42,393 nucleotides of DNA from Actinomycetota bacterium (GTDB lineage: Bacteria > Actinomycetota > CADDZG01 > JAHWKV01 > JAOPZY01). Positions 1-42,393 of the stretch are shown here, piece after piece. How positions within the stretch are numbered: position 1 is the first letter of the stretch; the number at the start of each line of letters is the position of its first letter. The notes beneath the pieces were generated by a model. The model saw only the letters and a program-made list of their open reading frames with translations, searched no databases and was not told the DNA's origin. The stretch lies in NCBI GenBank assembly GCA_035765775.1, contig DASTWV010000025.1:1-42393 (forward strand). Reading direction: 5' to 3'. Made by a program: the position numbers and the translations under genes.

Positions 1-70
1 GGAGGCCAAAGCCCGCGCCCAGGTGGGGGCTCCAGTGAAGGAGGAGGTGATCGCTCCCGCCAAGCCCTGA
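1..70 (+). CDS. C-terminal end of an unidentified protein (partial)
   Basis: The window opens inside a reading frame (codons begin at base 2) that runs 22 codons to a TGA at 68-70 and ends in AKP. The visible tail is rich in Ala, Lys, Pro and Glu, as in flexible C-terminal tails. The frame has the G/C third positions usual for this genome. Too little remains to name a family. Confidence 0.5.
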   Translation, partial: EAKARAQVGAPVKEEVIAPAKP

Positions 71-485
71 CCCCCGTAGATGCTCAGGAGGTGGGGACTT
101 TTAGTTGGCCACCAGTGGGGCGCGCGACTTGGCCATTGACAACCGGACTCAGGCGGACTCAGGCGGACTCAGGCGGACTCAGGCCGGGCCCAGCGTCTCG
201 GCAATCAGTTGGCGGACGGCGCGGTAGTCGCCTCCCACATCGGCGTCTTCTGGAGGTAGTGGAGGTGCCCGGTGGTGAGATCCACGAGCACCGGCATTTC
301 GGCGGCCGCCCCAACGAGAATCCCGATTGCTGCAGCCGCCCGGGCGCGTAGGCAGGAATGCCTGCCGCCGGGCATCCCGACCGGGATCGAGAGGCGGGGG
401 CGGCGTCCAGCTCATCGAGAGGAGCTGCCCGATATCCGGCCGTTCGGCACTCCCCCGGCGGTGCCCGCCCGGGACAACGGTCGGC
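71..485. other. Gene-poor stretch with a possible decayed reading frame
   Basis: No convincing intact gene is seen between the end of the first gene and the MDMPI-like gene. On the minus strand two frames each hold a protein-like piece. One contains VLVDLTTGHLHYLQK (around 250-290) and the other ends DYRAVRQLIAETLGPA (stop near 179). Together they could be one gene broken by a frameshift, but no start or family is recognisable. The stretch also holds the 10-bp tandem repeat at 144-183. Confidence 0.3.
144..183. repeat. 10-bp tandem repeat, four copies
   Basis: The unit CGGACTCAGG is repeated four times head to tail without mismatch, just downstream of the first gene's stop. The unit length is not a multiple of three, so copy-number change would shift any reading frame crossing it. 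It lies beside the possibly decayed minus-strand frame. Confidence 0.9.
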
Positions 486-1046
486 TCAGGGTGAGCGGCC
501 CGTCAGGCTGAGCCAGACCTCCCAGTCCCCGGCGCCGGGTGGCAGCGGAGGCGGGGGCGCGTAGAAGCCGCGCTCCCGGCCCCACTCCAGCAGTGGTTGC
601 AGGGTCATCAGGTGGGCTACCAGCTCCGGGTCCGGGGCGGCGACGACCTCCAGGGTGCGGGCCAGGTCCCAGCCGTGGGCGGCATAGTCGACGGTGCGCA
701 TGCCCAGGAGATGGGCTCCCGTCCGCTCGCCGGCCCGGTGCTGGATCACCCGGTCGAGCGCCCCCGGTTCAGCGAACGTCGCAGCCACCTGCGCCCGGCT
801 GCGCCGGAACGCACGCACGGGGTCGTCGCCGACGTGATCCTCGGCGCGGGAGGCGGCCAGGTCCTCCGGGCCCGCCCCGTGCAGCATGAGCGCGTAGCGA
901 TAGTCGCCGCCGATGACGTGGTTGAGGAGGGCCCGCACGTCCCACTCGGGACAGGGCGTGACCAACGTCCAGTGCGCAGGACCCACCCTGTCCAGATGGG
1001 CCGCCAAGAAGTTCCCGGCGGCGTAGAGGGCGGCGAAGCGGTCCAT
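486..1046 (-). CDS. TIGR03086/MDMPI-type DinB-fold metal-binding protein
   Basis: This 186-residue protein resembles actinobacterial members of the mycothiol-dependent maleylpyruvate isomerase N-terminal family, which are four-helix DinB-fold proteins that bind a divalent metal. The pattern CPEWDVRALLNHVIGG near the N-terminus (residues 32-47) and the later AAHGWDLARTL supply the conserved histidines of the metal site. The length fits the TIGR03086 subgroup. Family members act with mycothiol as thiol-transferases or isomerases, but most, including this one, have no known substrate. It is the last of three minus-strand genes (RibD-like, unknown, MDMPI-like). Only 11 bases separate it from the preceding gene, so co-transcription is likely. 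The start is an ATG at 1046. Confidence 0.8.
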   Translation of the reverse strand: MDRFAALYAAGNFLAAHLDRVGPAHWTLVTPCPEWDVRALLNHVIGGDYRYALMLHGAGPEDLAASRAEDHVGDDPVRAFRRSRAQVAATFAEPGALDRVIQHRAGERTGAHLLGMRTVDYAAHGWDLARTLEVVAAPDPELVAHLMTLQPLLEWGRERGFYAPPPPLPPGAGDWEVWLSLTGRSP

Positions 1047-1057
1047 AGTGCACTCCG

Positions 1058-1702
1058 TTATCGCGGTTGGGTTCCCTTAGTCGCACTCGGAAGTTTCCAT
1101 TCCCCCGCTGGAACCATTCTGTGCCCCCTTGTGCGTGGATCGCCCTGGTTGAAGGCCTCCCACCAGCGCCGTCCCCCGGCAGCCACCTCCGTGAGGTCCC
1201 GGGGCCTCCAGTCATAGTCGAACGCCGCAAGTCTCTGGAACCAGATGCGCAGGTCCAGATGGCGAAGCGGACCGCCCAGGCTCTCCTGGAACAGGTCGAG
1301 GACGTGGAGGCCTTCGCATGCTCCGAGGTGCACGTCGAGGCTGAACCGGCCTCGCCAGTGGTCCCAGCTGCTGCGGCTGTCGAGGAATTCCCAGCCGTAG
1401 ATCGGCTGCCCCCCAAAGCTGGAGACCACGTCGCCCAATTGATCGAGCTCGAGGGGCTCCGCTGGAGCGCCTTCGTCGTTCCAGTGGCCTGGCCGGAGGG
1501 AGGCCGCCACCCGGGCGACGCCGGAGAGCAGCAGGAGCAACCGCGGGTCCTCCGGCTCCGGGCCGGCCTCGGGCAGAGTCAGGACACTGAGGAGAACTGC
1601 GGCCTCCCCCCGGTCTGCCCTCACCGTGACATCGTGAAGCCTGCTCTCGTTCATCGCGACGTTGAGGTCGGCCAGGAGCCGCGGGGTCAGCTCGGTACCC
1701 AT
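1058..1702 (-). CDS. Uncharacterised 214-residue protein
   Basis: I do not recognise this family. The ATG at 1702 is preferred to one 48 bases upstream because the extra residues are a low-complexity basic stretch overlapping the upstream gene. The protein is soluble-looking, without signal peptide or membrane segment, and rich in Trp and Asp in its second half (for example FDYDWRPRDL and GGRRWWEAFNQGD). It has alternating hydrophobic residues suggesting a mixed alpha/beta fold. It lies between the RibD-like and MDMPI-like genes on the same strand with short gaps, consistent with one transcript. Codon use matches the neighbours, so it is probably expressed. Confidence 0.6.
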   Translation of the reverse strand: MGTELTPRLLADLNVAMNESRLHDVTVRADRGEAAVLLSVLTLPEAGPEPEDPRLLLLLSGVARVAASLRPGHWNDEGAPAEPLELDQLGDVVSSFGGQPIYGWEFLDSRSSWDHWRGRFSLDVHLGACEGLHVLDLFQESLGGPLRHLDLRIWFQRLAAFDYDWRPRDLTEVAAGGRRWWEAFNQGDPRTRGHRMVPAGEWKLPSATKGTQPR

Positions 1703-1746
1703 TGGCTCATCTTCGCACCGGGAAGGCCTCCGCTGTCCCTTGCGGG

Positions 1747-2328
1747 TCACCTACGTACCCGGTAGCGGATATGGGTCGCCTCCGGCGTGTCGATCACCCG
1801 GGCGATCTCCAGCTCGATGCGCGACGGCAGAACGTCGAACATCCTGCGGCCACTGCCAAACAGCACCGGGACATGGGAGATCAGCAGCTCGTCCAGCACC
1901 CCGGCCTCCAAAGCCCGCTGCGCTGTGTACGCCCCGTGCACCAGCACATCCCGGTCCCCGGCCGCAGCCTTGGCCTGCGCCATCGCGCTCCCGATCCCAT
2001 CGAGCACGTAGGTGACCAGCGGGTAGCCCGCCACCGAGGGCCCGGGGGGCCGGTGGCTGGGCACGAAGATCGGGACCCCGTGGTGGTTGCCTTCCCAGTG
2101 GTCCACTTGCTCGACGGTCCGCCGACCGGCAAGCACTGCACCGCAGGTATTGACCCAGTCGATCAGCTCCCCCGCCGGCCCGGAGGGCCGGAAGATCTCG
2201 TCGTCGCCGTTCACGAACCACTCATGGAGGCGGCCGAAGCCGTCGCCCCCGGGATTGCCCGGTGCATCGTTGGGGCCGGCGATGTAGCCATCCAGCGACA
2301 TCGCCATGTAGAGCACGGACGTGGCCAT
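1747..2328 (-). CDS. Dihydrofolate reductase-family protein (RibD C-terminal domain)
   Basis: This 193-residue protein belongs to the bacterial RibD_C/DHFR-like reductases, which use the NADPH-binding DHFR fold on pteridine- or pyrimidine-type substrates. The signature MAMSLDGYIAG at the N-terminus is characteristic. LIDWVNTCGAVLAGRRTVEQ, the VPIFVPSHRPPG segment and VHGAYTAQRALEAGVLDELL (the nucleotide-binding half) follow in the usual order. The length is typical of the stand-alone family, and the true substrate of most members is unknown. The start is well fixed: an AAGGAGG ribosome-binding site lies 5 bases before the ATG at 2328. It is the first gene of the short minus-strand group that continues with the unknown protein and the MDMPI-like protein. 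Confidence 0.85.
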   Translation of the reverse strand: MATSVLYMAMSLDGYIAGPNDAPGNPGGDGFGRLHEWFVNGDDEIFRPSGPAGELIDWVNTCGAVLAGRRTVEQVDHWEGNHHGVPIFVPSHRPPGPSVAGYPLVTYVLDGIGSAMAQAKAAAGDRDVLVHGAYTAQRALEAGVLDELLISHVPVLFGSGRRMFDVLPSRIELEIARVIDTPEATHIRYRVRR

Positions 2329-2420
2329 CGCTACCTCCTTCGGTCAATCCGAGGTCGTACGCCTTGGGTAGACGTGCCCGGAGACCATTTCTCGTCGGTC
2401 GGGTGCTGTTTCCCGTCGCC

Positions 2421-3015
2421 TTACTCGTACTCCCAGCACTGGCACTGGACCAGCGACGCCGTTTTCCAGCTTCCCGCACGAGATGATCCCGGACTCCCCC
2501 CGCATGTCCACCGCGTAGCCCGAGCCCGCCTCCAGTGCCTCACCGGGCCAGCCGGCCCTCGATCGTCGGGCGCTCGACCACCCACTCGGCGCAGCCGCCC
2601 AGGAGAGGGTGTCCGCAGGCGCTCCCCCGCTGAACAAGGTCGCGCCACCCGGACCAGCATCCCGAGAGCGCCCGCCACCAGGGCGAGCGCGCCGAGACGT
2701 GCTGCAGCAGCCCATGCGGGGAGGCCCGTGCATGCCCAGCCGGCCGGCGGCCACCAGGAGGACCGCCGCAGCCAGCAGCAGGCCGATCAGGGCGAAGATG
2801 TCGCGGGACCACGCCCGGTGCAATCCGGCGCTTCGCTCTCGGGCGGCGGCGGAGCAGGGCACCCGGATGGTGAGCGTCTCGCCACGGCTCCGGAGGCTTG
2901 CGATGATCACGAGGAGCACCCAGCCGGCCGGCCCGAAGAACAGCAGGAGCCACGCCAGGCCGAGCCCGGCCGCCCCGACGGTGCGCGAGACGCTGATCCG
3001 CTCCTCGGTCGCCAC
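2421..3015 (-). pseudogene. Frameshifted membrane-protein gene remnant
   Basis: Several minus-strand frames carry consecutive, protein-like pieces that join only if frames are switched. From a GTG at 3015, one frame gives two strong membrane helices (around VGAAGLGLAWLLLFFGPAGW and IFALIGLLLAAAVLLVAAG) up to about base 2740. A third helix (LGALALVAGALGMLVRVA) continues in a second frame near 2660-2720. A third frame holds GGCAEWVVERPTIEGRLA near 2545-2600, and the first frame resumes with LEAGSGYAVDMRGESGIISC near 2470-2535. This looks like a three-helix membrane protein with a soluble C-terminal part, broken by at least three indels. It may be true decay or assembly error. It lies upstream of, and divergent from, the recombinase gene. 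Confidence 0.5.
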
Positions 3016-3261
3016 CCCGTCGAAGACGCAGACGGGGGGCAGCCGCCCGAGTTCCGCGTCATCTCCAAAAATCCCCCGCCCACCTCCAGCCTGCCAGGAC
3101 GGCTGTATGGGTGTCCACCGACCCGGGCACTTGGGCCGTGCCCGCGTCCCGCACCAGCAGACAGCAGCAAGCTCGCCGAGCGAGTCCGTCTCGGCGAGCC
3201 CCCGCTGCTCGGCCACCGAGGTTCCCCGAACCCACGCCGCCGCCGTAATAAGGTCGGAACC

Positions 3262-4314
3262 GTGGACGCTCCGACCCTGCCCGCCCTGGCCGATGACTGG
3301 ATCCGCTTCAAGCGCACCCGGACCCGGCGGGGCCTGTCGGTCGCCTCCGAGGCGGCCTACCGGTCGGACCTGGCGGCCATTGCCCGGCGGGTCGCCGACG
3401 ACCTGGGGAAGCCGGTACCCGAGCCCAAGGGCGACGCCGGCGCAGGCGCCGCAGATCCCCTCACGCGCCTCGGCCTGGAGGACCTCACCGAGGACGCCCT
3501 CGGCGACGCCTTCGCCGCCCTGGTGGAGGAGGGCTACGCCGCATCCAGCCGGGCCCGCATGCTGTCCGCCTGGCGGGGCTGGTGCCGGTGGCTCGCCCGC
3601 AGCGGGCACCTGAGCGTCGACCCGACGACCGCGCTCGAGACCCCGGCGGCGAGGGCGGTGGCGGGCGATGCCGACATCTACTTCAGCCCGGGCGAGCTGG
3701 CCCGCATCGTCGAGGTGGTGGCCCTGCCCGACGAGCGGGAGGGCGAGCCGTGGCCCGAGCGGGACCTCGCCCTGGTGGCGCTGCTGGGCGGCGCCGGCGC
3801 CCGGGCGTCGGAGGTCATCGAGGCCCGCGTCGGGGCCCTGCGCACCGAGAACGACAGCGACACCTTCCACGTCGTGGGCAAGGGCGGCAAGCGCCGGACC
3901 ATCCCGGTGGCCCCCGAGGTAGTCGCCACCGTCCGGCGCTACCTCGTGACCCGGGAGACCCGCCTGGGGGCCGCCGGGGCCTCGGACCGGCTGTTCGTCC
4001 GGGCGGACGGGCGCCCGTTCAACCGCCAGTCCCTCGACTACCTGGTGGGCAAGTGGCTGCGCCGGGCGGGGGTATCGCTCCGGCCGGGCGAGCTCGCCCA
4101 CGCCTTCCGCCACACCTACGCCGTCCACCTGGTCCAGATGGGCGTGCCGCTCCCCCAGGTCCAGCAGTTGCTCGGGCACGCCAGCCTGACCACCACCTCC
4201 CGCTACCTGCGGATGACCGGCGCCGAACTGCACGAAGCCGCCCTGGTCCTGCCCCTCCGGCGCTTCCTGGCCGGCCACTCCGCCGCCGCGGTACCCCCTT
4301 ACGACCCAAAGTAG
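3262..4314 (+). CDS. Tyrosine recombinase (XerC/XerD-type integrase)
   Basis: This 350-residue site-specific recombinase has the complete catalytic set of the phage-integrase family: Arg181 (in GARASEV), Lys207/Lys210 (VGKGGKRRT), His280 and Arg283 (LAHAFRHTYAVH), His306 (LLGHASLTTTSRY) and the nucleophile Tyr315. An N-terminal SAM-like core-binding domain covers about residues 8-115. The GTG at 3262 is chosen because upstream sequence in this frame is low-complexity. The short length and the LLGHASLTTTSRY pattern are closest to Xer proteins, which resolve chromosome dimers at dif, rather than to large phage integrases. However, the gene sits between a broken gene and a membrane-peptide gene, away from the usual Xer neighbours. 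No att or dif site could be recognised, so an element-borne integrase remains possible. Confidence 0.85.
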   Translation: MDAPTLPALADDWIRFKRTRTRRGLSVASEAAYRSDLAAIARRVADDLGKPVPEPKGDAGAGAADPLTRLGLEDLTEDALGDAFAALVEEGYAASSRARMLSAWRGWCRWLARSGHLSVDPTTALETPAARAVAGDADIYFSPGELARIVEVVALPDEREGEPWPERDLALVALLGGAGARASEVIEARVGALRTENDSDTFHVVGKGGKRRTIPVAPEVVATVRRYLVTRETRLGAAGASDRLFVRADGRPFNRQSLDYLVGKWLRRAGVSLRPGELAHAFRHTYAVHLVQMGVPLPQVQQLLGHASLTTTSRYLRMTGAELHEAALVLPLRRFLAGHSAAAVPPYDPK

Positions 4315-4438
4315 GCAGGCTCGTCGCGATTGGGGGCGCCAATTCCCGGTTGATCCCCACACCGGGTTGGTATCTTGTGACTACGCGAATCAACGTAGGC
4401 GATCGGGGCCCAGGGTCGTCCGATAGGGGGAAACCACC

Positions 4439-4585
4439 GTGATCACATCGGGCGCGGTCATGAACTGGACCGTGTGGGGCTCACTCGCCGCAGTGGGCAG
4501 TTTCTACTTCCTCATGGTGGCCGGCGCTCGGCGCCAGCGCCAGGAGCGGGCCCGGGAGCGGGCCGAGCGCGAGCAGGAGAGCTGA
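4439..4585 (+). CDS. Small 48-residue single-span membrane protein
   Basis: A GTG-started frame of 48 codons follows an AGGGGG ribosome-binding site with 8 bases spacing. The product has one membrane helix (about residues 12-30, WTVWGSLAAVGSFYFLMVAG) followed by a highly charged tail of alternating Arg, Gln and Glu (RRQRQERARERAEREQES) likely to be helical. This layout resembles the CcmD type of tiny membrane proteins, but no cytochrome-c genes are near, so no function is assigned. Upstream, TTGATC (4350-4355) and TATCTT (4371-4376) could be a weak promoter, though the 15-base spacer is short. Confidence 0.6.
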   Translation: MITSGAVMNWTVWGSLAAVGSFYFLMVAGARRQRQERARERAEREQES

Positions 4586-4670
4586 GCCGCCCCCGCTCCA
4601 CCAGCCTGCAGTAACCGCCGGGGCACCGGAAGGAACCCTCCTGTGGATTCGTTGCCCGTGCGCGCAGCCC

Positions 4671-5414
4671 CTACCGCAGGTTGAGGGGCGCGGTCGCGGC
4701 GGCCTGCGCTTCGGACTTTGTGAGCACGCCGGTGGACACCAGGCGGTCCAGCACGTGGTGCTGGCGGCTCTGCGCCAAACCCAGGTTCCGGAACGGGTCG
4801 TACACCGACGGAGCCTGCACCAGGCCGGCCAGCAGGCTTGCCTGCGCCCAGCTGAGCTCGGTCGGCGCCGTGGCGAAGTAGCCCTCGGCCGCGGCCGCCA
4901 GGCCGTAGAACCCATGGCCGAAGTAGGCGGCGTTCAGGTACATGAGCAGGATCTGATCCTTGGTGAAGGAGGCGTCCAGCTTGAAGGCCAGCTCCACCTG
5001 CTCGACCTTCGACGTGAGGCCCCGCCGGTGCGGCGTGTAGAGGTTCTTGCCCATCTGGATCTCCAGGGTGGCCGCCCCCTGGTCCTGGCTGCCGGTGAGG
5101 GTCGTCACCGCGGTGCGCAGCACGCTGATGGGGTCGAGCCCGAAATCGGAGGAGAAGCGGCTGTTCTCGGTGGCGATGATCGCCTCGCCCACCGGGTTGG
5201 GCGACGGCAGCGCCGCGAGCGCCGGGGCGTGGTGTGCGGCCAGCACCGCCGACACGCGTTGGGGGGCGTCCGCTACGGAGGGTGTCAGTGTCCAGAGGAT
5301 GCCCACCGACCCCACGGCGAGGATGGCCAGCACCAGCACGGCGACGAGGATCCTGCGGCCCCAGCGCCACAGGGGGGGCCGGGCCGCGCGGCCGCCGTCC
5401 GGATGGGTTGCCAT
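4671..5414 (-). CDS. Monofunctional glycosyltransferase 51 (peptidoglycan transglycosylase-like)
   Basis: This 247-residue protein has an N-terminal membrane anchor (residues 21-42) and a periplasmic/extracellular GT51 domain, the fold that polymerises lipid II into glycan strands. No transpeptidase domain follows. The catalytic-loop Glu is present at residue 83 (ATENSRF). The downstream helical signature is clear: KDQILLMYLNAAYFGHGFYG (152-171) and LSWAQASLLAGLVQAPSVYD (187-206). Two motifs deviate: the usual ED-x2-F-x2-H reads ENSRFSSD with His replaced, and the GGSTITQQ-type motif reads GAATLEIQ. The protein may therefore be weakly active or specialised. The start is the ATG at 5414. A full bifunctional PBP is encoded at 20.1 kb, so this is probably an accessory enzyme. 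Confidence 0.8.
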   Translation of the reverse strand: MATHPDGGRAARPPLWRWGRRILVAVLVLAILAVGSVGILWTLTPSVADAPQRVSAVLAAHHAPALAALPSPNPVGEAIIATENSRFSSDFGLDPISVLRTAVTTLTGSQDQGAATLEIQMGKNLYTPHRRGLTSKVEQVELAFKLDASFTKDQILLMYLNAAYFGHGFYGLAAAAEGYFATAPTELSWAQASLLAGLVQAPSVYDPFRNLGLAQSRQHHVLDRLVSTGVLTKSEAQAAATAPLNLR

Positions 5415-5433
5415 GCGCCCGTGGCCGGCGGGC

Positions 5434-6432
5434 TCAGCCCGCCCGGTCCTCGGCCCGGATGGCTGCTGCCCATCCCTGCTCGGGATCCTCGACCGCCAGA
5501 TGGAGGTTCCACCCGCCGGTGAGATCGGGGGGCTCCCAGCGGTACCAGCGCAGGCGGGCGAGCTCGGCTCCGAGAACGTCGGGATGTACCGGCCAGTCGA
5601 GGTCGCACAGCACAGCCGCCGACCACCAGGCCGCCGACCGCCCGGCCGCCGCCCCCCGCCGCCGGCCGTAGGCTCCGCCACTCGCCGCCGCCCATCCCAT
5701 GAGAGCCAGCGCTTCGGACACCTCGATCTCCCCGGCAGCCACCGAAGCAACGCCCAGTGCGCCGACCGCGGCGGGCGCCGAGCCCTCAACGACCGAGGCC
5801 TCCGCCCGACCGGAGGATCCCGAGACCCACGGGGAGACCAGCTCGAGCAATGCCCGCAGCACCTCGGGCTCGTCCAAGGGCTCACCGGCAGTGGGCTCCC
5901 AGTGCAGCTCCAGGGGCCGCAGCGCAGGAGCCGGTGCCTGCATCTCGTGCGCCTTGTAGGTGGCCAGGGGGTAGACCGGCTCCCATGCCTCGAGGCGCAA
6001 GGCCAGCTCCAGGACCTCGGCGTGTGCCTCCGGCCTGCCGGTCAGCTCCTCGCCCCGCAGCACCCGCTCGGCCGCCAGCACCCCGGCGACCTGGGGCGAG
6101 GGCGCCCAGGCCACCAGCTCGTCAAAGGAGTGGGTGGAGGCGGCCACCTCGGTGAGGGGGCCGAATGCGAACCGTCCGGCGGCCGGGGTGAGCACGGCAG
6201 CCGCATAGCGGGCGGGAGCTTCCAGGGCCACCCGGTAGTCGATGTGCTCGGCGATCGGCCACAGCTGCTTGCCCCGCTCATAGGCCTCCCGGCAGCGCAC
6301 CGCCAACTCCACCAGCTCGTCCCAGGCCCGGCGGTCGCACAGGCCGTCGACGCGGCGCAGCAGCGGGTTGGGCTGGGCCGACTCCAGGAGGTCGTCGAGC
6401 GACGCGGTTCCCGGAAGGTCCGCATCCATCAT
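5434..6432 (-). CDS. Uncharacterised actinobacterial-type protein, 332 residues
   Basis: I do not recognise a named family. The ATG at 6432 (MMDADLPG) is preferred because the longer frame upstream is Arg-rich low-complexity sequence. The protein is predicted cytosolic and largely alpha-helical, with helical-repeat-like segments such as LCDRRAWDELVELAVRCREAYERG and LWPIAEHIDYRVALEAPA in the first 90 residues. A Trp-rich C-terminal part contains RWYRWEPPDLTGGWNLHLAVEDP. It ends only 19 bases before the start of the GT51 gene on the same strand, so the two are likely co-transcribed. That position hints at, but does not prove, an envelope-related role. Confidence 0.6.
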   Translation of the reverse strand: MMDADLPGTASLDDLLESAQPNPLLRRVDGLCDRRAWDELVELAVRCREAYERGKQLWPIAEHIDYRVALEAPARYAAAVLTPAAGRFAFGPLTEVAASTHSFDELVAWAPSPQVAGVLAAERVLRGEELTGRPEAHAEVLELALRLEAWEPVYPLATYKAHEMQAPAPALRPLELHWEPTAGEPLDEPEVLRALLELVSPWVSGSSGRAEASVVEGSAPAAVGALGVASVAAGEIEVSEALALMGWAAASGGAYGRRRGAAAGRSAAWWSAAVLCDLDWPVHPDVLGAELARLRWYRWEPPDLTGGWNLHLAVEDPEQGWAAAIRAEDRAG

Positions 6433-6590
6433 CGTCGCCAGGCTACCAGCGTGCCCCCGGCGCCCTGACGCACGGCCTGCTCGACGGCGCACTGACCGGC
6501 GGAGCCAGCGAAATCCCGTTGCCCGTCTCCCCCGTACTACCGGCATCAGCGGGCACCAGAGCCCGGCCGGATCAAGGAAGGAAGGTCACG

Positions 6591-7154
6591 ATGACGCTGC
6601 GCGCGGGTTCGAAGGGGAGAAGCCGGTGGCTGGTAGGCGGGTGCCTGGGGGCCGCCGCGGTGCTGGCCCTGGCGGCGTGCGGGAAGAAGACCACGGGGGC
6701 GACCGGGTCCGCCTCCTCCTCCAACCCCGACGCCGACATCACCGTGATGGCCACCAACGTCCCCGGGGTCGGGACCGTGCTGGTGAACGGCAACGGCAGG
6801 ACCCTGTACATCCTCACATCGGAGGCGGGCGGCAAGGTCACCTGCACCGACGCAAACAACTGCACCAAGGCCTGGCCCGACACCGAGCTGCCCTCCGGTA
6901 TGACGGCCGGCATTGCGGGCAGTGGGATCCAGACCTCGATGCTCAGCACCACCAAGGGCCCCACCGGCGATTCCTACGTCACCTACGCCGGCTACCCGCT
7001 CTACACCTTCAGCGGCGACAGCGGCAACGGCATGGCGCACGGCCAGAACATCACGAGCTTCGGCGGGACGTGGGAGACGATGAAGCCCAATGGCACCCCG
7101 GTGACCGGCCCGGCGACCACCACCAGCTCGAACAGCAATTCCGGCGGGTACTAG
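6591..7154 (+). CDS. Secreted-repeat lipoprotein (PF03640-type)
   Basis: The 187-residue product begins with a lipoprotein signal peptide (basic start, hydrophobic core, lipobox LAAC with Cys30). It then carries two units of the bacterial 'secreted repeat of unknown function'. The first contains TLYILTSEAGGKVTC and a C-x5-C-x-KAWP element (about residues 64-100). The second contains VTYAGYPLYTFSGDSGNG and a TWETMKPNG end (about 129-170). The two cysteines in the first repeat could form a disulphide. The C-terminus is a Thr/Ser/Gly/Asn tail. The start at 6591 follows a purine-rich AAGGAAGGAAGG site. Proteins of this type are surface-anchored and sometimes lie near redox or electron-transfer genes, but their role is unknown. 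Confidence 0.85.
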   Translation: MTLRAGSKGRSRWLVGGCLGAAAVLALAACGKKTTGATGSASSSNPDADITVMATNVPGVGTVLVNGNGRTLYILTSEAGGKVTCTDANNCTKAWPDTELPSGMTAGIAGSGIQTSMLSTTKGPTGDSYVTYAGYPLYTFSGDSGNGMAHGQNITSFGGTWETMKPNGTPVTGPATTTSSNSNSGGY

Positions 7155-7177
7155 CGGGTACTAGATGCCGGGTACTA
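7146..7177. repeat. Three copies of GGGTACTA at gene ends
   Basis: GGGTACTA occurs at 7146-7153, 7156-7163 and 7170-7177. The first copy supplies the stop of the secreted-repeat lipoprotein and the last supplies, on the other strand, the stop of the small Pro-rich gene. The arrangement is probably a small local duplication; no regulatory meaning is visible. Confidence 0.7.
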
Positions 7178-7351
7178 ACTCCTGGGGGTCCGTGCCCGGG
7201 CGGTTTCCACCAGGACCGCGGGCGGCGGTGTGCGCGCCGGCCTGCGGTCCTGGTGCGGCCGGGCGTAGTAGTCGAGGTTCGGGGGCTCCTCGGGAGGCGG
7301 TTCGGTGTGCGGCGGGGATGCCGGCGGGCTGGGGCGGCGGAAGCGTCTCAT
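7175..7351 (-). CDS. Small proline/arginine-rich protein, 58 residues
   Basis: An ATG at 7351 follows a strong AAGGAGGG ribosome-binding site with 7 bases spacing. The frame encodes 58 residues starting MRRFRRPSPPASPPHTE and rich in Pro, Arg and His, with a central PPNLDYYARPHQDRRP. There is no membrane segment or recognisable domain. The strong ribosome-binding site is the main argument that it is real; the composition suggests a disordered basic peptide. It converges on the secreted-repeat lipoprotein gene. Confidence 0.5.
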   Translation of the reverse strand: MRRFRRPSPPASPPHTEPPPEEPPNLDYYARPHQDRRPARTPPPAVLVETARARTPRS

Positions 7352-7420
7352 GCGAATTCCCTCCTTCAACACTGGAGCTGAAACTGGAGCTGGACCGGAC
7401 TGAGCTGCGAATAGGACAAC

Positions 7421-7446
7421 AAAAAAGGCCGCCCGAAAGGGCGGCC
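7421..7446 (-). terminator. Intrinsic terminator for the SulP gene
   Basis: A perfect 8-bp GC stem (7427-7434 with 7439-7446) and 4-base loop are followed, reading the minus strand, by six T residues (A-run at 7421-7426). This is a textbook rho-independent terminator about 100 bases past the stop of the SulP transporter gene. It also insulates the small Pro-rich gene downstream. Confidence 0.85.
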
Positions 7447-7548
7447 TGCGCATTCCCGCGCGCGGAGCATCAGGCCGCTAGTGCGGCCACCAACCCTGCG
7501 CGGCAGGCGTGATAAGAAGCATGGCCCGAGGATACCGCAGCGGCCGCC

Positions 7549-9258
7549 TCAGGCGTGGGTGGCGCCGGTCAGGGCCACCACCGCCGACTGGACGTCGTCG
7601 TAGACATGCTCCCGCCCGATCGTGGCCAGGAGGTCGCTGTGGCGCAGGTTGCGGCGCACGACCTCCCCGGGCCGGGCCACCCCCACGGCGATGCCCTTGG
7701 CCTGGAGCTCCTTCAGGAGGCCCTCCAGCGCCTGAGCACCCGTGAAGTCGACATCCGGCACCCCGGCAGCGTCGAAGATCAGCACGCGCACCGGCTCCGG
7801 GGCGGTGTTGATGAGGTCCCGCAGGTGCTCGATCAGGTACTGCGCGTTGGCGAACCACAATGGCGCCATGAGCAGGTACACCAGCACGCCGGGCACGTGC
7901 TCGGTCGGATGGCTGGCGTCCACCGGGATCCAATGGTCGGTGCCGGGCTCCCGGCCCATGAGGACCTCCTGGGGGCGGGTGGCCAACCGGGTGCGCTCGG
8001 CGATGGAGAGCACCAGCGCCACCAGCACGCCGGTCTCGATGCCGAAGAAGGCCACGGCGGCGATCGTGACCACGGTCAATCCGAACTCGGCCCTCCCGAA
8101 CCGGTGGATGGCCCGGAGGTCCTGCACGTGCAGGAGCCGGGTCGCCACGTAGAGAAGGATGGCGCCCAGCGTGGCCTGCGGCAGGTCGGCCAGGAGCCCG
8201 GTGGCGAACGCGATCACCGCCAGCGCCCCGGCCGCGGCGACCAGGCTGGCCACCTGCGAGCGCCCCCCCGACGCCTCGACCACCGCCGAGCGGGGCGGGC
8301 TGGAGTCCACCGGGAAGGCTCCCACGCACCCCGCCAGCAGGCTCCCCGCCCCCAGGCCGATGAGGTCCCGGTTGAGGGTGTGGGTGGCCTTCTGGTCGGA
8401 GCCGAGCGACCGGGCGGTGGCGGCGGTCTGCACCACGCACACGAACGCCACGGTGGCCGCGGTGACGGCCAGCTTCACCAGGTCGTGGGCGGGTACCGCG
8501 GGCGGCCCCAGCGGGGGGAGGCCGGCGGGGATCGTGCCCAGCACGTGCACCCCCCGGGCTTTCAGTCCCAGGGCGGCGACCGCGCCGACGGACACCACCA
8601 GGCCGATGAGGGCGCCGGGGACCCGCCGGTCGAGCTTCTCGGCCGCCAGGATGATGGCCAGCACCAGGGCCCCCACCGCCAGTGACCACCCGTTGGTGTG
8701 CGAGAGCTGGTGGGCGATCAGCCGCACCCGGCCGATGGTCGTGGTCCCCCCGCCGGGCAGCCCGAGCACGGCGGGGACCTGGCGCACGACGATCTCCACC
8801 GCAATGCCGGCCAGGATGCCGGTGACCACCGGCGTCGAGATGAAGTCGGCGATCCAGCCCAGCCGGAGCAGGCCGACCGCCAGCAGCACGGCCCCCACGA
8901 TCAGCGCCAGGAAGGTCACCAGGTGCTGGTACTGGGTGGTCCCGGCCACCGCCACCGCCGCTACTCCGGCGGCGAAGACCGGGGCGATCGTTGAGTCCGC
9001 TCCCACCGACATCTGGCGGCTGCCCCCCAGGACGGCGATCATCAGGGACCCGGCCACGAAGGCGTACAGCCCCGTGATGGCGGGCATCACCGCCAGGCGG
9101 GCGGTGGCCATCTGCTCGGGGACGGCGATGGCCAGCAGGGTGAGACCGGCGATGCAGTCGGGTGTCAGCCAGGCGGTCTGGTAGCCCTGAAGGGTGGGCA
9201 GGATCGGAAGGCGCCTGGCGGGCTTCCCCCCGCCCGGCTTGGTCGTTCCCTCCCCCAT
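7549..9258 (-). CDS. SulP-family inorganic anion transporter with STAS domain
   Basis: This 569-residue membrane protein belongs to the SLC26/SulP family, which moves sulfate, bicarbonate or other anions by proton or sodium coupling. The N-terminal half opens with the family pattern DCIAGLTLLAIAVPEQMATARLAVMPAITGLYA, giving 10-14 membrane segments up to about residue 430. A cytoplasmic STAS domain follows (about 450-560), with VRVLIFDAAGVPDVDFTGAQALEGL carrying the conserved beta-strand and loop seen in anti-sigma-antagonist proteins. The length is typical. Substrate cannot be read from sequence, and no carbonic anhydrase or sulfate-assimilation gene adjoins to guide the choice. The start is the ATG at 9258, and the gene is followed by the terminator at 7421-7446. 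Confidence 0.9.
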   Translation of the reverse strand: MGEGTTKPGGGKPARRLPILPTLQGYQTAWLTPDCIAGLTLLAIAVPEQMATARLAVMPAITGLYAFVAGSLMIAVLGGSRQMSVGADSTIAPVFAAGVAAVAVAGTTQYQHLVTFLALIVGAVLLAVGLLRLGWIADFISTPVVTGILAGIAVEIVVRQVPAVLGLPGGGTTTIGRVRLIAHQLSHTNGWSLAVGALVLAIILAAEKLDRRVPGALIGLVVSVGAVAALGLKARGVHVLGTIPAGLPPLGPPAVPAHDLVKLAVTAATVAFVCVVQTAATARSLGSDQKATHTLNRDLIGLGAGSLLAGCVGAFPVDSSPPRSAVVEASGGRSQVASLVAAAGALAVIAFATGLLADLPQATLGAILLYVATRLLHVQDLRAIHRFGRAEFGLTVVTIAAVAFFGIETGVLVALVLSIAERTRLATRPQEVLMGREPGTDHWIPVDASHPTEHVPGVLVYLLMAPLWFANAQYLIEHLRDLINTAPEPVRVLIFDAAGVPDVDFTGAQALEGLLKELQAKGIAVGVARPGEVVRRNLRHSDLLATIGREHVYDDVQSAVVALTGATHA

Positions 9259-9289
9259 CGCCCCGCAAGCCTACGCCTGCGCGGGATCC

Positions 9290-9640
9290 TCAAGCGTTGG
9301 CCGGCTGCTCCGAACCCGATCCCTGCAGGGCGTCGTCCAGCCAATCCTCCAGCTCTCCGGGCGACAGGGTGGACTTCGAGATCCGGGACACCTCGACCCC
9401 GTCGCGGAACAGCAGGAACGTGGGCAGGCCGTGGACCTGCATCTCGATGCACAGGCGGCGGGCCTTGGGGGCCTCGAGCTTCACCACGCCCAGCTCCGGG
9501 CGCTCCGAGGCCATCCGCTGGACGTGCGGCAGCAGTGCGATGCACGGCCGGCAGTCCGGCCCCCAGACGTCGACCAGCTTGAGCCCTTCGGCCACCAGTG
9601 ACCGGAAGTTCTCCCGGGTGGCTTCCTCGATGCCTTCCAT
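9290..9640 (-). CDS. Thioredoxin-fold protein with CRPC active site
   Basis: The 116-residue product has the thioredoxin fold, with an active-site segment DVWGPDCRPC in which Cys30 and Cys33 occupy the redox positions. The canonical WCGPC is replaced by DCRPC. The cis-proline loop GLPTFLLFRDG (around residue 75) is present. The Arg within CxxC, and the loss of the Trp directly before it, should shift the redox potential, so a role other than general reduction is possible. The ATG at 9640 follows GAGGAGGA with close spacing. It is transcribed divergently from the metallothionein gene, with a 329-base region containing a long palindrome between them; both could answer to metal or oxidative stress. 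It is tandem with the SulP gene (31-base gap). Confidence 0.85.
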   Translation of the reverse strand: MEGIEEATRENFRSLVAEGLKLVDVWGPDCRPCIALLPHVQRMASERPELGVVKLEAPKARRLCIEMQVHGLPTFLLFRDGVEVSRISKSTLSPGELEDWLDDALQGSGSEQPANA

Positions 9641-9969
9641 AGTCCTCCTCGCTCGCCTCGCGAATGCTCTCTTGCGCCTCCACGATATCCGCTCGGGGAC
9701 ACGCTCCCGGGGAGGGCTTCGGGCGCCCCATGCTTGCGGAGATTGATGCCCTCCGTTTTCTAAGCAGAGAATCATCGCCTGCCGCAGGCCATCGCTGTGC
9801 GCTCTTTTGTGCATGGTTAACCGCGCAATGCGCGGTGAAACGTGCACATGCTGGTGAGCTGGCAGATTCGGACTCACACGGCCAGCAGGACCACCTGGTC
9901 GAGGTCGAACCGTGGCCTGGGTAGACTCCCCGCAGAGGATCACTGTTTCCCCAACCGAAGGAGGACCCC
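9641..9969. other. Divergent intergenic region between thioredoxin and metallothionein genes
   Basis: No gene is seen in these 329 bases. The stretch is somewhat less GC-rich than its surroundings and must hold the two divergent promoters. The only strong structure is the 41-nt interrupted palindrome at 9808-9848. No promoter hexamers could be assigned with confidence. Confidence 0.6.
9808..9848. promoter_or_regulatory. 41-nt interrupted palindrome between divergent stress genes
   Basis: An inner perfect inverted repeat (ACCGCGC at 9820-9826, GCGCGGT at 9830-9836) and an outer one (TGTGCA at 9808-9813, TGCACA at 9843-9848) share the same exact centre, base 9828. Sixteen of 20 arm positions are complementary. 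Such nested dyads are typical of operators for dimeric or tetrameric repressors, or of a strong RNA hairpin. The position, 122 bases before the metallothionein start and 168 bases before the thioredoxin start, fits a shared operator; no binding protein is identified. Confidence 0.55.
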
Positions 9970-10116
9970 ATGGCGGAGAAGACCTGCGGGCACGAAGGCT
10001 GCGACTGCACCGTCGCCGAGGGCGAGACCTACTGCTCCGAGTACTGCCAGCGGCACGGCACCCACGAGGGCCACGTGGCCCACGAGTGCGGCTGCGGCCA
10101 CTCGAACTGCCACTAG
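9970..10116 (+). CDS. Metallothionein (bacterial SmtA/BmtA type)
   Basis: This 48-residue protein has eight cysteines and seven histidines arranged as in the prokaryotic metallothionein family: C6-x4-CDC (11-13), YCSEYC (21-26) and CGCGH-x2-C (40-47). Bacterial metallothioneins bind zinc, cadmium or copper(I) in a thiolate/imidazole cluster and buffer or detoxify metal. The YCSEYC element, also found in the cyanobacterial and pseudomonad proteins, fixes the assignment. The central loop is His-rich (RHGTHEGHVAHE), which favours zinc binding by inference. The ATG at 9970 follows AAGGAGGA. The gene is divergent from an atypical thioredoxin and close to the Psp membrane-stress operon, suggesting a stress cluster. 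Confidence 0.93.
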   Translation: MAEKTCGHEGCDCTVAEGETYCSEYCQRHGTHEGHVAHECGCGHSNCH

Positions 10117-10156
10117 AAACTAAACCAGCCCCCCGCCGCACGGCGCAGGCGAAGGC

Positions 10157-10741
10157 CTAGGAGACCGGCGCGCCCCAGACCGGGAACCAGCGGGTCACGT
10201 CGTCCTCCACCTTGAGGTCCTTGGACAGCAGGCCCTTCAGGTGGATCTCCAGGGTGTTGTCGCGCTTCTCGCCGCCCAGGGGCACGAACGGGTAGAAGGT
10301 CCCCCGCTTGAACAGGTAGACCAGGTAGGCGTGCTGGGCATGGGCCTGGTCGGGCGCCGAGCGGAACCCGAACATCGAGCACAGCAGCTGCGGCCCGAAG
10401 CCGGCTTCCTGCAGGCTGGAGTTCACCAGGTGGATGTTGGCCACCAGGCCCTCGATGTCGGGCTCGGTGATCACCATCCAGTGGTAGCCCAGCTGGTCAT
10501 CCTGCTCGGCGATGTCGATCTGGTGCTGGTCCCGCAGCATGCCCAGCACCTTGCTCACCTCGGCCTGCATGGACTCGAAGGTGGACTCCATCACCGGCTT
10601 GAAACACACGCCCGCCTGGCCGGTGGGCATCAGGCCGGCCTCGGTCTGCAATGTGATGGCTGCGCTGGGCAGGGCGAACAGGGAGTCCAGGTTGGCCTGG
10701 ACCGGCTTGGAGCGGCCGAGGATCGAGTCGAGGAAACCCAC
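10157..10741 (-). CDS. pspAB: PspA-associated protein PspAB
   Basis: This 194-residue soluble protein matches the actinobacterial PspAB family found with PspA. The N-terminus MGFLDSILGRSKPVQANLDSLFALPSA, the central WMVITEPDIEGLVANIHLVN and the C-terminal FYPFVPLGGEKRDNTLEIHLK are recognisable family stretches. Its biochemical role is not established; family knowledge links it to the phage-shock response with PspA, PspAA and an HtpX-type protease. It is the last gene of the pspA-pspAA-htpX-pspAB operon here, 7 bases after the htpX stop. It starts at a GTG (10741) without a good ribosome-binding site, so translation is probably coupled to htpX. It converges on the metallothionein gene. Confidence 0.85.
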   Translation of the reverse strand: MGFLDSILGRSKPVQANLDSLFALPSAAITLQTEAGLMPTGQAGVCFKPVMESTFESMQAEVSKVLGMLRDQHQIDIAEQDDQLGYHWMVITEPDIEGLVANIHLVNSSLQEAGFGPQLLCSMFGFRSAPDQAHAQHAYLVYLFKRGTFYPFVPLGGEKRDNTLEIHLKGLLSKDLKVEDDVTRWFPVWGAPVS

Positions 10742-10748
10742 CCGGGAG

Positions 10749-11672
10749 CTAGCCCTGGTGCCGCATCTGCTGCTCGAGCCGGGCCAGCTGCTCGAGGCGC
10801 TTCTCGAGCGACGGGTGGGTCGAGAACAGCGTGGAGATGCTGAAGCCGGGTGCCAGAGCCGGGGCGAAGAAGAAGGCGTTGAACGCCTCGGCGCTGCGCA
10901 GGTCCCGGGTCGGGATCTGGCCCATCACGCCGGTCACCTTGGTGAGCGCCGAGGCCAGCACCGACGGCGCCCCGATCAGCAGGGCCCCCGAGCGGTCGGC
11001 CGACAGCTCCCGGTACCGGGACAGCGCCCGGGTGAGCAGGAAGCTGATGGCGTACACCAGGATCGACACCAGCATGATGGCCGCCACTGCCCCGGCCCCA
11101 TTGTCCTCGCGGTCCCCCCCGCCGCCGTAGCCGCCGCCGAACATCCCGGCGTAGAGCGTGAAGCGGGTGATCATGCCGGCGAGCACGCCCAGGAAGCTGG
11201 CGAAGGTCATGACGGCGACGTCGCGGTGGGCGACGTGCGACAGCTCGTGGCTGAGTACCGCCTCCAGCTCCTGGGGCTCCAGGCGCCGCATGATGCCGGT
11301 CGTGGCGCATACCACCGCCGCCTTCGGGCTGCGGCCGGTGGCGAAGGCGTTGGGGATGTCGGTCTCGGCGATGGCCACCCGGGGCTTGGGCATGTCGGCC
11401 AGGGCACACAGCCGGTCCACGATGGCGTGCAGCTCGGGTGCCTCCTGCGGGCTCACCTCCCGGGCGTGCATGGAGAACAGGGCGATCTTGTCCGAGAAGT
11501 AGTACTGGGCGAACAGCAACCCGCCGGCGATGACGATGATGAGGCCGTAGGACACGCCGACCGCGATCAGCACGCCGATGAACACGACGTAGAGCAGGCC
11601 CAGCAGGAACATCGTGAGCCCCATCCGGGCCTGCAGGCCCGGGTCCTTCGGGTACCCCCGCTCGGTGGCCAT
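10749..11672 (-). CDS. htpX: HtpX-type zinc metalloprotease
   Basis: The 307-residue membrane protease has two N-terminal membrane helices (about residues 18-38 and 43-58), the zinc-binding motif HELSH at 142-146 (catalytic Glu143) and further helices near 155-180 and 195-215. The motif NAFATGRSPKAAVV (108-121) before the active site is diagnostic of HtpX. HtpX degrades misfolded membrane proteins from the cytoplasmic side. In actinobacteria it is commonly encoded with PspA, as here, which suggests disposal of damaged membrane proteins during envelope stress. Its ATG overlaps the pspAA stop by one base (TGATG), indicating coupled translation. Confidence 0.93.
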   Translation of the reverse strand: MATERGYPKDPGLQARMGLTMFLLGLLYVVFIGVLIAVGVSYGLIIVIAGGLLFAQYYFSDKIALFSMHAREVSPQEAPELHAIVDRLCALADMPKPRVAIAETDIPNAFATGRSPKAAVVCATTGIMRRLEPQELEAVLSHELSHVAHRDVAVMTFASFLGVLAGMITRFTLYAGMFGGGYGGGGDREDNGAGAVAAIMLVSILVYAISFLLTRALSRYRELSADRSGALLIGAPSVLASALTKVTGVMGQIPTRDLRSAEAFNAFFFAPALAPGFSISTLFSTHPSLEKRLEQLARLEQQMRHQG

Positions 11673-11959
11673 CAGGCGGTGGGCTGCGCCTCCTCGGCGT
11701 GTTCGGCAAGCAAGGCCCGCACCTCCTCCAGGCTCGCCGAAGGATCGGGGAGGACCAGGTCGGAGGGGGCCAGCTCGTCGTGGGGCAGCTCGGACCCGGT
11801 GGAGCGCACCAGCTCGATCAGGGCCGCCAGGTCCCGGTGGTAGGCGTCCTCGTCGCCCGCCTCCACGTGGCCCACCAGCGCGTCATCCAGGGCGTCGAAC
11901 TCGGCGCCCAGGGTGTCGCCCATGTCGTACTGCCCGTCGCCCAGAATGCGGATGATCAT
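11672..11959 (-). CDS. pspAA: PspA-associated protein PspAA
   Basis: This acidic 95-residue protein starts MIIRILGDGQYDM, the opening typical of PspAA, followed by helical acidic sequence (DEDAYHRDLAALIELVRSTG) and the conserved proline-rich DELAPSDLVLPDP stretch before a final helix. It has no membrane segment. PspAA proteins accompany PspA in actinobacteria and archaea and are thought to modulate PspA; no enzymatic activity is known. The ATG follows the pspA stop with no gap (TAG-ATG), and its own stop overlaps the htpX start by one base, so all are translated from one message. Confidence 0.85.
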   Translation of the reverse strand: MIIRILGDGQYDMGDTLGAEFDALDDALVGHVEAGDEDAYHRDLAALIELVRSTGSELPHDELAPSDLVLPDPSASLEEVRALLAEHAEEAQPTA

Positions 11960-12742
11960 CTACGCCTCCTCGGTGGCTTGGGGTGCCGGTGCGCTGGCCG
12001 CCGGGGCGGCGCCGCCGGCTTCGATGGCCTTGGGCGCGGAGCCCTGGCCCAGCTCGGCCTTCAGGCGCTCCAGCTCGAGGTCGACGCCGCTGGTCATCGC
12101 CCCCCGGTCCAGCTCGGCCTGGATGCGGTCGGTGCCGCCGGTGGTGACGTCGTCCAGGGCGCCGGAGGCCATGAGCTCGTCGAGGGCGCCGGCCCGGGCC
12201 TGCATCTGCGCGGTCTTGTCCTCCGCCCGCTGGATGGCCATGCCGACGTCGCCCATCTCCTCGGAGATCCCCGACACCGCCTCGTTGATCTTGGTGCTGG
12301 CCTGGGCGGCGGTGTAGGTGGCCTTGATGGTCTCCTTCTGCGTGCGGAAGCTCTCCACCTTGGCCTGCAGGCGCTGCGAGGCCTGGGTGAGCTGCGACTC
12401 CTGGGCGTCGAGCTGGTCGTGCTGGGTCTTCAGGCTCTGCAGCTGCGACGCCAGGGATGCCTTGCGGGCCAACGCCTCGCGGGCGAGGTCCTCCCGGCCC
12501 TGGGCGAGGGCCTGGCGGGCCTGGTCGTCCAGCTTGGCACCGCTCTGCTGCAGGGTCGCGGCCTGGAGCTCGAGGCGCTTGCGCGAGGTGGCGACGTCGG
12601 CGACCCCCCGCCGGACCTGGGTCAACTGGTCCAGCATCCGCTGGTAGGAGTAGTCGAGGGTCTCCCGGGGGTCCTCCGCCTTGTCCAGGACCTTGCTGGC
12701 CTTGGCCTTCAGGATGGTCGAAAAGCGTTTGGTCAAGCTCAT
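11960..12742 (-). CDS. pspA: PspA/IM30-family phage-shock protein
   Basis: The 260-residue product is an almost entirely coiled-coil member of the PspA/Vipp1 (ESCRT-III-like) superfamily, which assembles on the inner face of the cytoplasmic membrane and limits ion leakage. It begins with the amphipathic membrane-binding helix (MSLTKRFSTILKAKASKVLD). The family signature AEDPRETLDYSYQRMLDQL follows at about 22-40 with long heptad-rich helices to about residue 215, then an Ala/Pro-rich C-terminal tail (about 230-260). The ATG at 12742 is preceded by GAGGAG. It is the first gene of the Psp operon and is transcribed divergently from an L,D-transpeptidase lipoprotein, a cell-wall enzyme plausibly needed under the same stress. 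No dedicated transcription factor gene is adjacent. Confidence 0.92.
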   Translation of the reverse strand: MSLTKRFSTILKAKASKVLDKAEDPRETLDYSYQRMLDQLTQVRRGVADVATSRKRLELQAATLQQSGAKLDDQARQALAQGREDLAREALARKASLASQLQSLKTQHDQLDAQESQLTQASQRLQAKVESFRTQKETIKATYTAAQASTKINEAVSGISEEMGDVGMAIQRAEDKTAQMQARAGALDELMASGALDDVTTGGTDRIQAELDRGAMTSGVDLELERLKAELGQGSAPKAIEAGGAAPAASAPAPQATEEA

Positions 12743-12936
12743 CGCTGGCTCCTCGGTGTGTGGTGCCTCAATTGTTTCACGCTGGAGCCTCCCCTTTGGC
12801 CGAACCGGGGGGACTTCCGGCCAACTCGCACGGAAAAACCACGATCCACACCACGTTCCAACGACGGCCACAGCCGGGTGCCAGCGGCCGGCCAACCCGC
12901 TGGCGAGAGCGGACCGAACCGGAAACAATGTTCGCC

Positions 12937-12964
12937 CGCGCCCCGCATGTTGTTCCGGGGCGCG
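12937..12964 (+). promoter_or_regulatory. Hairpin in the leader of the L,D-transpeptidase gene
   Basis: A perfect 9-bp inverted repeat (CGCGCCCCG at 12937-12945 and CGGGGCGCG at 12956-12964) encloses a 10-base loop. It ends about 5 bases before the ribosome-binding site of the gene starting at 12984. There is no T-run, so it is not a simple terminator. It might stabilise the message or influence ribosome access. Confidence 0.5.
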
Positions 12965-12983
12965 CCGAGGGGAGGACGGGATC

Positions 12984-14528
12984 GTGGGGGCAAGGAGAGC
13001 ACGGTCGCTGGCCGCCGGGCTGCTGGCGCTGGCGTTCGTCGCCTCCGGGTGCGGCCTGCGCTCGTCGGCGCAGAAGGGCCCGGATGCCGCCGCCATGCCC
13101 CATACCACGCTGGGGGCCCTCGTCTTCGCCCCCCGCTCGGGGGCCACTGGGGTGGCCCTGTCGCAGCCCGTGCTCGTGCAAACCCGGTACTCGGACGTCA
13201 AGTTGCAGTCGGTGACCGTCACGGTCACCGGCACCGGGACCGACGCCGCCAGCATCGACGGGACACTTACCCGGCAGTCCCGCTTCCGCGCCCCGGGCCC
13301 CCTGCGGCCGGACGCCACCTACACCGTGACCGCGGTGGTCCAGGTCCCCCAGGGGTCGGCGTCGCCGGGGGCCGTGCGCCTGCAGACCGAGACCGTCAGC
13401 TTCTCCACGGTCACCACCCCCCAGATCCTGGCGGTGAGTCCCACCGTTGTCGGGCCGGGGGGCGCGGCGGTCGTGCAGCTCGACTCGCCTGCCCGCGCCG
13501 TGTCCGTGGACGGACCCGCCACCGCCGATCTCAATGCCGACGGGACCAGCGTGTCGCTGTTCCCCACCGACTACCACCAGGGGGCCACGTTCGACGTCAC
13601 CCTGACGGCCACCAGCGAGGGCGGCACCAAGGGGGCCGCCAGCAGCGTGCACTTCAGCGCCCTGGGCGGGCCGACCCTGTCGCTGTCGCCCTCCCCGGGC
13701 GCCACCAACATGGGAGTGGCCTACCCGGTGGTCATCCGGCTCAGCGAGGCACCGGAGAACCCCGCTGCCTTCGCCGCCCTGTTCTCGGTGACCGCCACCG
13801 CCACCGTACCGGGCGTGTCCGGCACCGCCACCGCCACGGCCACCGTTCCCACGCCGACCTACGCCCCCGCTGCGGCCGCCACCGCCGTGAACCCGTGCGG
13901 CACCTACCAGCCCCCCGTCCCGGGGGCGGTGCTCAGCGTCGCCCCGCAGTGGAACAGCCCTACCGAGCTGCAGCTGGTGCCCAAGACCGCCGACGGCTAC
14001 TGGCCGCCCGACGCCACCATCGAGGTCTCGGCCCACGTCGACGGGGCGCCCGGCAAGGACGGGAGCTGGTTCACCGGCTCGGTGGACCGCACATTCACCA
14101 CCGGCGACAAGCGGGTGATCGATGTCGATCTCGGCAGCCAGACCCTCTCCGCATGCCAGAACGGCACCATGGCCAACCAGTTCCTGATCTCCAGCGGCAT
14201 CGCCCCCAAGGACACCACCGCCACCGGCACCTTCTACATCTACGAGCGGGACCGGGATGCCGAGATGAAGAGCGGCGACAACCAGTTCGCCCCCGGCTAC
14301 TACGACGTGAAGCACGTCCCCTGGACGCAGTACTTCCACGCCGGCGACGCCCTGCACGGCGCCTGGTGGCACAACAACTTCGGCCATCCGATGAGCCACG
14401 GCTGCGTCAACATCTCGACGCCCACCGACAACCACCAGTGGCCGGACGCGGTCCCGGACGCCGAGTACCTCTGGCACTTCGACAATCTGGGCGACCCGGT
14501 GATCGTGCACGGGACGACGCCCGTCTAA
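12984..14528 (+). CDS. L,D-transpeptidase lipoprotein (YkuD domain, Ig-like repeats)
   Basis: This 514-residue exported enzyme forms 3-3 peptidoglycan cross-links or attaches proteins to peptides, by family function. It has a basic N-terminus, a hydrophobic stretch and a lipobox (VASGC), so it is probably lipid-anchored. Bacterial Ig-like domains occupy about residues 40-330, as in mycobacterial Ldt proteins. The catalytic YkuD domain is C-terminal, with HGAWWHNNFGHPMSHGCVNIS at about 457-477. Here Cys474 is the nucleophile and His472 lies in the S-H-G-C motif. The GTG at 12984 is chosen because it follows GGGGAGGAC and gives a complete signal peptide; longer frames upstream lack one. An insertion of Thr/Ala/Val-rich repeats (TATATVPG and similar, near 270-295) looks like a linker. 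It is divergent from pspA. Confidence 0.88.
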   Translation: MGARRARSLAAGLLALAFVASGCGLRSSAQKGPDAAAMPHTTLGALVFAPRSGATGVALSQPVLVQTRYSDVKLQSVTVTVTGTGTDAASIDGTLTRQSRFRAPGPLRPDATYTVTAVVQVPQGSASPGAVRLQTETVSFSTVTTPQILAVSPTVVGPGGAAVVQLDSPARAVSVDGPATADLNADGTSVSLFPTDYHQGATFDVTLTATSEGGTKGAASSVHFSALGGPTLSLSPSPGATNMGVAYPVVIRLSEAPENPAAFAALFSVTATATVPGVSGTATATATVPTPTYAPAAAATAVNPCGTYQPPVPGAVLSVAPQWNSPTELQLVPKTADGYWPPDATIEVSAHVDGAPGKDGSWFTGSVDRTFTTGDKRVIDVDLGSQTLSACQNGTMANQFLISSGIAPKDTTATGTFYIYERDRDAEMKSGDNQFAPGYYDVKHVPWTQYFHAGDALHGAWWHNNFGHPMSHGCVNISTPTDNHQWPDAVPDAEYLWHFDNLGDPVIVHGTTPV

Positions 14529-14556
14529 CGAAGGCGCAAAGAGCGGCAGAGGCCCC

Positions 14557-14847
14557 TTACTTCTTCTCCGGTGGGCCCGGCCGGCGCAGGTAGGAGTTCA
14601 TCGCCCCCCGCAGGTAGAGCAGGCCAATGCCGGCGAAGACCACCACCGGGATCAGCTTCCACCCGGCGTGCAGGATGACGAGCGCCCCGATGGCAGCGGC
14701 GAACCAGGCCAGCGCGACGGCAAGGAGGAATCCCGGGGGCGAGGGGTGCTTGCCCACCACCGGCGGGCCGCGGCCTGCAGCGGGAGGCGGCCGGCGGCCA
14801 CCGGGCTTGCCCTTGGGGGCGGGGCGACGTTTCTGCGGGCCGCTCAC
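14557..14847 (-). CDS. Small two-helix membrane protein, 96 residues
   Basis: The protein has a very basic, Pro/Gly-rich N-terminal 35 residues (PQKRRPAPKGKPGGRRPPP). Two closely spaced membrane helices follow (about 39-58, LLAVALAWFAAAIGALVIL, and 63-82, LIPVVVFAGIGLLYLRG), and then a short positive C-terminus. A GTG at 14847 starts the frame. The basic disordered head is common in small actinobacterial membrane proteins of unknown function. It converges on the L,D-transpeptidase gene with 28 bases between stops. Confidence 0.6.
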   Translation of the reverse strand: MSGPQKRRPAPKGKPGGRRPPPAAGRGPPVVGKHPSPPGFLLAVALAWFAAAIGALVILHAGWKLIPVVVFAGIGLLYLRGAMNSYLRRPGPPEKK

Positions 14848-14867
14848 GCAGGGATCCTACTGCCGGC

Positions 14868-14902
14868 CCCGGCAGGCCCCGGCAATGATCCCCGGCAATG
14901 AT
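14868..14902. repeat. Short CCCCGGCAATGAT direct repeat
   Basis: CCCCGGCAATGAT occurs twice in tandem between the divergent starts of the two-helix protein and the membrane-anchored protein, preceded by a related CCCCGGCA copy. This is a small local duplication in the promoter region of the plus-strand gene. Confidence 0.6.
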
Positions 14903-14936
14903 CCCCGGCGACTGGGGCCCCGGGTAGGCTCCTCCG

Positions 14937-15617
14937 GTGGACACCCAGAAGCGGTTCATCGCGCTGGCAGGGGGAGCCGTCGTGCTCGCCGGCCTGGTGG
15001 TGGTGCTGGTGCTCGCCCTGACCCACCACAAAAGCGCCGCGGCCAAGACCCGCACCACGCCCACCCCCAGCGCGTCGCACGCTCCGTCCCCAAGCCCGAC
15101 ACCCTCCCCGCCCGCGCCCACGACCGCCCCGCCGCCGATCGCCGCCCCCCCGCCGACGGCCCCGGCGCCCACCGCCCCGGCGGCCGGGTCCGGGAACCAG
15201 CTGGTGCCCAGCTCGTACGGGTTCTCGTATCCGGCTTCGTGGTCGCTGTCCCGCCTGGTCGTGCGGACCGCGGCGGCCACCACCGCCACCGCCACCGCAC
15301 CCTCGGGGCCCGGGCGGCTCGACTACCTGTCGGACACGTCGCCCACCGCGTACTACCCGGACCACACCGTGGACCGGGTTGGCATCGAGGCCGCCATCAT
15401 CAGCCTGTTCCCGTGCTCCAAGTTCCAGTCGCTGTCGGTGGTGCCGAACAAGGGTTTTGTGTACACCTGCGCCCCGGGCACGACCGGCGGGGTGGCGGTC
15501 CACGTGAGCGGCACCGTGCTCGTCGCCCCCTACCCCAGGGGATTCCGCGTCCTCCAGGTGGTGGTGCCGGCGACCCAAGACGCCCAGGCGGCCGCCATCC
15601 TGGCGTCGTTCCATTGA
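14937..15617 (+). CDS. Membrane-anchored Pro/Ala-linker protein, 226 residues
   Basis: A GTG start is followed by an N-terminal membrane helix (residues 8-28, IALAGGAVVLAGLVVVLVLAL), then a long Pro/Ala/Thr/Ser linker (about 33-83) and an extracellular domain of about 140 residues. The domain starts LVPSSYGFSYPASWSLSRL, which resembles the opening of PsbP-like or LpqN-type secreted domains, and contains two cysteines (in LFPCSKF and VYTCAPG) able to form a disulphide. TAGGCT lies 6 bases before the GTG, so the message may be leaderless, though no clear -35 is seen. It lies before the Ser/Thr kinase gene (85 bases), and could be a surface protein connected to it, but this is only positional. 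Confidence 0.65.
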   Translation: MDTQKRFIALAGGAVVLAGLVVVLVLALTHHKSAAAKTRTTPTPSASHAPSPSPTPSPPAPTTAPPPIAAPPPTAPAPTAPAAGSGNQLVPSSYGFSYPASWSLSRLVVRTAAATTATATAPSGPGRLDYLSDTSPTAYYPDHTVDRVGIEAAIISLFPCSKFQSLSVVPNKGFVYTCAPGTTGGVAVHVSGTVLVAPYPRGFRVLQVVVPATQDAQAAAILASFH

Positions 15618-15702
15618 CGGTGGCCATTGACGCGTTCTTGACGGCAGCGGTGCGGACATTCCCGCTGGGAGCGGCCGATGCGCTGGTAACATCCCTGCAA
15701 CC

Positions 15703-16962
15703 ATGCGGCTGAAGGCCGGCGATCATGTTGATCGCTTCGAGATCATCGAGCCTCTCGGCGAAGGAGCCTACGCCGAGACCTACAAGGCACGGGACACCGC
15801 CAGCGGCCAGATCGTCCTGCTCAAGAGCCCCAACCCCCTGCTCTTCGCCGACCCCGCGATCCACCAGCGCTTCGTCCGGGAGGCCGAGATCGCCCGGAGC
15901 CTCAACCATCCCGGTGTGCAGCGCAGCATCGACCTGGCCGAGCACCGCAGCGAGCCCTACCTGGCCCTGGAGTACATCGAGGGGGAAAACCTCCGGCGCT
16001 GGCTGCGGGCCCACCCGACGCCGTTGCCGCTCGCCGATGCGGTGCGCTGGGGCACGGAGCTGGCCGAGGCGCTCGACTACCTGCACCGCCACCACATCGT
16101 CCATCGCGACCTGAAGCCGGAGAACCTTATCGTCACCCGGGACGGCCACCTGAAGATCATCGACTTCGGGACCGCCCTGTTGGAAGGCGCCCGCCGGCTC
16201 ACGTGGCGCCACCTGACCGAAGCCCTCGGGACGCCGGACTACATGAGCCCCGAGCAGATCCAGGGCGAGCGGGGCGACCAGCGTAGCGACCTGTACGCCT
16301 GGGGCATCCTCATGTACGAGTTCCTGACCGGCCACGTCCCGTTCCAGGGCGACAACTACCTGGCGGTCATGGCCGGGCATCTGCAGCGCCACCCGCAGCC
16401 GATCCGGGAGGTGCGTCCCGAGGTCCCCGCCGACCTCGAGGCCGTCGTCCTCACCGCTATGCGCCGCTACGCGGACAACCGGTACCAGACCGCCGGGGAG
16501 CTGCTGGGCGACCTGCGCGCCCTCCGCCTGCCTGCTGGGGCCACGCCCCCGGCGCCGTCGCGGTCCCCCGTCGCCCCGGCAAGTACCGAGCCACCGCCCG
16601 CGCCGCCGGCGAGCGCCTTCCCGGGGATCGGCCCGCTGGGCGGCCTCCCGGCGCGCTCGAGCGGGGCGCCGGTATCCGCCGGGGCCGGCCCGACGTCCTT
16701 CCGGCCCAGCGGCGGGGGCGCCCCCGCGCCCACCTACGCCGCTCCGGCGCCGGTGAGCCCGCCGGGAGCGACGCGGCGCACGCTGCCTCCTCCGGCCCCG
16801 CTCCGGGCCACCGCCCGGGACCTCGGCCCGGAAAAGCCCATCGGGCGGCTCCCCGCCCCCCAGTCGAAGGGGGCCTTCTGGGGGTTCGTCGGCCTGCTCG
16901 CCGGGGGTTTCATCGCCCTGGTGGCCGTGATCATCCTCCTCAGCGTGGTCCTCCGGCACTAG
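15703..16962 (+). CDS. Serine/threonine protein kinase (PknB-like, C-terminal anchor)
   Basis: This 419-residue eukaryotic-like kinase has an intact catalytic domain at residues 12-275. It contains the Gly-rich loop LGEGAYAETY (18-27), the ATP-anchoring Lys41, Glu60 of helix C, the catalytic HRDLKPEN (134-141), DFG (154-156) and GTPDYMSPE (176-184) in the activation segment. A Pro/Ala-rich juxtamembrane linker (about 278-385) leads to one membrane helix at the extreme C-terminus (about 393-417). Unlike PknB there are no PASTA or other extracellular sensor domains; only two residues follow the helix. Signal input must therefore come from the cytosol, the membrane or a partner protein. The ATG start has no strong ribosome-binding site. 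A very strong hairpin follows the stop. Confidence 0.92.
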   Translation: MRLKAGDHVDRFEIIEPLGEGAYAETYKARDTASGQIVLLKSPNPLLFADPAIHQRFVREAEIARSLNHPGVQRSIDLAEHRSEPYLALEYIEGENLRRWLRAHPTPLPLADAVRWGTELAEALDYLHRHHIVHRDLKPENLIVTRDGHLKIIDFGTALLEGARRLTWRHLTEALGTPDYMSPEQIQGERGDQRSDLYAWGILMYEFLTGHVPFQGDNYLAVMAGHLQRHPQPIREVRPEVPADLEAVVLTAMRRYADNRYQTAGELLGDLRALRLPAGATPPAPSRSPVAPASTEPPPAPPASAFPGIGPLGGLPARSSGAPVSAGAGPTSFRPSGGGAPAPTYAAPAPVSPPGATRRTLPPPAPLRATARDLGPEKPIGRLPAPQSKGAFWGFVGLLAGGFIALVAVIILLSVVLRH

Positions 16963-17010
16963 CGCCCGGCTGCGGGCGGCGACCTCGACCACCCGCCCGC
17001 CCGAGGTGGA

Positions 17011-17043
17011 GGACTTTCGTCCCGGATTCCGGGACAAAAGTCC
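17011..17043. terminator. Bidirectional terminator between convergent kinase and RNase Z genes
   Basis: Arms 17011-17025 and 17029-17043 form a 15-bp stem with a single mismatch and a 3-base loop, and carry runs of T and A inside the arms. It sits between the stops of the kinase gene (16962) and the RNase Z gene (17054), where a terminator working in both directions is expected. Confidence 0.8.
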
Positions 17044-17053
17044 CGGAGTTTGC

Positions 17054-17980
17054 CTACCGCCGGGCCGGCACCGGCACCCGCAGCAGATCGGTTGCGGCAA
17101 CAGTCTCGGCAAACCGCGGCTCCGCCTCTGCCCGGAACGACGCCTCGTCGGGGTGGCGCTGCGAGAAATGGGTCAGCACCAGGCGCCGGGCCCCCGCCCG
17201 GGCGGCGAGTTCGGCCGCCTGCCGGGCGGTCATGTGACCGGAGATCTCGGCCAGCGCATCCTCCCCGGCTGCGGTCAAGAAGGTGGACTCGGCCACCAGC
17301 AGGTCGGCTCCCACCGCCAGCCGGTCGGCGCCCTCGCACACCGCGGTGTCCATCACGAAGGCGAACACCTGCCCGGGCCGGCGCACGGACACCTCCGCCA
17401 GGGCGACGGTCCGGTCGCCCACCGCCAGGGAGCCCCTCGCCCTGAGCTCGCCGACCGCCGGCCCCCGTATCCCCCGGGCCTCCAGGCGGGCCGGCAGCAT
17501 CCGCACGCCCTCCGGCTCCTCCAGGCGCCACCCGACGGCGTCCACCCGGTGGCGCAAGGGCGCCGCGACGAGCCGGACCGCGCCGAAGTCGTCCACCGTG
17601 CCGCCCGCCGCGTCCATGGCGACGGGGTGCAGGCGCAGGTCGGTGTGGTCGTCGAAGATCGAGGCGGTGCGCAGGCGGTCGAGGAACTCCTGCCCGGACG
17701 CCGGGTAGTAGAGGTGCACCGGGTGGGCCACCCGGTCCAGCGCCAGGCGCTGGATCACGCCCGGCAGCCCCAGGCAGTGGTCCCCGTGGAAGTGGGTGAG
17801 GCAGACCCGGGTGATCGCCGACGCCGGGATGCCGGCCAGCAGCATCTGGCGCTGGGTTCCCTCGCCCGGGTCGAACAGGATGCCCTCGGCGTCCCAGCGC
17901 AGGAAGCAGGCGGTGTGGCTGCGGGCGCGCGTGGGGGCCTGGCTCGCCGTCCCCAGCACCACCAACTCTCTCGCCGCCAT
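17054..17980 (-). CDS. rnz: Ribonuclease Z (tRNA 3' processing, metallo-beta-lactamase fold)
   Basis: The 308-residue protein is a metallo-beta-lactamase-fold nuclease of the RNase Z/ElaC type, which cuts tRNA precursors at the discriminator base. The zinc motif HFHGDH is at 63-68 (H63, H65, D67, H68). The preceding ILFDPGEGTQRQML (34-47) is diagnostic of RNase Z. Further ligands lie in VMDTAV and in the C-terminal LVLTHFSQRH. A tRNA-binding exosite arm is short or absent. The ATG at 17980 is chosen because it opens MAARELVVLGTASQAP, which aligns with family starts. It is divergent from tatC with only about 11 bases between starts, so each promoter must lie in or near the other gene's coding region. 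Confidence 0.92.
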   Translation of the reverse strand: MAARELVVLGTASQAPTRARSHTACFLRWDAEGILFDPGEGTQRQMLLAGIPASAITRVCLTHFHGDHCLGLPGVIQRLALDRVAHPVHLYYPASGQEFLDRLRTASIFDDHTDLRLHPVAMDAAGGTVDDFGAVRLVAAPLRHRVDAVGWRLEEPEGVRMLPARLEARGIRGPAVGELRARGSLAVGDRTVALAEVSVRRPGQVFAFVMDTAVCEGADRLAVGADLLVAESTFLTAAGEDALAEISGHMTARQAAELAARAGARRLVLTHFSQRHPDEASFRAEAEPRFAETVAATDLLRVPVPARR

Positions 17981-17991
17981 GATTGCTGTGC

Positions 17992-18816
17992 ATGATGGCG
18001 CCCATGGCCACCCAGAGCCCGGACCAGCAGGAATACCCGGCACCGGCGGACCGCATCGCCGCCTCCTTCGCCGCCGCCATCCTGCACAACCGGCCGCTGC
18101 TCGAGCGCCTGGGCGAGCTCCGCCGGCGCCTCTTCGCCTGCGCCGGGACCTTCCTGGGCGCTCTGGTCGTGGCGTGGATCGCCTACCCGGCGATCCTGGA
18201 CCTGCTGGTCATCCCGCTGCAGCACCTGCCCGGGGCCACCCAGATCGTCGCCCGGGGCCACCTGGTGTTCACCTCGCCCACCGAGGCCTTCGCCGTCCGC
18301 GTCAAGGTCGTGACCTATTCGGGCGGCCTGCTCGCCTCGCCCGTGGTCCTGTGGCAGCTCTGGCGCTTCCTCGGCCCGCCCGGACCGGGTGCCAAGGCGA
18401 AAAAGGCCAACCGGGCGGCGTTCGCCCTGGTGGCGTCCTCCCTGGTGCTGTTCGCCGCGGGCGGGTTCGCCGCCTTCCTGTTCGTCTACCCGGCGCTCAA
18501 GATCTTCCTGTACCTGGGCGGCAGCCACATCGTCCTGGTGCCCCGGGCCTCCTCGTACCTCTCGTTCCTGCTGCTGCTCATCGTGGCCTTCGGGCTGACC
18601 TTCGAGTACCCCATGGTGCTGCTCGGCCTGATCTTCATCGGGGTCATCGACTCCCGGAGCCTGCGCCGCCGCCGGCGGCTGGCCTACTTCGTCCTGCTCG
18701 TCGTGTCGGTCGTGGTCACGCCTACCGTCGACCCCATCACCCCCATCGCCCTGGCCGTGCCGCTGGGGATCCTCTACGAGGCCACGATTGCCGTCGCCCG
18801 GCTCCTGAAGCACTGA
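17992..18816 (+). CDS. tatC: Twin-arginine translocase subunit TatC
   Basis: The 274-residue protein is the multi-span receptor of the Tat system, which exports folded proteins bearing twin-Arg signals. It shows the family order: a cytoplasmic start with LGELRRRLF (about 44-52), TM1, a periplasmic loop with the conserved LVFTSPTEAFAVRVKV (about 88-103), and later helices with FLFVYPALKIFL and FGLTFEYPMVL. The DSRSLRRRRRLAYFVLLVVSVVVTP stretch near the end is typical of TatC. Six membrane helices are expected. ATGs at 17992, 17995 and 18004 are all possible starts and none has a good ribosome-binding site. No tatA or tatB gene is in the window. Confidence 0.92.
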   Translation: MMAPMATQSPDQQEYPAPADRIAASFAAAILHNRPLLERLGELRRRLFACAGTFLGALVVAWIAYPAILDLLVIPLQHLPGATQIVARGHLVFTSPTEAFAVRVKVVTYSGGLLASPVVLWQLWRFLGPPGPGAKAKKANRAAFALVASSLVLFAAGGFAAFLFVYPALKIFLYLGGSHIVLVPRASSYLSFLLLLIVAFGLTFEYPMVLLGLIFIGVIDSRSLRRRRRLAYFVLLVVSVVVTPTVDPITPIALAVPLGILYEATIAVARLLKH

Positions 18817-18934
18817 GCCGCTGAAGCGCTGAGCCCGCCCACAGGCCCCTCGCAGCACCGGTTCCCGGGAGTGCCACTAGACTTGGCGACCCCTTGCACA
18901 GGGCCCCTTGCACGGGGAAAGGGGGTGAGCTGCG

Positions 18935-20002
18935 TTGGTGTTCTCGGCGGCCGTCCGGCGCCGATCGGTGAGGTACGCGGTCCTCGGCGCGGCCATGGCT
19001 GTCCTCGCCCTGGTCGCCTGCTCCGGCCCGCACCCGTCGGCCAAGCCCAAAGGTCGAGCCAGCCCGGCCGCCTCACCGACCGCGCCCGGCCCCGGGCTCT
19101 GCCCGCTGACCGACCTCCCGCCCGCCCAGGGGGCCTCCGCCACCCGGGCGCCGCTGGCGGTCAAGGTGGACGACTCCATCCCCCAGGCGGACCCCCAGTC
19201 GGGCCTCCAGGACGCCGACGTCGTCTTCGACGAGCCGGTCGAGGGGGGCCTGGACTGGTTCCTCGCCATCTTCCAGTGCGGGAATCCCTCCCGGGTCGGG
19301 CCGGTCCGCGAGGTCGAGGTGGAGGACCCGAGCATCCTCTTCCCGTACGCCCCGGTCCTCTATGCCAACGCCGGGACCAGCGCGGCGACCGCGGCGGGCA
19401 TCACCTCGACCGCAGGCATCATCAACGTCGATGCCAACCACCAGGGGCCGGCCTACTCCCGGGACAACACCCGCCAGGCGCCCTACAACCTGTTCGTGGA
19501 CCCCTCGGCGATCTGGGGGCTCAAGGTGGCCTCCCCGCTGTCGGCCGTGAAGCCGCAGTTCAGCTTCGTCAGCCCCACGGCGGCGATGTCCGACACCGGG
19601 GTGAGCGCCACGGCGGCCTCGCTGACGTTTACCCTGGGCCCCCGCGTGGGATACGAATACGATCCCGGGACGACGTCGTACGAGCGCCTGGAGAATGGCC
19701 ACCCGCAGCTGACCGACGGAGGCGGTGCACTCCATGTCACCAATGTCGTCATCCTGTGGACCACCATCAACCAGAGCCAGGCGGCCGATGCTTCGGGGAA
19801 CGCGGCACCGGAGCCGGTCGTTGTCGGACAGGGGAATGCCATGGTGCTGAGTGGTGGGGTGGAGCATGACGGCACGTGGTCCCGGGCCGATCCCGGCTCC
19901 CCCGTCGAGTTCCAGGACAAGTCCCACAACCCCATCCCGATGCTGCCCGGCAACACCTGGATCCACATCCTGCCCAGCTCGGAGGCGGCCTTTGTCACCT
20001 AA
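18935..20002 (+). CDS. DUF3048-domain lipoprotein (YerB-like)
   Basis: The 355-residue product starts with a signal peptide ending in a lipobox (LVACS, Cys29). It then carries the DUF3048 domain pair known from Bacillus YerB. Recognisable stretches are LAVKVDDSIPQADPQSGLQDADVVFDEPVEGGLDWFLAIFQ (about 71-111), GPVREVEV and the C-terminal PGNTWIHILPSSEAAFV. The family function is unknown; members are surface lipoproteins. The start is a TTG at 18935 or a GTG at 18938, both placed after GGGGGTGAG. It lies about 100 bases before a class A PBP gene on the same strand, which hints at a cell-wall link. Two copies of CCCCTTGCAC precede it. Confidence 0.85.
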   Translation: MVFSAAVRRRSVRYAVLGAAMAVLALVACSGPHPSAKPKGRASPAASPTAPGPGLCPLTDLPPAQGASATRAPLAVKVDDSIPQADPQSGLQDADVVFDEPVEGGLDWFLAIFQCGNPSRVGPVREVEVEDPSILFPYAPVLYANAGTSAATAAGITSTAGIINVDANHQGPAYSRDNTRQAPYNLFVDPSAIWGLKVASPLSAVKPQFSFVSPTAAMSDTGVSATAASLTFTLGPRVGYEYDPGTTSYERLENGHPQLTDGGGALHVTNVVILWTTINQSQAADASGNAAPEPVVVGQGNAMVLSGGVEHDGTWSRADPGSPVEFQDKSHNPIPMLPGNTWIHILPSSEAAFVT

Positions 20003-20007
20003 ACCAG

Positions 20008-20084
20008 GCGGAGCCTGGGCGGAGCCGTGGGGAAAGAGCGGAGCCTTGGCGGAGCCGTGGGGAAAGAGCGGAGCCTGGGCGGAG
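20008..20084. repeat. 30-bp tandem repeat, about 2.5 copies
   Basis: The segment 20011-20040 is repeated at 20041-20070 with a single mismatch, and the first 14 bases recur at 20071-20084. It lies in the gap between the DUF3048 gene and the class A PBP gene. In the PBP frame it would encode repeated Arg/Ser/Glu-rich units, but the gene probably starts after it. Confidence 0.9.
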
Positions 20085-20103
20085 TCAGCTGACGGATTCC
20101 AGC

Positions 20104-22653
20104 GTGGCTGAGAAGGTCCCCCCGTACCGGGACCGGATGGCCGGGACGGCCACCAAGCCCCGCTCCCGGCTCTCGATCCGGTCGTCGATCCGGTCCTCCA
20201 ACGGCACCTCCACGGGCGGCACCTCCACGGGCGGCTGGCGGGACTGGCGCCCGACAGATGAGGACGCCGAGCCCAAGCACAAGACCCTGCCCCGTTCCTG
20301 GAAGAAGGCGGTCCGCGAGGTCTCGCTGCCGGACTGGCTGAAGGAAGCGCTGCTGTGGCTGCTCGACGTGCCCCGGTGGATCTACTTCACCGTCGCCGCA
20401 GTGTTAGTCGTGGGGACCCTGGCGGTCACCGTCACCGCGGTCGAGCTCTACGACTACCTCTCCAAGCCGGTGCCCATCCCCACCCCCATCCTCGGGTCGG
20501 CCACCGAGACCGGGCACATCCTCGCCGCCGACGGCACCCTGCTGGCCGACCTCCACGGGCCGGTGAACCGGCAGTCGGTGCCCCTGAAGCAGATGTCCCC
20601 AGCCATAAAGAACGCGGTGCTGGCGGCCGAGGACGCCAACTTCTACAAGGAGAAGGCGCTCGACTTCAAGGCCATCCTCCGGGCGGGCGTCAAGGACTTC
20701 TTTGCCGGGCACTACGTCGAGGGCGGCTCGACCATCACCCAGCAGTACGTGAAGCTGGTCTACGTCGGGTCCGCCCGGACGCTCAAGCGCAAGATCCAAG
20801 AGGCGCGGCTGGCCTACCAGATCGAGCGCCGGCTCTCCAAGGACCAGATCCTCGAGCGCTACCTGAACACGGTCTACTTCGGCCGGGGTGCCTACGGCGT
20901 GCAGGCGGCAGCCCTGACGTACTACAACGTGCCGGCGTCCCAGCTCACCGTCTCCCAGGCCAGCCTGCTGGCCGGGGTCATCGCGTCCCCCACCGCCTTC
21001 GACCCGGACAACAACCCGGAGGCGGCGGAGTCCCGCCGCCAGTACGTGCTGACCCGGATGGCGGCCGCCGGGTTCATCTCCTCCGAGCAGGAGACCAGCG
21101 CCAAGCAGAACGCCGCCACGCTGAGCCCACCGCCCGAGCCGAGCACGATCGCCTACGCCGACCCCTACTTCGTGGACACCGTCCGCCAGTACCTGTTCCA
21201 GAAGTACGGCGAGGCGACGGTGCTGGGCGACGGCCTCACCGTGCAGACCACCCTGGTCCCCTCCCAGCAGGCGGCGGCCGAGGCGGCGGTGCCCAAGGCG
21301 CTGCCCCACGCCGGCGACCCCTCCGCCGCCATTGTTTCCGTCGATCCCAAGACCGGCTACGTCACCGCCATGTACGGCGGAGCCGACTTCAACTCGAGCA
21401 AGTTCAACCTCGCCACGCAGGGCCGGCGCCAACCGGGTTCGGCGATGAAGCCCTTCGTGCTCATCGCCGCCCTGCAGAAGGGCATCTCGCCGCTGACCGT
21501 GTACAACGGCCCGGCGCAGATCTGCCTGGCCGGCTGGCTGCCCACCTGCGAGGTCAGCACCTACAACAACGAATCCTTCGGCCCCATCACCCTGGAATAC
21601 GCCACCATCGAGTCGGTCAACACGGTCTACGCCCAGCTGATCATGCAGGTCGGCCCGCAGAGCGTCGTCAACGTGGCGAACGCCATGGGGATCCCGGGGC
21701 CCAGCTGGCTGCTGCCGTCCACGCCCGGCTGCCGGCCCGTGGGCAGCCCGAACTGCTCCGTCCACCTGATCGCCGAGCCGTCGCTGGCCCTGGGCAGCAA
21801 CGACGTCTCCCCGCTCGAGATGGCCAGCGCCTACGCCACCCTGGCCGACCACGGCGTCTACCACGCCCCGAAGTTCGTCACCAAGGTGACCAACGCCCAG
21901 GGCCAGGTCCTGGAGAGCGGCCCCTCCCCGGCGGTGCAGGCCCTCCAGCCCAACATCGTGACCACGGTGGACCGCATCCTCCACGAGGTCGTGACGATGG
22001 GGACCGGCACCGGTGCCAACATCGGCCGGCCGGAGTCGGGCAAGACCGGCACCACCTCGGACTACCTGAACGCCTGGTTCGTCGGCTACACGCCCGAGCT
22101 GGCCACCTCGGTGTGGGTCGGCTACCCCAACGCCCAGAAGCCGCTGCTCAACGTCGAGGGCATCCCGCAGATGGCCGGCGGGACGCTGCCCGCCTCGCTG
22201 TGGGCCAGCTACATGAAGGCCGCGCTCCCGCCCGCGACGCCGGCCCAGCTGACCGCCGACGCCCAGGACCTGGGGCTGGTCAACGCGCCCACCGCGGCGG
22301 TGACCTCCACGGTGGTGGGCACCGAGACCGTGACCTCGTCGGTCACCACCAACCTGGTCGCCGGGAGCTGCGCGCTGCTGCCCTCCACCACCGCGGTGTC
22401 GGCTCCGCCCAGCCCCACCACCGGGACGGTCTACAACGCCTACCCGTACCTGGTGTGCGGCACCGGGCCGCCGCCCCCGCCGCCCGGCGGGACGGTCGCC
22501 CCGACCGCCACCACCACGCCCGGGACCGACGTGACCCCCTCGCCGGCCGACACCACCCAGCCCAGCCCGTTCCCGGGCGAGCCGGGCTCGGGGTTCGGGC
22601 CCTCGCCGACCCCGCCCTCAGGAGGGCTCTGCCTGATCCCGCTGCTGTGCTGA
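20104..22653 (+). CDS. Bifunctional class A penicillin-binding protein
   Basis: This 849-residue protein polymerises and cross-links peptidoglycan. After a basic cytoplasmic head and one membrane helix (about 93-116) comes the GT51 domain with AAEDANF (Glu176/Asp177), GGSTITQQ (207-214) and RRLSKDQILERYLNTVYFGR. The penicillin-binding transpeptidase has Ser446-A-M-Lys449, Ser504-Val-Asn506 and Lys647-Thr-Gly649. A C-terminal Thr/Pro-rich tail (about 735-849) ends in CLIPLLC and contains four cysteines. Both active sites appear intact, unlike the GT51 protein at 4.7 kb. The GTG at 20104 is used; an ATG at 20137 is also possible and neither has a strong ribosome-binding site. A 30-bp tandem repeat lies just upstream. 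Transcription with the DUF3048 gene is plausible. Confidence 0.93.
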   Translation: MAEKVPPYRDRMAGTATKPRSRLSIRSSIRSSNGTSTGGTSTGGWRDWRPTDEDAEPKHKTLPRSWKKAVREVSLPDWLKEALLWLLDVPRWIYFTVAAVLVVGTLAVTVTAVELYDYLSKPVPIPTPILGSATETGHILAADGTLLADLHGPVNRQSVPLKQMSPAIKNAVLAAEDANFYKEKALDFKAILRAGVKDFFAGHYVEGGSTITQQYVKLVYVGSARTLKRKIQEARLAYQIERRLSKDQILERYLNTVYFGRGAYGVQAAALTYYNVPASQLTVSQASLLAGVIASPTAFDPDNNPEAAESRRQYVLTRMAAAGFISSEQETSAKQNAATLSPPPEPSTIAYADPYFVDTVRQYLFQKYGEATVLGDGLTVQTTLVPSQQAAAEAAVPKALPHAGDPSAAIVSVDPKTGYVTAMYGGADFNSSKFNLATQGRRQPGSAMKPFVLIAALQKGISPLTVYNGPAQICLAGWLPTCEVSTYNNESFGPITLEYATIESVNTVYAQLIMQVGPQSVVNVANAMGIPGPSWLLPSTPGCRPVGSPNCSVHLIAEPSLALGSNDVSPLEMASAYATLADHGVYHAPKFVTKVTNAQGQVLESGPSPAVQALQPNIVTTVDRILHEVVTMGTGTGANIGRPESGKTGTTSDYLNAWFVGYTPELATSVWVGYPNAQKPLLNVEGIPQMAGGTLPASLWASYMKAALPPATPAQLTADAQDLGLVNAPTAAVTSTVVGTETVTSSVTTNLVAGSCALLPSTTAVSAPPSPTTGTVYNAYPYLVCGTGPPPPPPGGTVAPTATTTPGTDVTPSPADTTQPSPFPGEPGSGFGPSPTPPSGGLCLIPLLC

Positions 22654-22673
22654 AGACGTGCCGTGCGAAGCCT

Positions 22674-23585
22674 CTATGACAGCGCTTCGATCAGCCGGCC
22701 GACCGGGCCCCCCAGGCCGTGGCGCTCGGCGATCCCCCACACCGCCGGGCCGATGGGCTCGGCCCCGCCGCCCACCCGCCGGGCGGTGACGTCGCCCAGC
22801 GGGGCGTCGGTCCGGATGCGCACCACCCGGTCGGCCCGGCCCACATAGTCCCGGTCCATCCGCACCCGCCCCAGCGGCCCCGCCGCCCGCTCGCCGGCCG
22901 CCTCCACCGCCTCGAGGATGGCCGCCAGGCTCCCGTAGCGGGACACCAGGGCGGCAGCCGACTTCTCCCCGATGCCCCTGACCCCGGGCAGGCCGTCCGA
23001 GGCGTCGCCCCGCAGGATGGCGAAGTCGCCGTAGGCCCGGGGCGGGATGCCGTAGGTCTGGGCGAGGTAGGCCTCGTCGACGAAGATCAGGTCACTGGTG
23101 CCCCGCCGGGGGTACAGGACCCGGACGTTGGGGTCCTCGACCAGCTGGAACAGGTCCCGGTCGCCGGAGAAGATCCCCACCCGCCCGGTGGTCCGGGCGG
23201 CCAGTGTCCCGATGACGTCCTCGGCCTCGAAGCCGGGGCACCCGATGAGGGGCACCCCGCACGCCGCCATCACCTCCTGGAGCACCGGCACCTGGGGGGC
23301 CAGCTTGTGCTCCGCCTCCACCGCCGGGCTTCCCGCGACGGTGCGGTGGAACTTGTAGGACTCGATGAGGGCCACCCGCCAGGCGGGGCGCCAGTCGGCG
23401 TCGTCGGCGCAGGCGAGGAAGTCCGGCCGCTGGCCCGCCACCAGCCCGGCCAGCATGTTGAGGAACCCGTAGACCGCGTTGATCGGGGTACCGGAGGGCG
23501 ACCGCACCGTGTCCGGCGTGGAGAAGAGGGCCCGGTACAGCAGGCTCGGGGCATCGACCAGCAGGGTCAGGGGCTCGGCGGCCAT
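22674..23585 (-). CDS. 5'-3' exonuclease (PolA N-terminal/FEN-like)
   Basis: The 303-residue protein is a stand-alone 5'-nuclease of the FEN/PolI N-terminal type, removing RNA primers or flaps. It shows LLVDAPSLLYRALFS (8-22) with the first metal-binding Asp and CPGFEAEDVIGTLA with the acidic cluster. IFSGDRDLFQLVEDP follows, then the helix-three-turn-helix DNA-binding element DGLPGVRGIGEKSAAALV. No polymerase domain follows. In actinobacteria such proteins exist beside a full PolA and are thought to assist repair. The ATG at 23585 removes a low-complexity upstream extension. It converges on the PBP gene with 20 bases between stops and is divergent from the DedA-PAP2 gene. Confidence 0.9.
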   Translation of the reverse strand: MAAEPLTLLVDAPSLLYRALFSTPDTVRSPSGTPINAVYGFLNMLAGLVAGQRPDFLACADDADWRPAWRVALIESYKFHRTVAGSPAVEAEHKLAPQVPVLQEVMAACGVPLIGCPGFEAEDVIGTLAARTTGRVGIFSGDRDLFQLVEDPNVRVLYPRRGTSDLIFVDEAYLAQTYGIPPRAYGDFAILRGDASDGLPGVRGIGEKSAAALVSRYGSLAAILEAVEAAGERAAGPLGRVRMDRDYVGRADRVVRIRTDAPLGDVTARRVGGGAEPIGPAVWGIAERHGLGGPVGRLIEALS

Positions 23586-23658
23586 GGCCGGGATGCTAGC
23601 CGCGCCCGCCGGGGGCCGGGGCCACCGGGTCCCGTGCCGCGGGCGCCACAATGAAGCC

Positions 23659-25056
23659 ATGTCCCGCCTGGTCGAGGTCATCCTCCGGCTCCACGGTGCC
23701 GCCGCCTATGCCCTGATCTTCGCCCTGCCCGGCCTCGAGGCCAGCGCCTTCCTGGGCTTCCTCGTCCCGGGCGAGCTCGCGGTCGTGCTCGGTGGCGTCC
23801 TGGCGTTCCAGGGCCGGGTGTCGCTGGTCGGGATCGGCGCCGTGGCCATCGCCGGGGCGATCGTGGGCGACAGCATCGGGTACCTGGTGGGGGCCCGCTG
23901 GGGCCATGCGCTGTTCCGTACCCGCCTGCTGCGGCGCCTGGTGCGCCCGGAGCGCCGGCAGAAGGCCGAGGACGCCCTCCGGCGGCGGGGGATGTCGGCG
24001 GTGATCCTGGGCCGGTTCACCGCCGTCCTCCGGGTGATGGTCCCCGGGCTCGCCGGCATGGCCCGGGTGCCCTACCGGCGCTTCCTGGCCGCCAGCGTGG
24101 TGGGCGGTGTGCTCTGGGCCGGGGCGTTCACGGTGCTCGGCTACGCGGCGGGCGACGCCTGGCGCCGGGTCGAGCACCTCGCCGCGCGTGCCAGCCTGCT
24201 GGTGGGCATCCTGGCGGTCCTGGTGGTGGGCGCGGTCATTGCCACGCGGCGGATCAGCGCCAACGAGGAGCGGATCCGGGAATGGCTCCAGGCATTGGCC
24301 GAGCGTCCCCGCGTCGCCGCCCTCCGGGAGCGCTATGCCGGGCAGATCCGCTTCCTGTACCGCCGGCTGGACCCCAAGGAGGCCTTGGGCCTGTACCTGA
24401 CCATCGGCCTGGTGCTGAGCGTGGCGGCCGGCTGGGCCTTCGGGTCCGCGATGTACGACATCCTGAGCAACCAACGTCTCGTTGTGGTCGACCTCCCGCT
24501 GCACCGCTTCGTCCTGTCCCACCGCAGCGAGGACCTGACCGGGGTGATGAAGGCCCTGGCGTTCCTGGGGAGGGCACCAGTGGTCGTGGGCCTGGTCGCG
24601 GCGGCGGCGGCGGTGACCGGGCGCCTCGCCCGCTCGGTGCGCCCGGCAGGCTTCGTCGTCGTGTCGGTGGCCGGGGGCGAGGTCCTCCGGCTGGCGGTGG
24701 GCGCGCTCGTGGGGCGCCCGGCTCCCACCGGCTGGCTCATCGCGCCGCCCGGGACCGCATTCCCCTCCGGCCACACAGTGGTGGCGGCGACCCTGCTGGG
24801 CGCGGTCGCCTTCGCGCTCTCCCTCCCCCCGGCGCGCTGGAGCCTGCGGGTCTGGCTGTGGGCCGCCGCCGCGTTCGGCGTCCTCCTGGTGGGCCTGTGC
24901 GCCGTCTACCTGGCGGTGGCCCACCCCTCCGACGTCGCCGGCGGTGCGGCGCTGGGCGCCGCCTGGCTGGCCGTGTGCGCCACCGGCTGGCGCACGTGGG
25001 AGCGGGTGCGCAGCCAGCCCCGGGCTACGGCGGTGTCGGTGGAGCAGGGGTTGTGA
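23659..25056 (+). CDS. DedA-PAP2 fusion membrane protein with altered PAP2 active site
   Basis: The 465-residue protein joins two membrane domains. Residues 1-200 are DedA/SNARE-associated (GLEASAFLGFLVPGELAVV, GRFTAVLRVMVPGLAG), a family of proton-driven lipid scramblases or undecaprenyl-phosphate recyclers. Residues 250-450 are PAP2 phosphatase-like. The PAP2 part keeps the FPSGH motif (368-372) and an AHPSD end motif. It appears to lack other catalytic residues: the K-x6-RP motif reads AVGALVGRPAP without Lys and the second Arg, and the S-R-x5-H motif reads CAVYLAVAH without Arg. It may be inactive as a phosphatase or bind substrate only. The fusion itself is known in bacteria and fits lipid-carrier recycling for wall synthesis. 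The start is the ATG at 23659. Confidence 0.88.
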   Translation: MSRLVEVILRLHGAAAYALIFALPGLEASAFLGFLVPGELAVVLGGVLAFQGRVSLVGIGAVAIAGAIVGDSIGYLVGARWGHALFRTRLLRRLVRPERRQKAEDALRRRGMSAVILGRFTAVLRVMVPGLAGMARVPYRRFLAASVVGGVLWAGAFTVLGYAAGDAWRRVEHLAARASLLVGILAVLVVGAVIATRRISANEERIREWLQALAERPRVAALRERYAGQIRFLYRRLDPKEALGLYLTIGLVLSVAAGWAFGSAMYDILSNQRLVVVDLPLHRFVLSHRSEDLTGVMKALAFLGRAPVVVGLVAAAAAVTGRLARSVRPAGFVVVSVAGGEVLRLAVGALVGRPAPTGWLIAPPGTAFPSGHTVVAATLLGAVAFALSLPPARWSLRVWLWAAAAFGVLLVGLCAVYLAVAHPSDVAGGAALGAAWLAVCATGWRTWERVRSQPRATAVSVEQGL

Positions 25057-25071
25057 CGGGCTCTGCAGCGC

Positions 25072-26100
25072 CTACTTGAAGAAGACGTTCATGAAGTCTT
25101 CCCACTCGGGCGGCACGATCTTGAGCTGGGCGGTCGCCTCCTCGAGCGGCACCCCCACCACGTCGTTGCCCCGCAGCGCCGACATCTGGCCGAACTTGCC
25201 CTCGGCCACCAGGTCGGCGGCCTTGACGCCCACCCGCAGGCCCAGGATGCGGTCGAAGAGGGTCGGCGCCCCACCCCGCTGCATGTGGCCGATGACGGCG
25301 AAGCGGGTCTCGATGCCGGTCTCCTTCTCGATGAGGGCGGTGAGCTGCTCGCCCACCCCCCGGTTGCGCAGGATCATGTGGCCGAAGTCGTCCAGCTCCT
25401 CGGCGGCGTCCTCGGTGCCCGGCACCTTGATGCCCTCCGAGGCGATCACCAGGGCCACCTTGTTGCGGGCGTGGACCGCCTTCAGGTGGTCGCACATCGC
25501 CCGCACATCGATGTCCGGGGTCTCGGGCAGCAGGGTCCAGTCCGCTCCCGCCCCGAGGCCGGTGTAGAGCGCCACCCAGCCGGCGTGGCGGCCCATGACC
25601 TCCAGGATCATGATCCGCCGGTGGCTGCGCCCGGTGTCCACCAGGCGCTCGGCGGCCTCCATCGCCAGGGTCACCGAGGTGTCGAAGCCGAAGGTGAAGT
25701 CGGTGGCGGACAGGTCGTTGTCCATCGTCTTGGGCACGCCCACCACGTGCAGCTGGTGCTGGGTGTAGAACTTCGTGGCCACCCCCAGGGTGTCCTCGCC
25801 GCCCATCGCCACCAGGGCGTCGAGGCCGAGGCGCTCCCAGGTGGCCAGGCACTTGTCGACAAATCCCTCCTTCTTGAAGGGATTCGTCCGGGAGGTGCCC
25901 AGGATCGTGCCGCCCTTGTTGATGATCTCCTTGACCTCGGGAAGCCCCAGGGGTGTCGTGATGCCCTCGACCAGGCCCCGCCAGCCGTCCTGCAGGCCGA
26001 CGAACTCAAAGCCGTGGTCGATCCCCCGGTACACCAGGCCCCGGATCGCCGGGTTGAGGCCCGGGCAGTCGCCCCCGCCTGTGAGCACGCCGACCTTCAT
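25072..26100 (-). CDS. 6-phosphofructokinase, pyrophosphate-dependent type
   Basis: The 342-residue enzyme phosphorylates fructose 6-phosphate in glycolysis. Family features are TGGGDCPGLN (7-16), the catalytic TMDNDLSATDFTFGFDT (125-141) and MGRHAGW (169-175). Two positions that decide the phosphoryl donor point to PPi: Asp103 in MGGEDTLG (Gly in ATP enzymes) and Lys124 in VPKTMDND (Gly in ATP enzymes). PPi-dependent members work reversibly; the Amycolatopsis enzyme is the known actinobacterial example. The ATG at 26100 is preferred because GGAGG lies 8 bases before it, against 2 bases for the ATG at 26106. It follows a receiver-like gene on the same strand, with a possible hairpin between them (26157-26179). 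It converges on the DedA-PAP2 gene. Confidence 0.9.
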   Translation of the reverse strand: MKVGVLTGGGDCPGLNPAIRGLVYRGIDHGFEFVGLQDGWRGLVEGITTPLGLPEVKEIINKGGTILGTSRTNPFKKEGFVDKCLATWERLGLDALVAMGGEDTLGVATKFYTQHQLHVVGVPKTMDNDLSATDFTFGFDTSVTLAMEAAERLVDTGRSHRRIMILEVMGRHAGWVALYTGLGAGADWTLLPETPDIDVRAMCDHLKAVHARNKVALVIASEGIKVPGTEDAAEELDDFGHMILRNRGVGEQLTALIEKETGIETRFAVIGHMQRGGAPTLFDRILGLRVGVKAADLVAEGKFGQMSALRGNDVVGVPLEEATAQLKIVPPEWEDFMNVFFK

Positions 26101-26222
26101 CGCCATTGCCTCCACCTCCGTGTGAGATCGAACCAACCGGGGAACGCGCTGCTGCTCGCGCTCGGGCTCAAGAGTCCGGGCGCAAGATTACCGGGAAGCG
26201 GGGGGCTCAGGCAGGGCGGTCC

Positions 26223-26543
26223 CTACGTGAACAGCGTCGCCGGGCGGGCGGTCGCGCCGTGGGGCCGGACATCGATGCCCGCCGCCCGGGCTCCGGCGAT
26301 GAGGTCGGTCTCGGTGTGGAAGGCAAAGCCCACCACCTTCACCTCCGGGCGCTGCTCCCGCCAGGCGGCGGCACCGTCCAGGGCGCCGGGCAGGTCGAGA
26401 TCCACGACAATGACGGCCGGATGTTCGTCAGCGCCCGGAGGCGGCATCTGGCGGCGGGCCACCACCTCGTAGCCCGCCGCCTCCGCAGCCGCCGCGATCC
26501 GGGACCGGGCGAGAAGATCGTTCACCACGAGGAGGGCCTGCAC
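26223..26543 (-). CDS. Receiver-like (CheY-fold) small protein
   Basis: This 106-residue product looks like a stand-alone response-regulator receiver domain: MQALLVVNDLLARSRIAAAAEAAGYEV for beta1/alpha1, VIVVDLDLPG with a candidate phospho-Asp, VKVVGFAFHTET for beta4, and a last strand/helix IDVRPHGATA. The usual acidic pair after beta1 is reduced to N-D, and the conserved Lys of beta5 is not seen (RPHG instead). Phosphorylation is therefore doubtful and it may be a pseudo-receiver. A GTG at 26543 after a GAGG site starts it. No kinase or output domain gene adjoins. It precedes the phosphofructokinase gene on the same strand by 116 bases. Confidence 0.65.
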   Translation of the reverse strand: MQALLVVNDLLARSRIAAAAEAAGYEVVARRQMPPPGADEHPAVIVVDLDLPGALDGAAAWREQRPEVKVVGFAFHTETDLIAGARAAGIDVRPHGATARPATLFT

Positions 26544-26569
26544 CCTCAGGAGGCTACTAGACAGACGCG

Positions 26570-27124
26570 TTAGGCCATCGCCTGCAGCAGGAGCGGGGCG
26601 AGCTCGAGCATCACCTTGCCGACGGCCTCAAGGATCGCCAGGACATCGGGGGCCTGCGTGACGTCGTTCTCCTGGAACTGGGCACCCGTTTCGTCGATGT
26701 GCAGCGACAACCGCTGGTCGATGTTGCTGGGCAGCTTGACCCGGTTCCCTCCTGGGGTTTTCAGCTCCATCCCGTTCTCGTTGTCCCGGAACTGGAGGGC
26801 GTCATTGTCCCCCTCGCCCACCCGGTTTATCCGCAGGCCCCGGCGGGGCTCGCCCTGGCCGGTCGGCTCGTCCGGCCGCTCCGCTTTGAAGATGACCCGG
26901 CTCCGGTCGATGCCGGCGCTCTTGCCGCCGTCGGGGATGCCGCAGTCCTGGGCCACCACCCGTGACTTCGGGGGGATCCGGAACCACTTCCCCTCGTCGG
27001 GATAGGTCCACTCCGTGACCTTGGGGTAGACCGCGTACCGGCCTTCGTGCATCTCATCCCAGACGTACATGAAGTATGTGTCATTGGAGTTGTTATAAAT
27101 CTCGGTAATCTGTGAAGTTCCCAT
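26570..27124 (-). CDS. Orphan 184-residue protein with atypical composition
   Basis: No family is recognised. The ATG at 27124 follows GGGAGG with 5 bases spacing. The N-terminal 90 residues are rich in Tyr, Asn, Trp and Asp (TEIYNNSNDTYFMYVWDEMH) with alternation typical of a beta-sandwich, as in some lectin- or lysin-like proteins. The middle is hydrophilic (GLRINRVGEGDNDALQFRDN), and the C-terminus is a hydrophobic or amphipathic helix (DVLAILEAVGKVMLELAP). There is no signal peptide. Codons such as ATT, TAT, AAT and ACA are used more than in neighbours, and the upstream region is AT-richer, suggesting recent acquisition. It has its own near-consensus promoter (27227-27254) and a leader of about 95 bases. 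Confidence 0.7.
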   Translation of the reverse strand: MGTSQITEIYNNSNDTYFMYVWDEMHEGRYAVYPKVTEWTYPDEGKWFRIPPKSRVVAQDCGIPDGGKSAGIDRSRVIFKAERPDEPTGQGEPRRGLRINRVGEGDNDALQFRDNENGMELKTPGGNRVKLPSNIDQRLSLHIDETGAQFQENDVTQAPDVLAILEAVGKVMLELAPLLLQAMA

Positions 27125-27226
27125 CACGCCTCCCGATTGGTAGTGGCGAACCCGCATCTGCTGAGAGGAGAAGACCCCGTCGGTTTCTGACGATCCGATA
27201 GATTCCTTCCCTACCTTCGATGATGA

Positions 27227-27254
27227 ATCATATGGGCGTAGCTGGTCGTGTCAA
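27227..27254 (-). promoter_or_regulatory. Near-consensus housekeeping promoter for the 184-residue orphan
   Basis: Reading the minus strand, TTGACA (27254-27249) and TATGAT (27232-27227) are separated by 16 bases, one mismatch from the sigma-70/HrdB-type consensus. Transcription would start near 27220, giving a leader of about 95 bases before the ATG at 27124. It is the strongest promoter-like match seen in the window. Confidence 0.7.
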
Positions 27255-27321
27255 GGGCGGAAGATCCTTCCCGGCCAATACGGCGGGGCGGGGCGCGACG
27301 AATGGCTAGCGGTCGGGAAGG

Positions 27322-27352
27322 CAGTGGCCGGCAACCCCGGGGACGGCCACTG
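27322..27352 (+). promoter_or_regulatory. Leader hairpin upstream of the duplicated lipoprotein
   Basis: A perfect 9-bp inverted repeat (CAGTGGCCG, 27322-27330; CGGCCACTG, 27344-27352) encloses a 13-base loop. A second small hairpin (GAGCGC with GCGCTC, around 27383-27398) sits just before the ribosome-binding site of the lipoprotein at 27422. The rest of this leader shows no gene. The structures may be regulatory, but they match no riboswitch class I could recognise. Confidence 0.45.
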
Positions 27353-27421
27353 GCTCGGCAGCCGGCTACCCACTCACGAAGCGAGCGCCCTCGCGCTCAC
27401 GCATAGAAAAGGAGCGCGCCC

Positions 27422-28723
27422 TTGTCTCCCCTCGCACGTCCCCTCGCAGGCCATCGCATGGTCAGACCGTTCATCGCCACACTGGCCGCCGGGACGCTGG
27501 TCCTCGCCGCCTGTTCCACGAGCACCAACACCTCGTCGGGCTCCAGCACCACCCCCACGCCCGCCGCCTCGGCGTCGGCGCCGGGGTCGGGCACCGCCCC
27601 GGTGGTCGACAGCGCGGCCGCCAACCTCCGGGTGACGGTCAACCTCCTCCTCGGTGAGCACATCAGCCTCGCCGTCAAGGCGGTGGATGCCGCCCTCAAC
27701 GGCCGCACCCAGGACTTCATGGCCTATGGCACGCAGCTGAACACCAACGGCACCGACATCTGCGGCCTGATCGGCCAGGTCTACGGCGCCGATGCCGGCA
27801 CGTCGTGCAACGGCATCTGGAGCGCCCACGACGGCGACTTCGTCGAGTACACCCAGGGTCTGGCCGCCAACGACAGCGCCAAGAAGGCCGACGCGGTCAA
27901 CCTGCTGACCACCCAGTACATCCCGCAGTTCTCCAACCTGGTCGCGGGCGCCACCGGACTGCCGACGGCCACGGTGACCAGCCTGATCACCGACCACATC
28001 ATGACCACCAAGGCGGTCGTCGACGATCTCGGCGCCAAGAACTACACCCAGGCCGCCACCGACCTGCGCAAGGCCTACGCCCACATGGAGATGATCGCCG
28101 ACCCGCTCGCCGAGGCGATCGCCGCCCAGCACGCCGGCACCTTCCCCGGTGATCCCAAGAACGCCGGCGTCAGCTTCCGGGTGGCCCTGAACAACCTGCT
28201 GCAGGAGCACGTCTACCTGGCGACCTCGGCCACCCAGGACGCCCTGATCGGCAACAGCGCCGAGTTCATGGCGCTCGGCAACGCCCTCAACACCAACGGC
28301 ACCGACCTGGGTTCCGCCATCGGCCAGATCTACGGCGCCTCGGCGCAGACCGCCTTCAATGGCATCTGGAGCGCCCACAACGCCGACTTCGTCGAGTACA
28401 CCCAGGGCCTGGCGGCCGGCGACAGCGCCAAGCAGGCCGACGCCGTCAACCTGCTGACCACGCAGTATCTCCCGCAGTTCGCCAGCTTCCTGGCGACGCC
28501 CACCGGAGTCCCGACCGCCACGCTGACCTCGCTGATCAGCGACCACATCACGACTACCAAGGCCGTCGTCGACGCCCAGGGTGCTGACGCCAAGACCTCC
28601 ACCGCCGCCACCGCCTCGGCCATCGCCACCGCCGACCGTATGGCCGGCAAGCACATGGAGATGATCGGCGACCCGCTCGCCAAGGCCATCGTCAACAGCC
28701 AGCCGGCGAAGTTCCAGGGCTAA
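27422..28723 (+). CDS. Lipoprotein with two copies of a four-histidine helical domain
   Basis: The 433-residue exported lipoprotein (lipobox LAAC, Cys31; Ser/Thr/Pro linker to about 60) consists of two homologous helical domains, about 69-241 and 252-433. Each carries the same four His sites: LLxEH (H80/H263), WSAH (H136/H319), LIxDH (H192/H375) and HMEMI (H221/H411). The first three pairs are exactly 183 residues apart. Segments such as FVEYTQGLAA and ADAVNLLTTQY are identical in both copies. A His on each of four helices suggests a metal- or cofactor-binding four-helix bundle, which is inference. The start is a TTG placed 7-8 bases after AAAAGGAG. A type-1 copper protein gene follows 64 bases downstream, so a copper or electron-transfer role is the leading idea. 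I recall no named family with certainty. Confidence 0.85.
   Translation: MSPLARPLAGHRMVRPFIATLAAGTLVLAACSTSTNTSSGSSTTPTPAASASAPGSGTAPVVDSAAANLRVTVNLLLGEHISLAVKAVDAALNGRTQDFMAYGTQLNTNGTDICGLIGQVYGADAGTSCNGIWSAHDGDFVEYTQGLAANDSAKKADAVNLLTTQYIPQFSNLVAGATGLPTATVTSLITDHIMTTKAVVDDLGAKNYTQAATDLRKAYAHMEMIADPLAEAIAAQHAGTFPGDPKNAGVSFRVALNNLLQEHVYLATSATQDALIGNSAEFMALGNALNTNGTDLGSAIGQIYGASAQTAFNGIWSAHNADFVEYTQGLAAGDSAKQADAVNLLTTQYLPQFASFLATPTGVPTATLTSLISDHITTTKAVVDAQGADAKTSTAATASAIATADRMAGKHMEMIGDPLAKAIVNSQPAKFQG
27626..28720 (+). repeat. Internal duplication (549-bp period) in the lipoprotein gene
   Basis: Codons for residues 69-241 and 252-433 of the lipoprotein are homologous at DNA level. Around 27811-27917 and 28360-28466 the two copies match over roughly 100 bases with few, mostly synonymous, changes. 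The period is 549 bp through most of the length; the second copy carries a 7-codon insertion before the last His motif. This indicates a fairly recent duplication or gene conversion. Confidence 0.85.
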
Positions 28724-28787
28724 AGCCACCCAGGAACCGCTGACCGGACCGCTACCGAACCGCTGACGGAAACTCGAGGAGAAAGCC

Positions 28788-29222
28788 ATGAAAGAGCACC
28801 CAGCCTGCCCACACCAGAGCCGGTCGTTCGCCCGCCTGTTCGTCACGCCGGCGCTCGCGGTGCTGGTGTTGGGCGTGCTGGGCGCGTGCTCGGGCAAGAC
28901 CACCGCCGGCACGGCGCCCAGCACCCCCGCTGCCTCGCAGCAGGCGGCCGCCACCACCGTCCAGATCGTGGCGGACCCCAACACCATCGGGGCCTACAGC
29001 CCGCCGACGGTGACCGTCTCCGCCGGCCAGACCGTGAAGTGGGTCTTCGAGGGCCCGATCCCCCACACCGTGACCGCCGATGACAACAGCTTCAGCTCGG
29101 GCGGCGTCGCAGACGGCTTCGCCAATGGGCAGACCTACACCCACACCTTCGCGACCGCCGGGAGCTACCCCTACCACTGCGCGATCCACCCGCAGATGCA
29201 CGGGACGGTGGTCGTCCAGTAG
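28788..29222 (+). CDS. Cupredoxin-type blue-copper lipoprotein
   Basis: The 144-residue protein has a signal peptide with lipobox (VLGAC, Cys34), a short Thr/Ala/Ser linker and a plastocyanin/azurin-like domain at 55-144. The type-1 copper ligands are all visible: His93 (PIPHTVTADD), then Cys131, His134 and Met137 in YHCAIHPQMHG. It should carry one electron at the outer surface of the membrane. The ATG is preceded by GAGGAGAAAGCC. It is immediately downstream of the duplicated four-His lipoprotein in the same direction with a 64-base gap and no terminator between, so they are probably co-transcribed and may interact. No oxidase or cytochrome gene is in the window to name the redox partner. 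Confidence 0.92.
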   Translation: MKEHPACPHQSRSFARLFVTPALAVLVLGVLGACSGKTTAGTAPSTPAASQQAAATTVQIVADPNTIGAYSPPTVTVSAGQTVKWVFEGPIPHTVTADDNSFSSGGVADGFANGQTYTHTFATAGSYPYHCAIHPQMHGTVVVQ

Positions 29223-29246
29223 CGCGCCAGGCCGCGCCGCCCGGCC

Positions 29247-30017
29247 CTACAGCTCCTCGTCCGGGGGGAGCTCGGGCCGGGGGGCGCGCACCCGGCGGCG
29301 CCGGGGGAGGTCGCGCAGACCCCACTTGGCCACCGCCACCAGGGCCTCGCTCACGATCGAGCGGGACATCTTCGAGGCGCCCAGGGACCGCTCCCGGAAG
29401 GTGATCGGCACCTCGGTGATGGTGTAGCCCAGCTTCCAGGCCCGGTAGGTCATGTCGATCTGGAAGGCGTACCCGTTGGAGCGCACCTCGCCCAGCTCGA
29501 TCGCCCGGAGCACCCGGGCGCGGTAGCACCGGAAGCCGCTGGTGGCATCCTTCACGCCGAAGCCCAGGATGATGCGGGCGTACAGGTTGCCCCCGAGCGA
29601 CAGCAGGTGGCGGGCCTGCGACCATCCCTCGACCCCGCCGCCCGGCATGTAGCGGGACCCGACGCCCACGTCGCCCAGAGCGGCGGCGTCCAGGAGGCCG
29701 GGGATGGCCCCCGGGTCGTGCGAGAAGTCGGCGTCCATCTCCACGAAGTAGCGGTAGCCCCGCTCGAGTCCCCACCCGAACCCGGCGACGTAGGCCCGGC
29801 CCAGGCCCTGCTTGGCTTCCCGGCGGAGCAGGTGGATCTGGGGGTTGTCGTGCCCGGCGGCCTCGACGAGGTCCCCGGTGCCATCCGGCGACCCATCGTC
29901 CACCACGAGGATCCCGGCGTCCGGGACGGAGGCGGCCACCGCCTTCAGGATCGCCTCGATGTTCTGGGCCTCGTTGTAGGTGGGCACCACCACCAGGGCA
30001 CCCTTGCCGGTGCTCAT
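29247..30017 (-). CDS. Polyprenol-phosphate mannose synthase (GT2, Dpm1-like)
   Basis: The 256-residue GT2 enzyme transfers mannose from GDP-mannose to polyprenyl phosphate, supplying mannose for lipoglycans and for O-mannosylation of exported proteins. It shows VVPTYNEAQNIEAIL (9-23), the nucleotide-binding VVDDGSPDGTGD (38-49), EMDADFSHDP with the metal-binding DAD (about 93-102), and the acceptor-side GSRYMPGGGVEGWS and FRERSLGASKMS typical of Dpm1/Ppm1. There is no C-terminal membrane domain. Its ATG overlaps the lnt stop by four bases (ATGA). In mycobacteria the two activities are fused in Ppm1, which supports the pairing and the function. Confidence 0.92.
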   Translation of the reverse strand: MSTGKGALVVVPTYNEAQNIEAILKAVAASVPDAGILVVDDGSPDGTGDLVEAAGHDNPQIHLLRREAKQGLGRAYVAGFGWGLERGYRYFVEMDADFSHDPGAIPGLLDAAALGDVGVGSRYMPGGGVEGWSQARHLLSLGGNLYARIILGFGVKDATSGFRCYRARVLRAIELGEVRSNGYAFQIDMTYRAWKLGYTITEVPITFRERSLGASKMSRSIVSEALVAVAKWGLRDLPRRRRVRAPRPELPPDEEL

Positions 30018-31669
30018 GCCGCCACCGCCCGGCGCACCCGGGGCGCCACTGCCCCGACGGTTCCCAGGACCCCCAGCGCCAGCACGGTGAAGGGCAGCCA
30101 GTCGCCGAAGCGGGCATACAGCGTCGTGGTGGTGGCGAAGCGCACCGTCGGGGTGAGAAGCGCGGGCTCGAAGAGGCCCGTGCGCTGCTCGACGTGGCCG
30201 TCCGGGGCGATGACCGCCGAAATCCCGGTGATGGCGGCCTGGGCCACCCACACCCGCTCCTCGGCCGCCCGGAGCTGGCTCATCGCCACCATCTGCGCGC
30301 TGGCGGCGGTCCGCCGGTACGACGAGTTGTCGGTCGAGACCACGATCATGCGCGCCCCCCGGGCCACGAAGGACCGGACCGACTCGGCGTACGCGGTCTC
30401 GTAGCAGATCACGGAGGCAAACTTACCGTGCGGCAGGGCGAAGACGGTCGGGACGTGGCCCGGGATGCCGTCGGCGGGCACCCGGTTCAGCTCCTTGATC
30501 CAGCCCGCCAGCTGCCGGCGGGCGGGGACGTACTCGCCGAAGGGCACCAGGTGCATCTTGACGTACCGAGCGACCAGGGTCCCCGCGGCGCTGAAGTAGA
30601 GGCTCTCGTTGCGAAAGCGCGCCGCGCCGCCGTCCGCCCCGGGCGTGCCCGGCACCCCGATGGTGGCACCTACCAGGAAGGGGGCGCCCACCTGGCGGAT
30701 CGTGGCCTGCAGCGGCCCGAGCAGGTTGGCATCGGAGAACGGGTCGTGCCCGACCGAGCTCTCCGGCCACACCACCAGGTCGACGTGGCGGCCCAGCAGG
30801 GCGCCGGTCTCGCGCACCTGGCTGTCGAGGGCCTCCTGGTCGAGGGCGTGCGGGTGGGCGGGGTCCTGCTGCGGGGCGTTGCCCTGCACCAGGGCGATCG
30901 TCGCCTGCGGGCCGGCGGGCGTCGGCACGGGCAGCGCCGCCGGGGCGACCACCAGCACGGCCGCCGCCAGCACCGCCGCCCCGGCGTAGGCCGGGCTCTC
31001 CCGGAGGGCAGCGGCCGCCGCGGCCAGCACGGCGTTCACCAGGGCCACCAGGAGGCTGACCGCCCAGACGCCGCCGTAGGCGGCCAGGTGGAGCACCAGC
31101 CGGTCGTTGTGCTGGCTGTAGCCCAGGCCGCCCCAGGGGAACCCGCCCAGGGGGAACCGGGAGCGCACGTACTCCCCTGCCAGCATCGCCACGGGGAAGG
31201 CCAGCAGCCGGCCCCGGCGGGGCAGGGCATCACGCAGCACCGTCCCGAGCGTGAGGAAGGCAGCGACGAAGGCGCTCTCCAGGCCCACCAGCAGCAGGTA
31301 GGCGGCCAGGCCGAACAGGTGGATCCAGGGGAACAGCAACCCGAAGAACGCCAGCCCGAACCCGGCCCCGGCGGCCGCCACGCCGCCCCGCCGGGCGCGG
31401 CCGAACACCAGGGCGAGCGGGACCAGGGATACGAACGCGAGGGGGCCCCAGTCGGTGGGCGGGAAGGCCAGGGCGGTGGCGATACCGCTGGCGGCGCCGG
31501 CCGCCCCCGCAGCCAGCGCAGGCCACGGAGGCGAGGGCGGCGAGGGAGGCGAGGGCGGGGCGCCGGCCGCGGAACTGCCGAACCGGTGGCTCAGACGCAG
31601 TCCCGGCAGAGCTGGCGCGCGGGGTCGGCGAGCTGGCTCTGGTACTTCACCAGGTGGCAGCTGGCGCAC
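30014..31669 (-). CDS. lnt: Apolipoprotein N-acyltransferase
   Basis: Lnt adds the third acyl chain to the N-terminal Cys of lipoproteins. The protein (551 residues with the start used) has about six N-terminal membrane helices (50-250) with the conserved RFPLGGFPWGGLGYSQ. An extracellular nitrilase domain follows (about 255-515), in which the triad is Glu303 (VVWPESS), Lys371 (YVKMHLVPFGEY) and Cys422 (SVICYETAY). One more helix lies near the C-terminus. The start is uncertain. A GTG at 31669 would overlap the upstream DUF4193 gene by 79 bases; a CTG at 31594 overlapping its stop (CTGA) would remove a non-conserved 25 residues. Six predicted lipoproteins in this window are likely substrates. 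It is translationally coupled to the mannose synthase gene. Confidence 0.92.
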   Translation of the reverse strand: MRQLPPGEVPEPARRPRAPALPGLRLSHRFGSSAAGAPPSPPSPPSPPWPALAAGAAGAASGIATALAFPPTDWGPLAFVSLVPLALVFGRARRGGVAAAGAGFGLAFFGLLFPWIHLFGLAAYLLLVGLESAFVAAFLTLGTVLRDALPRRGRLLAFPVAMLAGEYVRSRFPLGGFPWGGLGYSQHNDRLVLHLAAYGGVWAVSLLVALVNAVLAAAAAALRESPAYAGAAVLAAAVLVVAPAALPVPTPAGPQATIALVQGNAPQQDPAHPHALDQEALDSQVRETGALLGRHVDLVVWPESSVGHDPFSDANLLGPLQATIRQVGAPFLVGATIGVPGTPGADGGAARFRNESLYFSAAGTLVARYVKMHLVPFGEYVPARRQLAGWIKELNRVPADGIPGHVPTVFALPHGKFASVICYETAYAESVRSFVARGARMIVVSTDNSSYRRTAASAQMVAMSQLRAAEERVWVAQAAITGISAVIAPDGHVEQRTGLFEPALLTPTVRFATTTTLYARFGDWLPFTVLALGVLGTVGAVAPRVRRAVAA

Positions 31670-31920
31670 ACGAACTCGTTGGCCTGGCGGGGAACCGGGC
31701 GGATCGACAGCGTCTCCATCCGCTCGTCGGGCGTCAGGTCGAGCAGCGAGTCCTCCTCCTCCTCGACCTCGGCGATATCCCCGCGCTTGGAGAGGATCTC
31801 CTCGAGGCTGGCCTCGCCCAACGAACCCGGCTCGGCGAGGTCCTCTTCCTCCTCGTCGCCCTCGAGGTCCTCTTCCTCGTCTTCTTCGTCTGATTCTGGC
31901 TCTTCAAAAATCTCGCTCAT
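31591..31920 (-). CDS. DUF4193 acidic zinc-ribbon protein
   Basis: The 109-residue protein matches the actinobacterial DUF4193 family. It has an extremely acidic N-terminal two-thirds (Glu/Asp runs up to residue 57) followed by a C-terminal zinc-ribbon with paired CxxC motifs (VCASCHLVKYQSQLAD and LCRDCV). The family is widespread in Actinobacteria; function unknown, and a nucleic-acid or RNA-polymerase-associated role is sometimes assumed from the ribbon. The ATG at 31920 has an AAGGACG-like site. It is the first gene of the lnt-dpm group and overlaps or abuts lnt. A promoter-like pair lies at 32019-32046. Confidence 0.85.
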   Translation of the reverse strand: MSEIFEEPESDEEDEEEDLEGDEEEEDLAEPGSLGEASLEEILSKRGDIAEVEEEEDSLLDLTPDERMETLSIRPVPRQANEFVCASCHLVKYQSQLADPARQLCRDCV

Positions 31921-32001
31921 GACGTCCTTCCCGCTGCGCCCCAGCCTGGTCCCGACTGGTGGCTCCGTTCGCCCTCCCCGTCCACCCGGTAGCCGTGCCG
32001 G

Positions 32002-32046
32002 CCACGCGTGGATGCGTGATTATGCACCTCCAGCGTAGCGATGCAA
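32002..32046 (-). promoter_or_regulatory. Putative promoter and 10-bp palindrome before the DUF4193-lnt-dpm operon
   Basis: On the minus strand TTGCAT (32046-32041) and CATAAT (32024-32019) are 16 bases apart, a good -35/-10 pair with a start near 32012. The perfect palindrome CCACGCGTGG (32002-32011) lies at the predicted transcription start, where a repressor could bind. The leader to the ATG at 31920 would be about 90 bases. Confidence 0.5.
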
Positions 32047-32096
32047 TCGGTTCCTCCCCTGAGGCTCCGCTGGGCGTTTCCTGGGAGTCTGCCGGC

Positions 32097-33254
32097 TCAG
32101 GGACGGGCCACCAGCCGCCGGCCGATCACCAGGCGTTGGATCTGGTTCGTCCCCTCGACGATCTGCAGGGCCTTGGCCTCCCGGAGGTAGCGCTCCACCG
32201 GGTAGTCCTCGATGTAGCCGTACCCACCGTGGACCTGGACGGCGTCGATGGTCACCCGCATGGCGACGTCGCTGCAGAACAGCTTGGCCATCGACGCCTC
32301 GGTGCTGAACGGGGCACCGGCGTCCTTCAGGTCGGCGGCGCGGCGGTACAGCGCCCGCCCGGCGGCGATGCCGGTGGCCATGTCGGCGAGGAGGAACTCG
32401 ATGCCCTGCAGGCCGGCGATCGGCCCCCCGAACTGCTCCCGGCCCTGGGCGTAGGCGACCGCGGCGTCCAGGGCCGCCTGCGCCAGGCCGATGGCAACCG
32501 CGGCGATGCCCAGGCGCCCGGAGTCCAGGGCGGTCAGGGCGACGCTGAACCCGGTGCCTTCGGCCCCCAGGCGGCGGCCGGCCGGGACCGGGCAGTCCTC
32601 GAAGAGGAGCTCCCAGGTGGGCGATGCCCGCAACCCCATCTTCTGTTCGACCTTGGCCGGGCGGAACCCGGGCGCCCCCTGGTCCACCAGGAACGCGCTG
32701 ATGCCTTTGGCCCCTTCGGCGCCGGTGCGCGCCATCACCAGGAGGACGTCGGCCTCGGCACCGCGCGTACAGAACTGCTTGCGCCCGGTGAGCCGGTAGC
32801 CTCCCCCGTCGGGCACCGCCCGGGTCTGCAGGCTGGCGGCGTCCGACCCCGAGGACGACTCGGTGAGCGCGTAGGCCCCCAGCCGCTCGCCGGCGAGCAG
32901 GGCGGGCAGCAGTTCCTCTTTGAGCTCCGGGCCGGCGAAGCGCTGGACCGCATCGCACACCAGCGTGTGCACGCCCAGGCCGACGGCGGCTGCGACCCAG
33001 ACGTGGGCGAGCTCCTCGATCACCAGGAGGTAACTGCGGTAGGGGCGCCCGGCCCCGCCGAACTCCTCCGGGAAGGGGATGCCGGCGACCCCGAGGGCGG
33101 CCAGCCCGGCGTAGACCGCAGCCGGGTCCTTCGCGGCGGCCTCGTGGGCCTCGACCACCGGCCGGACCTCCCGCTCGGCGAAGGTGCGCACAAGATCCCG
33201 CAGCGCCCGGTCATCCTCGTCCAGGCCCACATTGTCGGGTCGCAGTTCGGTCAC
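32097..33254 (-). CDS. Acyl-CoA dehydrogenase
   Basis: The 385-residue flavoenzyme oxidises acyl-CoA to enoyl-CoA in fatty- or branched-acid catabolism. Family signatures are GAYALTESSSGSDAASLQTRA (FAD/substrate region, about 126-146), RKQFCTRGAEADVLLVMART (about 156-175), and the C-terminal IDAVQVHGGYGYIEDYPVERYLREAKALQIVEGTNQIQR. In the last, Glu367 of EGTNQIQ is the catalytic base, placed as in short/medium-chain enzymes. Both fingerprint Gly-rich loops are intact. The GTG at 33254 gives the usual length; an ATG at 33308 would add 18 residues and overlap the start of the divergent ComF-like gene. No other beta-oxidation gene is adjacent, so chain-length preference is unknown. Confidence 0.9.
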   Translation of the reverse strand: MTELRPDNVGLDEDDRALRDLVRTFAEREVRPVVEAHEAAAKDPAAVYAGLAALGVAGIPFPEEFGGAGRPYRSYLLVIEELAHVWVAAAVGLGVHTLVCDAVQRFAGPELKEELLPALLAGERLGAYALTESSSGSDAASLQTRAVPDGGGYRLTGRKQFCTRGAEADVLLVMARTGAEGAKGISAFLVDQGAPGFRPAKVEQKMGLRASPTWELLFEDCPVPAGRRLGAEGTGFSVALTALDSGRLGIAAVAIGLAQAALDAAVAYAQGREQFGGPIAGLQGIEFLLADMATGIAAGRALYRRAADLKDAGAPFSTEASMAKLFCSDVAMRVTIDAVQVHGGYGYIEDYPVERYLREAKALQIVEGTNQIQRLVIGRRLVARP

Positions 33255-33306
33255 GCGCGCCAGTGTACGGGCAGGAATGTCGTACCCCGCCGCTAGCGTT
33301 TGCGCC

Positions 33307-34119
33307 ATGCGGGCGTGGACCGGTCCGGCGGTGACCCGGGGGTTGGAAGTGGTCAGGGGCCTCCTGTCCCCGCTGGACGCCGCGCCGCCATTCGGCACCT
33401 GGGTGCCGCCCGCCGGCGACGGGGTGTGCGCCGGGTGCCACGCCTGGTGCCCGCCCGGCTGCCTCCGCTGCCGGGCCTGCCTGCACACGGCCGGACAGGT
33501 GTCCCGCCCGGCGCCGGGCGCCGTGCCCATTTCCCTGTTCCGCACCGGCGACCAGCTCTGGCGCCGGCTGCGCAGCTACAAGGATGGTCCCGATGCCGCG
33601 GTCCGGGCGGCATCCCAGGGCGATCTCGCCCGCCTGCTGGGGCCCTTCTTCCGCTCCCACCTGGCGTGCGTGGCGCCGGGCGTGCCCCCCGACTGGGGCC
33701 TGGTGGTGGTGCCTTCCACCCGCCCGCGGGCCACGCGCTACCCGCTGGAGCGGGTGGTCCGCCGCTGCCCCGGCCTGGGCCGGCGCCTCATCCGCGGCCT
33801 GCGCACGGCCCACCCGGCGGAGCACAACCGGGCCCGGGAGGACGCCTTCACCGTCACCCGGGACGTGGCGGGGCGGTCGCTCGTGGTTCTGGACGACACC
33901 TGGACCACGGGGGCCAGCGTCCAGAGCGCGGCCTCCGCGCTCCAGGGGGCCGGGGCCCACGTGGTCGGCGTGGTGGTGATCGGCCGGGTGCTCAACCCGG
34001 CGGCCCACCCGGGCGAGGCTGCGCTGTGGGCGCTGGCCCGCAGCCAGGCCTTCCGCCTCGACCGGTGCTGCGTCGGGCGCCACCCCGGCGTGATCCGGCT
34101 ACCGCAGAGGGCCGGGTAA
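33307..34119 (+). CDS. ComF-family phosphoribosyltransferase-like protein
   Basis: The 270-residue protein has an N-terminal zinc-ribbon-like cluster (CAGCHAWCPPGCLRCRAC, 41-58) and a C-terminal type I phosphoribosyltransferase domain with the PRPP loop VVLDDTWTTGAS at about 193-204 (Asp196-Asp197). These are the features of ComF/GntX proteins, linked to DNA uptake in competent bacteria but widespread in non-competent ones. FRTGDQLWRRLRSYKDG resembles the family's conserved YKY-type region. No com genes are nearby, so a competence role is not supported by context. The ATG is the reverse complement overlap (CATG) of a possible start of the acyl-CoA dehydrogenase gene, so the two are tightly divergent. 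Confidence 0.8.
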   Translation: MRAWTGPAVTRGLEVVRGLLSPLDAAPPFGTWVPPAGDGVCAGCHAWCPPGCLRCRACLHTAGQVSRPAPGAVPISLFRTGDQLWRRLRSYKDGPDAAVRAASQGDLARLLGPFFRSHLACVAPGVPPDWGLVVVPSTRPRATRYPLERVVRRCPGLGRRLIRGLRTAHPAEHNRAREDAFTVTRDVAGRSLVVLDDTWTTGASVQSAASALQGAGAHVVGVVVIGRVLNPAAHPGEAALWALARSQAFRLDRCCVGRHPGVIRLPQRAG

Positions 34120-34133
34120 GCTGGGGACGTCCT

Positions 34134-35062
34134 ATGAACCAGCCCCGGACCGCCCGCGCGCAGACGAGGAGCCGTGGGCTCGGGATCCTGATCCTGCTCC
34201 TGTGCATGATGGCTGCCGCCTGTTCGTCAAAGGCCAAGACGGCGGCCAAGACGTCGGCCACGCCCTCGCCCACCGGGTCGGAGAGCCAGGTCCCGGCGCT
34301 GACCGCCACCGTTGTGGCCTCCCCCCCGCCCAGCCCCTCGCCGTCGCCCTCCCCGGTCGCCCGGCGGCCAAGCCCCAGTCCGACCCACGCCGTGGTCCCG
34401 CCGCCCAGCCCCACCCACGCCGTGGTCCCCCCCAGCCCGACGGCGGTCTCGTCGGCGATCAGCCTGCCGGTGGCGGGGACGTATACCTACGGTCTCTCGG
34501 GCACCTACCAGACCCCGCTGCTCGGCTCCACCCAGAACTACCCCGCCGGTGCCCAGCTCCCCATCACGTTCTCGAACAAGGGACCGCAGGGCGGCGGTAC
34601 CGAGATCCAGGCCTCCGCCTCGTCCAGCACGGACAACGCCACCACCACCACCACGTGGATCTTCCAGCCCACGCGGGTGGTGGTGACCGATTCCACCCTG
34701 ACGCTGGCCGGTTTGGCGAACTACGACTGCACCTTCTCGCCGCCGCCCGAGATCCTGCCCAACCCGATCGTTGCCGGCGCCCTGCCCGGCTCGTCGTGGT
34801 CCACGGCGCAGTGCTCGGGCGATGTCGCGGTCACGGTCCAGGGCGCCAGCACCATCGCCGCCGCCGGGAAGACGTGGGACGTTTGGACGGTGCACACCGT
34901 CCTGCACTACCAGGCCCAGTCCAGCGTCAACGTCACCGTCACCAGCACCACCACCTTCGCCCCCAGCCTCGGAACCGTGATCACCAGCGATGCCACCACC
35001 ACCGGCACGGTCGCCGGGAGCCCCTTCCAGAACCACCAGGTGACCACCCTGCTCAGCGCTCC

Positions 35063-35066
<4 letters not shown>
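34134..35066 (+). CDS. Lipoprotein coupled to ABC exporter genes
   Basis: The 310-residue product has a lipoprotein signal peptide (ILILLLCMMAAACSS, Cys30) and a long Pro/Ser/Thr linker containing a doubled PSPTHAVVP unit (about 75-105). A secreted beta-rich domain (about 110-310) is full of Thr/Val/Ser strands with two cysteines (YDCTFS, AQCSGD) able to pair. No family is recognised. Its stop overlaps the GTG of the next ABC ATPase gene by four bases (GTGA), indicating translational coupling. It may therefore be the substrate or extracellular partner of that ABC system. TAAGCT lies shortly upstream of the ATG but no -35 is clear. Confidence 0.75.
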
Positions 35067-35800
<734 letters not shown>

Positions 35801-35825
35801 CTGCCCGCCGCATGACCTCCCACCA

Positions 35826-38411
35826 GTGAGCACCGCGGTCCGGCCCCCACGGCCCGCCCCCCGCCGGGGCGGGCGCTCCCGGCTGCGGGCGGCCCTGCGG
35901 CTGAACTGGGCACTCAACGGCCGCCACCTGGTCGCCCACCGCCTGCGCCTGGGCCTGTCGATCATGGGGATCGCCTCCGGGGTGGCGCTCGCGGTCGCGG
36001 TCGGGGGCCTGACCAGCTCGATCAACGCCGCCCTGAAGGACGCCTCGCAGGCGGTGGCCGCCGGTGCGACCTACGAGATCCGGCCGGTCACCCAGGTCCC
36101 GATGCCGGCCTCGCTGCTCGATGCCGCCCGTGGGACCCCCGGCGTCCGCTCCGCCGCCGGCACGATCGAGGCGACGACCTACCTCCGGCGCGGGCCGGGG
36201 ACCAGCGAGTACAGCGTCGCGCTCATCGGCTTCGAACCGGGCATCTTCGCCCTCTCGCCCCGCAGCTTGCAGGGGGCCGATCTCGGGGCTGCCGACCCCA
36301 CGGGGCTCCTCGTCCCGGGCGCCATCCAGCGGGAGCTGGGGATCAGCGGGCGGGCGCCCCTGCAGGTGTACACGCCCACCGGGTGGCAGACCACCCATCT
36401 CGGGGGCACGCTGCCGCCCAACCCCGGCTCCGCCCAGGCGGTGGCCACCGGGCTCCTCACCGCCCAGACGCTCCTGGGGCGGGCCGGGCGCATCGACGCC
36501 CTGTACGTCAACGCCCCGCCCTCCGCCCTGCCCGGGCTCACCCGCCGCCTCGGCCCCTCCGTGCGCATCGGGCCGCTGGCCCTGCGAGCCGACGACGTGC
36601 GCCAGATCACCGCCACCGTGAGTGTCGTGCTCAACGTCGCCGCCATCGTGGCCCTGTTCGTGGGGGCGTTCCTGGTCTACAACACCATGTCCATGGCCTC
36701 GGTTGAGCGGGCGGGCGAGGCCGCCATCCTGCGGGCGGTGGGCGCCAGGCGCCGCCAGACGTTCTGGCTGCTGGTGAGCGAGGGCGCCCTGCTCGGCGCC
36801 GCCGGCTCGGTGGTCGGGCTGGCCGGGGGGCTGGGGCTGGCCCGCCTGCTGCTCGCCATCCGGGGGGCCGGGCTGGAGACTCTCCTGCCGATCAGCGTCG
36901 ACCGCCTGGTGCTCTCCTGGCCCAACCTGGTCCTGGCCGGGGTGGGCGGGGTGGTGGCCTCCATGCTGGCTGCCGCCGGCCCCGCCCGCCGGGTCGCCCG
37001 GGCCGACGCCGCCGCCAACCTCGGCCCCCGGGCCGCCTTCGAGGAGCCCGCCGGGGTGGGTGGTTGGCGCCCGGTCCCGGTGGGCCTGGCCATCACCGCG
37101 GTCGGCGCGGTGGTGGCCGGCTACTGGGTCCACGCCCCCACCGCCAGCCTGACCCTGCCCACCGGGGCGATGTTCCTGTTCGTGGCCGGGGTCGCCGTCC
37201 TCGTCCGGCCGTTGGTCCCCGCGCTCGCCGACCGGGTGCTCCGCCCCGCCCGGAGGGCCCGGGCCACCCTGCGCCTGGCGGCGGGCGAGCTGCAGCGCTC
37301 CCCCGCCCGCACCGCCTACACGGTGGGCGCGGTCGTGCTCGCCCTCGCGCTCGTCGTCGGGGTGCAGGTGGACATCGCCTCGTTCCAGGCCGCCTTCCAG
37401 GAGGGCCTCGGCCGGCTGATCCAGGCGGACCTCATCGTCCGCTCCCGGGACTGGGCGCCCTATGGCGCCGGGGTGGGCCTGGACGCCGGGGTCGCCACCC
37501 AGATCGCCGCCCTGCCCGGCGTGGCGGCCGCCTACCCGTCCAAGACGATGCTGACCACCTACCAGGGCCACATCACCCCGCTGCTGGCCATCTCGGAGCA
37601 GGGCTACCAGCGCTACGGCACCGACCCCAAGGTGTCGGCGTACGACCGGGCGATCAACGCCGCGGTGGTGCCGGGCTCCATGCTGATCTCGGCGTCGGCC
37701 CGGGACCGGTTCGGCCTGCACGCGGGCGACACCGTGACCCTGCACCCTCCGGGCGGCCCGGAGCGCTTCCGGGTCGTGGGCGTGTACGACGACCCCTCGG
37801 CCGTGCTCCCCACCTTCTATGTCACCTACGAGGACGCCGCCGCCGGCTGGGGGCTCGACGTGGCCGACGTCATCGACGTCTTCCTGAAACCCGGGGCCAC
37901 CTCGCCCGGGGTGGCGTCGGAGATCTCCCGGGCCCTCGGCGCCCGCTACGGCCTGGAGCCCGACACCCGGGAGCAGTTCATCTCGCGCCTCGCCGCCATC
38001 GTCTCCAGCCTGCAGCGCCTCATCGGCAGCGTGCAGGTGGTGGCGGTGCTGGTCGCCGCCCTCGGGGTGGCCAACACGCTGCTCATCTCCACGTTCGAGC
38101 GCCGCCGGGACCTCGGGATCCTCCGGGCGGTGGGGATGAACCGCCGGCAGCTGCGGCGCATGGTGGTGATGGAGTCCGTGCTGCTCGGCGGCCTCGGGGT
38201 GGTGCTCGCCTGGGCGGTCGGCACCGGCGTGGGCCTGTTCGCCCACAAGATCACCGAGATCCAGACCGGCCTGCGCATCGCCACGGTCATCCAGCCGCTG
38301 GCCTACCTGGCGGTCCTCGCGCTCGGCCTCGGGGCGGCCGTGGGGGCGGCGATCTACCCCGCTCAGCGGGCGGCGAGCCTCGACGTCACCGACGCCCTGC
38401 AGTACGAGTAG
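35826..38411 (+). CDS. FtsX/MacB-family ABC permease (double FtsX domain)
   Basis: The 861-residue permease has two FtsX domains. The N-terminal helix (LRLGLSIMGIASGVALAVAVGG, about 40-62) is followed by a large extracellular MacB-type domain to about 260 and three helices (about 265-390, with VERAGEAAILRAVGARRRQTFWLLVSE). A linker with two helices leads to a second extracellular domain (about 520-730) and three final helices (with FERRRDLGILRAVGMNRRQLRRMVV). The ILRAVG motif in both repeats is the coupling element contacting the ATPase. The start is a GTG at 35826. Paired with the ATPase before it and the lipoprotein before that, it likely forms a surface lipoprotein/lipid export machine; the substrate is unknown. 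Confidence 0.9.
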   Translation: MSTAVRPPRPAPRRGGRSRLRAALRLNWALNGRHLVAHRLRLGLSIMGIASGVALAVAVGGLTSSINAALKDASQAVAAGATYEIRPVTQVPMPASLLDAARGTPGVRSAAGTIEATTYLRRGPGTSEYSVALIGFEPGIFALSPRSLQGADLGAADPTGLLVPGAIQRELGISGRAPLQVYTPTGWQTTHLGGTLPPNPGSAQAVATGLLTAQTLLGRAGRIDALYVNAPPSALPGLTRRLGPSVRIGPLALRADDVRQITATVSVVLNVAAIVALFVGAFLVYNTMSMASVERAGEAAILRAVGARRRQTFWLLVSEGALLGAAGSVVGLAGGLGLARLLLAIRGAGLETLLPISVDRLVLSWPNLVLAGVGGVVASMLAAAGPARRVARADAAANLGPRAAFEEPAGVGGWRPVPVGLAITAVGAVVAGYWVHAPTASLTLPTGAMFLFVAGVAVLVRPLVPALADRVLRPARRARATLRLAAGELQRSPARTAYTVGAVVLALALVVGVQVDIASFQAAFQEGLGRLIQADLIVRSRDWAPYGAGVGLDAGVATQIAALPGVAAAYPSKTMLTTYQGHITPLLAISEQGYQRYGTDPKVSAYDRAINAAVVPGSMLISASARDRFGLHAGDTVTLHPPGGPERFRVVGVYDDPSAVLPTFYVTYEDAAAGWGLDVADVIDVFLKPGATSPGVASEISRALGARYGLEPDTREQFISRLAAIVSSLQRLIGSVQVVAVLVAALGVANTLLISTFERRRDLGILRAVGMNRRQLRRMVVMESVLLGGLGVVLAWAVGTGVGLFAHKITEIQTGLRIATVIQPLAYLAVLALGLGAAVGAAIYPAQRAASLDVTDALQYE

Positions 38412-38429
38412 CGCCGCCCGCAGCGCCTA

Positions 38430-38459
38430 TTGACGAGGTGTATACACCGAGTGTATTCT
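38430..38459 (+). promoter_or_regulatory. PadR promoter with internal operator-like palindrome
   Basis: TTGACG (38430-38435) and TATTCT (38454-38459) are 18 bases apart and place the transcription start at about 38466, the A of the padR ATG. The mRNA would then be leaderless; no ribosome-binding site is visible. A perfect 12-bp palindrome GGTGTATACACC (38437-38448) fills the spacer, where a bound PadR dimer would block RNA polymerase. Autoregulation is therefore likely. Confidence 0.75.
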
Positions 38460-38465
38460 CGTCCC

Positions 38466-39068
38466 ATGAGCGTCCCCTTCGCCCTCCTGGGCCTCCTCGA
38501 CCGGGAACCGAGCCACGGCTACGACCTGAAGCGGGACTACGACACCTACTTCGGGCGGGGCAAGCCGCTCCCCTACGGCCAGGTCTACGCCACCCTCGCC
38601 CGGCTGCTGCGGGACGGCAAGGTGGTGGCGGGTGACGCCGAGCCCGGCGCCGGCCCCGACCGCAAGCGCTACGCCATCACCGAGGCGGGCCGCCAGGAGG
38701 TCGAGGAGTGGCTGGCCGAGCCGGTCGAGCCCGAGCCCCACCTGCAGACCGTGCTGTTCGTCAAGGTCGCCCTCTCCTTGATGCTGGGCCGGGACGCCGA
38801 GGGGTACCTGGACGCCCAGCGGGCCGCCCACCTGCACCGGATGCGGGAGCTGACCGAACTCAAGCGCACCGGCGACGTCGTGGAGGGCCTGCTGGCCGAC
38901 CACGGCCTGTTCCACCTCGAGGCCGACCTCCGCTGGATCGAGACCACCTCCGCCCGCCTCTCCGCCCTGCTGAAGGCGATGGACCCGGTGGAGCGCACCG
39001 CGGCACTGCAAGCACCCGGCACCCCCAGTACCCAGGGCAGCCCCCCGAGAAAAGGAGCTCGGTCATGA
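38466..39068 (+). CDS. PadR-family transcriptional regulator
   Basis: The 200-residue repressor has the PadR winged-helix domain (about 3-75: FALLGLLDREPSHGYDLKRDY, then YGQVYATLARLLRDGKV, then the wing DRKRYAITEAGRQEVEEWL). A helical Vir-type dimerisation domain covers about 90-175. PadR proteins repress genes for export or detoxification and release DNA on binding small molecules. Here the gene heads an operon with an ABC ATPase (ATGA overlap of stop and start) and a permease, so these are its obvious targets together with itself. The ATG is at 38466; its promoter contains a palindrome. Confidence 0.92.
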   Translation: MSVPFALLGLLDREPSHGYDLKRDYDTYFGRGKPLPYGQVYATLARLLRDGKVVAGDAEPGAGPDRKRYAITEAGRQEVEEWLAEPVEPEPHLQTVLFVKVALSLMLGRDAEGYLDAQRAAHLHRMRELTELKRTGDVVEGLLADHGLFHLEADLRWIETTSARLSALLKAMDPVERTAALQAPGTPSTQGSPPRKGARS

Positions 39069-39793
39069 GCGTCACCCCCTCCCAGGGTCCCTCCCCGATC
39101 CTGCTGCAGGCCGTGGACGTCTACAAATCGTTCGGCCCCACGCCCGCACTCCAGGGGGCGGACTTCTCGGTGGGCCAGGGCGAGATCGTGGCGATCATGG
39201 GCCCGAGCGGGTCGGGCAAGTCCACGCTGCTGCACTGCCTGGCGGGGATCTTCCTCCCGGACAAGGGCGAGATCATCTTCAATGGCCGGCACCTCGACCG
39301 CCTCGACGAGCGGGCGCGCAGCACGCTGCGGCGCACCGCGTTCGGCTTCGTGTTCCAGTTCGGCCAGCTGGTGCCCGAGCTCACCACCGCCGACAACGTC
39401 GCCCTGCCGCTGCTGCTCGGCAAGGTCAAGCGCAAGGAGGCCTACCGGAAGGCGGAGTCCTGGCTGGAGCGCCTCGGCCTGGAGGGCCTCGGCGGCCGGC
39501 GCACCGGCGAGCTGTCCGGGGGCCAGGCGCAGCGGGTGGCACTGGCCCGGGCCCTGGTGACCCGGCCCCAGCTGGTGTTCGCCGATGAACCCACCGGCTC
39601 GCTCGACTCGCTCACCAGCGAGCAGGTCATGAACCTGCTGGTGGACACCGCCCGGGCCGAGGGCAGCACGGTGGTGCTCGTCACCCACGATGCCCGGGTG
39701 GCCGCCTACGCCGACCGTGAGGTGCTGGTCCGGGACGGCCGCGTGACTCTGGGCAACCCGGTCCACCTGGCTCAGGTCGAGGTGGGGAACTGA
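39065..39793 (+). CDS. ABC transporter ATPase, PadR-controlled
   Basis: The 242-residue ATPase has Walker [10 protein letters not shown] (46-54), signature LSGGQAQR (150-157), Walker B LVFADEPTG (170-178) and a VLVTHDARVA switch region. It is of the LolD/MacB class but distinct from the ATPase at 35 kb. The ATG follows AAAAGGAGC and overlaps the padR stop by four bases. Its own stop overlaps the permease ATG by one base (TGATG). The three genes should be translated together. Confidence 0.93.
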   Translation: MSVTPSQGPSPILLQAVDVYKSFGPTPALQGADFSVGQGEIVAIMGPSGSGKSTLLHCLAGIFLPDKGEIIFNGRHLDRLDERARSTLRRTAFGFVFQFGQLVPELTTADNVALPLLLGKVKRKEAYRKAESWLERLGLEGLGGRRTGELSGGQAQRVALARALVTRPQLVFADEPTGSLDSLTSEQVMNLLVDTARAEGSTVVLVTHDARVAAYADREVLVRDGRVTLGNPVHLAQVEVGN

Positions 39794-42207
39794 TGTCCCG
39801 CCTCGGGCTCCGCCTCACGCTGCGCAGCGGCCGGGAGGCCGCCGTCCGGCTGCTGATTACCATGGCCGCGGTGGCCATCGGCGTCGCCGTGCTCCTCTCG
39901 GTGCTGGCCGACTACCACGCCTACCAGGCCACCAGCCGGCGGCCCTCGTGGGAGTCGACCACAGGGACCACGGGGACCACGGGGACCACAGGGACCGGGC
40001 CCCTGCCCGCCGCAACCTCGCGCGCCGAGCTGTGGAATTTCAGCGAGAGCATCTACCAGGGCCGCTTCATCGAGACCCTCGACGTCGCTGCCCTCGGACC
40101 CGATGCGCCCACGATCCCCGGCCTGGCGACCCTGCCCGGCCCGGGTGAGTACGTCCCCTCGCCGGCGCTCGCTTCCCTGCTGAGGACCGTGCCCGCGAAC
40201 CAGTTGGGCGACCGGTTCTTCGCCGCCTTCCCGGGGGGCGCCCGGCAGGCAGGCACCCTGGGGGAGGCGGCCCTGCCCGGGCCGACGGCCCTCGCCATCG
40301 TGGTCGGCTATACGCCCGCCCAGCTCCAGGCGCTGCCCGATACTGTTGTCGTCACCCACATCGTCAACGCGCCCCACCTGCAGGGGACCACCCAGATCTA
40401 CCGGTTCGCGTTCGCCATCGGGGCCGTGCTGCTCCTCTTCCCGCTGCTGATCCTGGTGGGCACCGCCACCCGCCTGGCGACCGCCCGCCGGGAGGAGCGC
40501 TACGCCGCCATGCGCTTGGTGGGGGCGACCCCGCACCAGATCAATGTGATCGCCTCGGTGGACGCCGTGGTCTCGGCACTCCTGGGGGCGGTGGTCGGGT
40601 GCGGCATCTTCCTGCTGATCCGGCCCGCCCTGGCGAACGTCTCGCTGTCCGGCGCCCGCTTCTTCACCGACACGGTGACGCCCACCGCGGCGGGCTACGC
40701 CGGGATGATCGTCGGGGTCCCGCTCGCCTCGGCCGCGGCGTCGCTCTGGTCGTTGCGCCGGGTCCGCATCACCCCGCTCGGCGTGGCCCGCCGGGTGACC
40801 CCGCCGCCCCCCCGGGCGTGGCGCCTCATCCCGCTGGCCGTCGGCGTGCCCCTCATCGTCTACTCGATCGCCAAGGCGGCGGGACGCACGGACTCGAAGC
40901 CGCCCACCCCGGCGGTCTTCCTCGGCCTCATCCTCGTCATGAGCGGGCTGGTCCTCGGCGGCTCCTGGCTCACCATGTGGGCCGCCAAGGCCATGGCCAG
41001 GGTCGCCAAGGGGGGGTCGACGCTGCTCGCCGCCCGCCGCCTGGCCGACAACCCGAAGGGCGCCTTCCGGGCGGTCAGCGGGCTGGTGCTGGCGGTGTTC
41101 GTCGGCACGGCGATCGCCGGCCTGGCCCCGGCGGACATCGCCGCCCAGAGCACCGGCAACTATGCCGCCCTCAACCAGGTCCTGCGTATGCAGTTTGTCC
41201 GGGGGCCGGGTGACGGTCTTTCCCCCCAGGAGGAGGCGGGGCTGATCGCCCAGCTGCAGTCCATCGGCGGCGTGAGCGTGATCCCGGTCTACGTGAACCC
41301 GGCGCTGGCCGCCTTCCTGGCGGCGAACCCGCCTCCCGGACCGGGTACGGGCCCGAGCGGCGGCAGCCGGGTGGACCCCGCGCAGAACCCGGACCAGAAC
41401 CCGCCTCCGCCCAGCAACATCGTCACCTGCGCCAGCCTGGCGGGCCTGACCGCCCTGGGCGCCTGCCCGGCCGGGGCCACGGCGGTGCAGCTGGAGACCC
41501 AGGAGCTGTTCACCGACAATCCCCTCGAGATCAACAAGGCCCTCCCCCTGGTCACCGCCCAGAGCCCGGTGGCGGCGGGCGACGTCTCGACCCTCGAGGT
41601 CACGGCCCTGCTGGTGAAGGCCACCTCGGCCGCGGGCCTGGAGCGGGCGCGGACCGTGCTCACGGTGTTCAACGCCACCGGGGGCCAGAGCTTCGGCCCG
41701 AAAGCCGGCGACTCCCTCACCGCCTGGCAGATGGGCGAACTGGAGCCGCAGACCTTCGCTGAGGTCGCCGCCGTGCGCAACGACGATGACAACAACATCA
41801 ACAAGGTGGTGCTGCTCGGCACGGCCCTGACCATCCTGGTGGCGGGCTGCAGCCTGGCGGTGGCCATCGGCGGGAGCCTGGTGGACCGCAAGCGGCCCTT
41901 CTCGCTCATGCGGGTGGCGGGCACGTCGACCGGCACCCTCTACCGGGCGGTGTTCCTGGAGTCCGGGGTCCCGCTGGTGATCGCCGCGGTCGTATCCGCC
42001 CTGGTCGGGCTGGGGGTGGTCACCGCGCTGGTGGACGCCCTGGTCCACCAGCTCGGCCCCGCGGCCGCGCTGGTCCACGGGGCACATCCGGGCGGCATCT
42101 ACTACCTGTTGCTCGGCTCGGGGCTCGGGGCCTCGATGGGCATCATCCTGCTGACCCTGCCGCTGCTCGGCCGGATGACCCTGCCCCAGAACGCCCGCTT
42201 CGAGTAG
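39793..42207 (+). CDS. FtsX-family ABC permease, PadR-controlled
   Basis: The 804-residue permease has an N-terminal helix (LLITMAAVAIGVAVLLSVLADY, about 17-38), an extracellular domain to about 205, and a block of helices with TRLATARREERYAAMRLVGAT (about 227-247). A central membrane pair near 345-400 and further helices (about 420-450) follow. A second extracellular domain spans about 450-670 and the last helices start with the coupling region KRPFSLMRVAGTST. It differs clearly from the other permease in the window. A Thr/Gly repeat (TTGTTGTTGTTGTG near 55-70) coded by a 9-bp tandem repeat lies in the first extracellular domain. Exported substrate unknown; antimicrobial or lipid export is a common role of PadR-linked pairs. 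Confidence 0.9.
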   Translation: MSRLGLRLTLRSGREAAVRLLITMAAVAIGVAVLLSVLADYHAYQATSRRPSWESTTGTTGTTGTTGTGPLPAATSRAELWNFSESIYQGRFIETLDVAALGPDAPTIPGLATLPGPGEYVPSPALASLLRTVPANQLGDRFFAAFPGGARQAGTLGEAALPGPTALAIVVGYTPAQLQALPDTVVVTHIVNAPHLQGTTQIYRFAFAIGAVLLLFPLLILVGTATRLATARREERYAAMRLVGATPHQINVIASVDAVVSALLGAVVGCGIFLLIRPALANVSLSGARFFTDTVTPTAAGYAGMIVGVPLASAAASLWSLRRVRITPLGVARRVTPPPPRAWRLIPLAVGVPLIVYSIAKAAGRTDSKPPTPAVFLGLILVMSGLVLGGSWLTMWAAKAMARVAKGGSTLLAARRLADNPKGAFRAVSGLVLAVFVGTAIAGLAPADIAAQSTGNYAALNQVLRMQFVRGPGDGLSPQEEAGLIAQLQSIGGVSVIPVYVNPALAAFLAANPPPGPGTGPSGGSRVDPAQNPDQNPPPPSNIVTCASLAGLTALGACPAGATAVQLETQELFTDNPLEINKALPLVTAQSPVAAGDVSTLEVTALLVKATSAAGLERARTVLTVFNATGGQSFGPKAGDSLTAWQMGELEPQTFAEVAAVRNDDDNNINKVVLLGTALTILVAGCSLAVAIGGSLVDRKRPFSLMRVAGTSTGTLYRAVFLESGVPLVIAAVVSALVGLGVVTALVDALVHQLGPAAALVHGAHPGGIYYLLLGSGLGASMGIILLTLPLLGRMTLPQNARFE
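39958..39998 (+). repeat. 9-bp in-frame tandem repeat in permease gene
   Basis: Units of the form GGGACCACR occur about four times in a row and encode repeated Thr-Gly-Thr. The unit is a multiple of three, so copy-number change lengthens or shortens an extracellular loop without breaking the gene. Confidence 0.85.
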
Positions 42208-42222
42208 GCCACAGCTAGAGAA

Positions 42223-42393
42223 CTAAACCTCAATCCCAGGATGAGCATGAGGGCGCCACTCCATCTCTACGTACGGGTAGGCCTCTGCCACTACCTGGAA
42301 GCCGAGGCGCTCGTACAGTGCTCGGGCCGGGTTGCCCGCCTCCACGTGCAGCCCAACCGGCATGCCCTCCGCCAGCACCTGGGCGACCACGGC
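42223..42393 (-). CDS. GNAT acetyltransferase, C-terminal part (truncated by window edge)
   Basis: The last 56 residues of a minus-strand gene are visible. They contain GLHVEAGNPARALYERLGFQ, which is the hallmark end of the GNAT fold (beta6, alpha4 and the N-P-A-R-A-L-Y-E-x-L-G-F motif), then AYPYVEMEW and a short tail. These enzymes acetylate small molecules or proteins with acetyl-CoA. The substrate cannot be inferred from this part. It converges on the PadR-linked permease gene with 15 bases between stops. Confidence 0.85.
   Translation of the reverse strand, partial: AVVAQVLAEGMPVGLHVEAGNPARALYERLGFQVVAEAYPYVEMEWRPHAHPGIEV

Follow-up and report, generated by a model that had tools for sequence, protein, structure and literature searches.

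A duplicated four-histidine helical lipoprotein encoded beside a type-1 cupredoxin: a candidate surface metal- or electron-handling pair

In a 42,393-nucleotide stretch of DNA from an Actinomycetota bacterium (contig DASTWV010000025.1; hereafter the window), the gene of a duplicated, helical lipoprotein is followed directly by that of a type-1 cupredoxin lipoprotein. The helical gene stays beside a cupredoxin gene across many bacterial families, which makes it probable that the two are an undescribed pair handling metal or electrons. On balance we lean toward the helical protein being a surface metalloprotein of two bundles, with copper as the likeliest metal, that exchanges electrons or copper with the cupredoxin.

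The helical lipoprotein precursor (433 aa; 27422..28723, plus strand) is recognised by its open reading frame and lipobox, and comprises two domains of six predicted helices each. Its start is the TTG at 27422, which has AAAGGAG upstream, with an ATG at 27458 as the alternative. The lipobox LVLAAC, behind a hydrophobic signal, places the predicted lipidation site at Cys31 (27512..27514, plus strand; TTG numbering), and the cupredoxin carries GVLGAC, so that both proteins have the N-terminal signal and Cys of lipoproteins. A Ser/Thr/Ala/Pro linker separates Cys31 of the helical protein from its first repeat. The initial annotation had described two repeats of about 183 residues in this gene, and the duplication, coordinates and reading frame all check out: domain 1 spans V61–G243 (27602..28150, plus strand), and domain 2, about 60% identical to it, spans D244–G433 (28151..28720, plus strand). 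Two observations support the predicted surface location: the lipoboxes in this locus and the sortase genes that neighbour other members of the family. On the minus strand, at 27254–27227, a promoter-like TTGACA-16-TATGAT (11/12) lies upstream of a divergent unknown gene (26570–27157).

Each repeat is itself composed of three homologous α-hairpins of about 57 residues, as found by hhalign on the domain profile cut in thirds (E 7.7e-9, 6.5e-6 and 2.2e-4). The hairpins are in register: helix 1 of each bears H80, H136 or H192, and helix 2 bears N109, Y166 or H221. An AlphaFold (AF2) model of domain 1 (m3c3e420b2e81), built from a four-row alignment, has exactly six helices (pLDDT 86.5, pTM 0.78), and the four His fall in separate helices (A, C, E and F), as had been proposed. 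In this model the site residues H80, N109, H136, Y166, H192 and H221 occupy positions 19, 48, 75, 105, 131 and 160, all mid-helix; each is 14–16 residues from the nearest hairpin loop, and all six would therefore lie at one height. The full-length two-domain model is weaker (pLDDT 68). The independent predicted structures of two viral proteins described below share the fold (TM 0.84–0.86) and thus support the domain model. Furthermore, three cupredoxin-linked members (L072, L074 and L075) are natural circular permutants, in which helix F and its His stand at the N-terminus and the C-terminal helix is missing, an arrangement suggesting that the two termini lie near each other.

In a hydrophobic-moment analysis, the first three His positions (H1, H2 and H3) deviate from the hydrophobic centre by 14, 39 and 48 degrees, and the H80, N109, H136, Y166 and H192 columns together fall within 14–55 degrees of the buried face, whereas most other polar positions are more than 100 degrees away. 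H221/411, at 108 degrees, lies on the margin of the hydrophobic side, and a three-His site is therefore as likely as a four-His site. From the common helix height, the burial of three of the four His and their joint loss in parts of the family, we infer that the His side chains would converge within each bundle.

The four His per repeat are present as originally reported, with H80/263, H136/319 and H192/375 each 183 residues apart; the spacing of 190 for H221/411 is due to a 7-residue insert in domain 2. An acidic or Met neighbour had also been claimed for every His, which holds for seven of the eight and fails for H319, flanked by Ala and Asn. These eight account for all but one of the 9 His in the mature protein. 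Across the 93 domains collected in the domain profile, His80 (helix A; 27659..27661, plus strand; partner His263, 28208–28210) is conserved in 88 of 91 aligned domains, His136 (helix C; 27827..27829, plus strand; partner His319, 28376–28378) in 77 of 92, His192 (helix E; 27995..27997, plus strand; partner His375, 28544–28546) in 80 of 93 and His221 (helix F; 28082..28084, plus strand; partner His411, 28652–28654) in 58 of 89. Asn109 (helix B; 27746..27748, plus strand; partner Asn292), in the same layer as the His, is conserved in 87 of 92, and the Trp133-type residue in 75; overall, Asn109/292, Trp133/316 and Tyr166/349 are conserved about as strongly as the site His. The five closest proteins keep all eight His without exception. 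Among 21 two-domain homologues (30–69% identity) seven of the eight are invariant, and the 18 with the C-terminal helix at its standard place also retain the eighth. Conservation among homologues, named beforehand as a test of the His pattern, thus held, each His being invariant wherever its helix exists, and the pattern is far beyond chance.

The downstream gene (28788..29222, plus strand) encodes a type-1 cupredoxin lipoprotein of 144 aa with ligands H93, C131, H134 and M137, and matches the plastocyanin/azurin family PF00127 (6e-10) as well as PF13473 (5e-9). The copper lipoprotein noted 64 bases downstream is confirmed, with a stop-to-start gap of 64 and all four ligands present, and no terminator-like site was found between the two genes. 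Across the family, 20 loci have a cupredoxin open reading frame with type-1 ligands within about 100 bp of the family gene: upstream of it in 9, downstream in 9 and divergent in 2. These loci come from 12 taxonomic families within the phylum, plus one Planococcus (Bacillota) plasmid. Conserved pairing with cupredoxins had likewise been set as a test, and adjacency is indeed kept in these loci despite reshuffled gene order, so that the pairing is not inherited synteny alone. With about 15 PF00127 matches in the 3.6 Mb of the window genome, chance would give a cupredoxin neighbour to an estimated 1% or so of genes. On the family tree, 7 changes suffice to explain the cupredoxin label, compared with 16.3 for shuffles. 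Clustering of open reading frames across the 20 loci, whose neighbours are partly annotated, revealed no transporter or oxidase gene that recurs beside the pair. In one locus, L072, two cupredoxin genes (1477–2010, minus strand; 3086–3892, plus strand) flank the family gene on both sides.

The state of the site follows the presence of the partner. In the 19 cupredoxin-linked two-domain proteins the His set is kept in 38 of 38 domains (35 complete HHHH and 3 permuted, with the helix-F His N-terminal), compared with only 20 of 53 domains in other family members. Members lacking a linked cupredoxin have often lost two or three His jointly; the co-loss of H72, H129 and H158 (profile numbering) gives Fisher values of 2e-8 (the H136/H192 columns), 6e-6 and 2e-5, statistics that ignore shared ancestry. 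In L070, the cupredoxin adjoins an intact single-domain gene, and the two-domain gene after that is degenerate. The link between intact His and the cupredoxin bears on the idea that the His are structural, a buried polar layer of a metal-free, oligomeric helical protein. The layer also holds conserved Asn and Tyr, and other members tolerate His loss in one domain, both in agreement with such a role, but it would leave the difference between 38/38 and 20/53 domains unexplained, and we regard it as quite improbable.

A further possibility is that the His ligate haem. Helical bundles with opposed buried His are a classic plan for haem binding, and cytochromes are common partners of cupredoxins. 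The helical protein could accordingly be a b-type haem protein in which His pairs across helices hold the haem and the adjoining cupredoxin is the electron partner. However, two axial His would leave three to four co-conserved His together with Asn and Tyr, in one layer of pseudo-threefold arrangement, unaccounted for, which makes this explanation very improbable.

In the favoured reading, a lipid-anchored surface metalloprotein would be built of two six-helix bundles. The three α-hairpins of each bundle would bring one His each (H80, H136 and H192; H263, H319 and H375) to a single mid-bundle layer, which Asn109, Tyr166 and probably the fourth His (H221; H411) would join, and this layer may form one metal site per domain. 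The surface copper-binding or electron-transfer pair suggested in the initial annotation is plausible on these results and gains partial support from them. Copper would be the most likely metal, given the constant pairing with a copper protein. The neighbouring type-1 cupredoxin lipoprotein would be a dedicated partner, presumably exchanging electrons, which we favour, or copper at the cell surface; both the metal identity and the exchange are what we infer from gene context and residue pattern.

Copper could instead be buffered or detoxified. The helical protein would then act as a copper sponge on the cell surface, with the cupredoxin as a chaperone that binds copper, by analogy with CopM of Synechocystis, a secreted, duplicated (two DUF305 domains) copper binder that contains His and Met (PMC4335983). 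Some homologues indeed have a Met/His-rich linker after the lipobox (4.2% versus 1.5% in control linkers, p=1e-4), whereas the linker of the window protein has neither Met nor His. Furthermore, CopM has an HH motif and many Met, while the His of the window protein are single, one per helix, and its site consists of an invariant geometric set, not of a surface rich in Met. DUF305/CopM (PF03713) does not match the window protein or the 21 homologues, and copper ATPase, RND and copper-sensor genes were not seen recurring among the partly annotated neighbours in the 20 cupredoxin-linked loci. Copper buffering or detoxification thus appears rather unlikely.

The other analogy is with EfeO, which combines a cupredoxin with a duplicated helical M75/imelysin domain, and by which the helical protein might be an uptake receptor for iron or another metal. 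The overall plan is alike, a cupredoxin with a duplicated, all-helical extracytoplasmic domain, and natural circular permutation occurs in both families, being known for imelysins (PMC3143127); in addition, the M75-only EfeM binds Cu, Fe and Zn (PMC9174327). The imelysin domain, however, is a four-helix bundle whose single GxHxxE site region lies at the domain interface, whereas the window protein has six predicted helices and a His layer in each domain. The cupredoxin here is a separate gene with no EfeU or EfeB nearby, and neither was seen recurring in the clustering of partly annotated neighbours across the 20 cupredoxin-linked loci. The imelysin/EfeO (M75) profile PF09375 matched neither the window protein (E<=5) nor its 21 homologues (E<=0.01), and PDB profile and fold searches returned no imelysin at E<=0.001. 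An EfeO-like uptake receptor is therefore improbable.

The helical protein has no real family match in Pfam, NCBIfam, PADLOC or PHROGs, no relative in PDB sequence searches and, with either the domain or the full-length model, no Foldseek match in the PDB at E<=0.001; the second-ranked domain match, above that threshold, was 8qad, a designed antiparallel six-helix barrel. A tape-measure match (TIGR02675, 4.5e-5) was rejected as partial, covering only 52 residues, and AHSP, DUF6981, DinB_2 and other helical Pfam matches were set aside because they are partial, differ among homologues and are mostly below cut-off. The DinB superfamily was also rejected, as the partial matches seen in two of the 21 members scored 21.9 and 16.9 bits and so fell short of the 24.8-bit cut-off. 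The hemerythrin profile matched neither the window protein nor the 21 homologues, and the literature searched nowhere describes a helical protein–cupredoxin pair. The cupredoxin belongs with the plastocyanin/azurin proteins (PF00127), to which the helical protein is unrelated. The helical protein is a member of a family undescribed in the libraries and literature searched.

The family is widespread. A contig scan found one close relative (66% identity) with identical gene order, a profile search of 396 genomes from the same phylum recovered members in 41, and tblastn located members on plasmids from, among others, Planococcus, Priestia, Nocardioides, Methylocystis and Bradyrhizobium. The latter are annotated as 'copper amine oxidase', 'glycosyltransferase' or hypothetical. 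Two 'copper amine oxidases' from Planococcus plasmids (WP_232336900 and WP_065524945) are true homologues, 30–33% identical to the window protein, and the Priestia 'glycosyltransferase' is a distant single-domain homologue. The copper amine oxidase Pfam domain matched neither the window protein nor the Planococcus homologues L047 and L048, and both names are misannotations without profile support.

A second clade adjoins sortase genes, ends in TGGGG or TGxGG and often has one degenerate domain. This C-terminal motif is common to the sortase-adjacent members L073, L076, L078–L080 and L089–L091, as well as L047 and L052; the actinobacterial sortase-adjacent members have no C-terminal membrane helix, and TGGGG/TGxGG, if a sorting signal, would be an unusual one. 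A third clade is cytoplasmic or secreted and of single-domain type, and includes viral members. A scan of viral contigs (IMG/VR) with the single-domain alignment found five loci (L115–L119), while the two-domain alignment gave no match. The 'glycosyl transferase' A0A2H4UVS3 of the giant Bodo saltans virus (TM 0.84, rmsd 2.2 Å) and the Caudovirales protein A0A6J5TA42 (TM 0.86, rmsd 2.0 Å) have the same predicted fold over about 175 residues, and differ from the window protein in being single-domain-sized and viral. These cytoplasmic and viral members keep three His without a cupredoxin, and the site itself therefore need not be for copper.

More tentatively, and with rather less than even confidence, the family may represent a class of metalloprotein not described before. 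Its six-helix bundle would have pseudo-threefold order, each of three hairpins supplying a buried His to a metal site at the centre; duplicated, lipid-anchored and paired with a cupredoxin dedicated to it, this bundle would make up a surface redox system across Actinomycetota and Bacillota, with viral relatives. If so, wrong names would have masked a large family that provides a new scaffold for metal sites, threefold-symmetric within itself, and Gram-positive bacteria would have a copper or redox pair of a new kind at their surface. The residues of the putative site, and the partner of the helical lipoprotein, are now named exactly.

Several loci show further features. ECF sigma factor and/or RskA-type anti-sigma genes lie near five cupredoxin-linked loci (L058, L059, L072, L074 and L075) and one other (L077), hinting at envelope-stress control; the window has no such neighbour. 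On the Planococcus versutus plasmid pPS15-1, the L048 cupredoxin (7080–7589, minus strand) is circularly permuted, with its Cys-His-Met half before the first-His half: PF00127 positions 47–98 align to residues 74–123, followed by PF13473 positions 17–61 at residues 127–169. The window genome (G000) also has two cytoplasmic-type family members truncated at contig ends (C52:26199–27125 and C5:32332–32859), and the C52 copy is directly followed by an AhpC/TSA thioredoxin-fold gene.
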